A DNA stretch of 50,601 nt, taken from contig JAJZYR010000005.1 of the NCBI GenBank assembly GCA_021797995.1, forward strand, positions 1 through 50,601, written 5' to 3'. Both the position numbers and the translations under genes were made by a program. The notes under the pieces were generated by a model, which worked only from the letters and a program-made list of their open reading frames with translations, ran no database searches and was not told where the DNA came from. Positions 1 through 50,601 of the stretch are shown one piece after another. Origin of the DNA: Microcaldota archaeon. GTDB lineage: Archaea > Micrarchaeota > Micrarchaeia > Micrarchaeales > CABMGC01. How positions within the stretch are numbered: the stretch's first letter is position 1; each line of letters begins with the position of its first letter.

Positions 1-28
1 TAGATGCAATTGCCTCTTTCCTGGTTAG

Positions 29-934
29 TTACCTTCTCTTCAGGAGCTCCTTCTCTACGCGGAGGAGCAGGTCAAGGATGAGTCCGCCGAGTATAGAGAG
101 GAAACCGAGTACTACGAGCATGAATGCGATCAGCGCCCTGCCTATCTCGTTCAGGGTGCCTGTGTAGAGGTAGTTCGAGATCACGAATGCGCCTACTACA
201 ATGCCCAGGATTATCAGGACTAATCCTATGCTCCCGAAGAGCAGCAATGGGTTGTAGTCCCTTGCGAACCGTATCGTGTGCCTTGCGATGTTCATCCCAT
301 ACACCGGCTTTGCCCTGGAGATCTGCGATGTCGAGCCGACCCTTGGCCTGTAGCTTATCGGTATGTCAACCAATTTAAACCCGCGCCTAGCTAGCTCAAT
401 CTCGAAGAAGAGGGTGCCTGCCCTGTACGTCTCCTCTTCCCTTATCGACTCGAAGGCCTTCCTGGTCATGGCGAATGACCCTGAAAGCCCGTCGTGTATC
501 CTCTGCTTGTAGAGCAACCTGTACAGCCATGTCAGGAACTTGTTGCCGAACGCGATTGTAGGGGTCATTGCACCCCTGTGCAGCTTTCCGAACCTGTTCC
601 CGCTGACAAAGTCGGCCTTGCCAGATGCCACTGCGGAGACAACACGCCTGAAATCCTCCACGGAGTACGTGCCGTCAGGGTCTATGGTTGAGATTATGCC
701 TCCCCTGGCAGCACGGAATCCCTCCATAAGGGCATTTTCGTATCCTGAGGAGCTCTGTGTGATCACCCTTGCCCCTGTCCTTACTAGCTCCTTCCTGTTC
801 TTCTCATTGCTCTTGTCTATGACAATTATCTCGGCAGACTTGCCGAACGAGCGGACGAGCTCCAGGATGGTCTTGGGAGCGTCAGGCTCGTTCATCGTAG
901 GCGCGATGATGCTCAGTTCAGGCATATGGCACAC
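29..934 (-). CDS. GT2 glycosyltransferase with C-terminal membrane anchor
   Basis: A family 2 (GT-A fold) glycosyltransferase of the dolichol-phosphate mannose synthase type, probably moving a sugar from a nucleotide donor to a polyprenyl phosphate or glycan at the membrane. The first 40 residues are the Rossmann-like donor site (LSIIAPTMNE, then EIIVIDKS). A DPDGTY stretch near residue 85 is the metal-binding acidic motif. Residues of about 230-300 hold two strongly hydrophobic segments. The start may be the inner ATG at 925 (MPELS), which fits the family better than ATG 934. It is followed by no gene in its direction inside the window and is divergent from the HIT-like gene. Confidence 0.85.
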   Translation of the reverse strand: MCHMPELSIIAPTMNEPDAPKTILELVRSFGKSAEIIVIDKSNEKNRKELVRTGARVITQSSSGYENALMEGFRAARGGIISTIDPDGTYSVEDFRRVVSAVASGKADFVSGNRFGKLHRGAMTPTIAFGNKFLTWLYRLLYKQRIHDGLSGSFAMTRKAFESIREEETYRAGTLFFEIELARRGFKLVDIPISYRPRVGSTSQISRAKPVYGMNIARHTIRFARDYNPLLLFGSIGLVLIILGIVVGAFVISNYLYTGTLNEIGRALIAFMLVVLGFLSILGGLILDLLLRVEKELLKRR

Positions 935-1075
935 GTGTTGTTAAAGTGGGAATATAACTTTATATTTCTAGTACTCTATTAGACTGGTTGGCTTTGCAGT
1001 TGCAGGACACAGAAGCATGCGGTTGCAGGGCCTGGAAATATACGGTTGCAACAGGAACCGTAGCGGAGGATAGAG

Positions 1076-1447
1076 ATGGACTGCCCATTGTGCAGGATCG
1101 ACGAGCGGAAGGAGAAGATACGCCTGGTAACAAGGGACATAATGGTAGTTGATACGATAACTCCGAAGGGCCACAGGGGCAGGATAATGTGCCTCTACAG
1201 AAAGCACACAAAGAAGCTCGCCCCGTTGGTAAGGAGGAGGGTGATGGCCGAGTTCCGCAACTTCTGCATACCCTACTTCTTCTCCTACACTGACCGCTTC
1301 TCGATACACAAGGACACGTTCAGCACAATACCTGGCCACTGGCACGTAGTCGCATCTGACCTCGACAGGAAAGCCGAGGACTACAGGCAGATACTGAAGA
1401 CACCGAGAACTGAGTACAGACTCAAGACAAGGGATGTGGAAGTATGA
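1076..1447 (+). CDS. Diverged HIT-like protein
   Basis: A 123-residue protein resembling the histidine-triad hydrolase fold. What is seen: an N-terminal CPLC (Cys3, Cys6), a central RKHT, and GHWHVVASD near the C-terminus. These lie where zinc-binding HIT proteins carry Cys-x2-Cys, the RH element and the HxHxH nucleotidyl-binding motif. Here the triad is reduced to HWH, so catalysis is doubtful. A GGAGG-like ribosome site lies a few bases before the ATG. Its TGA overlaps the ATG of the truncated glycosyltransferase by 4 nt, so the two formed one operon. The family assignment is by motif order only and is tentative. Confidence 0.55.
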   Translation: MDCPLCRIDERKEKIRLVTRDIMVVDTITPKGHRGRIMCLYRKHTKKLAPLVRRRVMAEFRNFCIPYFFSYTDRFSIHKDTFSTIPGHWHVVASDLDRKAEDYRQILKTPRTEYRLKTRDVEV

Positions 1448-1560
1448 ACGGTGTCAAGCCAAGGCTGCTCCTCATAGGGAACACGCTGGAGACCTTCGGA
1501 GGCGGGGAAAGATGGCTTTTGGAAGTTGCAACGTTGCTGAAAAATAAGTACAGAATAAAG
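1444..1560 (+). pseudogene. GT4 glycosyltransferase, 5' fragment cut by an IS
   Basis: About 38 codons match the start of a GT4 (GT-B) glycosyltransferase: a hydrophobic first strand (PRLLLIGN), then a glycine-rich turn with a Glu/Arg (FGGGERW) and the helix that follows. The frame then runs into IS200/IS605-type sequence at about 1560, where palindromes begin, and ends without any glycosyltransferase body. I could not find the rest of the gene beyond the element. It starts with a 4-nt overlap on the HIT-like gene, so it was probably the second cistron of a glycan operon. Confidence 0.7.
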
Positions 1561-1580
1561 CTCTGTAGAAATGGTGACAA

Positions 1581-1600
1581 TAAGGGGCTAACGCCCCTTA
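1581..1600. repeat. Hairpin at the left side of the IS200 remnant
   Basis: A perfect inverted repeat: TAAGGGGC at 1581-1588 and GCCCCTTA at 1593-1600, with a TAAC loop. It sits between the end of glycosyltransferase homology and the larger palindrome, so it is likely part of the element end. Confidence 0.6.
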
Positions 1601-1614
1601 TGAACCCCACGCAC

Positions 1615-1658
1615 GAGCGCTCCATCCCCCGACTACGTCGGGGGTATTTGGAGCGCTC
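1615..1658. repeat. Nested palindrome, IS200 remnant end
   Basis: The outer arms GAGCGCTCC (1615-1623) and GGAGCGCTC (1650-1658) enclose an inner 8-bp stem, CCCCCGAC (1626-1633) with GTCGGGGG (1637-1644), around a TAC loop. The inner stem closely resembles the one at 2066-2084, which marks the other side of the element. Confidence 0.65.
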
Positions 1659-1674
1659 GACGCAACGCACCGTC

Positions 1675-2050
1675 AGTTGAATAGTCTCCTCTGTTTCTCG
1701 CTGTAACTCTGAGACACATCCTGCCGTCGTATATAGTTCTGGATTATGTGTTCTCCGACGGGTCCTACACTACTGTTGCTGTACTGGTATCCCCAGAAGC
1801 TCCCGCGTGGATAGAGTTTTCTGAAATTCGGAATCTTCTGGAAGATTACCGATGCAGAATGGCTCTTCAGAATCTGGATTACCTGAATCACTGACAAGGT
1901 ATTCGGTATGTCAAGTCCGATACATTCTTATTCTTTGCATGAGTTCCACTCATCATATTATCGCTTCGGCGGCGAAATTTCCGGTCGCGTCAAATCCGCG
2001 GCCACTCGCCGTCAGAAGAATCTGGAGGAAAAGATGTATATTTACTGCAG
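1675..2050 (-). pseudogene. tnpA: IS200-family Y1 transposase TnpA, decayed
   Basis: The intact stretch (1675-1897, 74 residues) matches the C-terminal half of TnpA: VIQILKS, then LYPRGSFWGYQYS, then the helix with the catalytic tyrosine in NYIRRQ. Upstream, about 1898-2050 still shows weak TnpA-like sequence (for example IPNTLSVIQ) but is broken by in-frame stops. The HUH metal site expected just before the IP(P) motif is not present. The enzyme therefore cannot be active, and any mobility would need a TnpA supplied in trans. Confidence 0.7.
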
Positions 2051-2065
2051 GACTAGACCCTTAAA

Positions 2066-2084
2066 CCCCCAACGAGGTTGGGGG
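2066..2084. repeat. Hairpin at the right side of the IS200 remnant
   Basis: An 8-bp perfect stem, CCCCCAAC (2066-2073) and GTTGGGGG (2077-2084), with a GAG loop. It has the same architecture as 1626-1644. The following 190 bp up to the methyltransferase show no gene, only a likely promoter region. Confidence 0.65.
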
Positions 2085-2271
2085 AATATCTTTGGTATTT
2101 ACAAAGAAATATCGTCGATAAACTAAAGCTTTCGAGGCAACTGCCTGTTAACATTATATTGCAAAAATGAGTTCAGAAAGGTAGGTTAAAAGGCCTCTGG
2201 TTTCCTCGCGCTTTTTATACTCTTGCATGGGAATATTATTGCTAATCTTATAATTGGATTGAGGAGTCAGG

Positions 2272-3489
2272 ATGATCCATAGGCATTCGTGCATAGTATG
2301 CGGCAGTGAAGACCTTCACAAAGTACTTGATCTTGGTATGATGCCAAGCTCCAACAATCTTGTTGAGAAGAGCCAGCTGAAGAGTGTGAAGAGCTATCCT
2401 CTCGTCTACTATATCTGCACTAACTGCAGTATGTTCCAGTTGCTTGACATAGCCGATAGGGAGGAACTTTTCGACAACTACCTTTACATGACCGGAGTAA
2501 ATAAAGAATTGGTGAAACACTTCGAAGAAATGATAATTGATGAAGTCGTAAAGCCTGGCAATGGGAACGGATTCGGAGTTGTAGTGGGCTCGAATGACGG
2601 CTCAGAAGTAAAATTGCTTAAGGAGACAGGAGGCTTCAAACGGGCCATAGGTGTAGACCCTGCAAAGAACCTGGCCATAATAGCCAATGAGAACGGCATA
2701 TACACAATAAATGATTTTTTTACTGAAAGACTTGGTCAAAAGATTGTCAGTGAGTTTGGTAAGGCAGATTTTGTTACGGCAAACAACGTTTTCGCGCATA
2801 TACCTGATCCTTCAGACATGCTCAAGGGAATGAAGGTCTTGATAAAGGATACTGGTTTCATAATAATAGAGGTTCATTGGCTTAAGAGCATAGTGGAGAA
2901 GCTTGAATTTGAAACACTTTACACAGAGCACTATTATGTATGGTCTGTAAAGTCGATGGATAAACTGTCAGAGAAATGCGGCCTTAATATGGTCGATGTC
3001 AAGTATATGCCAAAGCAGCATGGGGGTTCATTACGATTCAAGTTCATGCTAAGTGGTAAAAATGATCTAAGGCTTGAGTCTGATGAGGAGAAAGCGGGAC
3101 TCTATGACATGAAAATGATGACAGATTTACAGTCGAGAGCAAACCGAAGGAAGGAGGAGTTTATGAAGCTTGTGAACAAGTTAAAGAATAACGGGAAGCG
3201 CATAGCCATTTGGTCCGTCCCTGCGAAAGTACCGACCTTGCTTAATTTCTGTGGGATAACTTCGAAGGAAATCGACTGTGCCTACGAAATTGTGCCGAGT
3301 AAGATAGGCAGGTACATACCAAAAGCAGGGATAGAGGTAAAGGATGAGAAACTTATAAATAGTGACAAGCCCGATTATTTAATCATAGGAGCATGGAACT
3401 ACATGGATTTTGCAAAGGAGAAACTTAAGTGGTATACAGCTCAGGGAGGAAAACTAATCGATCCGCTGAGTGGTAAAGTCCTAGAATGA
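2272..3489 (+). CDS. Sugar C-methyltransferase (zinc-binding N-terminus)
   Basis: A SAM-dependent methyltransferase of the group that methylates carbon atoms of NDP-sugars (NovU/TylC3-like architecture). Residues 7-52 hold a zinc-binding module with Cys7, Cys10, Cys49 and Cys52, followed by a VLDLGMMP-type segment. The Rossmann SAM site is near residue 104 (VVVGSNDGSE). The C-terminal third (KRIAIWSVPAK onward) is the usual extra Rossmann-like domain. At 405 residues it is full length for the family. It is followed after 9 bp by two sugar dehydratase paralogues in the same direction, which supports a role in making a branched or methylated deoxysugar. The actual substrate is unknown. Confidence 0.8.
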   Translation: MIHRHSCIVCGSEDLHKVLDLGMMPSSNNLVEKSQLKSVKSYPLVYYICTNCSMFQLLDIADREELFDNYLYMTGVNKELVKHFEEMIIDEVVKPGNGNGFGVVVGSNDGSEVKLLKETGGFKRAIGVDPAKNLAIIANENGIYTINDFFTERLGQKIVSEFGKADFVTANNVFAHIPDPSDMLKGMKVLIKDTGFIIIEVHWLKSIVEKLEFETLYTEHYYVWSVKSMDKLSEKCGLNMVDVKYMPKQHGGSLRFKFMLSGKNDLRLESDEEKAGLYDMKMMTDLQSRANRRKEEFMKLVNKLKNNGKRIAIWSVPAKVPTLLNFCGITSKEIDCAYEIVPSKIGRYIPKAGIEVKDEKLINSDKPDYLIIGAWNYMDFAKEKLKWYTAQGGKLIDPLSGKVLE

Positions 3490-3498
3490 ATTGATTTT

Positions 3499-4455
3499 AT
3501 GAAGATACTCATAGCAGGCGTCAGTGGGTTCATAGCCACAAACCTAGTCGAGTACTATCTGGCCAGAGGTTCTGCAGATATAATAGGGATATCGAAGGCG
3601 CCTAAGACAGGATCGGAAATTAGGAGAATCGAATCACTTTCTGCAAAGTCAAATGGAAGATTCACATTTAGGCCATGTAACCTGAGAGATAGTATGCAGC
3701 TCAAAAGCATCCTTGACAAGGAGATGCCTGATCTAATAATAGACCTGGCTGCACGATCATCTGTACCGGAAAGCTTTATACATCCATATGAGTTTTACAA
3801 GGACAATGTAGAGACTGTGGTAAATCTAGTCGAATGGCTGCGACACAGTAGCCCGTCTACAAGGGCAATATACTTCAGCACAGAAGCCGTGCTTACAGCA
3901 ACGGGATCTGGTGCCGCCATGGAGCACCTAAATCCGATGAATCCATATGCGGCAAGCAAGGCTGCAGCAGAGCAATATGTGCATGCGTACAATGGTTGCT
4001 TCGACGAAAAAATACAGATAGTGAGACCGACTAACAATTACGGGCCGTATCAGATGCCTAACAGGCTTATAGCAAAGGTTATCGTCAACTGCCTAAATAA
4101 AAACAAGTTCAGGATATACAGGGAAGCGTTACCACCTACGAAAAGGTGGTGGACTTATGTTGAGGACACTTGTGCTGCAGTTGACTTGATATCGAGCAAG
4201 GGAGAACCAAACGGAGTCTATGACATAGTGCCAAAAGACAGACTCTGCGTTGAAGATGTCGTGCACAAGATACTTAAAATGGCAGACTGCGAAAATCTAT
4301 TGGAAGGTTACATGGAGAAGCGCGCCCTCGACAAAGAGGCATACGTATTGGACAGTGCAGAACTATCAAAGCTAGGATGGAAACCGAAATATAGTATTAA
4401 CAAGGGACTTGAGAAGACCTTTGAATGGTACAAGAAGAATTTGAACTTGTTTTGA
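3499..4455 (+). CDS. Dehydratase-like SDR with altered active site
   Basis: An extended short-chain dehydrogenase related to dTDP-glucose 4,6-dehydratase. The NAD site GVSGFIA is at residues 7-13, and the catalytic Tyr150 and Lys154 (YAASK) are kept. The Thr-Asp-Glu triad that dehydratases use for water removal reads T128-E129-A130, so the general acid/base pair is lost. The neighbouring paralogue keeps TDE. The protein may be an epimerase, a reductase, or a partner of the next gene. It lies 9 bp after the methyltransferase and 9 bp before the paralogue, so the three probably form one operon. Confidence 0.75.
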   Translation: MKILIAGVSGFIATNLVEYYLARGSADIIGISKAPKTGSEIRRIESLSAKSNGRFTFRPCNLRDSMQLKSILDKEMPDLIIDLAARSSVPESFIHPYEFYKDNVETVVNLVEWLRHSSPSTRAIYFSTEAVLTATGSGAAMEHLNPMNPYAASKAAAEQYVHAYNGCFDEKIQIVRPTNNYGPYQMPNRLIAKVIVNCLNKNKFRIYREALPPTKRWWTYVEDTCAAVDLISSKGEPNGVYDIVPKDRLCVEDVVHKILKMADCENLLEGYMEKRALDKEAYVLDSAELSKLGWKPKYSINKGLEKTFEWYKKNLNLF

Positions 4456-4464
4456 GGTTTTATA

Positions 4465-5424
4465 TTGAAGACACTAATAACTGGCGTAAACGGTTTCATT
4501 GCAACCAACATGGCCCACTATTATGTGGGTAATACAAAACACGAGATTGTCGGCCTTTCAAAGAATACACACGCCTCTTACGGGCATAGGGATATGATAG
4601 CACTTGCTAATAATAATCCACGATTCAAATACCTTCAGTGCGATTTGCTCGACAGTAACAAGCTTTGGAGTATACTTGATAGGGAAGCTCCGGATCAGAT
4701 AATACACATGGCAGCAGAGGCTGATGTGTCTAGAAGCTTCGAGTATCCATACGACTACCTAAAGACCAACCTAGAGGGAACTCTCAATATACTCGAATGG
4801 ATAAGACGCAACACAGATACAAGGATGGTACACTTTAGTACTGACGAGGTTTTCGGTGAACCGGACCATAGAAGTCTTGAGGAGGAGGTACTTTGCCCAA
4901 AGAACCCTTATTCTGCTAGCAAAGCCGCAACAGAACAGTACGTCAACGCGTATAATGCGTGCTTTGGAACGCAGGTGCAGATGGTAAGGCCAGTAAACAA
5001 TTACGGACCATATCAGGGGACCAACAGGCTTATATCGAAGACGATAATCAGGTGCCTTGAAGATGAGCCGTTCCATCTATTTGCCGAAACCAAGAAGCAT
5101 ACGCGATGGTGGATTTACGTAGAAGATACCTGCAGGGCCGTAGACATGATAATAAGGAAGGGTGAGAAAACAGGCATATATAATGTCACCTCTGATACTG
5201 AAATGGGTGTTGAGGATACCGTAATGTACATACTAGACAAGCTTGAGAAGAAATCGCTCTTTCAAGGATACAATGATTTCAGGCCGAGAGATGACGAAAA
5301 TTACGCACTGGACGGTACAAAACTGAAAAAGCTTGGATGGAAGGAAAAATATACATTCGAGGACGGAATAAGGCAGACAATAGAGTGGTATAGGAAGAAC
5401 ATCAATGACTTCCAGAAGAGGTAG
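4465..5424 (+). CDS. NDP-sugar 4,6-dehydratase (TTG start)
   Basis: An extended SDR with the complete dehydratase signature: NAD-binding GVNGFIA at residues 7-13, Ser125-Thr126-Asp127-Glu128 (STDEVFGEP), Tyr149 and Lys153 (YSASK). It likely converts an NDP-hexose to its 4-keto-6-deoxy form. The start is TTG: no ATG lies near the conserved first beta strand, and TTG at 4465 places MKTLITG correctly. It is clearly paralogous to the gene just upstream (same NYGPYQ and RWW.YVEDTC blocks). It differs from the canonical rmlB at 7.7-8.7 kb, so the window holds three related dehydratases. It ends 3 bp from a convergent glycosyltransferase. Confidence 0.8.
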   Translation: MKTLITGVNGFIATNMAHYYVGNTKHEIVGLSKNTHASYGHRDMIALANNNPRFKYLQCDLLDSNKLWSILDREAPDQIIHMAAEADVSRSFEYPYDYLKTNLEGTLNILEWIRRNTDTRMVHFSTDEVFGEPDHRSLEEEVLCPKNPYSASKAATEQYVNAYNACFGTQVQMVRPVNNYGPYQGTNRLISKTIIRCLEDEPFHLFAETKKHTRWWIYVEDTCRAVDMIIRKGEKTGIYNVTSDTEMGVEDTVMYILDKLEKKSLFQGYNDFRPRDDENYALDGTKLKKLGWKEKYTFEDGIRQTIEWYRKNINDFQKR

Positions 5425-5427
5425 TCA

Positions 5428-6435
5428 TTAATCCATTCTATCATTGTAATTTGTTGACATATGTTTTTTATAGTGCTTATAGAGCTTATATCCCGTTGGT
5501 ATTGCGTTAACCGATGCTTTAATTCTTTTGGGAAGATTGTCTTTCAGTCTTATGCTGGTTATGCTCCTCTTCCTGTTCATCCCTTCTATGGATATCGCAC
5601 TTGATAGAAGTTCTATACCTATCGCCTGGGCCCTTCCGATGGGGCCGTGGTGTTTCAGTGCATAGTATATGTAATTGATCTGGGCGTTATAGAAATTAGT
5701 AAACTTCTTAGATTTACTGGCTACCTGAGATGTTGTGAATCCTTCTAGGTGGACTACATGAGACATGCCGAAATATACTATCTTGTAACCGGCTTTCCTC
5801 ATCCTGATACAATAGTCGACATCCTCACACCCGAAGCAGAATCTCTCATCGAAGAGACCGACTTTGTCCATTGCAGTCTTCCGGATAAGCATCACTGCAC
5901 CAGTGACTCCCTGCACTTCCTCAACTTTATCGTAAATACCTGTATCTCTACTTCCCCTTCCCCTGTTCGCCGCAGTCACACCTATATTCATGCCGCCGTG
6001 TTGGATGTTGCCGTTTGGATAGATAAGTTTGCACCCAACTATGCCAACTTGGTTATTTGCCTCTGCCGTGGCAACCATTTTGCTCAACCAGTCTTTTTTT
6101 TGGAATATCAGGTCGTTGTTGAGCCAGAGTATGTATTTTGTTTTGGGATATTTTCTTGATATATACTTTATTGCCATGTTGGTTTCATACGAGAGACTTA
6201 TGTCCTTCTCATTGATAATGTCAATTTTAGGATATTTTTTCTTTACATGGCTTACAGAGTTGTCGCTGCTGTTTGGGTCTATCATGACTACCTTTAGGTT
6301 ATCGTAATCGGTCTTGGTGAGGGTGCTCAGGCATAGTTCAAGAATTGGTTTCCCCTCGTATTTTATGGACATGCCGTTCCAGTTGAGCACTATTGCAGTT
6401 ACTAATGGATTCTTATTGACCTTTGACATCCACAA
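5428..6435 (-). CDS. GT2 glycosyltransferase (rhamnosyltransferase-like)
   Basis: A soluble GT2 enzyme of the group that includes many rhamnosyltransferases. The donor site begins VTAIVLNWNG. LWLNNDLIF is the metal-binding NND motif near residue 105. GIVGCKLIYPNG and ERFCFGCEDVDYCIR are the conserved acceptor-side blocks. The likely start is the inner ATG at 6429 (MSKVNK). It has no membrane segment. It is similar in layout to the GT2 gene at 11078-12064, so the two probably act in the same glycan. Confidence 0.85.
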   Translation of the reverse strand: MWMSKVNKNPLVTAIVLNWNGMSIKYEGKPILELCLSTLTKTDYDNLKVVMIDPNSSDNSVSHVKKKYPKIDIINEKDISLSYETNMAIKYISRKYPKTKYILWLNNDLIFQKKDWLSKMVATAEANNQVGIVGCKLIYPNGNIQHGGMNIGVTAANRGRGSRDTGIYDKVEEVQGVTGAVMLIRKTAMDKVGLFDERFCFGCEDVDYCIRMRKAGYKIVYFGMSHVVHLEGFTTSQVASKSKKFTNFYNAQINYIYYALKHHGPIGRAQAIGIELLSSAISIEGMNRKRSITSIRLKDNLPKRIKASVNAIPTGYKLYKHYKKHMSTNYNDRMD

Positions 6436-6480
6436 TACCCATATTTACTATAATAACGTTATAGCCAACCACAAAAGTAA

Positions 6481-6933
6481 TTAGACCTGAAAGCTTAACA
6501 ACGCTTCTATAGGAATCAATGACGCGACACTCTTCACCGTCTCAGGTTTCGGGCGTCTCACGAACCAACTCAGTCTCATTGCGAGTTGTCTTGCATCGGC
6601 AAATTCGTGGTTGTTCAGAAATTTCCGCCGGTCGTGACACCAAACCAATTCCTGTGGATTCAGATCCGGGGAATAAGGCGGCATCCACCTGAGCTTCACT
6701 TTCGGGTGCAATGACAACCAAAGTTTGACAAGTTTCGACTTGTGGACCGGCCCGTTGTCGAGATAGATCCATATTTCCTTTTTATTTTGGTACGCCTTCA
6801 ACACCTTGTCAAGAAACTTTGTCATCGACGGCGCCTTTGCGACCTTTGTAGCCAACTGTATGCGCCTGCCGCTCAAAGGATCCGTCGCGCCGAAAACATT
6901 CAACCTCTCCTTGTGCGGCTGCTTTGCCTTCAC
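6481..6933 (-). pseudogene. IS630-family transposase, C-terminal fragment
   Basis: A 150-residue piece of an IS630-type DDE transposase. It shows the second Asp in IYLDNGPVHKSK and the last acidic residue in PPYSPDLNPQE, both hallmarks of the family. The N-terminal helix-turn-helix and first catalytic Asp are missing: homology starts at the VFGATDPLSG block, which is internal in full-length proteins of about 340 residues. The fragment has a GTG at its 5' edge, but it cannot be a functional enzyme. It lies between a glycosyltransferase and rmlA. I saw no clear terminal repeats. Confidence 0.8.
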
Positions 6934-6979
6934 GATGAGTCATTCCCTAAAACCCAAAGTTAAGGCTTAAATCATGAAA

Positions 6980-7705
6980 CTACATATTGTTTTTTGCTAT
7001 AAACAGCGCAGCCTTAAACAGCGATTCAAATGTTCCTGCATCGAACCAGAAACTATCTATTGGTATTGCCTTTAACCTTCCTTGCTTCAGATACCAATTG
7101 TTGACATCAGTTATTTCTAGCTCGCCTCTCTGGCTTGGCTTAAGTGTCTTGATAAAGTCAAAAACATCACTCGGATAAATATATAAACCAGTAACTGCAA
7201 ATTTTGAGGGCGGTTCCTTGGGCTTTTCTACTATACCAATTATTTCTTTATTTTCATCGAATTTCACCACGCCAAATCTTTCTGGATCTTCTACCTCTTT
7301 TATGTATATATATGCGTTGTTATCTGAAAATGCCTCAGACGGTACTTCTACTTTCTCAAAGATATTGTCACCCAGTATGACTGCAACCTTTTCGTCATTT
7401 TTTACAAATCCTTCTGCCTGTAGCAGCGCATGAGCTATACCTTTTGGCCCATCCTGTACTTTGTGCGTCAATCTTATCGAAAATTCTGCCCCGCTTCCGA
7501 GGAAGCGCATAAAATCAGCTATTTGCTCACCTCCGCTTACTATATATATATCATCGATTCCCAAGCTTTTCAACGTCTCTAATGGGTAAAGTATCATTGG
7601 CTTGTTGTATACCGGCAAAAGATGTTTATTAGTAACTTTTGTGAGCGGGTAAAGCCTAGACCCTGTGCCTCCTGCCAAAATAACCCCCTTTATTTTATAG
7701 TTCAT
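6980..7705 (-). CDS. rmlA: Glucose-1-phosphate thymidylyltransferase
   Basis: Makes dTDP-glucose from dTTP and glucose-1-phosphate, the first step to dTDP-L-rhamnose. The nucleotide-binding GVILAGGTGSRLYPLT is at residues 7-22. KHLLPVYNKPMI, the metal-binding ILGDNIFE and the substrate-binding VEKPKEPPS follow. It is 241 residues, the short form that lacks the C-terminal extension of enterobacterial RmlA. It is the last gene of an rmlD-rmlB-rmlA operon with 4-nt overlaps. The base composition is AT-rich relative to the his and isp regions. Confidence 0.93.
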   Translation of the reverse strand: MNYKIKGVILAGGTGSRLYPLTKVTNKHLLPVYNKPMILYPLETLKSLGIDDIYIVSGGEQIADFMRFLGSGAEFSIRLTHKVQDGPKGIAHALLQAEGFVKNDEKVAVILGDNIFEKVEVPSEAFSDNNAYIYIKEVEDPERFGVVKFDENKEIIGIVEKPKEPPSKFAVTGLYIYPSDVFDFIKTLKPSQRGELEITDVNNWYLKQGRLKAIPIDSFWFDAGTFESLFKAALFIAKNNM

Positions 7706-8670
7706 ATGCCCACCTTTTGGCGATAATAATCTAATTTTTCAGTATAATAATTTATTGTAAGCCGCAAGCCTTCATTAAATTTAGTCTTAGACTTCCAGCC
7801 TAGTTCTTTGATTATCTTCTTTGCATCTATCGCATATCTTACATCATGGCCCGGTCTATCTTCTACAAACTTGATTAACTTTTCATCTTTACCTAAGATT
7901 CGCAATATCGCTCTTACAACGTCTATGTTATGTCTTTCCTCATTTGCAGATATCAGATATGTTTGCCCGTATTCCCCCTTAAGTAGAATTCTTTCGAGTG
8001 CTGAGCAATGATCTTCTACATAGATCCAATCTCTCACTTGCATGCCATTGCCATAAACAGGTATTGGCTTGTTTAATACTGCGTTTATTATGACCTTTGG
8101 TATAAGTTTTTCCGGATGCTGATAGGATCCATAGTTATTGCTGCAGTTTGAAATAGTAACAGGAAGTTTGTAAGTGTTGAAATACGCGTTTACAAGATGG
8201 TCCGCTGCTGCTTTTGTTGCAGAATATGGGTTTCTTGGATTATATTTGCTTTTTTCTGTGAATTTTGCATGCGAATTGAGCGGAAGTGTGCCATATACTT
8301 CATCTGTAGAAACTTGATGAAACCTAATACCATATCTTCGCGCAACTTCTAAAAGATTATAAACACCTAAAACATTTGATTTAACAAAGTCTTTCGCATT
8401 TCTTATAGAGTTGTCTACATGCGTTTCAGCTGCAAAATTTATTATAGCATCTACATTTTTTGCTACTTTTAATACTGTTTCCTTATTTGCTATATCTTCT
8501 CTTACAAATACATAGTTATATTTGCTTTCGATTCCATCTAGATTATGGAAATCTGCAGCATAGGTTACTTTATCGATGTTTATTATTGTGTCCTTGCCGT
8601 GCTTCTTAAACCAATACCTTATAAAGTTAGAACCTATAAAACCTAACCCACCGGTGACAAGCAATTTCAT
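7702..8670 (-). CDS. rmlB: dTDP-glucose 4,6-dehydratase
   Basis: The second step of dTDP-rhamnose synthesis, giving dTDP-4-keto-6-deoxyglucose. NAD-binding GGLGFIGSN is at residues 7-15. The catalytic STDEVYG holds Thr-Asp-Glu. The YSATK block carries the Tyr and Lys, and NNYGSYQHPEKLIP and RDWIYVEDHC are substrate-loop signatures of true RmlB. At 322 residues it is full length. It overlaps rmlD upstream and rmlA downstream by 4 nt each, which points to translational coupling. Confidence 0.93.
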   Translation of the reverse strand: MKLLVTGGLGFIGSNFIRYWFKKHGKDTIINIDKVTYAADFHNLDGIESKYNYVFVREDIANKETVLKVAKNVDAIINFAAETHVDNSIRNAKDFVKSNVLGVYNLLEVARRYGIRFHQVSTDEVYGTLPLNSHAKFTEKSKYNPRNPYSATKAAADHLVNAYFNTYKLPVTISNCSNNYGSYQHPEKLIPKVIINAVLNKPIPVYGNGMQVRDWIYVEDHCSALERILLKGEYGQTYLISANEERHNIDVVRAILRILGKDEKLIKFVEDRPGHDVRYAIDAKKIIKELGWKSKTKFNEGLRLTINYYTEKLDYYRQKVGI

Positions 8671-9563
8671 TTGCGCACCTTTTCAAACTCTGCTCTAAAG
8701 ATCTTTACAGCATCAGATATTGTAAGCATCTTTGTCTTTGCAGCCTTTTCTGCCTTGGACACATTAAGTGACACTTTTTGCGGTCTCTTCGCAGGCTGAT
8801 TAAGTTCTGATGTTGTTATTGGTTTGATCAATTTTTTGTTTAAACCAAACTCATTTGCCACTATCTTTGCGAATTCATACCTGTTTATAGTGTTTTTACC
8901 TGCTACATTGAACAATCCGCTTTTGTCTTTTTCATAAAGAGCGATTAAAGTTTCAGCAAGACTATTTGTAAGGGTGGGATTGTTGTATTGATCTATTACA
9001 ACCCTAATCTCCTTATTAGCTCTGAGTTGCTCTACAACCCAGGTTGGGAATGGAGTTTTATCGTGGCTCTTACTTATGCCAAACAACACGGCCGTCCTTG
9101 CGATTATATAATCTAGATCTAATGCTTCTATTACTTTTTCTACGATTAGTTTTGTTTTGCCGTAATAGTTTATCGGATGCGGTTTGTCCTTCTCTGAATA
9201 CAGTGTGGCCTTGGTGCCGTCATACACATAATCTGTAGAGATAAAGATTAACTTGCAACCGTTTGTTTTGCAGGCTTCGGCTACATTTTTTGTGCCTTCG
9301 ACATTTGTCTTCCAGGCTTCTTCTAGGTGCAGTTCGCAATAATCAACATTGCTTACTGCATGCGTATCTACTACCAAATCTGGCTTTACCTCATCAAAAA
9401 GCCTAAATACATTGTCTCTTTTTACTACATCCAGCTGATGCATATTTTTAAACTCTGGCTTGTGGATATTATAGGTTCCATGCACCTCGTAATCTTCACT
9501 GCAAGATTCGTAGAGCTTGCTTCCTAACAGGCCACTTGCACCGATTATTAGAAGTTTATCCAT
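8667..9563 (-). CDS. rmlD: dTDP-4-dehydrorhamnose reductase
   Basis: The final step of dTDP-L-rhamnose synthesis, reducing the 4-keto group with NAD(P)H. The dinucleotide site is GASGLLGSKL near residue 8. The SDR Ser/Thr is in STDYVYDG and the Tyr/Lys in NYYGKTK. The C-terminal half (RYEFAKIVANEFG, then KRPQKVSLN) fits the RmlD sugar-binding domain. At 298 residues it is normal length. It is the first gene of its operon, divergent from rmlC across a 51-bp AT-rich gap. Confidence 0.92.
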   Translation of the reverse strand: MDKLLIIGASGLLGSKLYESCSEDYEVHGTYNIHKPEFKNMHQLDVVKRDNVFRLFDEVKPDLVVDTHAVSNVDYCELHLEEAWKTNVEGTKNVAEACKTNGCKLIFISTDYVYDGTKATLYSEKDKPHPINYYGKTKLIVEKVIEALDLDYIIARTAVLFGISKSHDKTPFPTWVVEQLRANKEIRVVIDQYNNPTLTNSLAETLIALYEKDKSGLFNVAGKNTINRYEFAKIVANEFGLNKKLIKPITTSELNQPAKRPQKVSLNVSKAEKAAKTKMLTISDAVKIFRAEFEKVRK

Positions 9564-9614
9564 GAATTTTATTTATATGGTTAAATATTTAAATGTTAAT
9601 ATCATTAAATCATT
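9564..9614. promoter_or_regulatory. Divergent rmlD/rmlC promoter region
   Basis: A 51-bp, almost pure A/T gap between the divergent rmlD and rmlC starts. On the plus strand TTAAATATTTAAATG (about 9581-9595) sits 20-34 nt before the rmlC ATG. On the minus strand an ATATAAAT box precedes rmlD. The spacing suggests leaderless transcripts from back-to-back archaeal TATA boxes. Confidence 0.6.
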
Positions 9615-10151
9615 ATGCCATTTGAATTTAAGCGATTAGAAATTCCGGATGTAATTTTAATAACCCCAAAAGTCTTCTATGACGAACGCGGCTTCTTCAT
9701 GGAAACCTACCAAAAGGATGAGTTCACAAAAGCAGGGATAGCTAGTGAATTTGTACAGCAAAACCACTCAAAGTCAGTTAAAGGTGTATTAAGGGGCTTA
9801 CATTATCAAAAAGAACCGTATGCACAAGCAAAGCTTGTTAGATGCGTAAGAGGCGAGATATTTGATGTAGCTGTTGATATAAGAAAAAATTCACCCACTT
9901 TTGGTAAATATGTTTCTACGATACTTTCAGAAGAAAACAAGAATATGCTTCATATTCCAAGAGGATTTGCGCATGGTTTTGAAGTTTTGAGCGATGAGGC
10001 AGAAGTGGTATACAGCGTGGATAATATCTACTCAAAAGACAGCGAGTCGGGAATTATCTGGAATGATCCCAATATAAGAATTGAATGGCCTATAAAAGAG
10101 CTGATACTATTGGAGAAAGACAAGCGATGGCCGTATATGGAAAAGTTATAG
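9615..10151 (+). CDS. rmlC: dTDP-4-dehydrorhamnose 3,5-epimerase
   Basis: A cupin-fold epimerase acting between RmlB and RmlD. Signatures include DERGFFMETY near the start, the catalytic His region in GVLRGLHYQ, then VRGEIFDVAVDIR and IPRGFAHGF. At 178 residues it is normal length. It is divergent from rmlDBA, so all four genes of the rhamnose pathway are present within 3.2 kb. It is AT-rich like its neighbours. Confidence 0.94.
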   Translation: MPFEFKRLEIPDVILITPKVFYDERGFFMETYQKDEFTKAGIASEFVQQNHSKSVKGVLRGLHYQKEPYAQAKLVRCVRGEIFDVAVDIRKNSPTFGKYVSTILSEENKNMLHIPRGFAHGFEVLSDEAEVVYSVDNIYSKDSESGIIWNDPNIRIEWPIKELILLEKDKRWPYMEKL

Positions 10152-10166
10152 TAAATCTGACCATAG

Positions 10167-11081
10167 TTAGGGCTCAAATTTTCCTAACTGTCCTTTCAGT
10201 CCTTTCAACGTTGCCAATATATATATATGAATAAGTGTAGGAAGATCAGAAAGCCCTTTTGCCAAAAGGTATCGCCTATAGAAGAAAATCACTCCGAACA
10301 GGTATTCGAAAATCGGCAATTGTCCATTTTTAATTAAATAAGCCGAATTTCTTGTGAAGTAGAACAAACGCAATTTATTTTCATAATGGATTATCTTTCC
10401 ACCCATTCTTTTTTCACTTCCTAGTTTATGCTTAACAAATTTTTTTCTTGTTTCCAAAATAAGATAGCCTGCTTTTTTTATTCGACTAGAATATTCACGA
10501 TCTACCTGATCAATAAATAGTTTATTCATGAACTTGAATTTATGTGCTATTTCTGACTTTATCAGCATACCGCTTTGAATCGCACATTTAACTGGTAAAA
10601 AATTTTTGTAAGAACCTTTGCGGCGCTCATATTCTGATTTATCTAAAGTTATCTGATTAAAAACAAATCTATCAATCTTTCTTTTGCCGAATTTTACATG
10701 ATTTAAGCGAATTATTGCTGTTTTATCCTCTATTTGTCTATTAAGCTTTTTGTAGTTTTCAAGTGTTGTTTTTATGGCATCTTTATTAACAATTGTATCT
10801 TGGTCTAAAGTTAAAATCCAACTACAACCACCATTTAGCTCTTTAGTACCTATATTCAACCCTTTGGCTAGCCCGACATTTTGCTTAAGTCCCATAAATT
10901 TTATTTTAAAACTGTGATTATCGTTTTTGAGCGCTAACAGGACTTCTTTAATGTTAATGGACCCGTTATCTATAACTACCAACTTATTTATTTGATTGTC
11001 TAAACTATATACGACCTTCTCAAATCTTCTTACATCTGGATTATACGTAACAATTATTCCACCAATCTTGCAATGAGTCAT
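10167..11081 (-). CDS. GT2 glycosyltransferase, rhamnosyltransferase-like
   Basis: A GT2 enzyme: GIIVTYNPD at the N-terminus, VVIDNGS as the nucleotide-binding strand, LKQNVGLAKGLNIG, and the metal-binding LTLDQDT near residue 95. This pattern (IIVTYNPD with LDQD) is usual in RfbF/WbbL-type rhamnosyltransferases, which fits the adjacent rml genes. It is 304 residues without a clear membrane anchor. Its ATG overlaps the stop of the upstream GT2 gene by 4 nt. Very AT-rich. Confidence 0.82.
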   Translation of the reverse strand: MTHCKIGGIIVTYNPDVRRFEKVVYSLDNQINKLVVIDNGSINIKEVLLALKNDNHSFKIKFMGLKQNVGLAKGLNIGTKELNGGCSWILTLDQDTIVNKDAIKTTLENYKKLNRQIEDKTAIIRLNHVKFGKRKIDRFVFNQITLDKSEYERRKGSYKNFLPVKCAIQSGMLIKSEIAHKFKFMNKLFIDQVDREYSSRIKKAGYLILETRKKFVKHKLGSEKRMGGKIIHYENKLRLFYFTRNSAYLIKNGQLPIFEYLFGVIFFYRRYLLAKGLSDLPTLIHIYILATLKGLKGQLGKFEP

Positions 11082-12064
11082 TTTATCGCTATGTTTGATT
11101 TTTTGTATAATCGTTGCACATCTTTTATCGCTTTTAAGCTTAATAACAATCTAGTAAAAGGTTTTTCTTTAAGCCAGATATTTGATAGTTTTCTTTTTCT
11201 ATCTGGTCCTTCTATACTAGGTATAGCCCCTAAGAAAAAGATAAAAATGGCCTTAAGTCTATTTAACCCGCCAAATTGCTTCAGAGATTTATATTTATGC
11301 ACAAAGTACCAGAAATTAACTTGACCGTGATAAAAACTTTCGAGTCTAATCTTATAAAATTTTGAATTTGTACTAGTAAAACCTTCTAAATGTATTAATT
11401 TCACATTACCCGCATAATATACTTTAAACCCGCTTACTCTGGCTCTAATGTTATAATCTACATCTTCAAAGCCCATAAAGAAGTTTTCGTCTAGTAGACC
11501 TACCTTTTCTATCGTTTTCTTTTTTATTAACGCTGCAGCAAAAGTAACTCCCTCCACTTCTTTTATATAATCAAATTGTAAATAATCTTCTTGCCTTCTT
11601 CCTACGTTCCTAGCCCCATAATAGCCTAGCTCTATGCCAGCATGCTGTATCCTTCCAGTAGGATAAACTAGTTTGCAACCCACAATTCCTATTTTTGAAT
11701 CTGATTCAGCTACTTCTAATAGTTTGTTAAGCCATGAATCATCAGTTATTATTATATCATTATTTAGCAACACTATGTAATCAGGCTTATATTTTTGCAT
11801 TGCGTACTTTATCGTTTTATTGTTGTTTTTTGAAAATCCACCGTTTGAATCATTTACCACAATGTCAATATACGGAAAGTTTTTCTTAACATACTCAATA
11901 CTCCTATCTGTTGATTTATCATCAGCCATTATGATCTTATAATTTTGATATTTGGTCTTCATCAGGCTCGAGAAAACATCCCATAAAATATTGTGCTTTT
12001 TGTAAAAGTATGATGCTCCGTTGTAATTTGAAACTATTATAACAACAAGAGGGAAACCTTTCAT
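11078..12064 (-). CDS. GT2 glycosyltransferase
   Basis: A GT2 enzyme with VVIIVSNYNG at the start, IIMADDKSTD, the metal-binding VLLNNDIII near residue 100, GIVGCKLVYPTGRIQHAG, and FFMGFEDVDYNIR. The block order is the same as in the gene at 5428-6435, so they are probably paralogues acting on successive sugars. The start ATG follows an AAGGGG stretch. It is the first gene of a two-gene operon with the rhamnosyltransferase-like gene. No transmembrane segment. Confidence 0.84.
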   Translation of the reverse strand: MKGFPLVVIIVSNYNGASYFYKKHNILWDVFSSLMKTKYQNYKIIMADDKSTDRSIEYVKKNFPYIDIVVNDSNGGFSKNNNKTIKYAMQKYKPDYIVLLNNDIIITDDSWLNKLLEVAESDSKIGIVGCKLVYPTGRIQHAGIELGYYGARNVGRRQEDYLQFDYIKEVEGVTFAAALIKKKTIEKVGLLDENFFMGFEDVDYNIRARVSGFKVYYAGNVKLIHLEGFTSTNSKFYKIRLESFYHGQVNFWYFVHKYKSLKQFGGLNRLKAIFIFFLGAIPSIEGPDRKRKLSNIWLKEKPFTRLLLSLKAIKDVQRLYKKSNIAIK

Positions 12065-12188
12065 TTTAATACCCCTTTTATTTTCATAGTTGTATCATTG
12101 GCTATCTTATCTTTATTAACTTAAGTTCGCCACTTTGGGCAGTGAAGTCTCTAACCTTTTGATCTAACCTGATTCGCCAAATCGAATT

Positions 12189-13380
12189 TTACCAGCGCAG
12201 ATTGAGGTTTTTATCCCCATATCTTAAGGGAAAATCCCCTAAAATTGCCTCAATTGGGGGCGAAAGATTGCTCACGACCCTGATTCTGAACCCGTTTCGG
12301 GGATAAATGACCGTAAGTGTCAAATTTCCGAGGTATTTTTTGAGTAACTTGAAATTCTTGACGTCAGGGTTCTTGCACAATTTTTCTGTCAAATTTATTA
12401 TGGCTGATGCGAGGAAACAGACGAACAACGCCCCTATAATTGCATCTCTGTTCCAGTGGCGTATTGGGCGCAGCTCACCTCCTTCCTTCATGCACCTTAT
12501 GAACTTCTCCGCAACATCTCTTTGCTTGTACAGTTCAAGGACTATCTTCGGATCTACGTCAAGAGAACTTTCAAGAATGAAGAACCCCTCGATACCAGTT
12601 ATGTATGGGTTTTCGATATTCGAGATGGTTTGCTGTATCTCAGGATAAAGCCCGATCCATCCCTCCTTTGAAGGGAACGTTTGAACTGCCTTGTGTTTCC
12701 TTGCCTTCTTTGCCAGTTCGCCTCCTTTCTTCAATCTCCTTTGAAACTTCAACTCCTTCTTTCGCAATTGATCCTTACAGAGTTCCTTTGAGAAGAAGAT
12801 GTAGAGGAATTCGTTGTCTCTTTTGTCCGATGCCCTCTTCACTGCGAGATACTCCTCTTTCACGACGTTTGGTGCTTCTCCTCGTTCGATCGTAATCTCT
12901 TGGCATTCCTTCTCGAAGTTCTTTATGTGATTCTTGTACGTCCTTACCTTTTTCGCCTTCAAGGTTAGGTAGTTGTACCCATTGCTGATAATCTTATCTT
13001 TTACCCACGGTGAATTGCCGCCGCAATCGAACATGATGAGAGACCCTTTTTCGAGGATTCGCAGCGACACTTTCAACATCTCCCTCATATGCAGTTTATC
13101 CTGTAGATTGCCTCTTTGTATCGTCAGCGCAGTGGGAATGCCACTGACACCGGTGGTTATACCCCATGTAACCTGCTTTTTGTCAGGCCTGTGGTCTCTG
13201 GAGTATCCATGTTCCGCCAGTTCGGCCTTTTTCCCTTCGAAATACGATGAAGAGAAGTCAGTGATCTGATCATTGTCAACCAATCCCTTTTCAGAGATAA
13301 TGTTCTGGTATTTTTCCATCAGTATCGGAAATAGTCTACTTATCTTCTGGATGTCTCGGTAAAGAGATCTTTCGGGTAGC
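12189..13380 (-). pseudogene. IS1634-type (IS4 superfamily) transposase, 5'-truncated
   Basis: The C-terminal two-thirds of a DDE transposase. It starts just before the first catalytic Asp (QITDFSSSYFEG), continues with HGYSRDHRPDKKQV, the second Asp block (LIMFDCGG) and the family Y-x2-R-x3-E-x6-K signature (YKQRDVAEKFIRCMK). The readable frame from ATG 13319 has 376 codons, but the same frame stays open to 13380, where it meets an IS66 remnant and a repeat. Full-length relatives are about 550 residues, so the N-terminus is lost. Confidence 0.8.
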
Positions 13381-13381
13381 T

Positions 13382-13400
13382 GTTTAGAGTTTTGAAGTGC
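13382..13400. repeat. Copy of palindromic repeat arm
   Basis: A 19-bp sequence GTTTAGAGTTTTGAAGTGC, present again as an exact inverted copy at 14277-14295. It spans the stop codon of the IS66-type fragment and the point where the IS1634 fragment begins. Confidence 0.75.
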
Positions 13401-14213
13401 CCAACGACAACTTATTCTCGAGGTACTCTTTGCCCCAAGTAAGGAAGTTATGGTCTCTCATCTTACACGTCTGAAGAGTTGTAAGCAGTACTGGCATTGT
13501 GACTATGCCGTTGTCTCCCCTACTCCCATAAGAGTTCTTCCGCATTACAACTGTTGGTCTTATTGCTCTTTCCGCAACATTATTGTCTGATGTGACGCCA
13601 TCTTTGATCAGGAATGTGAACATATTTCTTGCATGTCTCCTGAGTCTCTTTATCAGTCTCTTGCAGTCGGAATCTTTCCAACCTTCATTGCATAATGCAA
13701 TGACTCTGTCTTCTAGGTGCCCCTTTCGTGTTTCTAGCACGGATAGACGTTTCTCCCTTTCTTTCAGTCGTTTGCCGTCATCAAGTATCCTCTTGAGCTT
13801 CTTTTTGAAGACAAGGAATTCACCTCCACTGCATTTTCCCTTTGCAGTCTCCTTCAAGTCTCTGCGAAGATGGACGTCGCATTTCTGCCAACTACTTCCG
13901 GCGTAATTGTATGCCCCTAAGAAGTCGCTGCCTACGGTACCTCTGTAGTCTTTGCCCAACACCCTCTTTGGTATCTTCTTGCCCCTGCTATCTTCGATAG
14001 TGTAGAATGTCGTCCATTTTCCCACGAAAGCCCACAGCCACCAGTTTTTCCCGTTCTTTCTCCAACTCGTCTCGTCTCCATTAACATACGGGCTCTTTCT
14101 CAGATCTTCTCTGAGTTCATCGTAATATTCTCCAAACTCACCTGCCAGAGAGTCCAACATCTGTGGCAATGCACCCTTTGACAAATCTAAACCATACGCA
14201 ATCCGAAGTATCT
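13384..14213 (-). pseudogene. IS66-family transposase, 5'-truncated
   Basis: The C-terminal half of an IS66 (TnpC-like) transposase. It holds DETSWRKNGKNWW with the first acidic residue, GSDFLGAYNY, a CDVHLRRDLKE helix, and the closing SDNNVAERAIRP followed by RKNSYGSRG. The shortest readable version starts at TTG 14184 with 266 codons, but the frame stays open to 14213, where an 82-bp palindrome begins. Complete IS66 transposases are about 500 residues. The truncation point carries the same AACTCTAAACAG sequence that borders the IS1634 fragment. Confidence 0.8.
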
Positions 14214-14295
14214 GTTTAGAGTTTTACAGTAATCGACGTCAAAACTTTTCTAACAAAGTTTTAGTCTACGACGACAGCACTTCAAAACTCTAAAC
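14214..14295. repeat. 82-bp imperfect palindrome (MITE-like)
   Basis: The ends are GTTTAGAGTTTT (14214-14225) and AAAACTCTAAAC (14284-14295). The centre is AAAACTTT-TCTAAC-AAAGTTTT, with partly matching flanks (CGACGTC against TCTACGACG). The whole unit can fold into one long hairpin. One arm recurs exactly at 13382-13400. Size and symmetry suggest a miniature inverted-repeat element or the fused ends of a deleted IS. Confidence 0.65.
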
Positions 14296-14384
14296 TATTA
14301 CCATAAATCTTCTTTTCGTTGGTCTATCACGACCAGTATGGATCTTCAGGAAGACTCCCAACAACTAAAGAAATTGGTACTTGC

Positions 14385-15497
14385 TCAATAATGTGTGGTA
14401 TTATTACTTTTGCGGTTTGCTATAAGTACCTTTTTGTATACTACAAACGTTTCCCTTGCACATCTTTCCCATGTGAAACTTCTTGCATATTCCGTTGCCG
14501 CCTTTCTCAACTTTTCCTTGTAGCCCTTTTTCTTCAAGTTTTCTATTATCTGCGCCATGCGCTCCGGGCTCTCTGCCTCGAAGCAGTATTTCCTGACTTC
14601 CTTTGGGATCTTTCCGTATTTATAGATTATCACAGGGAGGCCGCGGGCCTGGGCCTCGAGGATCGGATAACCAAGACCTTCGTACAGGCTCGGAAACGCG
14701 AAGGCGTTGAAGCTGTCGTAGGCTTTTATCTTGGCGTCTTCGTCGAGGTGGCCTCTCAACTTGACATTGCCAAGGGCGTTGTCCTGCCTGAACTTATCCA
14801 GGATACCTTTGTCAGCACCTGTCCCGTATATCGCAAAGCGGTACTCGGGCTTTGATTCCAATGCCTTTGCAGCCTGCAGTATGAATAAGACGTTCTTGTG
14901 CTTCATCAGGGCGCCAATATAGCCTGTTGTAAAATATCCATTCTCTTTCTTCTTCTGCAGAGGAGTGCTGATAATCGCGTCATTCGTACCGTGCGATACG
15001 ACTTTTACACTAGCCCTCTGCCCGAAATGCGCGATAATCGTTGCGCACGTCTGTGTGGAGTTGCAGAGCAGGAAGTCAGAGTAGCCCACGGCGTCGCTGA
15101 CGCTTCCCTGCACCATGTGGTTGTAAATCATCTGCGCGAGGCCGCGGTGAAGGCCTTTCTCGAACCGGGAAAGGTCGTGTATTGTAGTTATTACCCTGGC
15201 CTTGTTTCCGAATTTTTTCAATATTTTTGCTGCAAAGCCGAGTTCGTGGTCGAGGATGTGTATGATATCGTATTCCTGCGTCGGTATCGAGGCTATCCTC
15301 CTCTTGAAGGAAGTATTGGATATGAGCAGGCCGCGGACGTTGTTCCTCTCGGACTTGGAGAGCGCATAGAGTACGCCTATCGAATCGCTCTCGGAAAGAA
15401 GCGGCTTTAGATGCCTTGCCAGTTGATAGGCGTATTCGGTAAGGCCGCTCCCGCTTCCCCTATACGGCATTGTGTTGTTTATTAGGAGAATCTTCAT
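14385..15497 (-). CDS. GT4 glycosyltransferase
   Basis: A GT-B fold retaining glycosyltransferase, 370 residues. The N-terminal domain begins MKILLINNTMPYRG with a glycine-rich acceptor loop. The C-terminal domain has GYIGALMKHKN, the donor-site YGTGADKG region, and the E-x7-E element in PSLYEGLGYPILEAQARG. It is predicted to be cytosolic and to add a sugar during glycan assembly. It stands apart from the AT-rich rml block and has the GC-richer composition of the host. About 90 bp between it and the palindrome hold no recognisable gene. Confidence 0.87.
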   Translation of the reverse strand: MKILLINNTMPYRGSGSGLTEYAYQLARHLKPLLSESDSIGVLYALSKSERNNVRGLLISNTSFKRRIASIPTQEYDIIHILDHELGFAAKILKKFGNKARVITTIHDLSRFEKGLHRGLAQMIYNHMVQGSVSDAVGYSDFLLCNSTQTCATIIAHFGQRASVKVVSHGTNDAIISTPLQKKKENGYFTTGYIGALMKHKNVLFILQAAKALESKPEYRFAIYGTGADKGILDKFRQDNALGNVKLRGHLDEDAKIKAYDSFNAFAFPSLYEGLGYPILEAQARGLPVIIYKYGKIPKEVRKYCFEAESPERMAQIIENLKKKGYKEKLRKAATEYARSFTWERCARETFVVYKKVLIANRKSNNTTHY

Positions 15498-15616
15498 CGT
15501 ATACTGGAGAGTATTTGTTAGTTGGCTTTTAAAGTCTTATGCGTATGCAGGGGTCGGGCAAAGCCAGGCAGAGGCCATCGCATTCATTAAATGCATAATG
15601 CGCTTAAGTTTCTAAC

Positions 15617-15799
15617 ATGGAGAGGCCAAGGTTCCTTATCACGGGCAGTGCGGGATTCGTAGGCAGGCACATGATTGCGGAGGCAGTGCGGAACGGCTAT
15701 GAGGTGGTAGTGCCAGACATAAAGGAGAACAACAGCGCAGGGATGGAGTTTGTAAGGGCTGACATCCGGGACAGGGCAGAGGTCGCAAGGAGCATCATG
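15617..15799 (+). pseudogene. NAD-dependent epimerase, N-terminal fragment
   Basis: About 60 codons match the NAD-binding start of an extended SDR epimerase: RFLITGSAGFVGRHM at residues 5-19, then VVVPDIKEN and FVRADIRD. Homology stops at about 15799, and the frame continues only as a chance reading to 15907. The sequence immediately after is the C-terminal end of an epimerase on the opposite strand. This is a gene remnant created by inversion and deletion. Confidence 0.75.
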
Positions 15800-15806
15800 C
15801 CGCCGC

Positions 15807-15966
15807 TCACTTCCTCCAGTATTCTACCATCTTGTCAAGCCCTTCCGACAAAGAATATTCCGGCTCCCAGTCCAGCAGCTCCTTCGCTTTTGAGCTGTTG
15901 CCTATGAGTACCTTTGCGTCAAGTGGCCGCGGCGGGGAGCTGTGCCAGGTCCGCAGTTCAAATGCC
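15807..15966 (-). pseudogene. NAD-dependent epimerase, inverted C-terminal fragment
   Basis: Read on the minus strand, about 52 codons end in the classic epimerase tail: PLDAKVLIGNSSKAKELL, then a WEPEYSLSEGL block, then EYWRK and a stop at 15807. An in-frame stop at about 15967-15969 marks its upstream limit. It faces the N-terminal fragment at 15617-15799 with only 7 bp between, so the two halves are in inverted order. Confidence 0.75.
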
Positions 15967-15988
15967 TATATATATTTACCTATATATA
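15965..15988 (+). promoter_or_regulatory. Direct repeats and TATA region before the MNT gene
   Basis: CCTATATATA occurs at 15965-15974 and again at 15979-15988, just before the ATG at 15997. One or both can serve as the TATA box. The 14-bp phasing suggests a possible autoregulatory operator. Confidence 0.4.
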
Positions 15989-15996
15989 ATATCTGC

Positions 15997-16605
15997 ATGA
16001 CTGTTTACAAGCAGACTCTTCTCCGCGAAGACGCATATAACCAGCTCGTTGCAGCAAAGGAGAGGCTGCGCTCGCTGTATGGAAGAAGGATAACGCTCAG
16101 TGACGCCATAAACCTCATGATAGGCAGGAGGCTCAACCTTCTCTACCTGCCTAAGGAGATGCAGGAGTACATCTCAGGGTTCGTGAAGATCGCCTCGGAA
16201 GACAGGCAAGTCCTGGGGGTTCTGCTCTTCGGGTCCGTGGCGAAGGGCACCTACGGCAAGTACAGCGACATAGACCTGCTCGTGATGGTAAGGGGAAGGG
16301 CCAAGGAGCACCTGCAGCCGGTGCACGAGATGGTGCAGTCTGCAAACCCGCTTGCGGACAAGTTGGCTGATACGGGAATATACTCTTACATAACGCCCAT
16401 AGTGCTCGGCAGCGATAATTCCGGAAGGTTCTCGCCACTGTACGCAGCGTTTGTTGACGAGGGCATAACGCTCTTTGACAGGGACGGCGCGCTTGCCGGA
16501 TTCCTCTCTGATGTGAGCAGGATGGGATATACCAGGGAGGAGTTGGCAGGGGCAATGGTAATAAGGTGGAAGCATGGAGGCAGAGGAGATACTGAGAAGC
16601 TCTGA
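15997..16605 (+). CDS. MNT-type nucleotidyltransferase with N-terminal extension
   Basis: A minimal nucleotidyltransferase of the MNT-HEPN toxin-antitoxin class, which in studied pairs neutralises HEPN by modifying it. LLFGSVAKGTYGKYSDIDLLV (residues 77-96) carries the GS-x9-10-D-x-D motif: Gly79, Ser80, Asp91, Asp93. Residues 1-50 are an added segment (VYKQTLLREDAYNQL, then RITLSDAINLMIG) resembling VapB/CopG-like antitoxin N-termini, so the protein may also bind DNA. The start at 15997 follows the TATA-like repeats and gives 202 residues; upstream in-frame codons overlap the inverted epimerase fragment. It overlaps the HEPN gene by 32 nt. Confidence 0.78.
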   Translation: MTVYKQTLLREDAYNQLVAAKERLRSLYGRRITLSDAINLMIGRRLNLLYLPKEMQEYISGFVKIASEDRQVLGVLLFGSVAKGTYGKYSDIDLLVMVRGRAKEHLQPVHEMVQSANPLADKLADTGIYSYITPIVLGSDNSGRFSPLYAAFVDEGITLFDRDGALAGFLSDVSRMGYTREELAGAMVIRWKHGGRGDTEKL

Positions 16606-16981
16606 GATGTGGCTCCGGACGTGCGACGCAAGCAGGAAGGCCGGGATTCCGGCCTCTGCGCTCTACAGCCTCGAGATGTCCGTGGAGATGGCGCTGAAGG
16701 CGGTGCTCTGCGGCCTGGGCATAGAGGTGCCGAAGGCACACAATGTCACGAACCAGATAAGGGAGGTTGCGAGGCATGATGCGCGGATTCCAAAGGAATT
16801 CAGGGAGAGGATGGATAAGATCGCCAGTACGTTCTCAACGCTGGTTGAGTACCGGGCACCATCCGGATACTCCTTCGAGTACAATCTCTCGGATGAGGAA
16901 TTGGAAAGAAAGCTTGACAGCCTGTATGACGACTCTAAGGAGATAATTGAACTCTGCAGGAGGGCGGTTGCGTCTTTATAG
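16574..16981 (+). CDS. HEPN-domain protein (toxin partner of MNT)
   Basis: A 135-residue all-helical HEPN protein: SLEMSVEMALKAVLCGLGI followed by PKAHNV (His56), the usual block of the family, and a C-terminal VEYRAPSGYSFEY segment like the RYPD-type HEPN set. The strict R-x4-6-H ribonuclease motif is not obvious, so toxicity is uncertain. It starts inside the MNT gene and ends 10 bp before a copy of the 5' end of the spermidine-synthase-like gene. Confidence 0.7.
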   Translation: MEAEEILRSSEMWLRTCDASRKAGIPASALYSLEMSVEMALKAVLCGLGIEVPKAHNVTNQIREVARHDARIPKEFRERMDKIASTFSTLVEYRAPSGYSFEYNLSDEELERKLDSLYDDSKEIIELCRRAVASL

Positions 16982-16991
16982 GGTTGAGGCA

Positions 16992-17109
16992 GTGGAGTTT
17001 CTCGACCGTCTGCTGAACCGAAGGCGCACCGGATGCGTAAATGGAGAAAGCGGAAGCAGGATAGAGATCTACGGGTACGGAAATGGGAAGGTCATGAAGT
17101 TCAACGGAA
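16992..17109 (+). pseudogene. 5' fragment (copy 1) of spermidine-synthase-like gene
   Basis: 118 bp match the start of the gene at 20451. The encoded FLDRLLNR, then the IEIYGYGNGKV and KFNG blocks are kept. The first 29 bases differ from the intact gene only in the start codon (GTG for ATG), whereas bases 45-118 are closest to copy 2 at 18628, so it looks mosaic. Homology stops sharply after GTTCAACGGAA at 17109. The 190 bp that follow hold no gene, only the promoter of the ATPase. Confidence 0.85.
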
Positions 17110-17298
17110 TCGAAAAGTCGTCGGAACAGGAACATGCCCAGCAGACGCAGGGGAAGCCAGCAGCTTTTAGCCATTTGGGGATGCTGCTTCTTACTATGCA
17201 CTGGCTGCTCCGTCCTGTGCCTATAATTATTGAAACTTGTTTAATAAAGATGCGATAGATATTTAAATAGGTTAAACGATAATTGTTAGTTGCTTGCC

Positions 17299-18591
17299 AT
17301 GGACAGAATCATAACAAGGGATCTTCTGGAGACGGTGTCAAGGCACCTTGACGATGAGAAGATAATAGGCGTGCGGGGACCGAGGCAGTCTGGCAAGAGC
17401 ACGCTGCTGAAGCTAGTAAAGCAGAGGCTGATTGAGAGGGGGGTTCCTGAGAAGAGCATAACGCTTCTCACGTTCGAAGACCCGGGCGTACTCGACGACT
17501 TCGTCAAGGACCCTGTGCGAATGCTCAAGAGCTACGTTGCCGGGGACTCAAGGCACTACTTTCTGCTCGACGAGGTGCAGTATGACAAGGGTGCAGGAAA
17601 GCGCCTTAAACTCGTCTTCGACACTATGGAGGGGGTAAAACTCATTGTAACGGGATCGTCGTCTCTTGACATCGCTCAGGTCTCCAAGTTTCTTGTAGGG
17701 AGGATGCTCATGTACGAGCTCTATCCGCTGAGCTTCGGAGAGTATCTCAGATACGAGGACGAGAGGCTCTACAGGATCTTCATGGAGAATAATGAAGGGG
17801 TGTGTGCGGTGCTTGCTGGAAAGGCGGTAGAGCTGGAACTGGATGGAACCTCGCTTGGGGAGATAAATTCGCACTTTATGAAGTACATAACCTACGGCGG
17901 CTACCCTGATGTTGCAAGGCATGCGAATAACACAGATAAGATGGAACTGCTGAAGAACATATACACGACATATGTGGGCAAGGACATAGCCACACTCTTT
18001 GGCATAGACGACACGATGAAGCTGAGGAGGGTTCTGATAATTCTTGCCTCGCAGATAGGATCGCTTGCAAATTACAATGACCTGGCAAACAATACAGGCA
18101 CGTACTACAAGGAACTAATGCGGTACATGGGAGTTCTGGAGGAGACCTACATCATAAACCAGCTGAGGCCTTTTCATAAGAACATGAAGACCGAGCTGAG
18201 AAAGAATCCGAAGATCTATATGCTTGACCTAGGTATGAGAAATTATCTTGTGAATAACTTTAATGACCTTGAAAGGCGGGAAGATGCGGGCCACATAGTC
18301 GAGAACTTTGCCTTCTCAGAGCTGTTCAGGAACCTTGAACCAAACCGCTCCCTTTATTTCTGGAGAACCCTTACCAAAGCTGAGGTTGATTTCATATTGT
18401 GGGACCAGAACGCCGCGATCCCAATTGAGATAAAGTTTTCGGGCTTTAGGAACGCAGAGATAACTAGGGGCATGAGAAGCTTTATCTCCGAGTATAAGCC
18501 GCGTGTGGCCGTAGTGGCGACGCGTGATTTTATAAAGGAGGTCAAGATAGACTCGACCGCAGTCTTCTTCGTTCCTGTTGCTTTTCTATGA
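17299..18591 (+). CDS. AAA (AAA_14) ATPase with DUF4143-like C-terminus
   Basis: A P-loop ATPase of the mobile archaeal/bacterial group. Walker A is GPRQSGKST near residue 27 and Walker B is YFLLDEVQ near residue 92. The sensor-like VTGSSSLDI is followed by PLSFGEYLRYED, typical of AAA_14. The C-terminal part has LDLGMRNYL and the nuclease-like TKAEVDFIL with IPIEIKFSG, as in DUF4143/PD-(D/E)XK-like tails. The ATG at 17299 is preferred over TTG 17290. A palindromic TATA box (TATTTAAATA, 17260-17269) lies 30-39 nt upstream. The function is unknown; such genes travel with defence and toxin modules. Confidence 0.82.
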   Translation: MDRIITRDLLETVSRHLDDEKIIGVRGPRQSGKSTLLKLVKQRLIERGVPEKSITLLTFEDPGVLDDFVKDPVRMLKSYVAGDSRHYFLLDEVQYDKGAGKRLKLVFDTMEGVKLIVTGSSSLDIAQVSKFLVGRMLMYELYPLSFGEYLRYEDERLYRIFMENNEGVCAVLAGKAVELELDGTSLGEINSHFMKYITYGGYPDVARHANNTDKMELLKNIYTTYVGKDIATLFGIDDTMKLRRVLIILASQIGSLANYNDLANNTGTYYKELMRYMGVLEETYIINQLRPFHKNMKTELRKNPKIYMLDLGMRNYLVNNFNDLERREDAGHIVENFAFSELFRNLEPNRSLYFWRTLTKAEVDFILWDQNAAIPIEIKFSGFRNAEITRGMRSFISEYKPRVAVVATRDFIKEVKIDSTAVFFVPVAFL

Positions 18592-18627
18592 GGTGCGTAG
18601 TGCAATATGCTTTGTAGGTCTGGCTAG

Positions 18628-18805
18628 ATGGGATCCCTTGACCGACTGCTGAACAGGAAGCGCGTAGGATACGTAAATGGGGAAAGCGGAGGCAGGATAG
18701 AGATCTACGGGTACGGAAACGGGAAGGTCATGAAGTTCAACGGAACCGTGTACCCGGGGGTCAGCAAGGACAGCACATGCACGCACGAGTACTGGGACTG
18801 CTTCT
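18628..18805 (+). pseudogene. 5' fragment (copy 2) of spermidine-synthase-like gene
   Basis: About 178 bp match the start of the gene at 20451, from ATG 18628 through codons for THEYWDCF. The frame then leaves homology and stops at 18834. It begins 36 bp after the ATPase stop. It is nearly identical to copy 1 in the IEIYGYGNGKVMKFNG block. The three copies share the exact 19-mer TAGAGATCTACGGGTACGG. Confidence 0.87.
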
Positions 18806-18838
18806 TGTGGGTATGCCGGAAGTGTGGTCTCTGATAAA

Positions 18839-18870
18839 TAACTATAAATAGTTATCGTTTTAGTAACTAT
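18839..18870 (+). promoter_or_regulatory. AbiE promoter with inverted and direct repeats
   Basis: TAACTAT (18839-18845) and ATAGTTA (18848-18854) form an inverted repeat around AA, and TAACTAT recurs at 18864-18870. The box CTATAAATA (about 18842-18850) is embedded in the palindrome and lies 24-32 nt before the ATG at 18874, so binding would block TBP. AbiEi antitoxins are known to repress their own promoter through inverted repeats, so this is a good operator candidate. Confidence 0.65.
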
Positions 18871-18873
18871 TCT

Positions 18874-19650
18874 ATGACAAAGAACAGTATGCCCGGGCAG
18901 AGCATGACCCCGACAGAGCAGAAGGTATACTTCGCGCTCTCAGGATCCGGTGGCATGCTCTTCGACATCGCGCAGATCAGAAGCTACGGTCTCTGCGGCG
19001 AGGGCATGCTGAGGAGGGCGCTCTCATCGCTCGTCGCGAAGGGCAGAATGACAAGGATAAAGAAGGGCCTCTACCTCATCGGCGACACCGACCCGTTTAT
19101 TGCAGGACCATACATGTTCAATGGCTACCTGGCATTTTCCTCGGCGCTGTATGTCTACAGGGCCTTCGATGAGAGACCTTCCCTTATATACGTGGCGAAT
19201 GCATCTTCGTCTGCCACGCGGATCCTGGGGGGCATGGAGATAAAGGGGGTTGCGCTGCATAGGCGGGCGCTCGGCATGACGCGCCATGAAGGCTATATCG
19301 TATCGACAAAGGCGAAGACGGTGTATGACAGCCTCTACCTGCCCGAAGACGCGGGTGGGTATGGCAAGGTGTTGCGCGGCATTGCGATGCTTGGCATGGG
19401 CAGGCAGGACTGGGATGAGTTCCTCTCTTACGTGAAGAGGTTTGAGGGGGCATCTTTCAGAAGAAAGGCAGGGTATCTCTTTTCGGTACTGAACACCGCC
19501 GGCGCGTTCGTGCCGCGCCGTGTCATAGACAGCCTGAGATGCCAGGGGGGCGTTACGAGGCTCGGGCAGGGAAGGAAGGGCAGCTATGTTAGGGAGTGGA
19601 ATCTGGTCGACTATGTCGGCAAGGAGGCCCTCATGGGGTGGGTGCAGTGA
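18874..19650 (+). CDS. AbiEi-like antitoxin / transcriptional regulator
   Basis: The antitoxin half of a type IV AbiE system. The N-terminal 75 residues form a winged helix (LRRALSSLVAKGRMTRIKKGLYLI is the recognition and wing region). The middle (FNGYLAFSSALYVYRAF, then ALHRRALG) and KAKTVYDSLYLPEDAGG match the AbiEi C-terminal domain. At 258 residues it is the usual length. Its TGA overlaps the ATG of the toxin gene by 1 nt. The operator-like repeats in front suggest autorepression. Confidence 0.83.
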   Translation: MTKNSMPGQSMTPTEQKVYFALSGSGGMLFDIAQIRSYGLCGEGMLRRALSSLVAKGRMTRIKKGLYLIGDTDPFIAGPYMFNGYLAFSSALYVYRAFDERPSLIYVANASSSATRILGGMEIKGVALHRRALGMTRHEGYIVSTKAKTVYDSLYLPEDAGGYGKVLRGIAMLGMGRQDWDEFLSYVKRFEGASFRRKAGYLFSVLNTAGAFVPRRVIDSLRCQGGVTRLGQGRKGSYVREWNLVDYVGKEALMGWVQ

Positions 19651-20450
19651 TGGTGCCGAGCGAGGAGATGTGCAGGTCGATTGCGCCGAAGTCAGGCCTT
19701 CCCCTGGACTTCGTAGTGAAGGAGTTCTACCTCTTCAATCTGATGGAGGGCATTGTTGGCGGAGGCTTCTCGAAAGACCTTGTCTTCAAGGGGGGCACGG
19801 CGCTCAACACAGTCTATCTCAGCGGCCTCAGGTTCTCGGAGGATCTGGACTTTGACCTTGCAAAGGAGATTGATGACATAAAGGGATATCTTGGCATGGT
19901 CATGGGCGGAGCCGCGGGATTTGCAGGCACGGAGATGCGCAGGGTGCGCAACACCTATATGATAGACTTCATGTACGATTCGCCGTTGGGCAGGCGCGAC
20001 AGGGTGAGGCTTGACGTGAGAGTCGGCACGCAGCATCTCTCCGCAGAAAAGCCGCGCAGGATGGCAATGCGCTCAGTCGTCACGGGCCAGGTGGTCGGAA
20101 ACGTTCTTGTCTACGGATTCGAGGATCTGCTTGCGAGAAAGATGGGCGCGCTGGCGGAGAGAGAGGAGGGAAAGGACCTCTTCGACGTGTCTAATGCAAT
20201 TGGCAGGGCAGACCGGAGGAAGCTGCTTGGCGCCATTGGCTACATGCTGAAGGACCTTGCAAAGGACGCTGATATAACCGGCTTTATCGGGCGGGTGCTG
20301 GACAGGCTTGAGAACATGGACTATAACAAGGCAATGAAGCTTACGAACCCATACATACCAATAGCGAGCAGGCCGCCAAGCTGGAAGCTGCTCGGCGCGG
20401 ACCTGGCGGAGAGGATGCGCAGGCTCATGGAATCCGATAAGGGTATTTGA
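19650..20450 (+). CDS. AbiEii-like nucleotidyltransferase toxin
   Basis: The toxin half of AbiE, a DNA polymerase beta-like nucleotidyltransferase. The signature LVFKGGTALNTVYL is followed by RFSEDLDFDLA (GG-T-A-L with the paired acidic residues). RLDVRVGTQ adds the third acidic strand, and AREEGKDLFDV-type spacing near residue 175 carries the conserved Lys-Asp. The start at ATG 19650 overlaps the antitoxin stop; an ATG 54 nt further upstream would lie inside the antitoxin gene. It ends directly in front of the intact spermidine-synthase-like gene, with no gap. Confidence 0.83.
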   Translation: MVPSEEMCRSIAPKSGLPLDFVVKEFYLFNLMEGIVGGGFSKDLVFKGGTALNTVYLSGLRFSEDLDFDLAKEIDDIKGYLGMVMGGAAGFAGTEMRRVRNTYMIDFMYDSPLGRRDRVRLDVRVGTQHLSAEKPRRMAMRSVVTGQVVGNVLVYGFEDLLARKMGALAEREEGKDLFDVSNAIGRADRRKLLGAIGYMLKDLAKDADITGFIGRVLDRLENMDYNKAMKLTNPYIPIASRPPSWKLLGADLAERMRRLMESDKGI

Positions 20451-21206
20451 ATGGAGTTTCTCGACCGTCTGCTGAACCGGAAGCACGCCAGCTGCATAAA
20501 GGGGGAACGCGGAGGCAGTATAGAGATCTACGGGTACGGCAACGAGAAGGTCCTGAAGTTCAACGGAACCGTGTACTCGAGGGTCAGCAAGGACAGCATA
20601 TACACGCACGAGTACTGGGACTGCTTCCTTCCGCTCGCCTGCCTCTATCCCAGGCCGCGCGTGCTGATCATCGGGTTGGGGGGAGGAACTGTCGCATATC
20701 AGCTTCGCAAACTCTTCGGCGCATCAGTCACGATAGACGTTGTGGAGACTGACAGGAGCATGGTCAGGGCCATGGAAAGCTTCCTTCCTGAGAGGATAGA
20801 AGTAAAGGTAATGATAGGCGACGGAGCCGGATATGTTAAGAGCATAAAGCACAGGTACGACACGATAATCCTTGACGCCTACGTTAACGACCTTGTGCCT
20901 GAACAGTTCCTCACGCAGGAGTTCATTGACAGCACATACGATGCGCTGGGCCCTGCAGGGACCTTTGCAATAAACTACATCAACTCATCGAACGGGCAGG
21001 AGAGGCTCGAGGGCTACATAGCGCTCCTGAAGGCGAGGTTCAGGGTCTTCGAGGTGGCTCCCAACTCCTTTACCTCGAATGTGGTGCTCGTCTGCTCCAA
21101 GGTATTCGGGAAGGAGGAGATGCTCGAGCGGATAAGGGCGGCAATGCCGAGGGACGGGAAAAACCTCTTCCTGCTCGAGAGCTACGAAGGCATGAAGGAA
21201 GCATAA
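20451..21206 (+). CDS. Spermidine-synthase-like aminopropyl/methyltransferase
   Basis: A Rossmann-fold protein of the polyamine aminopropyltransferase group. It has a short N-terminal beta domain (IEIYGYGNEKV, then VYSRVSKDS), the SAM-type motif LIIGLGGGTVAYQ near residue 70, VVETD as the acidic ribose contact, MIGDGAGYV and YDTIILDAYVND. At 251 residues it is shorter than classical SpeE (about 280), so the substrate is open. It starts with the ATG that directly follows the AbiEii stop. Its first 120-180 bp occur twice more upstream (16992 and 18628), each time behind another accessory module. Confidence 0.8.
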   Translation: MEFLDRLLNRKHASCIKGERGGSIEIYGYGNEKVLKFNGTVYSRVSKDSIYTHEYWDCFLPLACLYPRPRVLIIGLGGGTVAYQLRKLFGASVTIDVVETDRSMVRAMESFLPERIEVKVMIGDGAGYVKSIKHRYDTIILDAYVNDLVPEQFLTQEFIDSTYDALGPAGTFAINYINSSNGQERLEGYIALLKARFRVFEVAPNSFTSNVVLVCSKVFGKEEMLERIRAAMPRDGKNLFLLESYEGMKEA

Positions 21207-21216
21207 TAGCCTGGCT

Positions 21217-21633
21217 TTATTCGGGCTGCTGGAACTGAGGCATCTTGACTCCATATGTTTCGCACTCGCCCTTTAGATTCCCGTCAAATGTCAACAGCGG
21301 CAGATCCTTCTTCTTTGCAAATGATAGTATGAGTTTGTCGTTGAATCTTTTGAATGTGGTGTTCCCCTCATGCATGATTGCATCTTTTGCTTGCATGATT
21401 TCGTCTTCGCCTACGCCGAGGATTTCGTAGGAGTTCAAGACCTCCCTTATCTCCTGCTCGATTGTCTTCTTGTCCAGACCCATCCTATTCAGTACGTACA
21501 CAAGCTCCTCTAATACGACGCTTGGCAAGACGCCATTGTCAATTCTTTCAAGATACTCCTTGGCTTTCTCATGCATCTCAGAGCCTTTTATTATATAATC
21601 CACCAGTACGTTTGTGTCTATCACGCACTCCAT
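21217..21633 (-). CDS. vapC: PIN-domain toxin VapC
   Basis: A PIN-fold ribonuclease, 138 residues. The N-terminal CVIDTNVLVDY carries the first Asp, VVLEELVYVL a conserved Glu, and the C-terminal FNDKLILSFAKK and LLTFDGNL the remaining acidic residues. In such pairs it cleaves tRNA or rRNA. It overlaps the antitoxin gene by 13 nt and converges on the spermidine-synthase-like gene. Confidence 0.87.
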   Translation of the reverse strand: MECVIDTNVLVDYIIKGSEMHEKAKEYLERIDNGVLPSVVLEELVYVLNRMGLDKKTIEQEIREVLNSYEILGVGEDEIMQAKDAIMHEGNTTFKRFNDKLILSFAKKKDLPLLTFDGNLKGECETYGVKMPQFQQPE

Positions 21634-21869
21634 TTTACCGCCTCTGAAAAACCCTCGTCTATTGCATCTTCTATCTCCTTCTCTGTTACCTGCCTGCCCA
21701 AGTCTATGATCTTAAGGGTCACTTTCTTCCGTGGCGCCTTCGCCTTGCTGGCCTTGAGCCTTTTGTTTATAAGCAGGGATAGTTTTCTGGTACTGCCATA
21801 CTCCTTTACTGACTCTGCCACAAGCTCCTGATACAGTTTGTCTTCTAGCATTATCGTTGTCTTTACCAT
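21621..21869 (-). CDS. vapB: VapB-type antitoxin
   Basis: An 82-residue protein upstream of and overlapping vapC. The first 45 residues (KTTIMLEDKLYQELV, then TRKLSLLINKRL) look like a ribbon-helix-helix DNA-binding domain. The rest is charged and ends EIEDAIDEGFSEAVKW, a likely toxin-binding tail. It is probably an autorepressor together with VapC. Confidence 0.82.
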   Translation of the reverse strand: MVKTTIMLEDKLYQELVAESVKEYGSTRKLSLLINKRLKASKAKAPRKKVTLKIIDLGRQVTEKEIEDAIDEGFSEAVKWSA

Positions 21870-21875
21870 GGCCTT

Positions 21876-21898
21876 ATATGTTATCTAGACATATATAA
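21876..21898 (-). promoter_or_regulatory. vapBC promoter/operator
   Basis: An inverted repeat, ATATGT (21876-21881) and ACATAT (21889-21894), lies directly before the vapB ATG, with a TTTATATATG box overlapping its far arm on the minus strand. The arrangement suits repression by VapB. Confidence 0.5.
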
Positions 21899-21933
21899 AC
21901 TTTATGTTTAGATGGCGTATATTGGCCTAACAC

Positions 21934-22209
21934 TTATTCGAGCCTCTTTATTATGTGGTAGCCGAACTGAGTCTTCACTATGCCCGATACCTGGCCCTTC
22001 TGGAGGGAGAATGCGGCCTTCTCGAACTCCCTTACCATCACGCCATGGCCGAACTGGCCCAGGTCGCCGCCCCTCCTCGCCGATCCGTCAATCGAGTACT
22101 GCTGCGCCAGGTTCGAGAACTTCTCCCCCCTGCCCAGCCTGTCCAGGATCTCCTTAGCCTGCGATTCGCTCTTTACCAGTATGTGCGCACACCTTATCTT
22201 GTCTGCCAT
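21934..22209 (-). CDS. Parvulin-type peptidyl-prolyl isomerase
   Basis: A single-domain parvulin of 91 residues: IRCAHILVKSESQAKEIL at the N-terminus, GEKFSNLAQQYSID, GGDLGQFGHGVMVREFEKA, and the C-terminal VKTQFGYHIIKRL. These are the conserved blocks around the active site His, Cys-position and Phe residues of PpiC/Pin1-like enzymes. It has no signal peptide, so it is cytosolic and assists folding by proline isomerisation. It sits 33 bp after the VKOR gene on the same strand. Confidence 0.92.
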   Translation of the reverse strand: MADKIRCAHILVKSESQAKEILDRLGRGEKFSNLAQQYSIDGSARRGGDLGQFGHGVMVREFEKAAFSLQKGQVSGIVKTQFGYHIIKRLE

Positions 22210-22242
22210 GTTCTTACCTCCCTATCCCTTACCGTAGAAGGC

Positions 22243-22761
22243 TTACTTATGCCTCTTTTGCCTTCTCCTTGAGCCCCGCGTGCTCCGCCTCCAATCCAGT
22301 TTACGGACACCTGGAAACGATGCCTTCCCTTCCCGCGATTCCCGCGGCTTGCGCCCGGCTCCCCTTTCGTATGCGTATATGGAGAGCAGGAAGAGGGCTA
22401 TGACAAGTATGTGGACCGAGGTGCAGTATATGCAGATGGCCCTTAGCGAGTATTCGGCGAAGAGGAGGTACGCAACGAACGCGACCCCTATGCCGTTGTA
22501 CAGCACGTTGGCGTCCCTGCCTGCATAGAGTACAACGAGCATCTCGATTATGAAGAATGCGGCGCCCCATGCTCCCAGCGGCACTCCGAGAAGGTTGGCG
22601 AACTGGCTATTGAGGACCTTTGCACAGTCTATTATGCCAGACTTGGGGCATGCTACCGGCGTGTTCGTGTAGTGCGCAACGACAAGGTACAGCGACACTG
22701 CCAGCCCAAGAACGGAGAGGATGAGCGCGGCCTTCGCGAACTTCCCGGTATTCATGGTCAT
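22243..22761 (-). CDS. VKOR-family disulfide-forming membrane protein
   Basis: A polytopic membrane protein of 172 residues related to vitamin K epoxide reductase. It has about four hydrophobic segments, a loop cysteine pair in [12 protein letters not shown], and the redox-active CIYC in the last helix ([11 protein letters not shown]). VKOR homologues re-oxidise thioredoxin-like partners with a quinone. The C-terminal tail is very basic (many Arg and Lys), probably cytosolic. It overlaps the thioredoxin-like gene by 4 nt, which supports a working pair. Confidence 0.88.
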
Positions 22762-23573
22762 GCCTTTTCAAGTGCAGCCACATACGGCTGGCCGCACACG
22801 CTCTGCGGCGTGTTATTGGTAGCTTTGCATATCTGCGCGGTGAAGAGGTTTGCTGCAGCCACTATCGACTTTGCCTGTAGGGACTGGGGATTAGACAGTT
22901 CCGACGCGGTGCTGTTCCACGTCGCGCCTGCGAAGACCACCCCTGGATTGTAGTTCGCGCCCACCTGCACCGAGATATTGGCTATGTCTATGAAGGGTAT
23001 GGCCCCGCTGGGATTGAGTGTAGACATGGTGCTGTTCTGCGAGGCGTTTGGGGTCTGCAGCTGCGTGTACGGGGGCCCGTTGTTAGTAGTAAGCTCTACC
23101 GGTACGAAGCGTATATAGCTGCTTGTATAGGTCGAGTTGTAGAACGTGAATGTTGGCGTGTTCGGATACACGTCATTGGAGCCCGAGGTCATGTACCTCA
23201 AGCCGGTGAAGGTGCCGAACCTCTTCAGGGCAATAACCATCGCCCACCTCTCGGCAGCACAGAACGGGCAGTACTCTGCGCCTATGTACAGGACGATTGG
23301 CTTCCCTGAGGACGTATACATAGGAGGGGACTTAACCGCCGTGTTTGTCATGTTGGTTATGATCCCCTGCTCTTCGGACTGAGTGGCGTTTACCGCATTG
23401 CTCACGTTGTTCGGCACGCTGAGCTGCGCGAGCAGGTACTGTGGAACTATCTTGTTGTCGTACGCGACAAGCGCGGCGGAACTGGACGATCCTGACTCGC
23501 TGAGGAGTATCAGGATTGCCGCCACCGCGATTATTATAATGGCAGCCAGTAAGTATAATATCTTCTTTTGCAT
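22758..23573 (-). CDS. DUF929-like secreted thioredoxin-fold protein
   Basis: A 271-residue membrane-anchored, outward-facing protein. Residues 5-25 form an N-terminal hydrophobic anchor, followed by a Ser-rich stretch. The redox site is [15 protein letters not shown] (CPFC) in the thioredoxin position. The rest is rich in Asn, Thr and Ser. It is probably the oxidase for extracytoplasmic proteins, recharged by the VKOR protein encoded next to it. A TATA box, CATATATAAGC, lies at 23607-23617, about 35-45 nt upstream. Confidence 0.8.
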
Positions 23574-23682
23574 GAGAAATCCGTTTTGGAATTGGTCGAA
23601 AAAGCTTATATATGTTGGTCATCGCCATGCAGGGATTGTAGAAGAATGCCTATGTGTTTCGCAGGATGCCCAGGCCGCGCGG

Positions 23683-25272
23683 TTACCGGCCCAGAAGCCT
23701 CTGGTTTTCCGGCCCCGGACCCCTTCTTTCAGATAGGCTCAGGTCGATGCTCCTGAGCGTGTTGAGCATCTTGAGCTCGCGCTGCCTTGAGACGTGCAGG
23801 TATACCTGGTCTTTCGTGCCCCTTGCCACGAGCATGTATACCTCGCCAGCGGCGAACCTGCCGGTCCTCCCCCTCCTCTGTATGTTCCTTATCTCGTTCG
23901 GTATGGACTCGTAGAAAAGCACGAGGTCGACGCCGGGTATGTCGATGCCTTCCTCGCCTATCGAGCTTGCCACCAGGATAGCGAACTTTCCGTCCCTGAA
24001 GTCCTGTATCGTCTGCTTCTGCTGCTCCTGCGTCACGCCCTCGCGCTTCCCTATGAACGGCCTTGCCGGCAGGCTGTTGTTGTTCAGGTACTCGACCAGC
24101 ATCTTTACCGTGGTCCTGTACTGCGCGAAGATTATTGCCCTGCCGCCCTTGTAGTCCTTCAGTATGTCGAACATCGCAGTGACCTTCGGATGCTCCTCCC
24201 CGTTTTCCAGCGCTTTGCGGGCCTCCTGCCTGAGGGCGATGATGCCCTGGCTTTTGAGCAGCGCCTCGAGGCCGCGGCTCTTCTCCGGCCGCTCGTAAAG
24301 GCCCTCGAGGTACCTTGAGAGAGGGTATATGCCCTCCACAAGGAGGAGGTCATACATGTGAGTCAGGTTCAGCAGCTTTGTGTAACTGAACAGCGCGGCG
24401 AACTTGTAGCTCTGCGAGCTCATCCTGCCTATCTGGTTTCCCAGCTCTATCAGCCTGCCTTTTGGTATGCTGTCGAAGTTGCGGAAATTGAAGAGGCCGA
24501 GCTTGTGGAGCCCGTCAAGGCTGCGGTTTATCTCGGGCACGAGCAGATCCGACATCGCGCGTATCCTGTCGCTCAGGTCGACCATTACAACATGCACATT
24601 GTGCGGCATCACGTACTTTACGACGTCGAGGTCCGTGGAGACCCTTACCTCTATGTTGCTTATGCCCAGAGTCTTGACGAGCGCGGTTATTCTCTCCTTC
24701 TTCCCCCCAGGCGAGGCCGTGAGGCCGACAACGAGTATGCCCCTTGTATGGCATTCGTTGGCGAGATAAGTGTATGCATACCTTCCTACCGCCCTGTGGC
24801 ACTCGTCAAAGACAACGGCGCCGAACTCGTCAAGGCTGAGGAGCCCCTTCTTCAGGTCATTGGCGACCGTCTGCGGCGTTGCGACTATCACCCTTGCCGC
24901 GGCCTCGGCCTCCCTGCGCCTCGCCCTGCCCAGCGCCCCGGTAAGCAGGAGCATGCCCCCGCCGCCTATGGACAGCATGCCTTTAAGTGTGCCGTAATGC
25001 TGCTCGGCAAGCGGTTTTGTCGGTGCAAGGAAGAGGGCTTTCCTTCCCCTTGCGAGCGCATCTGCCATCACCCCGGCACCTATCAGCGTCTTCCCGAGGC
25101 CGGTTGGCAGCACTACAAGCGTATTGCCGTGCGCGAGCACCGACCGGATTATGCTGCACTGGTACTCCCTGAAGCCGATGCTGCCGAGGTTCATGAGCGC
25201 GGCCCCCTTGCCAATGGCAAACCACCTCCCGTCAACAGGCATCGACGCTGCCCCCTCCAACGAATCAACCAC
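23683..25272 (-). CDS. Hef-like superfamily 2 helicase, no nuclease domain
   Basis: An ATP-dependent DNA helicase of the Hef/FANCM/MPH1 group. Walker A is LPTGLGKT (Lys61) and motif II is DECH at 156-159. Motif III is LTASPGG, the Hef-type helical insert follows at about 200-330, motif V is SSIGEEGIDIPGVD and motif VI is QRRGRTGR. It ends at residue 529, soon after the helicase core, so the XPF-like nuclease and HhH domains of euryarchaeal Hef are missing. It is expected to act on stalled forks or branched DNA. Inner start codons (for example MNLGSIGF) are possible. Confidence 0.88.
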   Translation of the reverse strand: MVDSLEGAASMPVDGRWFAIGKGAALMNLGSIGFREYQCSIIRSVLAHGNTLVVLPTGLGKTLIGAGVMADALARGRKALFLAPTKPLAEQHYGTLKGMLSIGGGGMLLLTGALGRARRREAEAAARVIVATPQTVANDLKKGLLSLDEFGAVVFDECHRAVGRYAYTYLANECHTRGILVVGLTASPGGKKERITALVKTLGISNIEVRVSTDLDVVKYVMPHNVHVVMVDLSDRIRAMSDLLVPEINRSLDGLHKLGLFNFRNFDSIPKGRLIELGNQIGRMSSQSYKFAALFSYTKLLNLTHMYDLLLVEGIYPLSRYLEGLYERPEKSRGLEALLKSQGIIALRQEARKALENGEEHPKVTAMFDILKDYKGGRAIIFAQYRTTVKMLVEYLNNNSLPARPFIGKREGVTQEQQKQTIQDFRDGKFAILVASSIGEEGIDIPGVDLVLFYESIPNEIRNIQRRGRTGRFAAGEVYMLVARGTKDQVYLHVSRQRELKMLNTLRSIDLSLSERRGPGPENQRLLGR

Positions 25273-25407
25273 ATAGATAATGTGCCAACAGATAATAAAC
25301 TATGGCAGCCACGAAGCCCGCGCGCAGGATCCGGGGGTGCGGCGCCCGCAGCCCTCTCCCCTACGCCTCGTTTTATATGCCTTTTCTGGGCTCTATTACC
25401 GGATAGA

Positions 25408-26301
25408 ATGCATGCTTCAAGGCTCCAGAGCGCAATGGAGTATCTGATGACGTATGGATGGGCTATACTGCTCATCGTGATTGTGTTGGCTGTGCTCTAT
25501 GAGCTGGGTATCTTCAGTCCGTTCACCTTCGCGTCGAAGGCCCCGCCAGGGTCGTGCCAGGTATACAGGCCTTACGGCCCGAATACCACGGATTACATAA
25601 ATACAGAAGGACCCTGCAACGGCCAGATACCGGAATTTGTCGCGCGGTTCAACGGCGTGAGCAGTTACGCCTCGGTCTCGCAGAACGGCGTTGCCACTCC
25701 TGCACTGAGCCCGAACTCGGTTACGGTGTCGGAATGGATATACGCCTTGCCGTTCGCCTCAGGGCAGGTGACTGAATACATGGCCGCGAAGGTAGGAAGC
25801 TGGCAGGCGGCGATCCTCTCGTCGTCGCAGGATTCGTATACGTACAACGCGGTCTTCTATTACGCGGGCGGCCCGCAGTCACCGGTGACCAGCAGGACCC
25901 TGTACACCGGAACGTGGTATAATATCGCCTTTGAGTACAATGCGACTTCTGGGGTGGAAAGAATATTCGTAAACGGGACGGTGTCTGCTGCAACCACACT
26001 GACGCCCAATACGCCCATCGAGGCCGGCAACGGCATCGCCGCCTTCGGCGGATCGGAATCTGGGTTCTCCTTCGATGGCTATGTATCAAATATCCAGGTG
26101 TACAACACCTCGCTCGACACAAACTCGGTAAAGGCGCTTTATATAGCTGGCATAGGCAGCGACCCGATAGACTTACAGCACATTGCCGGATGGTGGCCTA
26201 TGAACGGGAACCTGAACGATTACTCGGGGCAGGGACTGAACGCGACAGGAACTGCGATAGCGTATACAGGGACATGGTATAACTCTTACACCGCACCGTA
26301 A
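25408..26301 (+). CDS. LamG-like protein with class III (pilin-type) signal
   Basis: A 297-residue cell-surface protein. The N-terminus shows the archaeal class III signal: LQSAMEYLMTYGWA followed by a hydrophobic helix, as in pilin-like proteins cleaved by a PibD-type peptidase before the QSAxEY. The mature part resembles a LamG/concanavalin A-like lectin domain: VARFNGVSSYASV, VSEWIYA, TGTWYNIAFEYN, FSFDGYVSNIQVYN and AGWWPMNGNLNDYSGQG. The start at 25408 is set by the signal and by a TATA box (GTTTTATATGC) about 30 nt upstream; the same frame is open further upstream, but that lies antisense to the helicase. Confidence 0.82.
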   Translation: MHASRLQSAMEYLMTYGWAILLIVIVLAVLYELGIFSPFTFASKAPPGSCQVYRPYGPNTTDYINTEGPCNGQIPEFVARFNGVSSYASVSQNGVATPALSPNSVTVSEWIYALPFASGQVTEYMAAKVGSWQAAILSSSQDSYTYNAVFYYAGGPQSPVTSRTLYTGTWYNIAFEYNATSGVERIFVNGTVSAATTLTPNTPIEAGNGIAAFGGSESGFSFDGYVSNIQVYNTSLDTNSVKALYIAGIGSDPIDLQHIAGWWPMNGNLNDYSGQGLNATGTAIAYTGTWYNSYTAP

Positions 26302-26470
26302 TGGCCGCGCCGGATCCGCCGGCAGCTGCCATACTGATTTCTCAGACCTATGGGTGCCGTCCTCCCGCCGGAAGTGAGCCATCAGAAGAGGGCTCGGGGG
26401 TTCCCGCCAGCTTGCCAAAACGGAAAGAGTACGGAAAGAGTATTAAACTCGTTATCCGATTATTCCTGTA
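26302..26470. other. Intergenic region before gatD
   Basis: 170 bp without a gene. It has GC-rich sequence after the LamG gene, then GAAAGAGTATTAAACTCG (about 26436-26453), a likely TATA region 20-35 nt before the gatD start. Confidence 0.4.
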
Positions 26471-27808
26471 GTGCAGTCCATGTACGGCGCAGAGACATCA
26501 AAAAGGCTCGATGAAGCAGGGATAGGGCCAGGTGACAGGATAAGGGTCGCAAAAAAAGGCAAGGTGTATGAAGGCGTACTTATGCCGAGGCCTGAGATCG
26601 GCAACGGGAACATACTGATAATCAAGCAGGATGACGGGTATAACATAGGCGTAAATGCAGACGGTGCAGGCATAGAGAAGCTTCGGGGCAAGGCAGAGGG
26701 GATGGTCTTCCCAAAGGCGCAGATGCGCCAAGGGTCCTCGCTTCCAAAGGTGCGCCTTGTGTACACAGGGGGGACAATAGGCGCAAAGATAGACTACAAG
26801 ACGGGAGGGGTGTATATGCTCACGAAGCCCGAGGAACTCCTCTATGAGGTCCCGGAGCTGTCGGACATCGCTGAGATAAGCGTTTCGCAGACCTCAAGCA
26901 TAGCGAGCGAGGACATGTCATCCGACGAGTGGGCCGCAATCGCAAATGAGGTGTCGAGGTCGATCAATAACGGGGCCAGAGGGGTTATAGTCACGCTGGG
27001 CACAGACTCGATGCACTACGCGTCGGCGGCGCTGAGCTTCATGCTCAGGGACCTCAATGCCCCGGTAGTCCTTACCGGCGCGCAGAGGAGCCCGGACAGG
27101 GGTTCAAGCGATGCCTTCCAGAACCTCATATGCTCAGCGCACCTGGCGGCCAAATCCGACATGGCGGAGGTAGGGATATGCATGCACGATTCGAGCTCTG
27201 ACGGCAGGTGCGCGTTCCTCAGAGGCACAAAGGCAAGGAAGATGCACACTTCAAGGAGGGATGCATTCAGGCCGATAAACGCGAAGCCGATTGCGTTCGT
27301 GGATGCCGACGGAACCATGGCTTACGTCAGCAGTTATAAAAAAGCGGACTGGAAAGGGAAGGTTACGCCGCTGACCGGATTCGAAAGGAAGGTTGCATTT
27401 GTGAAGGCGTTTCCGAATTCGGATCCTGATATAATAGACTATTATGCGGGAAGGGGATACAGGGGCATCGTGATAGAGGGCATGGGCCTTGGACACACGC
27501 CTGCATCAACGGTAAAAAAGGAGCTGTCATGGATACCGCATGTAAGGAGCGCAACTGACAGCGGCATTGTCATAGGGATAACCTCCCAGTGCATCTACGG
27601 CAGAGTCAATCCGAACGTATATAGGAACCTCAGGCTTCTGCACAACGCCGGAGCCATACATTGCGAGGATATGCTTCCCGAGACTGCTTATGTAAAGCTC
27701 GGCTGGCTATTGGGCAACTACAAGCCTGAAGAGGCGAGGGCTATGCTCTCACGGAACCTTGCCGGGGAGATAAGCAGGAGGACCACGTACAACGAGTTTC
27801 TCATATAG
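26471..27808 (+). CDS. gatD: Glu-tRNA(Gln) amidotransferase subunit D
   Basis: The asparaginase-like subunit that releases ammonia from Gln or Asn for GatE. An N-terminal beta domain (about 1-90) is followed by the type I asparaginase fold: VYTGGTIGAK with the first catalytic Thr, VTLGTDSMHYASAALSFML with the Thr-Asp pair, and VLTGAQRSPDRGSSDAFQN. At 445 residues it is typical of archaeal GatD. The start is GTG 26471 or ATG 26480. It is followed by gatE after 9 bp. GatDE is an archaeal hallmark. Confidence 0.95.
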   Translation: MQSMYGAETSKRLDEAGIGPGDRIRVAKKGKVYEGVLMPRPEIGNGNILIIKQDDGYNIGVNADGAGIEKLRGKAEGMVFPKAQMRQGSSLPKVRLVYTGGTIGAKIDYKTGGVYMLTKPEELLYEVPELSDIAEISVSQTSSIASEDMSSDEWAAIANEVSRSINNGARGVIVTLGTDSMHYASAALSFMLRDLNAPVVLTGAQRSPDRGSSDAFQNLICSAHLAAKSDMAEVGICMHDSSSDGRCAFLRGTKARKMHTSRRDAFRPINAKPIAFVDADGTMAYVSSYKKADWKGKVTPLTGFERKVAFVKAFPNSDPDIIDYYAGRGYRGIVIEGMGLGHTPASTVKKELSWIPHVRSATDSGIVIGITSQCIYGRVNPNVYRNLRLLHNAGAIHCEDMLPETAYVKLGWLLGNYKPEEARAMLSRNLAGEISRRTTYNEFLI

Positions 27809-27817
27809 GGTGTTATA

Positions 27818-29710
27818 ATGGAGGTCAAAGACGTTTCTTACTACAGAAGGATAGGCTTCCTGTGCGGCCTTGAGATACACCAGAGGCTTGCGACAGCGGA
27901 GAAGCTGTTCTGCTCGTGCACCGCGACCCTGCAGCAGGGGGAACTGCCTGCCGCGGAGGTCAGGAGGCGCCAGAGGGCGGTGGCCGGCGAACTCGGAGCG
28001 GTGGACAGGGCGGCAAGCTTCGAGCAGGAGAAGGAGCAGCAGTTCATATACAGGGTCAGCGATGGCCATGCCTGCCTCGTGGACATCGACGAAGAGCCGC
28101 CGCACAGCCTCAACGCGGAGGCAATGGCCGCGGCGCTGAGCATATCGTGCGGCATGCACGCGGACATCCCCGACGAGCTTGAGCCCATGAGAAAGCTCGT
28201 GGTTGACGGCAGCAACCCAAGCGCATTCCAGAGGACCACAAAGGTAGGCATGGACGGCTACCTCAATGTAAATGGCACAAGGGTAGCCATAACCTCTGTC
28301 TTCCTCGAGGAAGAGTCCGCAGGGATCGAAAGGAGGGCAGAGGACGGCGTGGTTTATGATACAGGCAGGATAGGCATACCGCTGGTAGAGATAGACACCG
28401 ACCCGCACCTCGGCTCACCGGAGAAGGCAAAGGAAACGGCACTGGCAATCGGAACGCTTCTTAGGCTTACCGGAAAGGCGCAGCGCGGGATAGGTACGAT
28501 ACGCCAGGACGTGAACGTCTCGATAATGGGAGGGGCGCGTGTCGAGATAAAGGGCCTGCAGGACCTGGATTCGCTTGACAAGTTCGTAGAGAACGAGGTA
28601 TTGAGGCAGCAGAACCTCGTAAAGATAAAGGAGGAGCTGTCGGGCAGGAAAAACGCGTCGGTAGGCGGGGCAGTGGATATTACGCACCTTTTCACATCAA
28701 CAGGCGTGAAGATCATATCGAACGCGATCTCGTCAGGCGGCATAGTACTCGGGATCGCGCTCGGGGGCTTCGGGGGCATCCTCGGCAGGGAGATAAACCC
28801 GGAAAGGAGGCTCGGCACTGAGATAAGCGATTATGCGAAGATGGGCGGCGTAAATGGGATAATACACAGCGACGAAGACCCAAGAAAGTACGGCTTCAGG
28901 CCCGGGGAGATGGAAGCAGCTGCGAAAGCGCTCGGGGCAGGCGAAGGCGATGCATTTATACTGATAGCCGGCAGGAGGGATTCGGCGTACACGGCAGCGT
29001 CGTTTGCATCCGAGAGGGCGAAGGCTGCGATCGGGTTGGGCGTTGTTCCGGAGACGCGTGCTGCAGTAAACAACAATATGCACACTACGAAGTTCATGAG
29101 GCCGCTTGCAGGCAGGTCGAGAATGTACCCAGAAACTGACGCAACACCGATAGAGGTGAGCGGGAGCATGCTCGCAGAGGCCAGGGCCTCGGCGCCTGAC
29201 CTCGACGCCGCCATGGCCGGGCTTATGTCGGAGCTGAAGAGCAGGGCCCTTGCGGACCAGATGATAATGTCTCCGCGGCTCCAGCTGTACAGGGAGCTTG
29301 CTGGCGAGGCCGGGTCTGACAAGGCGTTCATAGCAAATACGCTGCTCCAGAAGTTTACCGAGATGAGGAGGGCAGGCTGCAACGTCGATGCGATACCGGC
29401 CGGAAGGCTGTCAGGGCTGTTTAAGGCGCACTCCGAGGGCAGGATAACGAAGAACGCGGTCGAAGAGATACTGAAGTCGCTGTCTGAGCGGGATGCGGAC
29501 ATAGAGGATATAATAAAAGCCAGGGGCTTGTCAAGGGTGACTGGGAGCGGGCTCAGGAAGATTGTACTGGAGGAACTTGAAGCTGCGGGGGGCGGCGGAA
29601 ACCGGGGGGCGATAATAAACAGGATCATGTCAAAGCACAGGCTCAACGTTGACGGAGACGAGCTGAACAGGATTCTCAGTGAGGAGGGCAGGCATGGGAA
29701 AGAAGCCTGA
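27818..29710 (+). CDS. gatE: Glu-tRNA(Gln) amidotransferase subunit E
   Basis: Phosphorylates and amidates Glu-tRNA(Gln), giving Gln-tRNA. The GatB-like cradle begins GFLCGLEIHQRLAT, continues with DEEPPHSLN and the GRIGIPLVEIDTDP block, and the C-terminal YqeY-like tail binds tRNA. Between about 290 and 410 lies the AspRS-type insertion specific to GatE (GILGREINPERRLGTE onward). At 630 residues it is full length. Its last 17 nt overlap the Nudix gene. Confidence 0.95.
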   Translation: MEVKDVSYYRRIGFLCGLEIHQRLATAEKLFCSCTATLQQGELPAAEVRRRQRAVAGELGAVDRAASFEQEKEQQFIYRVSDGHACLVDIDEEPPHSLNAEAMAAALSISCGMHADIPDELEPMRKLVVDGSNPSAFQRTTKVGMDGYLNVNGTRVAITSVFLEEESAGIERRAEDGVVYDTGRIGIPLVEIDTDPHLGSPEKAKETALAIGTLLRLTGKAQRGIGTIRQDVNVSIMGGARVEIKGLQDLDSLDKFVENEVLRQQNLVKIKEELSGRKNASVGGAVDITHLFTSTGVKIISNAISSGGIVLGIALGGFGGILGREINPERRLGTEISDYAKMGGVNGIIHSDEDPRKYGFRPGEMEAAAKALGAGEGDAFILIAGRRDSAYTAASFASERAKAAIGLGVVPETRAAVNNNMHTTKFMRPLAGRSRMYPETDATPIEVSGSMLAEARASAPDLDAAMAGLMSELKSRALADQMIMSPRLQLYRELAGEAGSDKAFIANTLLQKFTEMRRAGCNVDAIPAGRLSGLFKAHSEGRITKNAVEEILKSLSERDADIEDIIKARGLSRVTGSGLRKIVLEELEAAGGGGNRGAIINRIMSKHRLNVDGDELNRILSEEGRHGKEA

Positions 29711-30221
29711 CGTAATCTATAAGGGGAGGGTGTTCGACCTTCTGGGCAGAGACCTGCACTTCAGGGGCGGGAGCATGCGGTTCGTATATGCCGCAAGCCA
29801 TGGTTCCGCGGTAATCCTGCCGGTTTCTGGCGACGGGAGGATACTTCTGGAGAGGAATTACAGGTATGCGATCCGGAAGAGCCTGTACGAGCTTCCGGCA
29901 GGACACCTGAATAAAGGGGAGAGGGCTGCGGGCGCCGCGGCCCGCGAACTCAGGGAGGAAACAGGGTACAGGCCATCAAGGCTTACGCCGCTGTTCCGTT
30001 CCTATAGCTCTCCTGGTGTCAGCAACGAACTGTACTTCTTCTTCCTGGCATCAGGCCTTGTGAAGGGCAGGGCCAGCAGGGAGCCCGACGAGCGGATGAC
30101 GCTAAGGTTCGTCACGCTGGAAAAGGCAATGACGATGATAAGGGGCAAGGAGATAGAGGACACAAAGACAATAGCCTGCCTGATGTTCTATTCTGAATTT
30201 GTAAAACGCGTGATAGCATGA
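29694..30221 (+). CDS. Nudix hydrolase (ADP-ribose pyrophosphatase-like)
   Basis: The Nudix box is complete: G-x5-E-x7-R-E-x2-E-E-x-G in GHLNKGERAAGAAARELREETG. The preceding RNYRYAIRKSLYELPAGHL and following SPGVSNELYFFF are typical of ADP-ribose or NDP-sugar pyrophosphatases. ATG 29694 (MGKKPD) is preferred to 29679, giving 175 residues. It overlaps gatE upstream and the AIM24 gene downstream by 4 nt, so it is cotranscribed. Confidence 0.88.
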   Translation: MGKKPDVIYKGRVFDLLGRDLHFRGGSMRFVYAASHGSAVILPVSGDGRILLERNYRYAIRKSLYELPAGHLNKGERAAGAAARELREETGYRPSRLTPLFRSYSSPGVSNELYFFFLASGLVKGRASREPDERMTLRFVTLEKAMTMIRGKEIEDTKTIACLMFYSEFVKRVIA

Positions 30222-30904
30222 AATATACGACAATCGGGGACGATATGCAGTCGCTCAGGGTGGACATGGACCAGGGGGAGGCGGTTTACGCCGATTCCGG
30301 AACCCTTGTGAGCAAGGACGAGACGGTGGTGATGACGCCGAGGGTGGTTGGAGGCCTCATCGGCATGATAGAGAGGAAGGCCACCGGCGCCACCGCGCTG
30401 CTTACGGAATTCAGGGCGCTGAATGGGCCGGGGCACATGCAGGTAGCCGATATCTTTCCGGGCAAGATAGTTGCAATCGACATTCCGCAGGGCGGCAAGT
30501 TCTCCGCGGAAAGGAGGGCGTTCCTCGTGGCCGAGGGGTCTGTCAAGTTCGACATACACGTGACAAACCTCTCGGGAGGCATGTTCGGCGGCACGGGCTT
30601 CGTGCTCCAGGAGTTTTCCGGCCCCGGGAGGATTTACATACACGCCGTAGGCGACGTCATGGAGCACAACCTTGACGGCACGAAGGCAGTGGAGGTGGAT
30701 CCTACGCACATTACGGGATTCGACAGCACGCTGAGCTACAAGATACGGTTTGTGGACAACATAAAGACTGCGATGTTCGGCGGCATAGGATTATTCCTGG
30801 CTACTTTCACTGGAAAGGGCAGGCTCATAACGCAGACGAGCTCACGCTACAAGCTCTCTGCCGAGATATACACGCAAGGGCAGCAGACGCTGAAAGGGAA
30901 GTAA
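30218..30904 (+). CDS. AIM24-family protein
   Basis: A 228-residue beta-rich protein of the AIM24/DUF124 (TRAP-like) family. Blocks seen: QGEAVYADSGTLVSKDETV near the start, FPGKIVAIDIPQGGKFSAERRAFL, then GGTGFVLQEFSGPGRIYIHAVGDVMEHNL, and the closing FGGIGLFLATFTGKGRL. The molecular role of bacterial and archaeal members is not established. It starts 4 nt inside the Nudix gene. Confidence 0.87.
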   Translation: MKYTTIGDDMQSLRVDMDQGEAVYADSGTLVSKDETVVMTPRVVGGLIGMIERKATGATALLTEFRALNGPGHMQVADIFPGKIVAIDIPQGGKFSAERRAFLVAEGSVKFDIHVTNLSGGMFGGTGFVLQEFSGPGRIYIHAVGDVMEHNLDGTKAVEVDPTHITGFDSTLSYKIRFVDNIKTAMFGGIGLFLATFTGKGRLITQTSSRYKLSAEIYTQGQQTLKGK

Positions 30905-30923
30905 CGGCTGGCGGTTGAAGCAC

Positions 30924-31187
30924 ATGAAGATTCTGCGGTCGAGAGGCAGATTCTATACGAAGACCGGAGGGGCTGAGCTGCTCTACAGCATTACGGATGA
31001 TGGGATAATGAGCATATACCACACCTTTGTCCCTGAGGGCCAGAGGGGAAAGGGGATCGCAGAGAAGCTCGCTGCCGCGGCGTTCGGATTCGCGGAATCC
31101 TCCGGATTCCGCGTGCGCCCTGACTGCCCATACATCCTGCACTTCCTGGAAGAGCATCCGGAGTTCAGGAGGCTGGCAGTTGCCTGA
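30924..31187 (+). CDS. Small GNAT-like acetyltransferase
   Basis: About 87 residues of the compact GCN5-related type (YidJ-like). The acetyl-CoA loop is seen in HTFVPEGQRGKGIAEKLAAAAF, followed by VRPDCPYILHFLEEHPEF, the usual C-terminal block of this subgroup. The start is ATG 30924; TTG 30915 is an alternative. It is the last gene of the gatD operon, converging on hisIE with 63 bp between. Confidence 0.85.
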   Translation: MKILRSRGRFYTKTGGAELLYSITDDGIMSIYHTFVPEGQRGKGIAEKLAAAAFGFAESSGFRVRPDCPYILHFLEEHPEFRRLAVA

Positions 31188-31250
31188 CGTCCCCTGAAGC
31201 ATGCAATCGGAATTCCGTACGCGGGAAGCTGTGGCATATACCCGAACCTG

Positions 31251-31907
31251 CTACTCCCTGCTTTTCCTACTGTTGGAATGGCGCCTCCAGAACTCCTTTT
31301 CAAGCCTCTCAAGCCTTACTCCCCTTGCATGCGCCGCTACCAGCGCATGATATATCAGGTCGCATGCCTCCCACGCAACCTCCTTTCTGTTCTTCTTCTG
31401 CAGCGCCTCCACAAGCTCCTCGCTCTCCTCGCGTATCTTTGCCACTGCCAGGCGCCTGTCGCCGGCAAGCCTTGCCGTATACGACCCTGCCGGCCGGTCC
31501 TTGATGCGCTCCCCTATTATTGAATCGAGCTCTGCAAGCCCAAGGCGGCAGCTGCTGTCGCCGAAGCTCCTGACAAAGCAGCTCCTCCTGCCGGTGTGGC
31601 ACGCGTTCCCGGATCCGCCGACTTCGGCGCGATACTGCAGCGCGTCCCTGTCGCAGTCAGCCCAGACAGAAACGACGCGCATCACGTTGCCCGAGGTCTC
31701 GCCCTTCATCCACAGCCTATTCCTGGAGCGGCTGAAGAAATGCGCTTTTCCTGTGATTAAAGTGAGGGCCACGGCCTCGCTGTTCGCGTACGCGAGCATC
31801 AGGACCCCCGTGCCTGCAGTGTCGGAGACTACGACAGGCAGTAGGCCATCTGCGGAATACCTGAGGCTCTTGGCAAACTTTTTCGCTGCGTTCCTGCCTA
31901 CTTTCAT
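31251..31907 (-). CDS. hisIE: HisI-HisE fusion (cyclohydrolase / pyrophosphohydrolase)
   Basis: A bifunctional enzyme for the second and third histidine steps. Residues 1-120 are PR-AMP cyclohydrolase: VLMLAYANSEAV, FFSRSRNRLWMKGETSGN, then VWADCDRDAL and the CHTGRRSCF zinc cysteines. Residues 125-218 are PR-ATP pyrophosphohydrolase with KIREESEELVEAL and WEACDLIYHAL, the paired acidic helices. It is the last gene of the operon, overlapping hisF by 4 nt. Confidence 0.95.
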   Translation of the reverse strand: MKVGRNAAKKFAKSLRYSADGLLPVVVSDTAGTGVLMLAYANSEAVALTLITGKAHFFSRSRNRLWMKGETSGNVMRVVSVWADCDRDALQYRAEVGGSGNACHTGRRSCFVRSFGDSSCRLGLAELDSIIGERIKDRPAGSYTARLAGDRRLAVAKIREESEELVEALQKKNRKEVAWEACDLIYHALVAAHARGVRLERLEKEFWRRHSNSRKSRE

Positions 31908-32665
31908 GCCCTTACCTCTATGCCTCTTGCGGCAAGCTCCTTCTTGCAGCCCTCTACGGTTGCCTTGCCGAAATGGAAGATCCCGGCTGCAAGTGCCCCA
32001 GACGCCTTGGTCTTCTGGAAGACCTCTACAATGTCATTGACAGACGAGCAGCCCCCTGAGGCTATCAGCGGAAGGCTTGAAGCTTCGCCAGCAGCCCTGA
32101 GCATCTCTATGTCAAACCCCTTCCCTGTGCCGTCCCTGTCGATCGATGTAAGCAGGACCTCGCCAGCTCCCCTTGCATCTATCTCCGGAAGCCACTTATC
32201 GAGCGTATGTCCTGTCTGCCTGGTTCCTGCATCCGCAAAGCAGAAAAACGAGTTTCCTGCCCTCTTTGCATCCACGGCAATCACCACTGCCTGCGATCCG
32301 AACTCCCTGGCGCATTCTGAGATCAGCGCTGGCCTGTCGAGTGCTGCGGTGTTTATCGAGCACTGGTCTGCACCATGCTTGATGCGCGCCTCAAAGTCCC
32401 TTATGCTTCTTATGCCGCCGCCTACGCAGAGAGGGATTGAGCACACTGATGAGACGTCAGCGATGACGCCAAGAAAGGGCGTGCGCCTCTGCACCGTGGC
32501 GCCTATGTCCAGCATTACCAGCTCGTCTGCATGCTGGTACCCCGCAGCAAGCTCAACTGGCATGCCGGCATATCTGGGCCTGCCGAACTTCCTGCCTTTG
32601 AGCACGACCACTCTGCCGTTGCGCACGTCGCAGTCAAGGCAAGGTATCACTCTTCTTGCAAGCAT
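31904..32665 (-). CDS. hisF: Imidazole glycerol phosphate synthase, cyclase subunit
   Basis: A (beta/alpha)8 barrel that joins ammonia from HisH to PRFAR. Asp11 is in RRVIPCLDCDV, and the second catalytic Asp is in LLTSIDRDGTGKG. LCVGGGIRS and LIASGGCSS are the phosphate loops. At 253 residues it is normal length. It overlaps hisA by 19 nt and hisIE by 4 nt. Confidence 0.95.
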   Translation of the reverse strand: MLARRVIPCLDCDVRNGRVVVLKGRKFGRPRYAGMPVELAAGYQHADELVMLDIGATVQRRTPFLGVIADVSSVCSIPLCVGGGIRSIRDFEARIKHGADQCSINTAALDRPALISECAREFGSQAVVIAVDAKRAGNSFFCFADAGTRQTGHTLDKWLPEIDARGAGEVLLTSIDRDGTGKGFDIEMLRAAGEASSLPLIASGGCSSVNDIVEVFQKTKASGALAAGIFHFGKATVEGCKKELAARGIEVRA

Positions 32666-33372
32666 AGCAAATCCCTCAGATCAGTATCGGCTTTGTACAG
32701 CGCACTGCCGAATATCACGCCGCTGGCCCCCAGCCCGAACGCGTTGCGTGCGTCCTCTGCACCGCGAATCCCTCCTGCAATCCAGACAGGCTTACCGGTG
32801 CCGATGGCCCCCTGGAAGAGTAGCCCGAGCGCGGGCCCCGACGCCATTCCGTCTGCGTCCACCGAACCAATTATCACACCTCCGACACCGCATCCCCAGG
32901 CCGCGCTGACAGCATCCGGGGCTCCGACTCCGGAGCCGTCCTTCCACCCCCTTATCATCGCCATTGGCGGCTTCCCAGAAAAATCCAGGGAGCCCCATAC
33001 CCTCTCCTTTCCGAACTCCTTCACCGCCGCAATGACCTCTTCCCTGGCCTTGAAAATAGAGGTGCCAAAGACAACCTCGTCGCATCCGTGCCCGAATGCT
33101 TCCGCAGCAGACCTCCTGCTTCTTATCCCGCCGGCCCACTGTATCCTCATCCTCTTGCACGCCCTCCGCATCGCCATAAGGACGCCGAACTGGTTTTCCC
33201 CTCCAAATGCCGCATCGAGATCCACTACATGCACCACACCGAACCCTGCAGAATCGTATCTGGCAGCGAGGCTGACCGGCTCGCCGAACACCCTCTCGGA
33301 ACCCTGCCTTCCCTGGGTCAGCCTCACCGCTTTGCCGTTCAGTATGTCTATAGATGGCACGACGATCTTCAT
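32647..33372 (-). CDS. hisA: ProFAR isomerase
   Basis: A (beta/alpha)8 barrel with the Amadori rearrangement step. The real start is ATG 33372 (MKIVVPSID), since the barrel begins there. VPSIDILNGKAVRLTQG holds the catalytic Asp, IQWAGGIRS the first phosphate loop, VIIGSVDADGMASG the second Asp, and VWIAGGIRG the second phosphate loop. It is 241 residues. It starts 4 bp after the hisH stop. Confidence 0.94.
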   Translation of the reverse strand: MKIVVPSIDILNGKAVRLTQGRQGSERVFGEPVSLAARYDSAGFGVVHVVDLDAAFGGENQFGVLMAMRRACKRMRIQWAGGIRSRRSAAEAFGHGCDEVVFGTSIFKAREEVIAAVKEFGKERVWGSLDFSGKPPMAMIRGWKDGSGVGAPDAVSAAWGCGVGGVIIGSVDADGMASGPALGLLFQGAIGTGKPVWIAGGIRGAEDARNAFGLGASGVIFGSALYKADTDLRDLLCLQEE

Positions 33373-33376
33373 AGCA

Positions 33377-33979
33377 TCATAACCCGCATATCCTGGAGAA
33401 ATTTGCGATAACCCTTTCGCCCGCCGACCCGCTCCTCTCCGGATGGAACTGCACGCCCCACCACCTGCCCGTCCTGACTGCCGAGGCAAACCTCTCGCCG
33501 TATTCTGTCGTGCCTATGATCTCGGCCCTGTCCCTTGGGAAGGCGGCATAGGAGTTTGCGAAGTAAAAGTACTCCTCGTTCCGGATCCCTGCAAACAGCG
33601 GATCGCACGACTCCTGCCTTACCCTGTTCCAGCCGAGCTCCGGCAGCCGCATGCCTGCATTAAGCTTCCTTACCTCACCGCTTATCACGCCGAGGCCCCT
33701 CACCCTGCTGGCCTCGCCGCTGCCCTCGAAGAGCGCCTGCATGCCAAGGCAGATGCACAGTACCGGCACCTCCCTGCCAAGCGTCTCGTAGCCGTCTGAG
33801 ACTGCCTTCCTCATCTGCGGCACGACATTGAAGGACCCGACTCCGGGGAGGACCACGCCCCTCACGCTGCGTCCGTACCTGTACTTCCCCACTATGCGCG
33901 CAGGAGCGCCTGCGCGCGCGAACGCATTTAGGACGGAGTTGACGTTCCCAGCCCTGCCAAAGTTTATTATTTGTATCAA
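33377..33979 (-). CDS. hisH: Imidazole glycerol phosphate synthase, glutaminase subunit
   Basis: A class I glutaminase supplying ammonia to HisF. VPVLCICLGMQALFEG has the nucleophile Cys in CLGMQ. The catalytic His and Glu are in GVQFHPERSG. The start is TTG at 33979, which overlaps the hisG stop as TTGA and puts IQIINFG at the N-terminus as expected. In-frame codons further upstream lie inside hisG. It is 200 residues. Confidence 0.93.
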   Translation of the reverse strand: MIQIINFGRAGNVNSVLNAFARAGAPARIVGKYRYGRSVRGVVLPGVGSFNVVPQMRKAVSDGYETLGREVPVLCICLGMQALFEGSGEASRVRGLGVISGEVRKLNAGMRLPELGWNRVRQESCDPLFAGIRNEEYFYFANSYAAFPRDRAEIIGTTEYGERFASAVRTGRWWGVQFHPERSGSAGERVIANFSRICGL

Positions 33980-34833
33980 GGGATCGCCTTGTCCAATGAC
34001 ATTACCAGGATGTCCTTGCCGCCTGCGGACTTTACCTTGCGTATCACCGTTGCAAGCTGCGATGTCTCTACGACCGTCTGGACAGCCCATTCCTCACTCT
34101 TCGCAAGCTTGAGCACCGTGGGGCTCTCCATAGAAGGCAGCACGCCGATTATCTGGTCGCGTGCTTTTTTCGACGGCGCATTTATGACGACATACTTGAG
34201 GTTCTTCGCCTTTATCACCCCTGCAAGGGAGATCGCGATCTCCTCGAGTATCTGTTCGCTGCCCTTCTCCTTCCTGCCGGTGGCCACGAGCCATGCAGAC
34301 GAATCGGTTATCTTCTCCACCTTCTTCATCCTGTTTGCCTTGAGGGTCCTTCCGGTCTGCACCTGGTCTATTATGGCGTCGGCCAGGCCGGCAGACGGGG
34401 CTATCTCAACCGCACCGTAGAGAAGCACCAGCTCCGCATCCACTCCGTTCCTACTGAGATACGATGACGAGATCCTTGGCAGCTTTGTGGCTATCTTCTT
34501 GCCAGACAGGTCCTTCGCCGAGCGTATCCCCGATCCCTCCGGCACCGCAAGGGCTATCTCGCACCTTCCGAACCCAAGGTCCATGACCCTCCTTGCCGTG
34601 CTGGAGCTCTCAAGGAGCATGTCCCTTCCGGTTATGCCTGCATACGCGGCTCCGTTCTCCACGTATCTTGTCACGTCCTGGGCCCTGACGAAGAGGTACT
34701 CTACCCTTCCATCCTCGCACCTGGCCCTCAGCGTCGCGTCAGGGCTGTCCAGCACCGCGAAGCCCGCATCTTTAAGCATCTGCATAGCCGGACCGTTCAG
34801 CGCCCCTTTGTTAGGTATGGCAACCCTCATCAT
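33976..34833 (-). CDS. hisG: ATP phosphoribosyltransferase, long form
   Basis: The first enzyme of the pathway. RVAIPNKGALNGPAMQML is at the N-terminus, GITGRDML follows, and the PRPP-binding region is in the middle (ADAIIDQVQTGRTLKAN). Residues of about 210-285 form the ACT-like C-terminal regulatory domain for histidine feedback, so no HisZ is needed. At 285 residues it is the long type. It lies immediately next to hisB with no gap. Confidence 0.94.
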   Translation of the reverse strand: MMRVAIPNKGALNGPAMQMLKDAGFAVLDSPDATLRARCEDGRVEYLFVRAQDVTRYVENGAAYAGITGRDMLLESSSTARRVMDLGFGRCEIALAVPEGSGIRSAKDLSGKKIATKLPRISSSYLSRNGVDAELVLLYGAVEIAPSAGLADAIIDQVQTGRTLKANRMKKVEKITDSSAWLVATGRKEKGSEQILEEIAISLAGVIKAKNLKYVVINAPSKKARDQIIGVLPSMESPTVLKLAKSEEWAVQTVVETSQLATVIRKVKSAGGKDILVMSLDKAIP

Positions 34834-35427
34834 CTACAAAACCCCTTTGGTCGAGGGCAGCACGGCCCTCGCCCTTTTCCTTACTGTGCATGCCTGCGCG
34901 CACGCGCGCGCGAAGCCCTTGAATATGCCTTCGCACTTGTGGTGGTCGTTGCCTTCGTAGAGCAGCCGAACGGCCACGTTGCACCTCGCGCCCTGCGCAA
35001 AACCAGCGAAGAATTCCTTGACCAGATCGCTCTGCATCCCGCCTATGAACTCCCTGCCGAACCGCGCATCGAAAATGAGGTGCGCCCTGCCTCCAAAGTC
35101 TACGGCGACCAGCGAGAGCGTCTCATCCATGGGAAACGCGAAGCATCCTGAGCGCGCTATCCCTTTCTTGTCTCCAAGTGCCTTGTCAAAGGCGCTGCCC
35201 AAGACTATGCCAACATCCTCGACAAGGTGATGCTGGTCGACCTCCGTATCGCCCCTCGCCCTGACTTCAAGATCGAAGAGGCCGTGCTTTGCAAACGCGG
35301 CAAGCATGTGATTGAAGAAGCCTATGCCTGTATCGGCCCTGCCCTCCCCCCTGCCTTCGATCAGGAGCCTGAGCCTGATGTCAGTCTCCCTGGTCTTCCT
35401 GCCTATTGCGGCATATCTCTTTCTCAT
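34834..35427 (-). CDS. hisB: Imidazoleglycerol-phosphate dehydratase
   Basis: A manganese enzyme with the two duplicated His motifs. GIGFFNHML and DQHHLVEDVGI belong to the first half, and EGNDHHKCEGIFK to the second. It is monofunctional, 197 residues. It has no phosphatase domain of the enterobacterial HisB type; a HAD domain is instead fused to HisC next door. It overlaps the hisC gene by 4 nt. Confidence 0.95.
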   Translation of the reverse strand: MRKRYAAIGRKTRETDIRLRLLIEGRGEGRADTGIGFFNHMLAAFAKHGLFDLEVRARGDTEVDQHHLVEDVGIVLGSAFDKALGDKKGIARSGCFAFPMDETLSLVAVDFGGRAHLIFDARFGREFIGGMQSDLVKEFFAGFAQGARCNVAVRLLYEGNDHHKCEGIFKGFARACAQACTVRKRARAVLPSTKGVL

Positions 35428-37112
35428 TCAAACAACCCCCTGAGCGCGGCGTTGACGTCTCCGAACCTCGCAAACTCGCCCTTCTGCATCCTTCCTTTCA
35501 TTATGGCTACGAACGGCATGCCGGCGTTTGCCGCAGCGGCCCTGTCACTGGCCGAGTCGCCGATGTACACCGGGTTCACTGAGCCCGTGAGCTTCTTGGC
35601 CAGCAGGAGCGGCTCGGGCGCGGGTTTCTCCTCCACGCAGTCGTCCATAGAGACCAGTGGCGTATTCCTTGGAAGACCAAGCTTCTCCATGGCCATCATG
35701 GCCTCTGATCTTGGCCTTCCGGTAACTATGCCGACCTTTCTCCTGCCAATGGCCTTTAACATTCCAGGGTCAAGCAGCGCCTTCTCGTTAGAGATCAGGC
35801 CGCGGAGGCTGCCGTCGCCGAGGTAGAATCGCTGGAAGACCGGCACCACTCTGCCTGTTGTTGCATCTGATCCGATGCGCCTGAGCAGCTCTGCCGTCGC
35901 ATTCCAGTCGTTGTTCATGCCCTCCATCGCCTTTACCCCCTGCACCTCCCTCATGCTTACCCTCCTGCCCGACAGCTCCTCTGCCGCCAACCGGATTGCC
36001 GTATTGTAGGACTGCGAGATGTCTATCAGGGTGCCGTCGATGTCGAAAAGAACGGCGTCGAAGCTCTGCGCGAGGACTCTCCTGAGCTCTAGGAGCAGGC
36101 GCCTGTTCTCCTTGGGCCTGCCTATCGTTATCCTGACGCTGTTCTCAAGCCTTCTCTTTCCTGAGAAGTCCCTTATTATTATGCTGCGCTCGGCGAGCTT
36201 TTTTTGCACATTGGCGGCATCCGCCCACCGGGGGCACTTGCAGAGGAGGAAATTGGCTGCTGACGGGAAGACCTCGAACCAGAGGGCTGAGAGCCCTGCG
36301 GCCATTGCCTCCCTGTCAGAGGACAGGATGCGCACGTCCTTTGCCATCTTCGCCCTGCCAGCGGAGAGCGCCCTGAGCGCAAGCCTCTGGGAAGGGACAG
36401 AAACGCTGTACGGGGGCTTTATCTTCATTATCAGGTCTATCACCTCCTTGGAGGCAACCACATATCCTATGCGTATTCCTGCAAGCCCCCACGCCTTCGA
36501 GAAGGTCCTTGAGACGATAAGGTTCGGGATCTTGTTTACAAGCCCAGCGGCGCTTTCCCCTGAGAATTCCGCATATGCCTCATCAACAAAGACCATTGCC
36601 TTTATGCCTTTTGCAAGCTTTTTTATCTCCTCCAAGGGCTGCAGCCTACCTGTAGGGTTGTTGGGCGATGAGAAGAAGACCATCTTTGTCCTCGGATCAG
36701 CCCTTGACGTTATGCTCTCCGCATCTATTCTGAAATCCTTGCCGAGCTGGGACACAGTCACCCTGAGCCCGTTTACTTCTGCGGTGACCCTGTACATCGA
36801 GTAGTCAGGGTATACGCATATGATACTGTCGCCACGCTCGCAGAACACCCGCATGGCCAGGTCAATCAGTTCATCAGAGCCGTTGCCTGCAACCACGTTC
36901 CTCCAGCTTGTCCCCATCCCGACATAATTGGCAATGGCCCTCCGCAGTTCCAGCTGGTCGGAATCCGGATACCTGTTGAGGCCGGCGCGGCCGTACGGGC
37001 TCTCGTTCGCATCAAGGAAGACCTCGGCCTTTTTGAACAGGCCCCGAGCGCATGTGTAGGGTTCCAGCTCCAACACGCCCCTCCTTGCAAGGCCCTTTGC
37101 CAGGTTAACCAT
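35424..37112 (-). CDS. hisC: HisC aminotransferase fused to a HAD phosphatase
   Basis: Residues 1-348 are histidinol-phosphate aminotransferase: NESPYG, GNGSDELIDL, SPNNPTG, VDEAYAEF (Asp178) and the PLP lysine in SRTFSKAWGLAG (Lys206). Residues 351-562 are a complete HAD domain: nucleophile motif FDIDGT with Asp357 and Asp359, IVTGRPRSE, the Lys in EEKPAPEPL, and YIGDSASDR. The fusion puts two chemically adjacent steps together if the HAD part is the histinol-phosphate phosphatase, which no other gene here supplies. That assignment is an inference from context. Confidence 0.9.
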   Translation of the reverse strand: MVNLAKGLARRGVLELEPYTCARGLFKKAEVFLDANESPYGRAGLNRYPDSDQLELRRAIANYVGMGTSWRNVVAGNGSDELIDLAMRVFCERGDSIICVYPDYSMYRVTAEVNGLRVTVSQLGKDFRIDAESITSRADPRTKMVFFSSPNNPTGRLQPLEEIKKLAKGIKAMVFVDEAYAEFSGESAAGLVNKIPNLIVSRTFSKAWGLAGIRIGYVVASKEVIDLIMKIKPPYSVSVPSQRLALRALSAGRAKMAKDVRILSSDREAMAAGLSALWFEVFPSAANFLLCKCPRWADAANVQKKLAERSIIIRDFSGKRRLENSVRITIGRPKENRRLLLELRRVLAQSFDAVLFDIDGTLIDISQSYNTAIRLAAEELSGRRVSMREVQGVKAMEGMNNDWNATAELLRRIGSDATTGRVVPVFQRFYLGDGSLRGLISNEKALLDPGMLKAIGRRKVGIVTGRPRSEAMMAMEKLGLPRNTPLVSMDDCVEEKPAPEPLLLAKKLTGSVNPVYIGDSASDRAAAANAGMPFVAIMKGRMQKGEFARFGDVNAALRGLFE

Positions 37113-38429
37113 TTACTCGCCTCCCTCTCTGGCCTCTGCCGCGCGCGCGTGCGCCTCAAGCCCCTCCATGCGCGCGAGGGTGCTGGAGATTCCGGCCAGC
37201 CTCGATTGCGAACCTGCACAGAGCTCGTCTACGTACATCCACTTGCCGAACGACTGCACGTTTACCCCTCCCCACGCCCTCGACGCAGAACCCGTAGGCA
37301 ATATGTGGTTTCCGCCGCTCATCCCGTAATCGCAGAACGCCTCTGCTGTGTTGATGAACACGGCTCCTGCATTCCGCACTAACGGTACCGTTGTTTTTGC
37401 GTCCTTGATAAGAAGCTCGAGGTGCTCCGGTGCAAGCCTGTTCGCTGCCTCGACGGCCTGCTTCACTGATCCGGCGATGAAGATTCTGCCCCACTTCGGG
37501 ATGGATTCCCTTGCCTGGTTTCCCGGGGGGAGGGATGCAAGCTGCCTGTCCAACTGCAACGCCACCTGGTCCGCCACCCTTTCAGATGTACATATGCATA
37601 CCGCAGCGCTGTCGGGCCCGTGCTCAGCCTGTGCGAGCATGTCCGCCGCTGCAAAAGCCGGAGGTGAAGACCCGTCAGCAATAACAAGAACCTCGGAAGG
37701 CCCTGCAGGCACGTCTATCCTAACCGTGCTTCTGCTGGATATCTCCTGTTTTGCGGCACTGACGTAGGCATTCCCAGGCCCGCATATCATGTCGACTCCG
37801 GGAAACATGCCACTGAGACCGAATGCCATCGCCGCAATGGCCTGGGCCCCGCCTACTTTGTACACCTTCTTTATGCCGCATATCCTTGCCGCGGACAGGA
37901 TGCGCGGGTCCGCTCCCTCCTGCCCCTTAGCAGGCGTGCACACGATGATATCGCCGACCCCTGCAGCCTTGGCTGGTATCGCAGCCATGAAGAGCGATGA
38001 GAAGAGGGGTGCTCTCCCTGCTGGCACGTAGATCCCAACTCTCTCTACGGGAATGAAGGCCAAGGTGGTCGCTCCGTCTTTTGTTTTCTGCCTTACCGCG
38101 CTTATTGCCGCCTTCTGCGCTGCTGCAAACGACCCGATCCTGTCCCTCATTTCGCACATTGCCGCCTTCTCCCTCCGGGAGACGCGCGCCCATGCCTCGC
38201 TAAACTCTCTTGGCGATGCGGCAAGCCTTTCCCTCCTTATGTCAGCACGGTCAAACCTCCTCGTGTACTCCCTGACCGCGGCAAACCCTCTCCTTTCCAC
38301 ATCGTCGACTATCCCTGAAACCAGGGTGCTGACCGCAGACCCTGCCTTTCGCCTCGATTCTGCATATCCAGAAATAGCGGTGCCTGTAAGTCTCTCAGGA
38401 GTTACTGCTTGGGGCATGAAGGCCGTCAC
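37113..38429 (-). CDS. hisD: Histidinol dehydrogenase
   Basis: Zinc- and NAD-dependent, the last two oxidation steps to histidine. VERVGIYVPAGRAPLFSS, CGPGNAYVSAAKQ, DMLAQAEHGPDS with the catalytic Glu-His, APEHLELL, and YGMSGGNHILPTGSA with zinc His residues are all present. At 438 residues it is full length. It starts at GTG 38429 or ATG 38417. It is the first gene of the eight-gene his operon. Confidence 0.95.
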   Translation of the reverse strand: MTAFMPQAVTPERLTGTAISGYAESRRKAGSAVSTLVSGIVDDVERRGFAAVREYTRRFDRADIRRERLAASPREFSEAWARVSRREKAAMCEMRDRIGSFAAAQKAAISAVRQKTKDGATTLAFIPVERVGIYVPAGRAPLFSSLFMAAIPAKAAGVGDIIVCTPAKGQEGADPRILSAARICGIKKVYKVGGAQAIAAMAFGLSGMFPGVDMICGPGNAYVSAAKQEISSRSTVRIDVPAGPSEVLVIADGSSPPAFAAADMLAQAEHGPDSAAVCICTSERVADQVALQLDRQLASLPPGNQARESIPKWGRIFIAGSVKQAVEAANRLAPEHLELLIKDAKTTVPLVRNAGAVFINTAEAFCDYGMSGGNHILPTGSASRAWGGVNVQSFGKWMYVDELCAGSQSRLAGISSTLARMEGLEAHARAAEAREGGE

Positions 38430-38488
38430 TCTTGCCCTTTGATAACGACATCAATATCACCTATAGCAGTATACTGTAAACCGGCTGC

Positions 38489-38508
38489 TATTTATACATA
38501 TCCGGATA
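38489..38508 (-). promoter_or_regulatory. his operon promoter with palindrome
   Basis: On the minus strand a GTATAAATA box (38489-38497) lies about 60 nt before hisD. It is directly abutted on its upstream side by the perfect 10-bp palindrome TATCCGGATA (38499-38508), at the place where the BRE/TFB site should be. This is a plausible operator for the AbrB-ACT protein encoded just upstream. Confidence 0.5.
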
Positions 38509-38525
38509 CCTTTATAAATCCCACT

Positions 38526-38924
38526 TTAATCCCACCGTATGGACGTTACCCTGGCTCCGGCCTTCCTCAGTGCGGGGCTTATCCTGCCGATCCGGACCTT
38601 GCCGGGACTGCACTCGACCTCCCATATGGCAGTCTCGCCCCTGCGTGCGGAGTGCGACTGGGTCGAGACCAGATCCACGCCGAGCCTTGCAAGCACAGTT
38701 GCAGCCCTTGCCAGGTTGCCGGGCGAGTCCCCAAGGGCAACTTCGATCCTCAGCAGTTTCCTCTCGCGGGCAGGCTCGACCGTCATGGACCTATTCTTCA
38801 CATCGGGCGTCAGTATTACTGCCTCGCCTTCCTTCATCCCCATCGCGTCCCTCAGCGACTGCGGGATCAGGAGCCTGCCCTTCTTGTCTATGTGCGAAAT
38901 GTTCTTTCCGGCCATCCATGTCAC
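38526..38924 (-). CDS. AbrB-ACT fusion, likely his operon regulator
   Basis: A 132-residue two-domain protein. Residues 8-52 form an AbrB/SpoVT swapped-hairpin DNA-binding domain (IDKKGRLLIPQSLRDAMGM). Residues 58-128 form an ACT domain (LRIEVALGDSPGNLARAATV, then VDLVSTQS). ACT domains bind amino acids, so histidine or a related ligand could control DNA binding. It sits 96 bp upstream of hisD in the same direction. Inner ATG 38915 is an alternative start. The domain calls are firm; the regulatory role is inferred. Confidence 0.8.
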   Translation of the reverse strand: MTWMAGKNISHIDKKGRLLIPQSLRDAMGMKEGEAVILTPDVKNRSMTVEPARERKLLRIEVALGDSPGNLARAATVLARLGVDLVSTQSHSARRGETAIWEVECSPGKVRIGRISPALRKAGARVTSIRWD

Positions 38925-38939
38925 AGTGTTTGACGAGAC

Positions 38940-39012
38940 TGCGAACGCCGGGATTCGGACCCGGGTTCTTGCCTTGGCAAGGCAAAGTCCTACCAGGCTA
39001 GACTACGTTCGC
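38940..39012 (-). tRNA. tRNA-Gly (GCC)
   Basis: A 73-nt cloverleaf read on the minus strand: acceptor GCGAACG with CGTTCGC, D stem GTCT/GGAC, anticodon stem TTGCC/GGCAA around loop TTGCCAA (anticodon GCC), T stem CCGGG/CCCGG with loop TCCGAAT. The discriminator is A and no CCA is encoded. No intron. Confidence 0.95.
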
Positions 39013-39291
39013 GCGTTCTGATGCTGTGCTTGCCCTTGTTGCCACGCCCATTTGCCGCAGACGTCGGCAGGCAAGTACGGCTGACTTTCCGTGCACCGCG
39101 TTCGGTGCCGCATTAGCCGATTACTTCGGAGCAGCACGACATGGCTGCTTCGGTTCTGGCATATTCATATGCATCATTGCTTTTATCTATATTGCGGTTC
39201 TCCGTGCCTTGCCCGCAAGTCAGCGTTGTGGGCAGAGCCAGGCTTATGGGCAGGGCCTGGCTCCTGAAGGCATGGTGGAACCGACCTCCAG
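39013..39291. other. Intergenic region, no supported gene
   Basis: About 280 bp between the tRNA and the coiled-coil gene. A plus-strand reading frame crosses it, but its predicted protein shows no known family and it runs antisense into the next gene. I see no promoter, repeat or RNA that I can support. Confidence 0.4.
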
Positions 39292-39909
39292 TTACGCTCT
39301 TGTTACCGCAGTTTCGCGGCGTTCGCCTTCGCGCATGCCGATGCCTCTATCCCCGTTAAGGACGTTGAGGGCGTGGATGTACTCATTTGCCTCCCTTCTG
39401 GTCTCCCTTATCATTTCTTCGTAGAAGGTGTTGTTCGGATACTTGTATACCTCTTTCTCCAGGCGCAGCAGCTCGTGCCTCGCCTTCTCGAGATTTCCGG
39501 AGAGCTGTACGCCGAGGTCGGGGCTTTCCCTGAGCAGGCTGAGGGCTTCGGCTTTCAGGCGCCTGTTACGCAGCAGTGCAACCTTCTGCTGGAATGATCC
39601 CGACTTGGCAATCTCCATCTGTTCGCTCTTCAGCAGCCTCGAGCGCGCTATCTTTCCGGAGTCTTCCATGCGGCTGCTCCTTCTGGCATCCCTGATCTCC
39701 TTCCCTAATTTGTATGCGACTCCGGCCCCCACAATAAAGAGATCGCGGTCGTCCCTGAGTGTGCCTGCCAGAATAATTTCTATCCCTATCGCTGATGCCG
39801 CCCCCGCCGCTGCACCGATGACATACGGACGCATCCGCTTTGTACGGTCGTGCCATTTTCCGCCATCCGCTGCCGGAGGGCGCCTGGCAAACCTCGCCCC
39901 TTCTTCCAT
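39292..39909 (-). CDS. Hypothetical membrane/coiled-coil protein
   Basis: 205 residues, family not recognised. Residues of about 28-50 (YVIGAAAGAASAIGIEIILA) and 56-70 are hydrophobic. Residues 75-195 are highly charged and predicted helical, with heptad-like leucines (LLRNRRLKAEALSLL, then LEKARHELLRLEKEVY). This suggests a membrane-anchored coiled coil. It follows ribK by 40 bp on the same strand. No catalytic motif is visible. Confidence 0.6.
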   Translation of the reverse strand: MEEGARFARRPPAADGGKWHDRTKRMRPYVIGAAAGAASAIGIEIILAGTLRDDRDLFIVGAGVAYKLGKEIRDARRSSRMEDSGKIARSRLLKSEQMEIAKSGSFQQKVALLRNRRLKAEALSLLRESPDLGVQLSGNLEKARHELLRLEKEVYKYPNNTFYEEMIRETRREANEYIHALNVLNGDRGIGMREGERRETAVTRA

Positions 39910-39949
39910 TTCCCCACCTCCACGTAATACAGCATTGGACTGGGTATAT

Positions 39950-40390
39950 TTACGCCTTTTCTACGAACCGACGTCGTACCGGCATCCGTGCCGGCACGCG
40001 AACCCTGACGTTTGAGCCGTCGTGGAGCGAGAGGTTTGTGCGCAGCCTCTCCTTGGATATTATTTCGGCGACATCCACGCGCCGGGATAGCTCCGGAACG
40101 ATAACCGCGCACCTGATTCCGGAAAGCTCGGCGCGGTAGCACATCACATTGCCGAAGCTCCTGCCCTGTTTCCTGAAGCCCTTGACCAGTATGCCCCTCC
40201 TTTTCTTCAGAAGGGCGAATTTCTTGAGGTCTGCACCTGAGAGCCTGATGTTTAGGGTGCCGGAATACGGCGCTATTCCCAGTTTGTCGATAAACTGGAT
40301 TCTGTAGCGCCGCTGCCGCATGTAGTGCCTGCCGCTGCCGGTGCCTGATGCCACGGTTCCGGAAAGGATAATCGATGCTTTGCCTTGCAT
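39950..40390 (-). CDS. ribK: CTP-dependent riboflavin kinase
   Basis: The archaeal riboflavin kinase that makes FMN with CTP. GTVASGTGSGRHYM is the nucleotide loop. IDKLGIAPYSGTLNIRL carries the conserved PY-x-GTLN block, and RCAVIVPELSRR the later strand. It is 146 residues, without the N-terminal HTH found in RbkR-type versions. It lies next to ribH and ribC, completing a small flavin operon. Confidence 0.92.
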   Translation of the reverse strand: MQGKASIILSGTVASGTGSGRHYMRQRRYRIQFIDKLGIAPYSGTLNIRLSGADLKKFALLKKRRGILVKGFRKQGRSFGNVMCYRAELSGIRCAVIVPELSRRVDVAEIISKERLRTNLSLHDGSNVRVRVPARMPVRRRFVEKA

Positions 40391-40408
40391 GCTGGCACCA
40401 GGAACCGG

Positions 40409-40831
40409 CTATATCCTGCCGAGTTCGCGCAGCATCCTGACTACTGCAGATACGCTGCGTATTGCGTATTCCTCGGCGCGCCTGTCAGCCTGCCCTGGCG
40501 TGGCCCCCGGCCCTATTATGCCAAGGCCCACGGGCTTTCCGTATTTCAGCGATAGCCTGAGCAGCGCCGTTGCGACTGCGTGGCCTATGACCTCGTCGTG
40601 CATTGTCTCCCCTCTTATCACTGCGCCGACAGTCGCCACACCTTCGACGTCTTCCCTCTCGAGCAGTTTCTTCGCTGCCACGGGTATCTCGAACGCCCCC
40701 GGAACCGACACCTCTGCAACCACCTTTATGCCGTGCTTCTTCGCGTAGTCCCTCGCCGCCCCGAGCATCCTTGCCGTGATGCCCTCGTTGAACTCCGATC
40801 TTACTATGGCTATCGAAACCAAGATTATCAC
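40409..40831 (-). CDS. ribH: 6,7-dimethyl-8-ribityllumazine synthase
   Basis: The penultimate step of riboflavin synthesis. EFNEGITARML, then EVSVPGAFEIPVAAKKL, and GAVIRGETMHDEVIGHAV, all conserved substrate-site blocks. It is 140 residues. The start is GTG 40831, which overlaps the ribC stop as GTGA. A nearby TTG two codons downstream would also fit the family. Confidence 0.94.
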   Translation of the reverse strand: MIILVSIAIVRSEFNEGITARMLGAARDYAKKHGIKVVAEVSVPGAFEIPVAAKKLLEREDVEGVATVGAVIRGETMHDEVIGHAVATALLRLSLKYGKPVGLGIIGPGATPGQADRRAEEYAIRSVSAVVRMLRELGRI

Positions 40832-41295
40832 CTGCTGATACTGATACTGCCTGCGTCCTCGCGGCCCTGCCTCCTGCCAGTGCCGGCGCGCTGCTGCAGC
40901 ACCTTCTGGTCGAAGAGGAGCCAGAGGGCGTTCTGGGCATGCTTCCTTGCACGGTCCTCGCAGATCGAGGCGAGCTCTGTATCACTCTTTGCCTCGGCCA
41001 TGTGCACAAATACCTCGAGAATATGCTTGCATTCCGCCAGCTGCACAGCCTGGAGGCCGAGGCTTGCCTCGTGCGCGCACTGCGTGTCTATCGCTGCAGG
41101 ACCGACCATGCCGCATGCTATGACAATGCTGCAGCCCTTCCTGAACAGCATCTTGCATGCTACCGGCAGGTCCTTTATCCCAGGGACGGTATAGCGCTCT
41201 ATTTCGACAGGCGGCTTGCTGGAAGCAAGCACCTTGAGCACCACCGGCGCGTAATCGAACCTCGAGAAGGTTGTATCGGCAACTCCGACTTTCAT
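40828..41295 (-). CDS. ribC: Archaeal-type riboflavin synthase
   Basis: The lumazine-synthase-related archaeal riboflavin synthase, 155 residues. VGVADTTFSRFDYAPVVL is at the N-terminus, followed by YTVPGIKDLPVACK and ACGMVGPAAIDTQCAHEASL, a family hallmark. It is unrelated to the bacterial two-domain RibE. The C-terminal tail (GTGRRQGREDAG) is basic and disordered. It is the first gene of ribC-ribH-ribK, with a TATA-like CGTATAAAC about 60-70 nt upstream. Confidence 0.93.
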   Translation of the reverse strand: MKVGVADTTFSRFDYAPVVLKVLASSKPPVEIERYTVPGIKDLPVACKMLFRKGCSIVIACGMVGPAAIDTQCAHEASLGLQAVQLAECKHILEVFVHMAEAKSDTELASICEDRARKHAQNALWLLFDQKVLQQRAGTGRRQGREDAGSISISR

Positions 41296-41418
41296 GGCCT
41301 CAAATCCGGCGCGGGCCGGGAAGGCAGCCTCGCCGCCTATAACATTGCCTTTTGTGTTTATACGTCTTTCTTCAATTGAACTGACAGGAGTTATAATGAT
41401 TCTGTTGCATTACATATC

Positions 41419-41925
41419 ATGCACGGCGATGAACCAACGGTTATGAGGATAGGAGAGGGCAGGGACATCCACAGGCTCGTGGCAGGCAGGAAGCTTGTCC
41501 TGGGCGGGGTGGAAATACCATATGAAAAGGGGCTTGAGGGATGGAGCGATGCCGACGTGCTAGTGCATGCGGTAGTCGACGCCCTGCTGGGCGCTGCAGG
41601 CCTCGGCGACATAGGAACACACTTCCCTGCCGGAGATGCACGGTTCAAGAACGTGCCGAGCACCGTCTTCCTTGAGGAGACGGCAAGGAAGCTTAAGGAG
41701 CTTGGCTGGGGCATAGTTAACATAGACGCGACCATAATGGCCGAGAGGCCGAAGCTCAGGCCTTTCATTGATGAGATGAAGGAGGAGATAGGCAGGGCGC
41801 TTGCAGTGCCTGCTGAATGCATAAACATCAAGGCAGGGACTGCCGAGGGTATGGGGTATGTAGGCAGGGGGGAGGGCATGGAGGCGCATGCGGTCTCGCT
41901 GATACGGAAGCTCGGGCCTGGCTAA
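41419..41925 (+). CDS. ispF: MEcPP synthase (MEP pathway)
   Basis: Forms 2-C-methyl-D-erythritol 2,4-cyclodiphosphate. GEGRDIHRL holds the zinc Asp and His. WSDADVLVHAVVDALLGAAG adds the third zinc ligand, and GTAEGMGYVGRGEGMEAHAV is the C-terminal nucleotide-binding block. ATG 41419 lies about 25 nt after a TTATAATG box (leaderless); the inner ATG 41443 (MRIGEG) matches the usual N-terminus. It converges on ispD with a 4-nt overlap. The MEP pathway is bacterial, and most archaea lack it. Confidence 0.95.
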   Translation: MHGDEPTVMRIGEGRDIHRLVAGRKLVLGGVEIPYEKGLEGWSDADVLVHAVVDALLGAAGLGDIGTHFPAGDARFKNVPSTVFLEETARKLKELGWGIVNIDATIMAERPKLRPFIDEMKEEIGRALAVPAECINIKAGTAEGMGYVGRGEGMEAHAVSLIRKLGPG

Positions 41926-42638
41926 GCTTTCTGCTCCTGCCTTTGCTGCTTCCTGCGCTGCCACAGTGCTGCAGCAACGCTGATGTCTGTCGGCATTGTT
42001 ATCTTTATGTTGTCGTATGAGCCCGTGAAGAGCTTTACTCTGCTTCCAAGCCTCTCCGCCATCGATGCATCATCGGTAACGTCGTCCGTGATGGTCGCGT
42101 GCGCCTTTTTCAGAAGCTCCGTGTCGAATATCTGCGGCGTCTGCACTGCCCAGAGCTTGTGCCTTGGGATGGTACTTGCCACTGTTCCGTCATCGTGTGC
42201 CATCTTTATTGTGTCGATGACAGGCACTGCCGCTATTGCCACCCCTGTCTCTGCTACGGCGCCTATGGCTGCTTCCATCATCTCCTGGGTGACGAAAGGC
42301 CTGGCTGCGTCGTGGACGATTACATAGTCGCAGCCCCCAAGAGCGCTGAGGCCCGCCGCTACGGAGTCCTGCCTCCTCTTCCCGCCTGTGCATACCTTCT
42401 TCACTTTTGAAAACCCTTCCCTTGAGATGATCGCGGCGTACTCGCTGGCTCTTGCCTTGCTGGCCACGAGTATTACGTGGTCTATGCTTCCGCAGTCCTC
42501 AAATGCCTGGAGAGTCCTTGACAGGACGGTCCTGCCGCACAGGTCAAGGGTAAGCTTGTCGGTCCCTCCCATACGGGTGCTGCTCCCTCCGGCGACAATT
42601 ATGGCTGCGACCTTCTTCCCTGCTCTAGTGGCTTCCAT
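41922..42638 (-). CDS. ispD: MEP cytidylyltransferase (MEP pathway)
   Basis: Couples CTP and methylerythritol phosphate. IIVAGGSSTRMGGTDKL is the CTP loop with Arg and Lys. GGKRRQDSVAAGL, VIVHDAARPFV, and the C-terminal VTDDASMAERLG, then IKITMPTD complete the family set. The start at ATG 42638 is supported by a TATATATTC box about 27 nt upstream (42661-42669); ATG 42686 would overlap ispE. It is 238 residues. Confidence 0.94.
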   Translation of the reverse strand: MEATRAGKKVAAIIVAGGSSTRMGGTDKLTLDLCGRTVLSRTLQAFEDCGSIDHVILVASKARASEYAAIISREGFSKVKKVCTGGKRRQDSVAAGLSALGGCDYVIVHDAARPFVTQEMMEAAIGAVAETGVAIAAVPVIDTIKMAHDDGTVASTIPRHKLWAVQTPQIFDTELLKKAHATITDDVTDDASMAERLGSRVKLFTGSYDNIKITMPTDISVAAALWQRRKQQRQEQKA

Positions 42639-42678
42639 GGATGTCTGATGGGCAGAACTCGAATATATACCTTTTTTC

Positions 42679-43566
42679 CTATTCAACAGGAGACGAAGTG
42701 GCGGTTTCGGTCAGTATGCACCTGATCCCGCAGTCGCTGAGCTTTTTGAGCAGCGCCTCGGCCTCCAGGCGGGTCTCCGCCATGGAGAACAGAGTGGGGC
42801 CGGCTCCGCAGAGGTGGACCGCGTCTGCCCCGGCCTCGCGGACCCTTTTCATGTACTCTCCGATGCCGCGATAGCACGCCGGAGCCACATTCTCGAATAC
42901 GTTGACTATGTCGGCCGCCCTTACGCCTTCGTGGTTCTTTATGCGCACGGAGAGTGCGTCGGTCGCAGAGCCGTCTGTATAATCAGACCGGCTAAGCGCA
43001 GCATAGAGGCTGGCGGTCTTCCTTTCAGGAACTTCGACTTTTGGAAAGATCAATAGGACTGGTGTGGGCCTGATGCCTGGAAGCGGGGTCATGATTTCCC
43101 CCTTCCCTGAAACCAGGGCCGTACCGCGGTAGAGGAAATATGGCACATCGGATCCGAGGGATGCGGCGAGGTTATGGATGTCCGGGCGGCTGAGGCCGAG
43201 CTGCCAGAGCCTGTTGAGGCCAAGAAGTACGGCAAGCGCGCAGCTGCTATCCCCTCCTAGGCCCGATGAGAGCGGTATGCGCTTCTTGATGGATATCCTT
43301 GCGCCTTTGGTACAGCCTGTCGTATGGTACAGCAGTTCCGCCGCCTTTGACACAAGGCTCCTGCGCCAGTCGAACTCCCCGCTGTCGGCATCGAATGAAA
43401 CATGCGCTGAGGCATCGGAACGGAATGTAAGCGTGTCGCAGAATGCAAGGGATTGCAGTATGCTCCGCAGCTCGTGGAAGCCGTCTGGCCTGTCTGAGAG
43501 GACTTCCAGCGTCAGATTAACCTTTGCAGGGGCGCTGATGCTGAATTCCGCCCGGTCCGTGCCCAT
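42679..43566 (-). CDS. ispE: CDP-ME kinase (MEP pathway)
   Basis: A GHMP kinase that phosphorylates CDP-methylerythritol. APAKVNLTLEV with the active-site Lys and Asn, RPDGFHELRSI, then the ATP loop IPLSSGLGGDSSCA, GSDVPYFLYRGTA with the catalytic Asp, and the C-terminal VHLCGAGPTLF. It is 295 residues. A TTTATAAATA-type box and an AGGAG-like site lie just upstream. It is next to ispD. Confidence 0.94.
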   Translation of the reverse strand: MGTDRAEFSISAPAKVNLTLEVLSDRPDGFHELRSILQSLAFCDTLTFRSDASAHVSFDADSGEFDWRRSLVSKAAELLYHTTGCTKGARISIKKRIPLSSGLGGDSSCALAVLLGLNRLWQLGLSRPDIHNLAASLGSDVPYFLYRGTALVSGKGEIMTPLPGIRPTPVLLIFPKVEVPERKTASLYAALSRSDYTDGSATDALSVRIKNHEGVRAADIVNVFENVAPACYRGIGEYMKRVREAGADAVHLCGAGPTLFSMAETRLEAEALLKKLSDCGIRCILTETATSSPVE

Positions 43567-43706
43567 GATATGCTTTATCTCCTGTTATTTATAAAATAAA
43601 GTGTTAGGGCGCACGGCTCTTGGCCGCAGGATATGCACAATAGCAATGATGCAGGCGCACGCGCACCGGCAAGCTGGGTCGTATAGCAGATTATAGTGGT
43701 TGTGGT

Positions 43707-43780
43707 TGCCGCAGGTCGGATTTGAACCGACGACATTCCGGTCTTCAGCCGGACACTCTCCCGAGCTGAGTTACTGCGGC
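43707..43780 (-). tRNA. tRNA-Phe (GAA)
   Basis: A 74-nt cloverleaf on the minus strand: acceptor GCCGCAG with CTGCGGC, D stem ACTC/GAGT, anticodon stem TCCGG/CCGGA around CTGAAGA (anticodon GAA), T stem GTCGG/CCGAC with TTCAAAT. Discriminator A, no encoded CCA, no intron. Confidence 0.95.
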
Positions 43781-43899
43781 ACGATGGATAGGCGCCTTTT
43801 TGATGCTGCCCGTGTTTTGTTTTGCATGTATAGTTGGCAGCACAACGACCGGGCCAAGACGAGCGGCCTGCTTCCGGTGTGGGATAGTTGCATGGAAAG

Positions 43900-43910
43900 T
43901 ATATAAATAT
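43900..43910 (+). promoter_or_regulatory. TATA box for a candidate RNA
   Basis: TATATAAATAT stands alone in a gene-free stretch, not followed by a plus-strand gene but by about 180 bp of strongly self-complementary sequence. Expected transcription start is near 43930. Confidence 0.5.
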
Positions 43911-43929
43911 AGATACAAGTGGCTCCTCC

Positions 43930-44115
43930 AACTATTGGAGCCGATGGCCTCCCTGCATTTGCAGGGTATGCTCTCCTCTCTTTGGCACCGCTTGCGCCCT
44001 CTGTCGGAATGCAGAGGCAACCATCTCTCTGCACGTAGATGCCATCATGGCGCCAGTTCGGGCAAGCCCTGATGGTCCCTGTTGGCTCCGGTCAGCGTGG
44101 TAGCAGGCTCGCTAA
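43930..44115 (+). ncRNA. Candidate structured RNA, family unknown
   Basis: A 440-bp gap between tRNA-Phe and the Lrp-like gene. It is GC-rich and full of hairpins: CCCTGCA (43951-43957) with TGCAGGG (43960-43966); TGCAGAG with CTCTGCA (about 44010-44032); CCATCA (44042-44047) with TGATGG (44070-44075) enclosing GGGC/GCCC. GGAGCC (43937-43942) could pair with GGCTCC (44084-44089) as a closing helix. After about 44110 it becomes A-rich. I tried the conserved cores of archaeal SRP RNA, RNase P RNA and 5S rRNA and found none. Strand is set by the TATA box at 43900. Confidence 0.4.
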
Positions 44116-44223
44116 AAACGTAGTAAAACCTTTTAAGTCATTTCGGCAGATATAATAGCAAAGGCATGTATATGTTAGAGTCAAATCGCAGCGCGCCGTG
44201 AACATATATATTACAAACGCATC

Positions 44224-45633
44224 TCAGCTATGCTTCATATATTCCTGCTTTTCAGGGGCAGGCTCTCCGAACTCCCTTGACAGCGTAGCGCTCTGGCTGG
44301 CATACGCATTGTCGAATCTCCTGAAGCATAATGACCCAAGCAGCGTTTCCGTTATTACTGCATGATAGACGAGTATGCCACTTGTTTCTTTTATCTTCTT
44401 CTCTGCCATCCCGATATCTGTATCATGGAATACAGGCATGAGGAGGAAGGCTCCGAAAGGGGTATGCACGTCTCCTACCAGTGCGTATTTGTTTGGAGGC
44501 GTACTTGTCTCGCTTACTATTTCGTGCAGGAAAGTATTTCTTGTGCGGGTAAGAAGTCCGGGAATAACGACCGTGGTGGATATTACTGCCATGTATTTTA
44601 TAGGCAGCCTCTCCATGGTTATTGTAATCCTCTTCAGCAGCCCGCGTTCCAGGAGCTTATAATAAGAGTAATGCGCCCTCCCCTCGTCAAATCCGTATTT
44701 CTTATCGATCTCCGTAAATTCCGCCTTCCCGTCGTTATTTAGCTCTTTCAGCACGGTGGTCTCCCTCCTGAGGAGCTCCATTTTTCTCTGTGACGGCTCC
44801 TCTCCAAACAGCGGTTCCTTTATTCCGGATTTGCTCTCGAGCATTTTCACAAACGCGTCTCTCAGCGGCATAAAATTATAGGTTTCGTAGAACACTGCTA
44901 TGGTCCACTCGGCTTGGTACTCTGCTATTAGCGTGTTATTTATAATGCTGCGCAGAAGGTGGGTTAGCGTCTCTGCAGAATCATCGAGTACGTACATGAG
45001 CAATTGATATTTCCCTCCGCTGAGAAAGGCTGCATACTGTATCCTCGGATCCCTTTCTATGACGCCCTTTACCTCTTCTGCGGTCGGCACCTTCTCCAGG
45101 AATTTCGCCATCATTAGGAATTGGATATAACCAAGCTTCGTGACGTCTATCTCGGCAATATATCTTATCCCATACTGCCTCTCAAGGCGCTTTATCCTGC
45201 TGTTTACTGCAGACACACTCAGCCCGACCCTCTCTGCAATGAACGGAATCGTTGCCCTGCCATTCATGCTGAGTATGGTCAGAATCTTGCGGTCTGTCTC
45301 TTTAGGCGAGAGCAGTTTTGATGACGGTTCTTCCGTGTTCTCTTTCCGTTCCGGAATTATAACCGTGCCGCCTCGTGAAGCTATGATCTCCTTTGCATTC
45401 TCTAGCTCGTCGTCTTTCGATGCGACCTTCCTTATGAAGGCCCCATTCTCTGTTATCCGCCCAAGATATTCCGATACCGTCTTTATCCTCTTCTTCTCAG
45501 GGTCCCACGGCCGGCGGTCCCTGTAAATATAGTAGTGGCTGTTTATTCTCCTCAATACGATGTAGTCCGGGGGGCTGTAGCCCTTCTTTACCCTCTCCAG
45601 CACTTTTATCACATAGTCAGGTGCGGCTGACAT
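44224..45633 (-). CDS. Large Lrp/AsnC-like transcription regulator
   Basis: 469 residues, far longer than Lrp (about 150). Residues 1-80 form an unusual N-terminal module (WDPEKKRIKTVSEYLGRI) resembling a segment found in some IS transposases. About 108-160 is an AsnC-type HTH (DRKILTILSMNGRATIPFIAERVGLSVSAVNSRIKRLE). The next about 100 residues look like a RAM-like ligand domain. A second winged helix (LRRETTVLKELNNDG onward) and another sensor-like region complete the protein. It is probably a ligand-controlled regulator; its ligand is unknown. It stands alone with a long upstream gap. Confidence 0.72.
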   Translation of the reverse strand: MSAAPDYVIKVLERVKKGYSPPDYIVLRRINSHYYIYRDRRPWDPEKKRIKTVSEYLGRITENGAFIRKVASKDDELENAKEIIASRGGTVIIPERKENTEEPSSKLLSPKETDRKILTILSMNGRATIPFIAERVGLSVSAVNSRIKRLERQYGIRYIAEIDVTKLGYIQFLMMAKFLEKVPTAEEVKGVIERDPRIQYAAFLSGGKYQLLMYVLDDSAETLTHLLRSIINNTLIAEYQAEWTIAVFYETYNFMPLRDAFVKMLESKSGIKEPLFGEEPSQRKMELLRRETTVLKELNNDGKAEFTEIDKKYGFDEGRAHYSYYKLLERGLLKRITITMERLPIKYMAVISTTVVIPGLLTRTRNTFLHEIVSETSTPPNKYALVGDVHTPFGAFLLMPVFHDTDIGMAEKKIKETSGILVYHAVITETLLGSLCFRRFDNAYASQSATLSREFGEPAPEKQEYMKHS

Positions 45634-45637
45634 GTTT

Positions 45638-45694
45638 TGTTATTTATAACACATGTATATTTATATTCTTCGTTATGAATATCTGATTATAACA
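45638..45694 (-). promoter_or_regulatory. Promoter with inverted repeats of the Lrp-like gene
   Basis: TGTTAT (45638-45643) and ATAACA (45646-45651) form an inverted repeat directly in front of the start codon. A TATAAATA box lies at 45658-45665, about 25-32 nt upstream, giving a leaderless transcript. A second, looser pair, GTTAT (45672-45676) and ATAAC (45689-45693), flanks the box. The pattern suggests autoregulation. Confidence 0.5.
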
Positions 45695-45953
45695 TATACA
45701 GTTAGATTATAATATAATATGGGTCTGCACTTTTGTATTGACTACGGGGAAAGCGCCGGAGTTGTGCAAGGCATTTATTTATACAAGGCCGTTCATAATA
45801 TTACCGTGGGACAGGGGAGTGATGGGTTGAGCGAAGAACACTGTACGTCTTTTTTCTCGTGCAGATACCGACACCCCAACGTCGTAGATGCGGATCTGTC
45901 GCCTCTGTCCTGCAATTATATACGGGGCTCGCGCCTGTGAATCGGTGGAATCG
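45695..45953. other. Intergenic region, no supported gene
   Basis: About 260 bp. It starts with an AT-rich stretch (TAATATAATATGG, about 45710-45722) that may be a plus-strand promoter, followed by short reading frames without any recognisable protein. No RNA fold was convincing. Confidence 0.35.
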
Positions 45954-46094
45954 ATGGGAATAAGGGACATGCTATTCGGGAAGAGAAGGGTGGAGATATA
46001 CAGCACGCCTGACGACAAGAGGCCGGTGAAGCTGGTGCCTGACGGCCCAGACTCCTGGAGGGTCGTGTGGGCAGACGAACCTGCAGAGAAGTAA
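45954..46094 (+). CDS. Small hypothetical protein (46 aa)
   Basis: It starts MGIRDMLFGKRRVEIY and ends VVWADEPAEK. It is highly charged and has host-like codon use. The start is chosen at ATG 45954, because the frame upstream encodes no conserved-looking sequence. It lies in front of a broken small gene and pyrF on the same strand. No family is recognised. Confidence 0.5.
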   Translation: MGIRDMLFGKRRVEIYSTPDDKRPVKLVPDGPDSWRVVWADEPAEK

Positions 46095-46111
46095 CACTGA
46101 TTGGTAGATAA

Positions 46112-46311
46112 ATGAAAGGGGATAGAATAAGGAGACGGCTCGACTACAGAATGATGGAGATAAGCCATGAGATCCTGTGGAGAAAGCCAAGCTTATTAAC
46201 AAGGTGAATGGCAGGATACCGTGCGAGATAGAATCGGCGAACGAGGTTGTGAGGAGGAACCTAAGGGCGAAGAGGGACAAGCTCGGCCACTTTCTGGAAC
46301 AGCAACTGTAA
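46112..46311 (+). pseudogene. Small charged protein with a frameshift
   Basis: From ATG 46112 the frame reads KGDRIRRRLDYRMMEISHEI and then stops at 46207. A different frame continues without a break as KAKLINKVNGRIPCEIESA and on to LGHFLEQQL, with stop at 46309-46311. Joined, they give about 65 residues of one helical, charged protein. Either a real frameshift near 46170-46185 or a base error is likely. It ends 10 bp before the pyrF ATG. Confidence 0.45.
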
Positions 46312-46321
46312 GGTGAAGGGG

Positions 46322-47263
46322 ATGGACAACTACGCGGATAAACTGCTGAATGCGGTGAAGAGGAAGGGCAATCCATGCATAGTGGGACTGGATCCGAGGC
46401 TAGACCAGATGCCTGACTTTGTAAAAGCAACACCGCGCGACAACCTTGACAGGGCTGTGCGTAGGAGCATCATCGCGTATCATAAATGCATCATAAGGGC
46501 CGTTGCGGGACTTGTGCCAGGAGTCAAGCTGCAGAGCGCGTTCTACGAGCAGTATGGCATCGGAGGGATGCAGGCCTTCATGGACACGGTGCGGTACGCA
46601 AGGGAACGCGGCCTTGTGGTGATAATAGACGCAAAACGCAATGACATATCGTCTACTGCGGAGGCATATGCGAACGCATTCCTGGGCAGGACGCAAATAT
46701 TCGGGAATTCGACCAAGGTCATAGACGCAGACTGCATAACGGTATCGCCGTACCTGGGAAAGGACAGCCTCGATCCCTTTGTCGAGGCCTGCAAGGCATA
46801 TGGGAAGGGCATCTTCATACTCGTGAAGACCTCGAATCCAGGCTCCTCGGATCTCCAGGACAGGAAGCTCTCCGACGGCAGCGAGCTTTACATCAGGGTT
46901 GCAGGGCTGGTGAACAGGTATTCAGAAGGATTGACTGGCGAGCTGGGCTACAGCCCAATAGGAGCAGTGGTTGGGGCAACGTTTCCGGAGGAGGCCATGC
47001 GACTTAGAAAGCTTATGCCCAGGTCGATCTTTTTGGTTCCAGGCTACGGGGCACAAGGAGGCACCGCGGCGATGGCGGCGGAGTGCTTCAATGACGACGG
47101 ATATGGAGCGGTGGTCAACGCCTCAAGGAGCCTGACTTACGGCCTGGGCTCTCCTGGGATAAGCAGATCAGAGGCGGTGAAGGAGATAAAGAACAGGACG
47201 AAGGAAATGATAGAGCGCGTAAACGAAGCAATCAGAACCAAGACAGAGAAGCGATCCGCATGA
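46322..47263 (+). CDS. pyrF: Orotidine 5'-phosphate decarboxylase, type 2
   Basis: The last step of UMP synthesis. CIVGLDPRLDQMP at the N-terminus, LQSAFYEQYG, the catalytic VVIIDAKRNDISSTAEAYANAF (Asp-x-Lys-x2-Asp), SPYLGKDSLDPF, and the C-terminal VPGYGAQGG with ASRSLTY. At about 313 residues it is the long type 2 form seen mainly in bacteria; most archaea use the 210-230-residue type 1. The start ATG 46322 is preceded by GGTGA; GTG 46313 is less likely. Confidence 0.92.
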   Translation: MDNYADKLLNAVKRKGNPCIVGLDPRLDQMPDFVKATPRDNLDRAVRRSIIAYHKCIIRAVAGLVPGVKLQSAFYEQYGIGGMQAFMDTVRYARERGLVVIIDAKRNDISSTAEAYANAFLGRTQIFGNSTKVIDADCITVSPYLGKDSLDPFVEACKAYGKGIFILVKTSNPGSSDLQDRKLSDGSELYIRVAGLVNRYSEGLTGELGYSPIGAVVGATFPEEAMRLRKLMPRSIFLVPGYGAQGGTAAMAAECFNDDGYGAVVNASRSLTYGLGSPGISRSEAVKEIKNRTKEMIERVNEAIRTKTEKRSA

Positions 47264-47354
47264 GGATTCTGGTAGTGGGATGCTCCGGCAGGAGGATGGT
47301 GAGGCAGGTCCTCGTGACCGAGAGCGGGTATGGCTTTATTGTGATGCAGGGGAA

Positions 47355-47391
47355 GCCCACACGCTTTAGCGGTGGGAGGATGTCACCTTTC
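47355..47391. repeat. IS605-type right-end hairpin remnant
   Basis: The sequence CCCAC-A-CGC-TTTA-GCG-GTGGG (47356-47376), followed by AGGATGTCA, is strongly reminiscent of the transposon right end/guide-RNA scaffold found after tnpB genes of IS200/IS605 elements. No tnpB is present. A 50-codon frame overlapping the pyrF stop crosses it and is probably not a gene. Confidence 0.5.
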
Positions 47392-47444
47392 CTAATACAA
47401 CAAGGTTTTTAAATCTTAAGGTTAAGTAGTAGAGCGGTAATCAG

Positions 47445-47972
47445 ATGGCATTGGCAAAGCAGGCTCCGGCGAAGAGGGGGATTAAGAAGCTCATTGCAGT
47501 GGTTGCAGTGGTGGTTGTTATAGTTGTGGCGGCATTGTTGCTGTTGCTGCCTAGTAATGGCTATGGCTTCCCGTCAGCACAGACAATCAGCAGCATAGTT
47601 GGCACCCAGGTAACGGCCACTCCGGTAGTTACGCTTACAGGGCAGCAGATAGCTGCAATAGGGGGGCCCACGACCAGCGCCTTTATCTCGTCAGCTGAAA
47701 TGGAGAGTTATGTGACGCCTGGCAACACGGCTTCATTGAACATAACCGAGGCAACGTTCAGCAGTGCCGGAATGACATACCTGAAGTCCATAATCAACAG
47801 CAGTGGGCTGCACCTAACGCCATATGCTGGCGGCTATTATGTACTCGAGAGCGGTGTCACAAGCGGATATAAGGGGGATATAATAGTAGAAATAACTACA
47901 CAGGGCCAGGCCCCCGCACTAAACGTCTCAGAAGCCACTTCGGTAGTCGAAGCGACGCTGAGCGCAATATAA
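47445..47972 (+). CDS. Hypothetical membrane-anchored secreted protein
   Basis: 175 residues. Residues 1-14 are basic, and about 15-36 form a strong hydrophobic anchor. The rest is Ser/Thr/Asn/Gly-rich without Cys and faces outward (QTISSIVGTQVTATPVV, then YAGGYYVLESGVTSGYKGD). No family is recognised. A TTTTTAAATC box lies about 30-40 nt before the ATG, so it has its own promoter. The composition is typical of archaeal surface proteins. Confidence 0.65.
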   Translation: MALAKQAPAKRGIKKLIAVVAVVVVIVVAALLLLLPSNGYGFPSAQTISSIVGTQVTATPVVTLTGQQIAAIGGPTTSAFISSAEMESYVTPGNTASLNITEATFSSAGMTYLKSIINSSGLHLTPYAGGYYVLESGVTSGYKGDIIVEITTQGQAPALNVSEATSVVEATLSAI

Positions 47973-48097
47973 GCGCCTGCTCCGTGCACCGCGTGTTTCG
48001 TCAGACGTATCTATGTTATAGCGGAAGCTGTCGGATGCGCAGCGCGCCTTCATGCCGTACAGGAAGTCAGGGGGTTTTTATCCTGGATCCGTAAGTA

Positions 48098-48168
48098 TGC
48101 GCCAACCGGGGATTGCACCCGGGTTTCGAGCTTGGGAAGCTCGTATCCTGCTACTAGACTATTGGCGC
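48098..48168 (-). tRNA. tRNA-Gly (CCC)
   Basis: A 71-nt cloverleaf on the minus strand: acceptor GCGCCAA with TTGGCGC, D stem GTCT/GGAT (one G-T pair), anticodon stem CGAGC/GCTCG around TTCCCAA (anticodon CCC), T stem CCGGG/CCCGG with TGCAATC. Discriminator A, no CCA. Confidence 0.94.
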
Positions 48169-48241
48169 TTTGATGGCATAGGGGACCTTGGTGCCTCCTG
48201 ATGCAGGCAGATGCTGGTTTGCAGTCTGTGCTGCCCTGCCT

Positions 48242-49015
48242 TTATCTAATGTACGAGAAGGTCTGCTTTGTCGCTGGGGGCCCTTCCTGCTGAGGCATGC
48301 CGCCGGATGCCTTCTCCAGGTCCCGCAGAAGCTTCTCGGTTTCTGCCTTTATCTTGTCCATGCTTGACAAATCCACCTCTATATCGAGTATCTTCTCGAG
48401 CTTTTCGAGGACGGCCTTGGCTGCGTTGGCGTCTATCTCCAGCATGCCTGTTTCGCCCATGAGGCACGCTGCCGGTATGCCGTACTTCTTGGCAAATGCG
48501 ACTATGAGACCTGCAGATCCCCAGATTGCTCCGGTGGCTTTGCCGATTACCACGCCGCTGCCGCCAAGCATGTCCCTGGTCTTTTGGGCTGTTGCGACTG
48601 CGAAGACGCGCGGACTCTGCACGTACTGGTTGTTTATGTTATACCCGCCTATCGTGTATATCTCCTTCCCCCCTATCGATTTAAAGAACCTCACGATCCT
48701 CTCGTTTATGTCGTATTGGCCTTCTGGGGAGCCGGCCTGCATGTCGCCGACAAGTATGATGATGGTGCGCTTTGTCTTGGGGTTCTTGTAGCAGTAAAAC
48801 CTGTTGCTTGCGAGCCTTATTCCGCCGTTCTTCAGCATTATGGCCTGGTGGAGGAAATGGGGCGAGTAGAGGGTGGCGAATCTCTTTGCCTTTAATGACC
48901 CCTTTAGGTGCTCGCCTACAAGACTTCCGACCGTCCCTATTCCAGGAAGCCCGACTATAAGCACGGGATCCGACATCTTTTCCCTCTTGTTGTAGTATAT
49001 TGTAGTTTTATCCAC
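48242..49015 (-). CDS. PAC2-family proteasome assembly chaperone-like protein
   Basis: 257 residues. PVLIVGLPGIGTVGSLVGEHL at the N-terminus, then ILVGDMQAGSPEGQYDINERIVRF, YTIGGYNIN, then IWGSAGLIVAFAKKYGIPAACLMGETG, the PAC2 hallmark. The C-terminal 50 residues are a charged coiled coil. It overlaps the aIF2-alpha gene by 8 nt. In many archaea PAC2 follows aIF2-alpha and nop10; nop10 is absent here. Confidence 0.9.
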   Translation of the reverse strand: MDKTTIYYNKREKMSDPVLIVGLPGIGTVGSLVGEHLKGSLKAKRFATLYSPHFLHQAIMLKNGGIRLASNRFYCYKNPKTKRTIIILVGDMQAGSPEGQYDINERIVRFFKSIGGKEIYTIGGYNINNQYVQSPRVFAVATAQKTRDMLGGSGVVIGKATGAIWGSAGLIVAFAKKYGIPAACLMGETGMLEIDANAAKAVLEKLEKILDIEVDLSSMDKIKAETEKLLRDLEKASGGMPQQEGPPATKQTFSYIR

Positions 49016-49778
49016 TTGCCTCGCCTTTGTTGCTTTTTATGGAGAACGATATCTGCTTGCTGTACTTTTCGAGGGCAGCCTGCGCCTCCTTTATCTTGCT
49101 TTCTGCTTTCGGATAGCTAGGGCCTTCTGATATGATCTTGTAATGGGGCGCTCCGAGGTACAGAACGCTTACCCCCGTGCCGGCCACCGCGGCAAGGGCC
49201 TCCTTAATCAGGGATATCCCTGCCCTGGTGTTTGTTGTGGTCATCTCTATAGTATACGAAACTGTGTACTTCTTGGGTTTTATGAGCTTGAATACAAGGT
49301 CGTACAGCGCCTGCTTGAAGTCGGCTTCCTTAAAGCCGCTAAGCGGGTCCTTGTTTTCGAATATGTCGTTTATAAGGTCGTTGTACGTCTGCTCCCTTCT
49401 CCCTATCTCGCTTATTATTTCTGCTTTCCTGCTTTCTGTGCCCGACGCCGCGAGCGCTTTATTAAATATGCCCTCTGCGCGCTTTTCCAGGTTATAGTCC
49501 GCCATCTTTCCTTTCTTCTCGCCGGCACTCGCCTTTTTAAATGATATGTCTATGGCCCTCTTATCGTTGTCTATGAATATTACCTTTGCCACCTCCTTCT
49601 GCCCTTCCTTTATGAATTCGTGTATGTTTTTTATCCACCCTGACGCTATCTCGGATATCGGAAGATACGCGTCTGCATTGTATTCCTGAAGCGTGCAGTA
49701 TGCCCCGTATGGCATTATCTTGTTGATCCTGACCAGGACCAGCTCACCGACATCAGGCATTTTTTTTGGTAGTATCAT
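49008..49778 (-). CDS. Translation initiation factor aIF2 subunit alpha
   Basis: The alpha subunit of the archaeal initiator-tRNA carrier. An N-terminal S1 domain (LVLVRINKIMPYGAYCTLQEYN, then SEIASGWIKNI) is followed by a helical domain and a C-terminal alpha/beta domain (VSYTIEMTTTNTRAGISLIKEA). At 256 residues it is normal length. It lies 4 bp after the L44e gene. Confidence 0.94.
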   Translation of the reverse strand: MILPKKMPDVGELVLVRINKIMPYGAYCTLQEYNADAYLPISEIASGWIKNIHEFIKEGQKEVAKVIFIDNDKRAIDISFKKASAGEKKGKMADYNLEKRAEGIFNKALAASGTESRKAEIISEIGRREQTYNDLINDIFENKDPLSGFKEADFKQALYDLVFKLIKPKKYTVSYTIEMTTTNTRAGISLIKEALAAVAGTGVSVLYLGAPHYKIISEGPSYPKAESKIKEAQAALEKYSKQISFSIKSNKGEASG

Positions 49779-49782
49779 CTGC

Positions 49783-50067
49783 TCATCTCTTAATCTCTAT
49801 CTTCTTTTTCGTCCGCATCCCGAAGACGCGGTCTGTGACTTTCTTACAGACGGCGCACTGGAGCATCACTTTTTGCTTTTTTCCGAGCTTCTTCGGATGT
49901 ATTTTCGGTTCTACGCTGCCAACATACCCTCTTATGGCCCTGTTGTGCCTTCTGGTGCCTATGCTTAGGCCCGACGTGCCTTTCTTTGCGTATATCTTTA
50001 CTGTGTGTTTCGTGTGTTTATTGCAGAACTTGCAGTACGTTATTATCTCTTTTTCTATTTTCATCAT
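49783..50067 (-). CDS. rpl44e: Ribosomal protein L44e
   Basis: A zinc-ribbon large-subunit protein of 93-94 residues. TYCKFCNKHTKHTV and LQCAVCKKVTDR give the two Cys-x2-Cys pairs. The middle is basic (GTRRHNRAIRGY). Starts at ATG 50067 or 50064. In most euryarchaea S27e follows immediately; here the next gene is aIF2-alpha. Confidence 0.95.
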   Translation of the reverse strand: MMKIEKEIITYCKFCNKHTKHTVKIYAKKGTSGLSIGTRRHNRAIRGYVGSVEPKIHPKKLGKKQKVMLQCAVCKKVTDRVFGMRTKKKIEIKR

Positions 50068-50072
50068 ATCGC

Positions 50073-50549
50073 CTAGTTTGCTACCTCTCCTATTTTGTTG
50101 TTTACCATGAATTCGGCGTCGTCCGGGTCTTCTACCTGAATGACTTCCCCTTCCTGATAAGGTCCGAGTTTGTTGCCTTTAGTTGTTATGATTTCTGGTA
50201 TTTTTATAAGTATCTTTATTTTTGTGGTTTTTGGCGGCGGGACCTCTTTGTTTATTGTTTTAAGTATTTGATAGTATAGAGCCTCTTCTTCTGCCGGAAC
50301 CTGGGACGGCAGGGGTTTGTTGTATGCCAGATAAACTAGTATTTTCTGGGTTCTTTTTGATCTGAGTTTGTTCAGTGTTGTTTTTTTGTTCTGTGTTTCG
50401 GCCTTTCTGCCGCCTTCCTTCTCCTGCTCTTTTATTTCTTTTTCGATTTCTTCGTAGAAATCCTTCCCAAGCGGAAGCAGTGTGCCTGTTTTTCTTTCCT
50501 CGTCGAGTTTTGCGAACAGCGCTTCGGTGTAAACCTCTTCTTCTATCAT
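50073..50549 (-). CDS. GINS complex subunit (Gins15/51-like)
   Basis: A replication factor that links MCM with Pol and primase. The N-terminal helical A-domain begins EVYTEALFAKLDEERKTGTLLPLGKDFY, with a charged middle, and a small B-domain closes it (KIKILIKIPEII, then LGPYQEGEVIQVEDPDDAEFMVN). The A-then-B order fits Gins15/51. The start ATG 50549 is chosen over 50570. About 158 residues. The remaining 30 bp upstream are non-coding. Confidence 0.78.
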   Translation of the reverse strand: MIEEEVYTEALFAKLDEERKTGTLLPLGKDFYEEIEKEIKEQEKEGGRKAETQNKKTTLNKLRSKRTQKILVYLAYNKPLPSQVPAEEEALYYQILKTINKEVPPPKTTKIKILIKIPEIITTKGNKLGPYQEGEVIQVEDPDDAEFMVNNKIGEVAN

Positions 50550-50601
50550 AAAAACACACCGGACTTCCACTTCTTTTCCTTTCTTTTTTCTAGCTTCTTT
50601 T

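Follow-up and report, generated by a model that had tools for sequence, protein, structure and literature searches.

The spermidine-synthase-like gene of a Micrarchaeota archaeon, here called spdS, probably carries at its 5′ end a stack of defence and toxin-antitoxin (TA) mini-islands that lack an integrase, restore the gene end at which they sit, entered through an attachment-like site and then spread by way of the ends they had duplicated. The window, a stretch of 50,601 nucleotides from contig JAJZYR010000005.1, belongs to a metagenome-assembled genome (MAG; G000) of 32 contigs and 945 kb, which is 94.6% complete. The original prediction held that the 5′ end of the gene at 20451 recurs at 16992 and 18628 behind a series of accessory modules. 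Both copies were confirmed, in register, by repeat search and blastn alignment, and Pfam supports all of the predicted modules (MNT-HEPN, AAA_14 ATPase and AbiEi-AbiEii), weakly in the case of AbiEi. The features of the locus are as follows.

15617-15798, plus strand: sugar epimerase 5′ fragment, to the left of the array and not spdS-derived (Pfam Epimerase, 1e-8, residues 7-60)
15997-16605, plus strand: MNT-type nucleotidyltransferase of the MNT-HEPN pair (NTP_transf_2 PF01909, 1.6e-10)
16574-16981, plus strand: HEPN toxin partner (PF05168, 3.6e-12)
16992-17112, plus strand: spdS 5′ fragment 1 (f1), 121 bp with a GTG start, 86% identical to the intact gene
17113-17289, plus strand: spacer between f1 and the ATPase, with a 71-bp stretch that is 75-78% similar to two other places in the genome
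17290-18591, plus strand: AAA_14-DUF4143 ATPase module (PF13173, 9e-27; PF13635, 1e-39)
18628-18805, plus strand: spdS 5′ fragment 2 (f2), 177 bp, 86-88% identical to the intact gene
18874-19650, plus strand: AbiEi-like antitoxin (AbiEi_4 PF13338, 3e-4, a weak match below the cut-off)
19651-20450, plus strand: AbiEii toxin (PF08843, 1e-19, with the ORF searched as 19596-20450)
20451-21206, plus strand: intact spdS, the insertion target (Spermine_synth PF01564, 3.5e-13)

The repeat search of the window returned a single three-copy family, at 16992, 18628 and 20451. All three pairs of copies align by blastn (E about 1e-32 to 1e-54), with 86% identity between 16993-17112 and 20452-20571, 88% between 18637-18804 and 20460-20627, and 88% between 17001-17112 and 18637-18748. 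A 19-mer common to the copies is found at exactly three places in the window, with no occurrence on the opposite strand. No further copy of spdS is present in the 945-kb genome, where the next-best match spans 27 bp, and a comparison with viral contigs yielded just three matches, each of 30% identity over 71 residues. Both f1 and f2 retain open frames from their start codons. The f1 copy had been described as a mosaic, and the first part of that description stands: over its first 30 positions, f1 agrees with the intact gene at 29 and with f2 at 21. Over the following 90 positions, it agrees with f2 at 80 and with the intact gene at 73, a less complete match to f2 than had been stated. The mosaicism is thus genuine but modest.

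As predicted, the AbiEii gene ends without a gap before the intact gene, its stop codon (20448-20450) immediately adjoining the ATG of spdS. To the left of MNT-HEPN (15401-16950), no spdS-like fragment rose above the reverse-complement control, so that copies lie on both sides of the ATPase and AbiE modules only. These two modules (ATPase A and AbiE) show the defining arrangement of a cis-mobilizable element (CIME), in which att-like repeats stand on both sides without recombination genes. No second nucleotide-level copy of the epimerase fragment at 15617 exists among the sequences compared. Judged by its letters, the 71-bp stretch in the spacer resembles the right end of an IS605/TnpB element.

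The locus was compared with those of related species, two of which have spdS orthologues with 76% (G002) and 75% (G009) amino acid identity. G002 is the MAG FK3.bin34 of a sister species, in which the locus is split over two contigs, C79 and C15, that overlap by exactly 127 bp; as nothing but this overlap, which is of assembly length, joins them, the two are likely, though not certain, to be adjacent. The joined order is an AAA_14 ATPase (B), 61 bp of the 3′ end of another ATPase, a 79-bp internal piece of spdS, AbiEi-AbiEii, a 69-bp spdS 5′ fragment, a further AAA_14 ATPase (C) and the intact spdS. The stop codon of ATPase C likewise adjoins the spdS ATG, and the 69-bp fragment is 96% identical to the spdS of G002 itself. 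Given the contig join, it is likely that the same spdS end took up a different module, ATPase C, and that another fragment was left behind. The search of relatives for other modules at the same spdS fragment, which the original prediction had proposed, therefore found one. In G009, spdS is preceded by GHMP-kinase-like and phosphatase-like genes with no module upstream, and the upstream synteny with the window is broken.

Between the window and G002, AbiEi is 97% and AbiEii 96% identical base by base, whereas the borders are far less alike: f2 is 83%, the spdS start beside AbiE 77% and the intact spdS 80-86% identical. The junction between f2 and AbiEi is the same in the window and on C79, and f2 in G002 is identical to the spdS of that genome. 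Given the contrast between AbiE and its borders, AbiE has moved between the lineages more recently than they diverged, and comparison of the two sequences supports exchange borders that would lie inside the duplicated spdS ends. Both of the processes put forward originally gain support here: modules differ between the species and junctions recur, as in serial insertion at one gene end, and the AbiE contrast fits a 5′ end that acts as a recombination border stringing modules together. The accompanying claim, that a working 5′ end is re-established at every event, fared less evenly. The anatomy fits it; however, in the comparison with G002 the intact spdS has neither an identity step at its 5′ end nor a foreign 5′ segment, so that the arrival of a replacement 5′ end with the module is a step that we infer.

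The same pattern is found at other gene ends. In a self-comparison of 944 kb of G000, other local direct repeats surround the same kinds of modules. A scan with tRNA 3′ ends detected displaced fragments downstream of tRNA-Ala (three, stacked), tRNA-Met, tRNA-His and tRNA-Leu; all fragments of at least 22/30 in this genome are downstream, with none upstream or inverted. A further, intron-bearing tRNA-Leu, missed by ARAGORN, has the same arrangement. The three fragments of the tRNA-Ala array separate an ATPase, an MFS gene with AbiE, and another ATPase; AbiE lies at tRNA-His, where its stop codon adjoins the tRNA gene, and at the tRNA-Leu on contig C16, and a DUF981 protein is encoded at tRNA-Met. 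Thus, an intact target with a displaced end fragment in the same orientation, as required of an island, is seen at spdS and at tRNA-Ala, -His, -Met and -Leu, and AbiE at tRNA-His and tRNA-Leu also has the CIME arrangement. On contig C26, an intact gene without a Pfam match, which we read as a peptidyl-tRNA hydrolase, has a displaced copy of its 3′ end, and a PIN toxin is encoded between that end and the copy.

The module families in relatives were assigned from profiles built here and from sequence reading, except where Pfam is cited. In the single-contig genome G050, from another genus, the same scan found tRNA-Val occupied by an AAA_14 ATPase, and tRNA-Gly and tRNA-Arg each by an AbiE pair. 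The tRNA-His site holds AbiE in G000 and G003, a VapBC-like pair in G007 and a different gene in G004, and is empty in G009 and G005. The tRNA-Arg site, occupied by AbiE in G050, holds a PIN-type TA pair within a 53-bp identical repeat in G011. A third array is formed by the ferredoxin 3′ end of G009, which is repeated twice and separates AbiE, a DUF5615-like toxin region and an AAA_14 ATPase; the ferredoxin 3′ end also brackets AbiE in G015, another genus. The tRNA-derived repeat blocks start at differing points. For two ATPases, beside tRNA-Asn and tRNA-Glu, the best far-side match lies just past the ATPase and is too weak to claim. These loci show that gene-end-duplicating insertion of the same module types occurs family-wide, at both tRNA 3′ ends and the ends of protein genes.

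To count such cases, a gene was scored as bracketed when direct repeats of at least 40 bits lay within 2 kb of it in G000 and G050. Half of the AAA_14 or AbiEii genes (8 of 16) qualify, compared with 37 of 1579 among the remaining ORFs (Fisher p=2e-9). The figures denote bracketing rather than proven insertions, since some background brackets are formed by tandem repeats or by repeats of secreted proteins, and not all AAA_14 brackets consist of gene ends. Over all ORFs, 45 brackets are direct and 2 inverted. In a family sample of best-scoring loci, selected without regard to repeats and with about 1.5 kb of flank at the AbiEii loci, direct brackets surround 14/24 AAA_14 and 14/29 AbiEii genes and inverted ones surround none; among the other ORFs of these loci 25/107 are bracketed, partly through shared brackets. 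A DDE transposon was considered as the vehicle and rejected, as the module ends carry no inverted pair, the duplications measure 69-177 bp and inverted repeats bracket 0/53 genes. With regard to an integron cassette array, which is defined by attC sites and an IntI integrase, the repeats seen here are coding ends of genes, and an integrase does not adjoin them.

Tyrosine integrases (PF00589) are present in 57 of the 79 family genomes. At the eight best-scoring loci, the integrase gene starts 18-74 nt after a tRNA 3′ end, the spot taken elsewhere by solo modules, and no tRNA fragment was seen downstream of these eight integrases within the loci examined. There is good support for integrase-driven insertion of elements at tRNA ends in this family; the integrases may also insert the solo modules, including those at spdS. 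In agreement with the original prediction, no PF00589 match lies near spdS and none of the spdS modules contains an integrase. The sole match in G000 is a truncated gene that starts inside the tRNA-Leu on contig C10, although at 94.6% completeness an intact integrase may be absent from the assembly.

We therefore weighed several explanations for the locus. In the one that we favor, small defence or TA mini-islands would enter an attachment-like site within the first ~70-180 bp of spdS. The anatomy shows what each entry would leave, namely an old 5′ end truncated upstream and an uninterrupted spdS downstream, and the order of events is our reconstruction. The duplicated 5′ ends would then serve as homology borders through which a module may pass between species, as the AbiE comparison with G002 shows in one case. 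The insertion step would most likely be site-specific recombination by a tyrosine integrase that acted in trans or has since been lost. The tRNA evidence and the single direction of the displaced fragments lead us to rank entry of the integrase type first. However, the spdS fragments left behind stop at three different points, +69 (in G002), +121 and +177. Such a spread is not simply explained by one crossover site, and one-sided illegitimate recombination would explain it. In such a homology-facilitated process, incoming DNA with a module and spdS pairs in spdS while its other end joins illegitimately inside the recipient gene, leaving a truncated 5′ end of variable length. The mosaic f1, the lack of integrases in the modules and the interspecies movement of AbiE with borders inside spdS also speak for it, and a similar process was proposed for the immunity arrays of the Vibrio type VI secretion system (T6SS; PMC5361080). 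Nevertheless, it explains neither how a module was first coupled to a gene end nor the frequent, single-orientation use of tRNA 3′ ends, and it is described as rare in other organisms; we consider it rather unlikely. The units could instead be the decayed remnants of integrase-bearing islands at gene ends, shrunk to their addictive TA or ATPase genes in the course of genome reduction, given that integrase-bearing elements hold the same tRNA-end position in the family and that truncated integrase pieces persist at tRNA-Leu. The units are tight, though, with the AbiE stop codon adjoining tRNA-His or the spdS start; the same AbiE unit stands at tRNA-His in two species; and the recent movement of AbiE at spdS involved a minimal unit. 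Decay is tentative as an explanation; it overlaps with entry of mini-islands by site-specific recombination and may hold for some loci, and the confidences that we attach to the several explanations are not exclusive.

Two simpler explanations fare much worse. The open frames kept from the start codon in both fragments would suit tandem spdS paralogues that decayed in place around resident modules. However, G000 and G002 have different modules between the copies, a single gene without a module stands in G009, all fragments stop by ~180 bp, and the same arrangement is found at tRNA genes. Full paralogues decaying around constant modules, the outcome named in advance as contrary to serial insertion, were not found in the relatives compared (G002 and G009), and we regard decay in place as very improbable. 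That the window comes from a 32-contig MAG raises the question of an assembly artefact, to which we give the least credence of all: the copies differ by 12-14%, the same f2-AbiEi junction occurs in the independent MAG G002, and the pattern recurs in the single-contig genome G050.

Entry of mini-islands at gene ends suggests a route by which very small and probably host-dependent archaea acquire and retain TA and defence modules: single modules would be added at gene ends with the gene left unbroken, and the duplicated ends would later allow them to pass from one species to another. New modules in streamlined archaea could thereby be sought by a signature, the recurrence of a gene end on the far side of a module. 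A bolder and doubtful extension is a general cassette system of Micrarchaeota, in which gene ends would be the attachment sites for solo TA and AAA_14-DUF4143 modules. Species would exchange these modules as minimal units, and the driving enzymes would be integrases in trans or the AAA_14-DUF4143 proteins.

The suggestion that the mechanism might be undescribed gains no support here. A regenerated target accompanied by a displaced fragment is the classic hallmark of site-specific islands (PMC4383910). As in the tRNA-gene islands found by Islander, the target is regenerated, the end fragment is displaced to one side and tandem arrays are possible. In contrast, many of the present units have no integrase and are below 2 kb, and the spdS target is the 5′ end of a protein gene. 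Islander requires of its candidates an integrase gene and at least 2 kb (PMC4383910); its filters reject units that fall short on either count, and the present class would thus be missed. A literature search that covered few subscription journals found no description of such an arrangement in Micrarchaeota or with DUF4143. The ssrA islands and CIMEs of Dehalococcoides (PMC3146451) are similar in that tandem units, some without integration genes, are split by a repeated gene end. However, their 3′ repeat is fixed at 20 bp and a serine-recombinase module is present in many of them, whereas the present units have repeats of 23-200 bp, many targets and, at spdS, modules with no recombinase. By analogy, the present case would work like an array of cis-mobilizable elements with a putative helper. 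In the T6SS immunity arrays of Vibrio cholerae (PMC5361080), modules also enter serially at one anchor and leave older remnants in a row, although the remnant there is the immunity gene of the older module, whereas the present units leave a piece of a host gene with no relation to the module, and the older module stays intact.

Among archaea, the integrated elements of Thaumarchaeota (PMC6563490) similarly target protein-gene ends, reconstitute the frame and reuse one site in tandem; unlike the present units, they carry an integrase or a casposase, and their cryptic class spans 2.6-98 kb. The tRNA-Thr element of Caldiarchaeum (PMC3293823), another archaeon, is a 1.8-kb unit bracketed by a tRNA fragment and the intact tRNA, and differs in encoding a predicted recombinase. 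The pTN3-like integrases, for their part, use tRNA 5′ halves (PMC8371274). What is unusual here is the size of the units (often 0.7-2 kb), the lack of an integrase inside, the cargo of a single TA pair or a single ATPase and the frequency in this archaeal family.

In the second array of this genome, which is located at a tRNA-Ala gene, a repeat of 118-138 bp lies 3' of each of three AAA_14 ATPases, at the following positions in the extracted loci L153 and L152:

L153 2200-2335
L153 4887-5023
L152 17337-17454

The same repeat, which corresponds to no recognised gene end, also brackets an AAA_14 gene in another genome of the family, G008 (L314). A related repeat, with stretches such as GATGCACAAGATGCGC, brackets AAA_14 genes in four genomes (L310, L311, L312 and L313), and may be the terminal repeat of a family of AAA_14 elements.

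Other direct repeats are present in the window's genome. On contig C21, a small membrane-protein-like gene has its 5' end covered by a perfect 90-bp direct repeat (L148 10995-11084 and 13051-13140; C21 30995 and 33051). Here, the gene fragment is downstream of the intact gene. On contig C19, the direct repeat is 1.4 kb long, with 99.9% identity (L103 1-1405 and 5727-7131).

The following genes flank the spdS array or, in the last case, lie on contig C10:

Window 12189-14184, minus strand: two apparent transposase genes, left of the array
Window 21217-21869: PIN toxin (Pfam, 2e-21) with a small upstream partner, between spdS and the PPIase-like gene
L094 249-896 (C10): truncated tyrosine integrase, with an open frame starting within tRNA-Leu(cag)

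The PIN toxin and partner region is shared with the related species G002 (87% nucleotide identity across window 21214-22212), and is absent in G009, a second related species.

On the left flank, window 15798-15935, 3' of the epimerase 5' fragment, appears from its sequence to be a rearrangement scar. Its minus-strand reading resembles the 3' end of another epimerase.

Within the spdS array, the remnant at window 17113-17183 shows 75-78% similarity to C21 119263-119316 and C19 9581-9656 of its own genome, and its sequence resembles an IS605/TnpB right end.

Follow-up and report, generated by a model that had tools for sequence, protein, structure and literature searches.

The window analysed here is a stretch of 50,601 nucleotides from a Micrarchaeales archaeon (contig JAJZYR010000005.1; source genome G000), and it carries genes for three enzymes of the MEP pathway. 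These are ispF (2-C-methyl-D-erythritol 2,4-cyclodiphosphate synthase; 41419-41925, plus strand), ispD (MEP cytidylyltransferase; 41922-42686, minus strand) and ispE (CDP-ME kinase; 42679-43566, minus strand), which were identified by scores above the curated NCBIfam cut-offs for TIGR00151 (198.5 bits, cut-off 116.5), TIGR00453 (218.7 bits, cut-off 181.3) and TIGR00154 (178.5 bits, cut-off 138.7), respectively. All three proteins align well with solved enzymes and retain their catalytic motifs, which confirms the initial annotation of the genes as intact. The listed start of ispD is a TTG, with a possible ATG 16 codons further in. The convergent ispF and ispD genes overlap by 4 nt (41922-41925), also as first annotated. 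An archaeal-type riboflavin synthase gene, ribC (40828-41295, minus strand; TIGR01506, 170.5 bits, cut-off 100.6), lies 123 bp to the left of the ispDEF insertion, and a tRNA-Phe (gaa) gene (43703-43781, minus strand) lies about 140 bp to its right on the same contig. A profile match places a CTP-dependent riboflavin kinase gene (39950-40390) on the archaeal flank as well, so the surroundings are archaeal as had been claimed. The GC and GC3 values of ispDEF match those of the neighbouring genes. Elsewhere in the window, an orotidine-5'-phosphate decarboxylase of the mainly bacterial PyrF subfamily 2 type (TIGR02127) is encoded at 46313-47263 (plus strand) on this archaeal contig, and positions 8001-12000 form a low-GC segment (0.32-0.36, against 0.51 over the window and 0.58 around ispDEF) that is possibly a recent acquisition.

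Three further enzymes of the pathway are encoded together on one other contig of the genome, which totals 945,531 bases in 32 contigs and is 94.6% complete. On this contig (C24, L005), dxr (1011-2342) is followed by two genes of the YjbQ/UPF0047 family, T1 (2619-3026) and T2 (3035-3478), then by ispH (3561-4520) and ispG (4504-5793), and after ispG by proline dehydrogenase-like, APRT-like and UppS-like genes. All three enzymes (DXR, IspH, IspG) give good alignments with counterparts of solved structure. The DXR proteins of G000, G226, genus g10 (with G212) and genus g47 have DSEPxA in place of DSEHxA and Arg in place of the Asp before the phosphate-binding Ser, plus an insertion. In the G000 protein the second change turns VDSAT into TRSAT, and both differences also appear when this protein is aligned to solved DXR. 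Most other members have the canonical residues at these sites. To judge from the alignments, the changes may alter substrate binding.

Among 295 genomes of the phylum, convincing DXR was found in 17 that belong to the window's order (families f1 and f2) and in 7 from other families. Matches to PF02670 of only 36-45 residues (E = 5e-5 to 7e-4; G036, G119, G173, G199 and G290) were excluded from this count. The "lipid divide" pairs archaea with the mevalonate route and bacteria with the MEP route. The absence of HMG-CoA reductase, by which we judged the mevalonate route, suggests that in G000 the MEP pathway has taken over from mevalonate. The enzyme was not found in any of the three dxr-bearing members identified in the genus (G000, G049 and G226), whereas it is present in three congeners without dxr (G127, G159 and G167). 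Across the order it is absent from 15 of the 17 dxr-bearing genomes, with a full-length match in G130 and a fragment in G212. In a comparison of gene blocks (L005 5926-8270 with L114 and L115), HMG-CoA reductase of G167, and of a cut-off contig of G159, is flanked by APRT on one side and a proline dehydrogenase-like gene on the other, with UppS alongside. At that block G000 and G226 have no HMG-CoA reductase, and the dxr-T1-T2-ispH-ispG cassette adjoins the same genes. This arrangement seems to capture the exchange of one pathway for the other inside a single genus. Mevalonate genes have been reported for Micrarchaeales in general (PMC12892359).

DXS, the enzyme that controls flux through the MEP pathway in bacteria, was not found in G000. 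Searches with PF13292 and TIGR00204 gave weak matches only, and the weak PF13292 match is a pyruvate dehydrogenase E1 subunit. None of the 17 genomes of the order with dxr has a TIGR00204 match over the cut-off, whereas all 7 from other families do. Overall, DXS passes the cut-off in eight genomes, all of other families, and the one without convincing DXR is G277 (61% complete). Genome incompleteness cannot account for a count of zero in 17. Of the two initial readings, the one in which the full MEP pathway had been acquired from bacteria is supported for dxr and ispD through ispH, which are present with intact active-site motifs, but not for dxs, which neither G000 nor any other dxr-bearing member of the order possesses.

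MEP genes in Micrarchaeota have already been published (PMC12892359), and their presence alone is not new. That report calls the Micrarchaeales pathway complete and describes dxs, unlike the other genes, as not horizontally acquired. The absence of DXS in the window's order qualifies this description of a complete pathway, and the non-transferred dxs may be an annotation of transketolase or E1-like proteins. We found no published account of the pattern in which DXS is absent from 17 of 17 dxr-bearing members of the order and present in 7 of 7 elsewhere. Among bacteria, a 2023 survey described species with all MEP enzymes but Dxs, and expected the replacement to be an unknown enzyme in 172 of 181 of them (PMC10663253).

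The T1/T2 pair of YjbQ genes, in tandem or fused, is strongly associated with the DXS-less pathway. It occurs in 14 of the 17 genomes with dxr and without dxs, but neither the 48 dxr-less members of the order nor the 8 genomes with dxs have it (Fisher test, 1e-11, with shared ancestry ignored); the genomes are MAGs, the counts are of species and not of independent events, and cassettes have been exchanged. Six genera have the pair (g1, g10, g30, g39, g47 and g48), and both states exist inside one genus. Most of the pairs neighbour MEP genes, in several gene orders. The order dxr-T1-T2-ispH-ispG is shared by G000, G049 and G226. Tandem genes are also found with ispH and ispG in G007 (ispG-ispH-T2-T1) and with ispG in G249 and G114, and fused genes lie near ispG in G082, G172 and G191 and near ispE-ispF in G091 and G130. 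Three genomes (G013, G291 and G212) have dxr and no recognised pair. A scan of contigs turned up five members of the order and an Aenigmatarchaeota contig carrying a single YjbQ, and was uninformative. Other candidates, namely the genes around isolated dxr copies and a 211-aa ORF upstream of dxr, were set aside for lack of recurrence across genera. That the YjbQ pair takes part in this pathway is well supported. Its role could concern a step other than DXP supply, since it lies as near to ispG and ispH as to dxr and travels with them: between G000 and G007, T2 is 73% identical, IspG 83% and IspH 76%, with DXR at only 47%.

By hhalign (97.9%, E = 3e-13), the N-terminal domain of the fused protein is closest to T1 and less close to canonical YjbQ, T2 and the C-terminal domain of the fusion itself, which indicates that the tandem and the fusion are one and the same pair. 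Profile comparison assigns the C-terminal domain to T2/canonical YjbQ. In T1 the E-x-E and G-x-W-Q motifs remain but the histidines are gone; in T2, Y-x-H and N-G-x-x-H remain but W-Q is gone. This complementary loss, as read from the alignments, would be expected of a heteromer with composite active sites. T2 passes TIGR00149, and T1 falls below its cut-off (57.5 versus 67.75). The predicted fold of the fused protein is of moderate confidence (pLDDT 65.5, with about 85 for the C-terminal domain), and a structure search with it returned only YjbQ structures as significant matches with meaningful TM-scores. T1 and T2 share the fold and part of the motif set of the YjbQ/UPF0047 family (TIGR00149; 1vph, 2p6c and 1ve0), but they differ in forming an obligate-looking pair with complementary motif loss and linkage to MEP genes. 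To our knowledge, this family is known only as "secondary thiamine-phosphate synthase", and we found no literature that links YjbQ to isoprenoid synthesis.

A second family with a similar distribution is a divergent 6-phosphogluconate dehydrogenase (6PGDH)-like paralogue that forms its own clade (clade II). It is present in 12 of the 17 dxr-bearing genomes versus 1 of the 48 without dxr (G251, 70% complete). The gene adjoins the fused YjbQ gene in g10 and g47 and lies elsewhere in the genome in g1, g30, g39 and g54, with the G000 copy at C22 1563-2471. It was not found in G114, G226 and G130, which have the YjbQ pair. Clade II proteins keep the catalytic Lys and Asn, have Phe in place of Glu in nearly all cases and have lost the Arg of RGYL. 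We take the Lys and Glu to be catalytic in 6PGDH and the Arg to bind the substrate, the latter two serving the decarboxylation of 6-phosphogluconate. G000 and many relatives also encode a canonical 6PGDH, an enzyme that yields ribulose 5-phosphate.

These observations lead us to propose that ispDEF of G000 are working parts of an MEP pathway that replaces mevalonate and starts without DXS, and that the YjbQ pair, probably together with the clade II dehydrogenase, supplies DXP. We regard this reading as evenly poised between right and wrong. A more specific version, which we offer tentatively and consider somewhat short of an even bet, is that Micrarchaeota possess a natural DXS-independent DXP synthase composed of heteromeric T1/T2 and a neofunctionalised 6PGDH-like reductase acting on a pentulose 5-phosphate. 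The T1/T2 heteromer would act on this substrate, for example ribulose 5-phosphate from the canonical 6PGDH, at a composite active site located at the subunit interface. The clade II dehydrogenase would serve as the reductase, giving by net dehydration and reduction 1-deoxy-D-xylulose 5-phosphate, which DXR would then use. Formally, DXP arises from ribulose 5-phosphate by one dehydration and one reduction, which would suit an enolising or dehydrating YjbQ pair with a reductase. The substrate and reaction suggested for T1/T2 are guesses from this chemistry and from precedents in Escherichia coli. In E. coli without DXS, overexpressed yajO or ribB G108S/D113G variants yield DXP from ribulose 5-phosphate, and aceE mutants also make DXP (PMC8791446, PMC3424233). 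The route proposed here resembles these in making DXP without DXS, and the first two also in its source, but it would be natural, clade-wide and built from unrelated protein families. Three genomes with dxr and the YjbQ pair (G007, G249 and G031; 97, 75 and 92% complete), of which G007 and G249 also have ispG and ispH, have no recognised ispD, ispF or HMG-CoA reductase. They may represent a partial or divergent pathway, which the model leaves unexplained, and together with the close link of the pair to ispG and ispH they call for the most caution about the model.

DXP might instead be made in sufficient amounts by a promiscuous housekeeping enzyme, pyruvate dehydrogenase E1 or RibB, with the YjbQ pair doing another job in or near the pathway, perhaps together with IspG/IspH or in the metabolism of thiamine. 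Genes for E1 alpha and beta are present in G000, riboflavin genes flank ispF, and mutated aceE and ribB provide the E. coli precedent (PMC3424233). We nevertheless consider this explanation unlikely, since a promiscuous enzyme would leave the strict association of the YjbQ pair with the DXS-less pathway unexplained. E1 was rejected as the DXS because it does not track the pathway: E1-like matches occur equally in dxr-less relatives and are missing in G114, and they show no correlation with dxr.

A methylthioadenosine-isoprenoid shunt could also provide DXP. In this scheme MtnA and a RuBisCO-like protein would convert methylthioribose phosphate to methylthioxylulose 5-phosphate, which would be de-thiomethylated to DXP. 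The shunt is known in Rhodospirillum rubrum and has been proposed for some Dxs-less bacteria (PMC10663253). G000 has a cluster of canonical YjbQ, RuBisCO-like protein and MtnA genes on contig C9 (L145, 2241-5119), as do G049 and G079; its MtnA passes TIGR00512, and inspection of its RuBisCO-like sequence reveals no usual loop-6 lysine motif. However, no cupin methylsulfurylase was noticed among the genes beside the cluster, and the G049 copy is broken across two frames. Only 3 of the 17 genomes with dxr and without dxs have RuBisCO-like proteins, and RuBisCO-family proteins occur in several DXS-bearing ones, so this distribution rules out the shunt as the general source of DXP. We retain it for G000 and judge it quite unlikely overall. 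The canonical YjbQ in this cluster possibly belongs to an MTA-related pathway, which would be a clue to the function of canonical YjbQ.

Uptake of DXP, 1-deoxyxylulose or MEP from a partner organism, with the remaining genes finishing the pathway, is a very unlikely source. Dependence on a host is common among Micrarchaeota, and additional MEP genes are missing from some members of the order. However, phosphorylated intermediates are poorly exchanged, the hosts known for Micrarchaeota are archaea with the mevalonate route, and the two extra gene families common to these genomes fit a replacement enzyme.

Contamination or an assembly chimera, which IspE and IspF might suggest by grouping with bacterial sequences and differing from those of congeners, is exceedingly improbable, in line with the initial judgement that it is unlikely, and is largely refuted by the archaeal flanks on the same contig, the matching GC and GC3, the single copies of ispF and ispD in the genome and the synteny of dxr, ispH and ispG with those of the congener G226. 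Comparison with G226 does separate two sets of genes: DXR (67% identity), IspG (81%) and IspH (74%) are well conserved, and IspE (25%) and IspF (34%) are not. The window IspF is 54% identical to Burkholderia IspF and 28-36% identical to those of congeners and related genera, and its IspE is 23-26% identical to IspE of the same relatives, whereas among the other members of g1, g10 and g47 both proteins are for the most part 47-69% alike between genera. Small trees group the window IspE and IspF with bacteria and place IspD, on a long branch, as the sister of the archaeal sequences. Since ispE and ispF group with bacteria and not with congeners, at least these two genes are best read as a second, later bacterial acquisition that displaced older copies. 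The overlap of 4 nt between ispF and ispD is weak evidence for the long residence initially deduced from it. A plasmid search did not identify the donor of ispE and ispF, its best matches being near 35% identity.

The pathway of G000 resembles the bacterial MEP (DOXP) pathway in its bacterial-type DXR, IspD, IspE, IspF, IspG and IspH with conserved catalytic motifs, but it occurs without DXS in an archaeon that lacks HMG-CoA reductase, and it is accompanied by the YjbQ pair and the 6PGDH-like paralogue. Acquired bacterial MEP genes are a feature it shares with other DPANN archaea (Micrarchaeota and Woesearchaeota; PMC12892359, PMC8204110, PMC8421398). Woesearchaeota are described with dxs and a fused ispDF, whereas the window genes are separate, and in contrast to the complete pathway reported for Micrarchaeota (PMC12892359), DXS is undetectable in the window's order. 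Dxs-less bacteria likewise have all MEP enzymes save Dxs (PMC10663253), but here the organism is archaeal and a candidate replacement can be named from co-occurrence and gene order.

With respect to the lipid divide, sister species of one archaeal genus differ in their route to isoprenoids, and the MEP pathway here operates without DXS, its flux-controlling enzyme in bacteria. For the Dxs substitute that was predicted as probable (PMC10663253), the YjbQ pair offers a concrete candidate that is small and easy to express. If the proposal is true, it would give the YjbQ fold a physiological function and provide a candidate Dxs replacement in other organisms.
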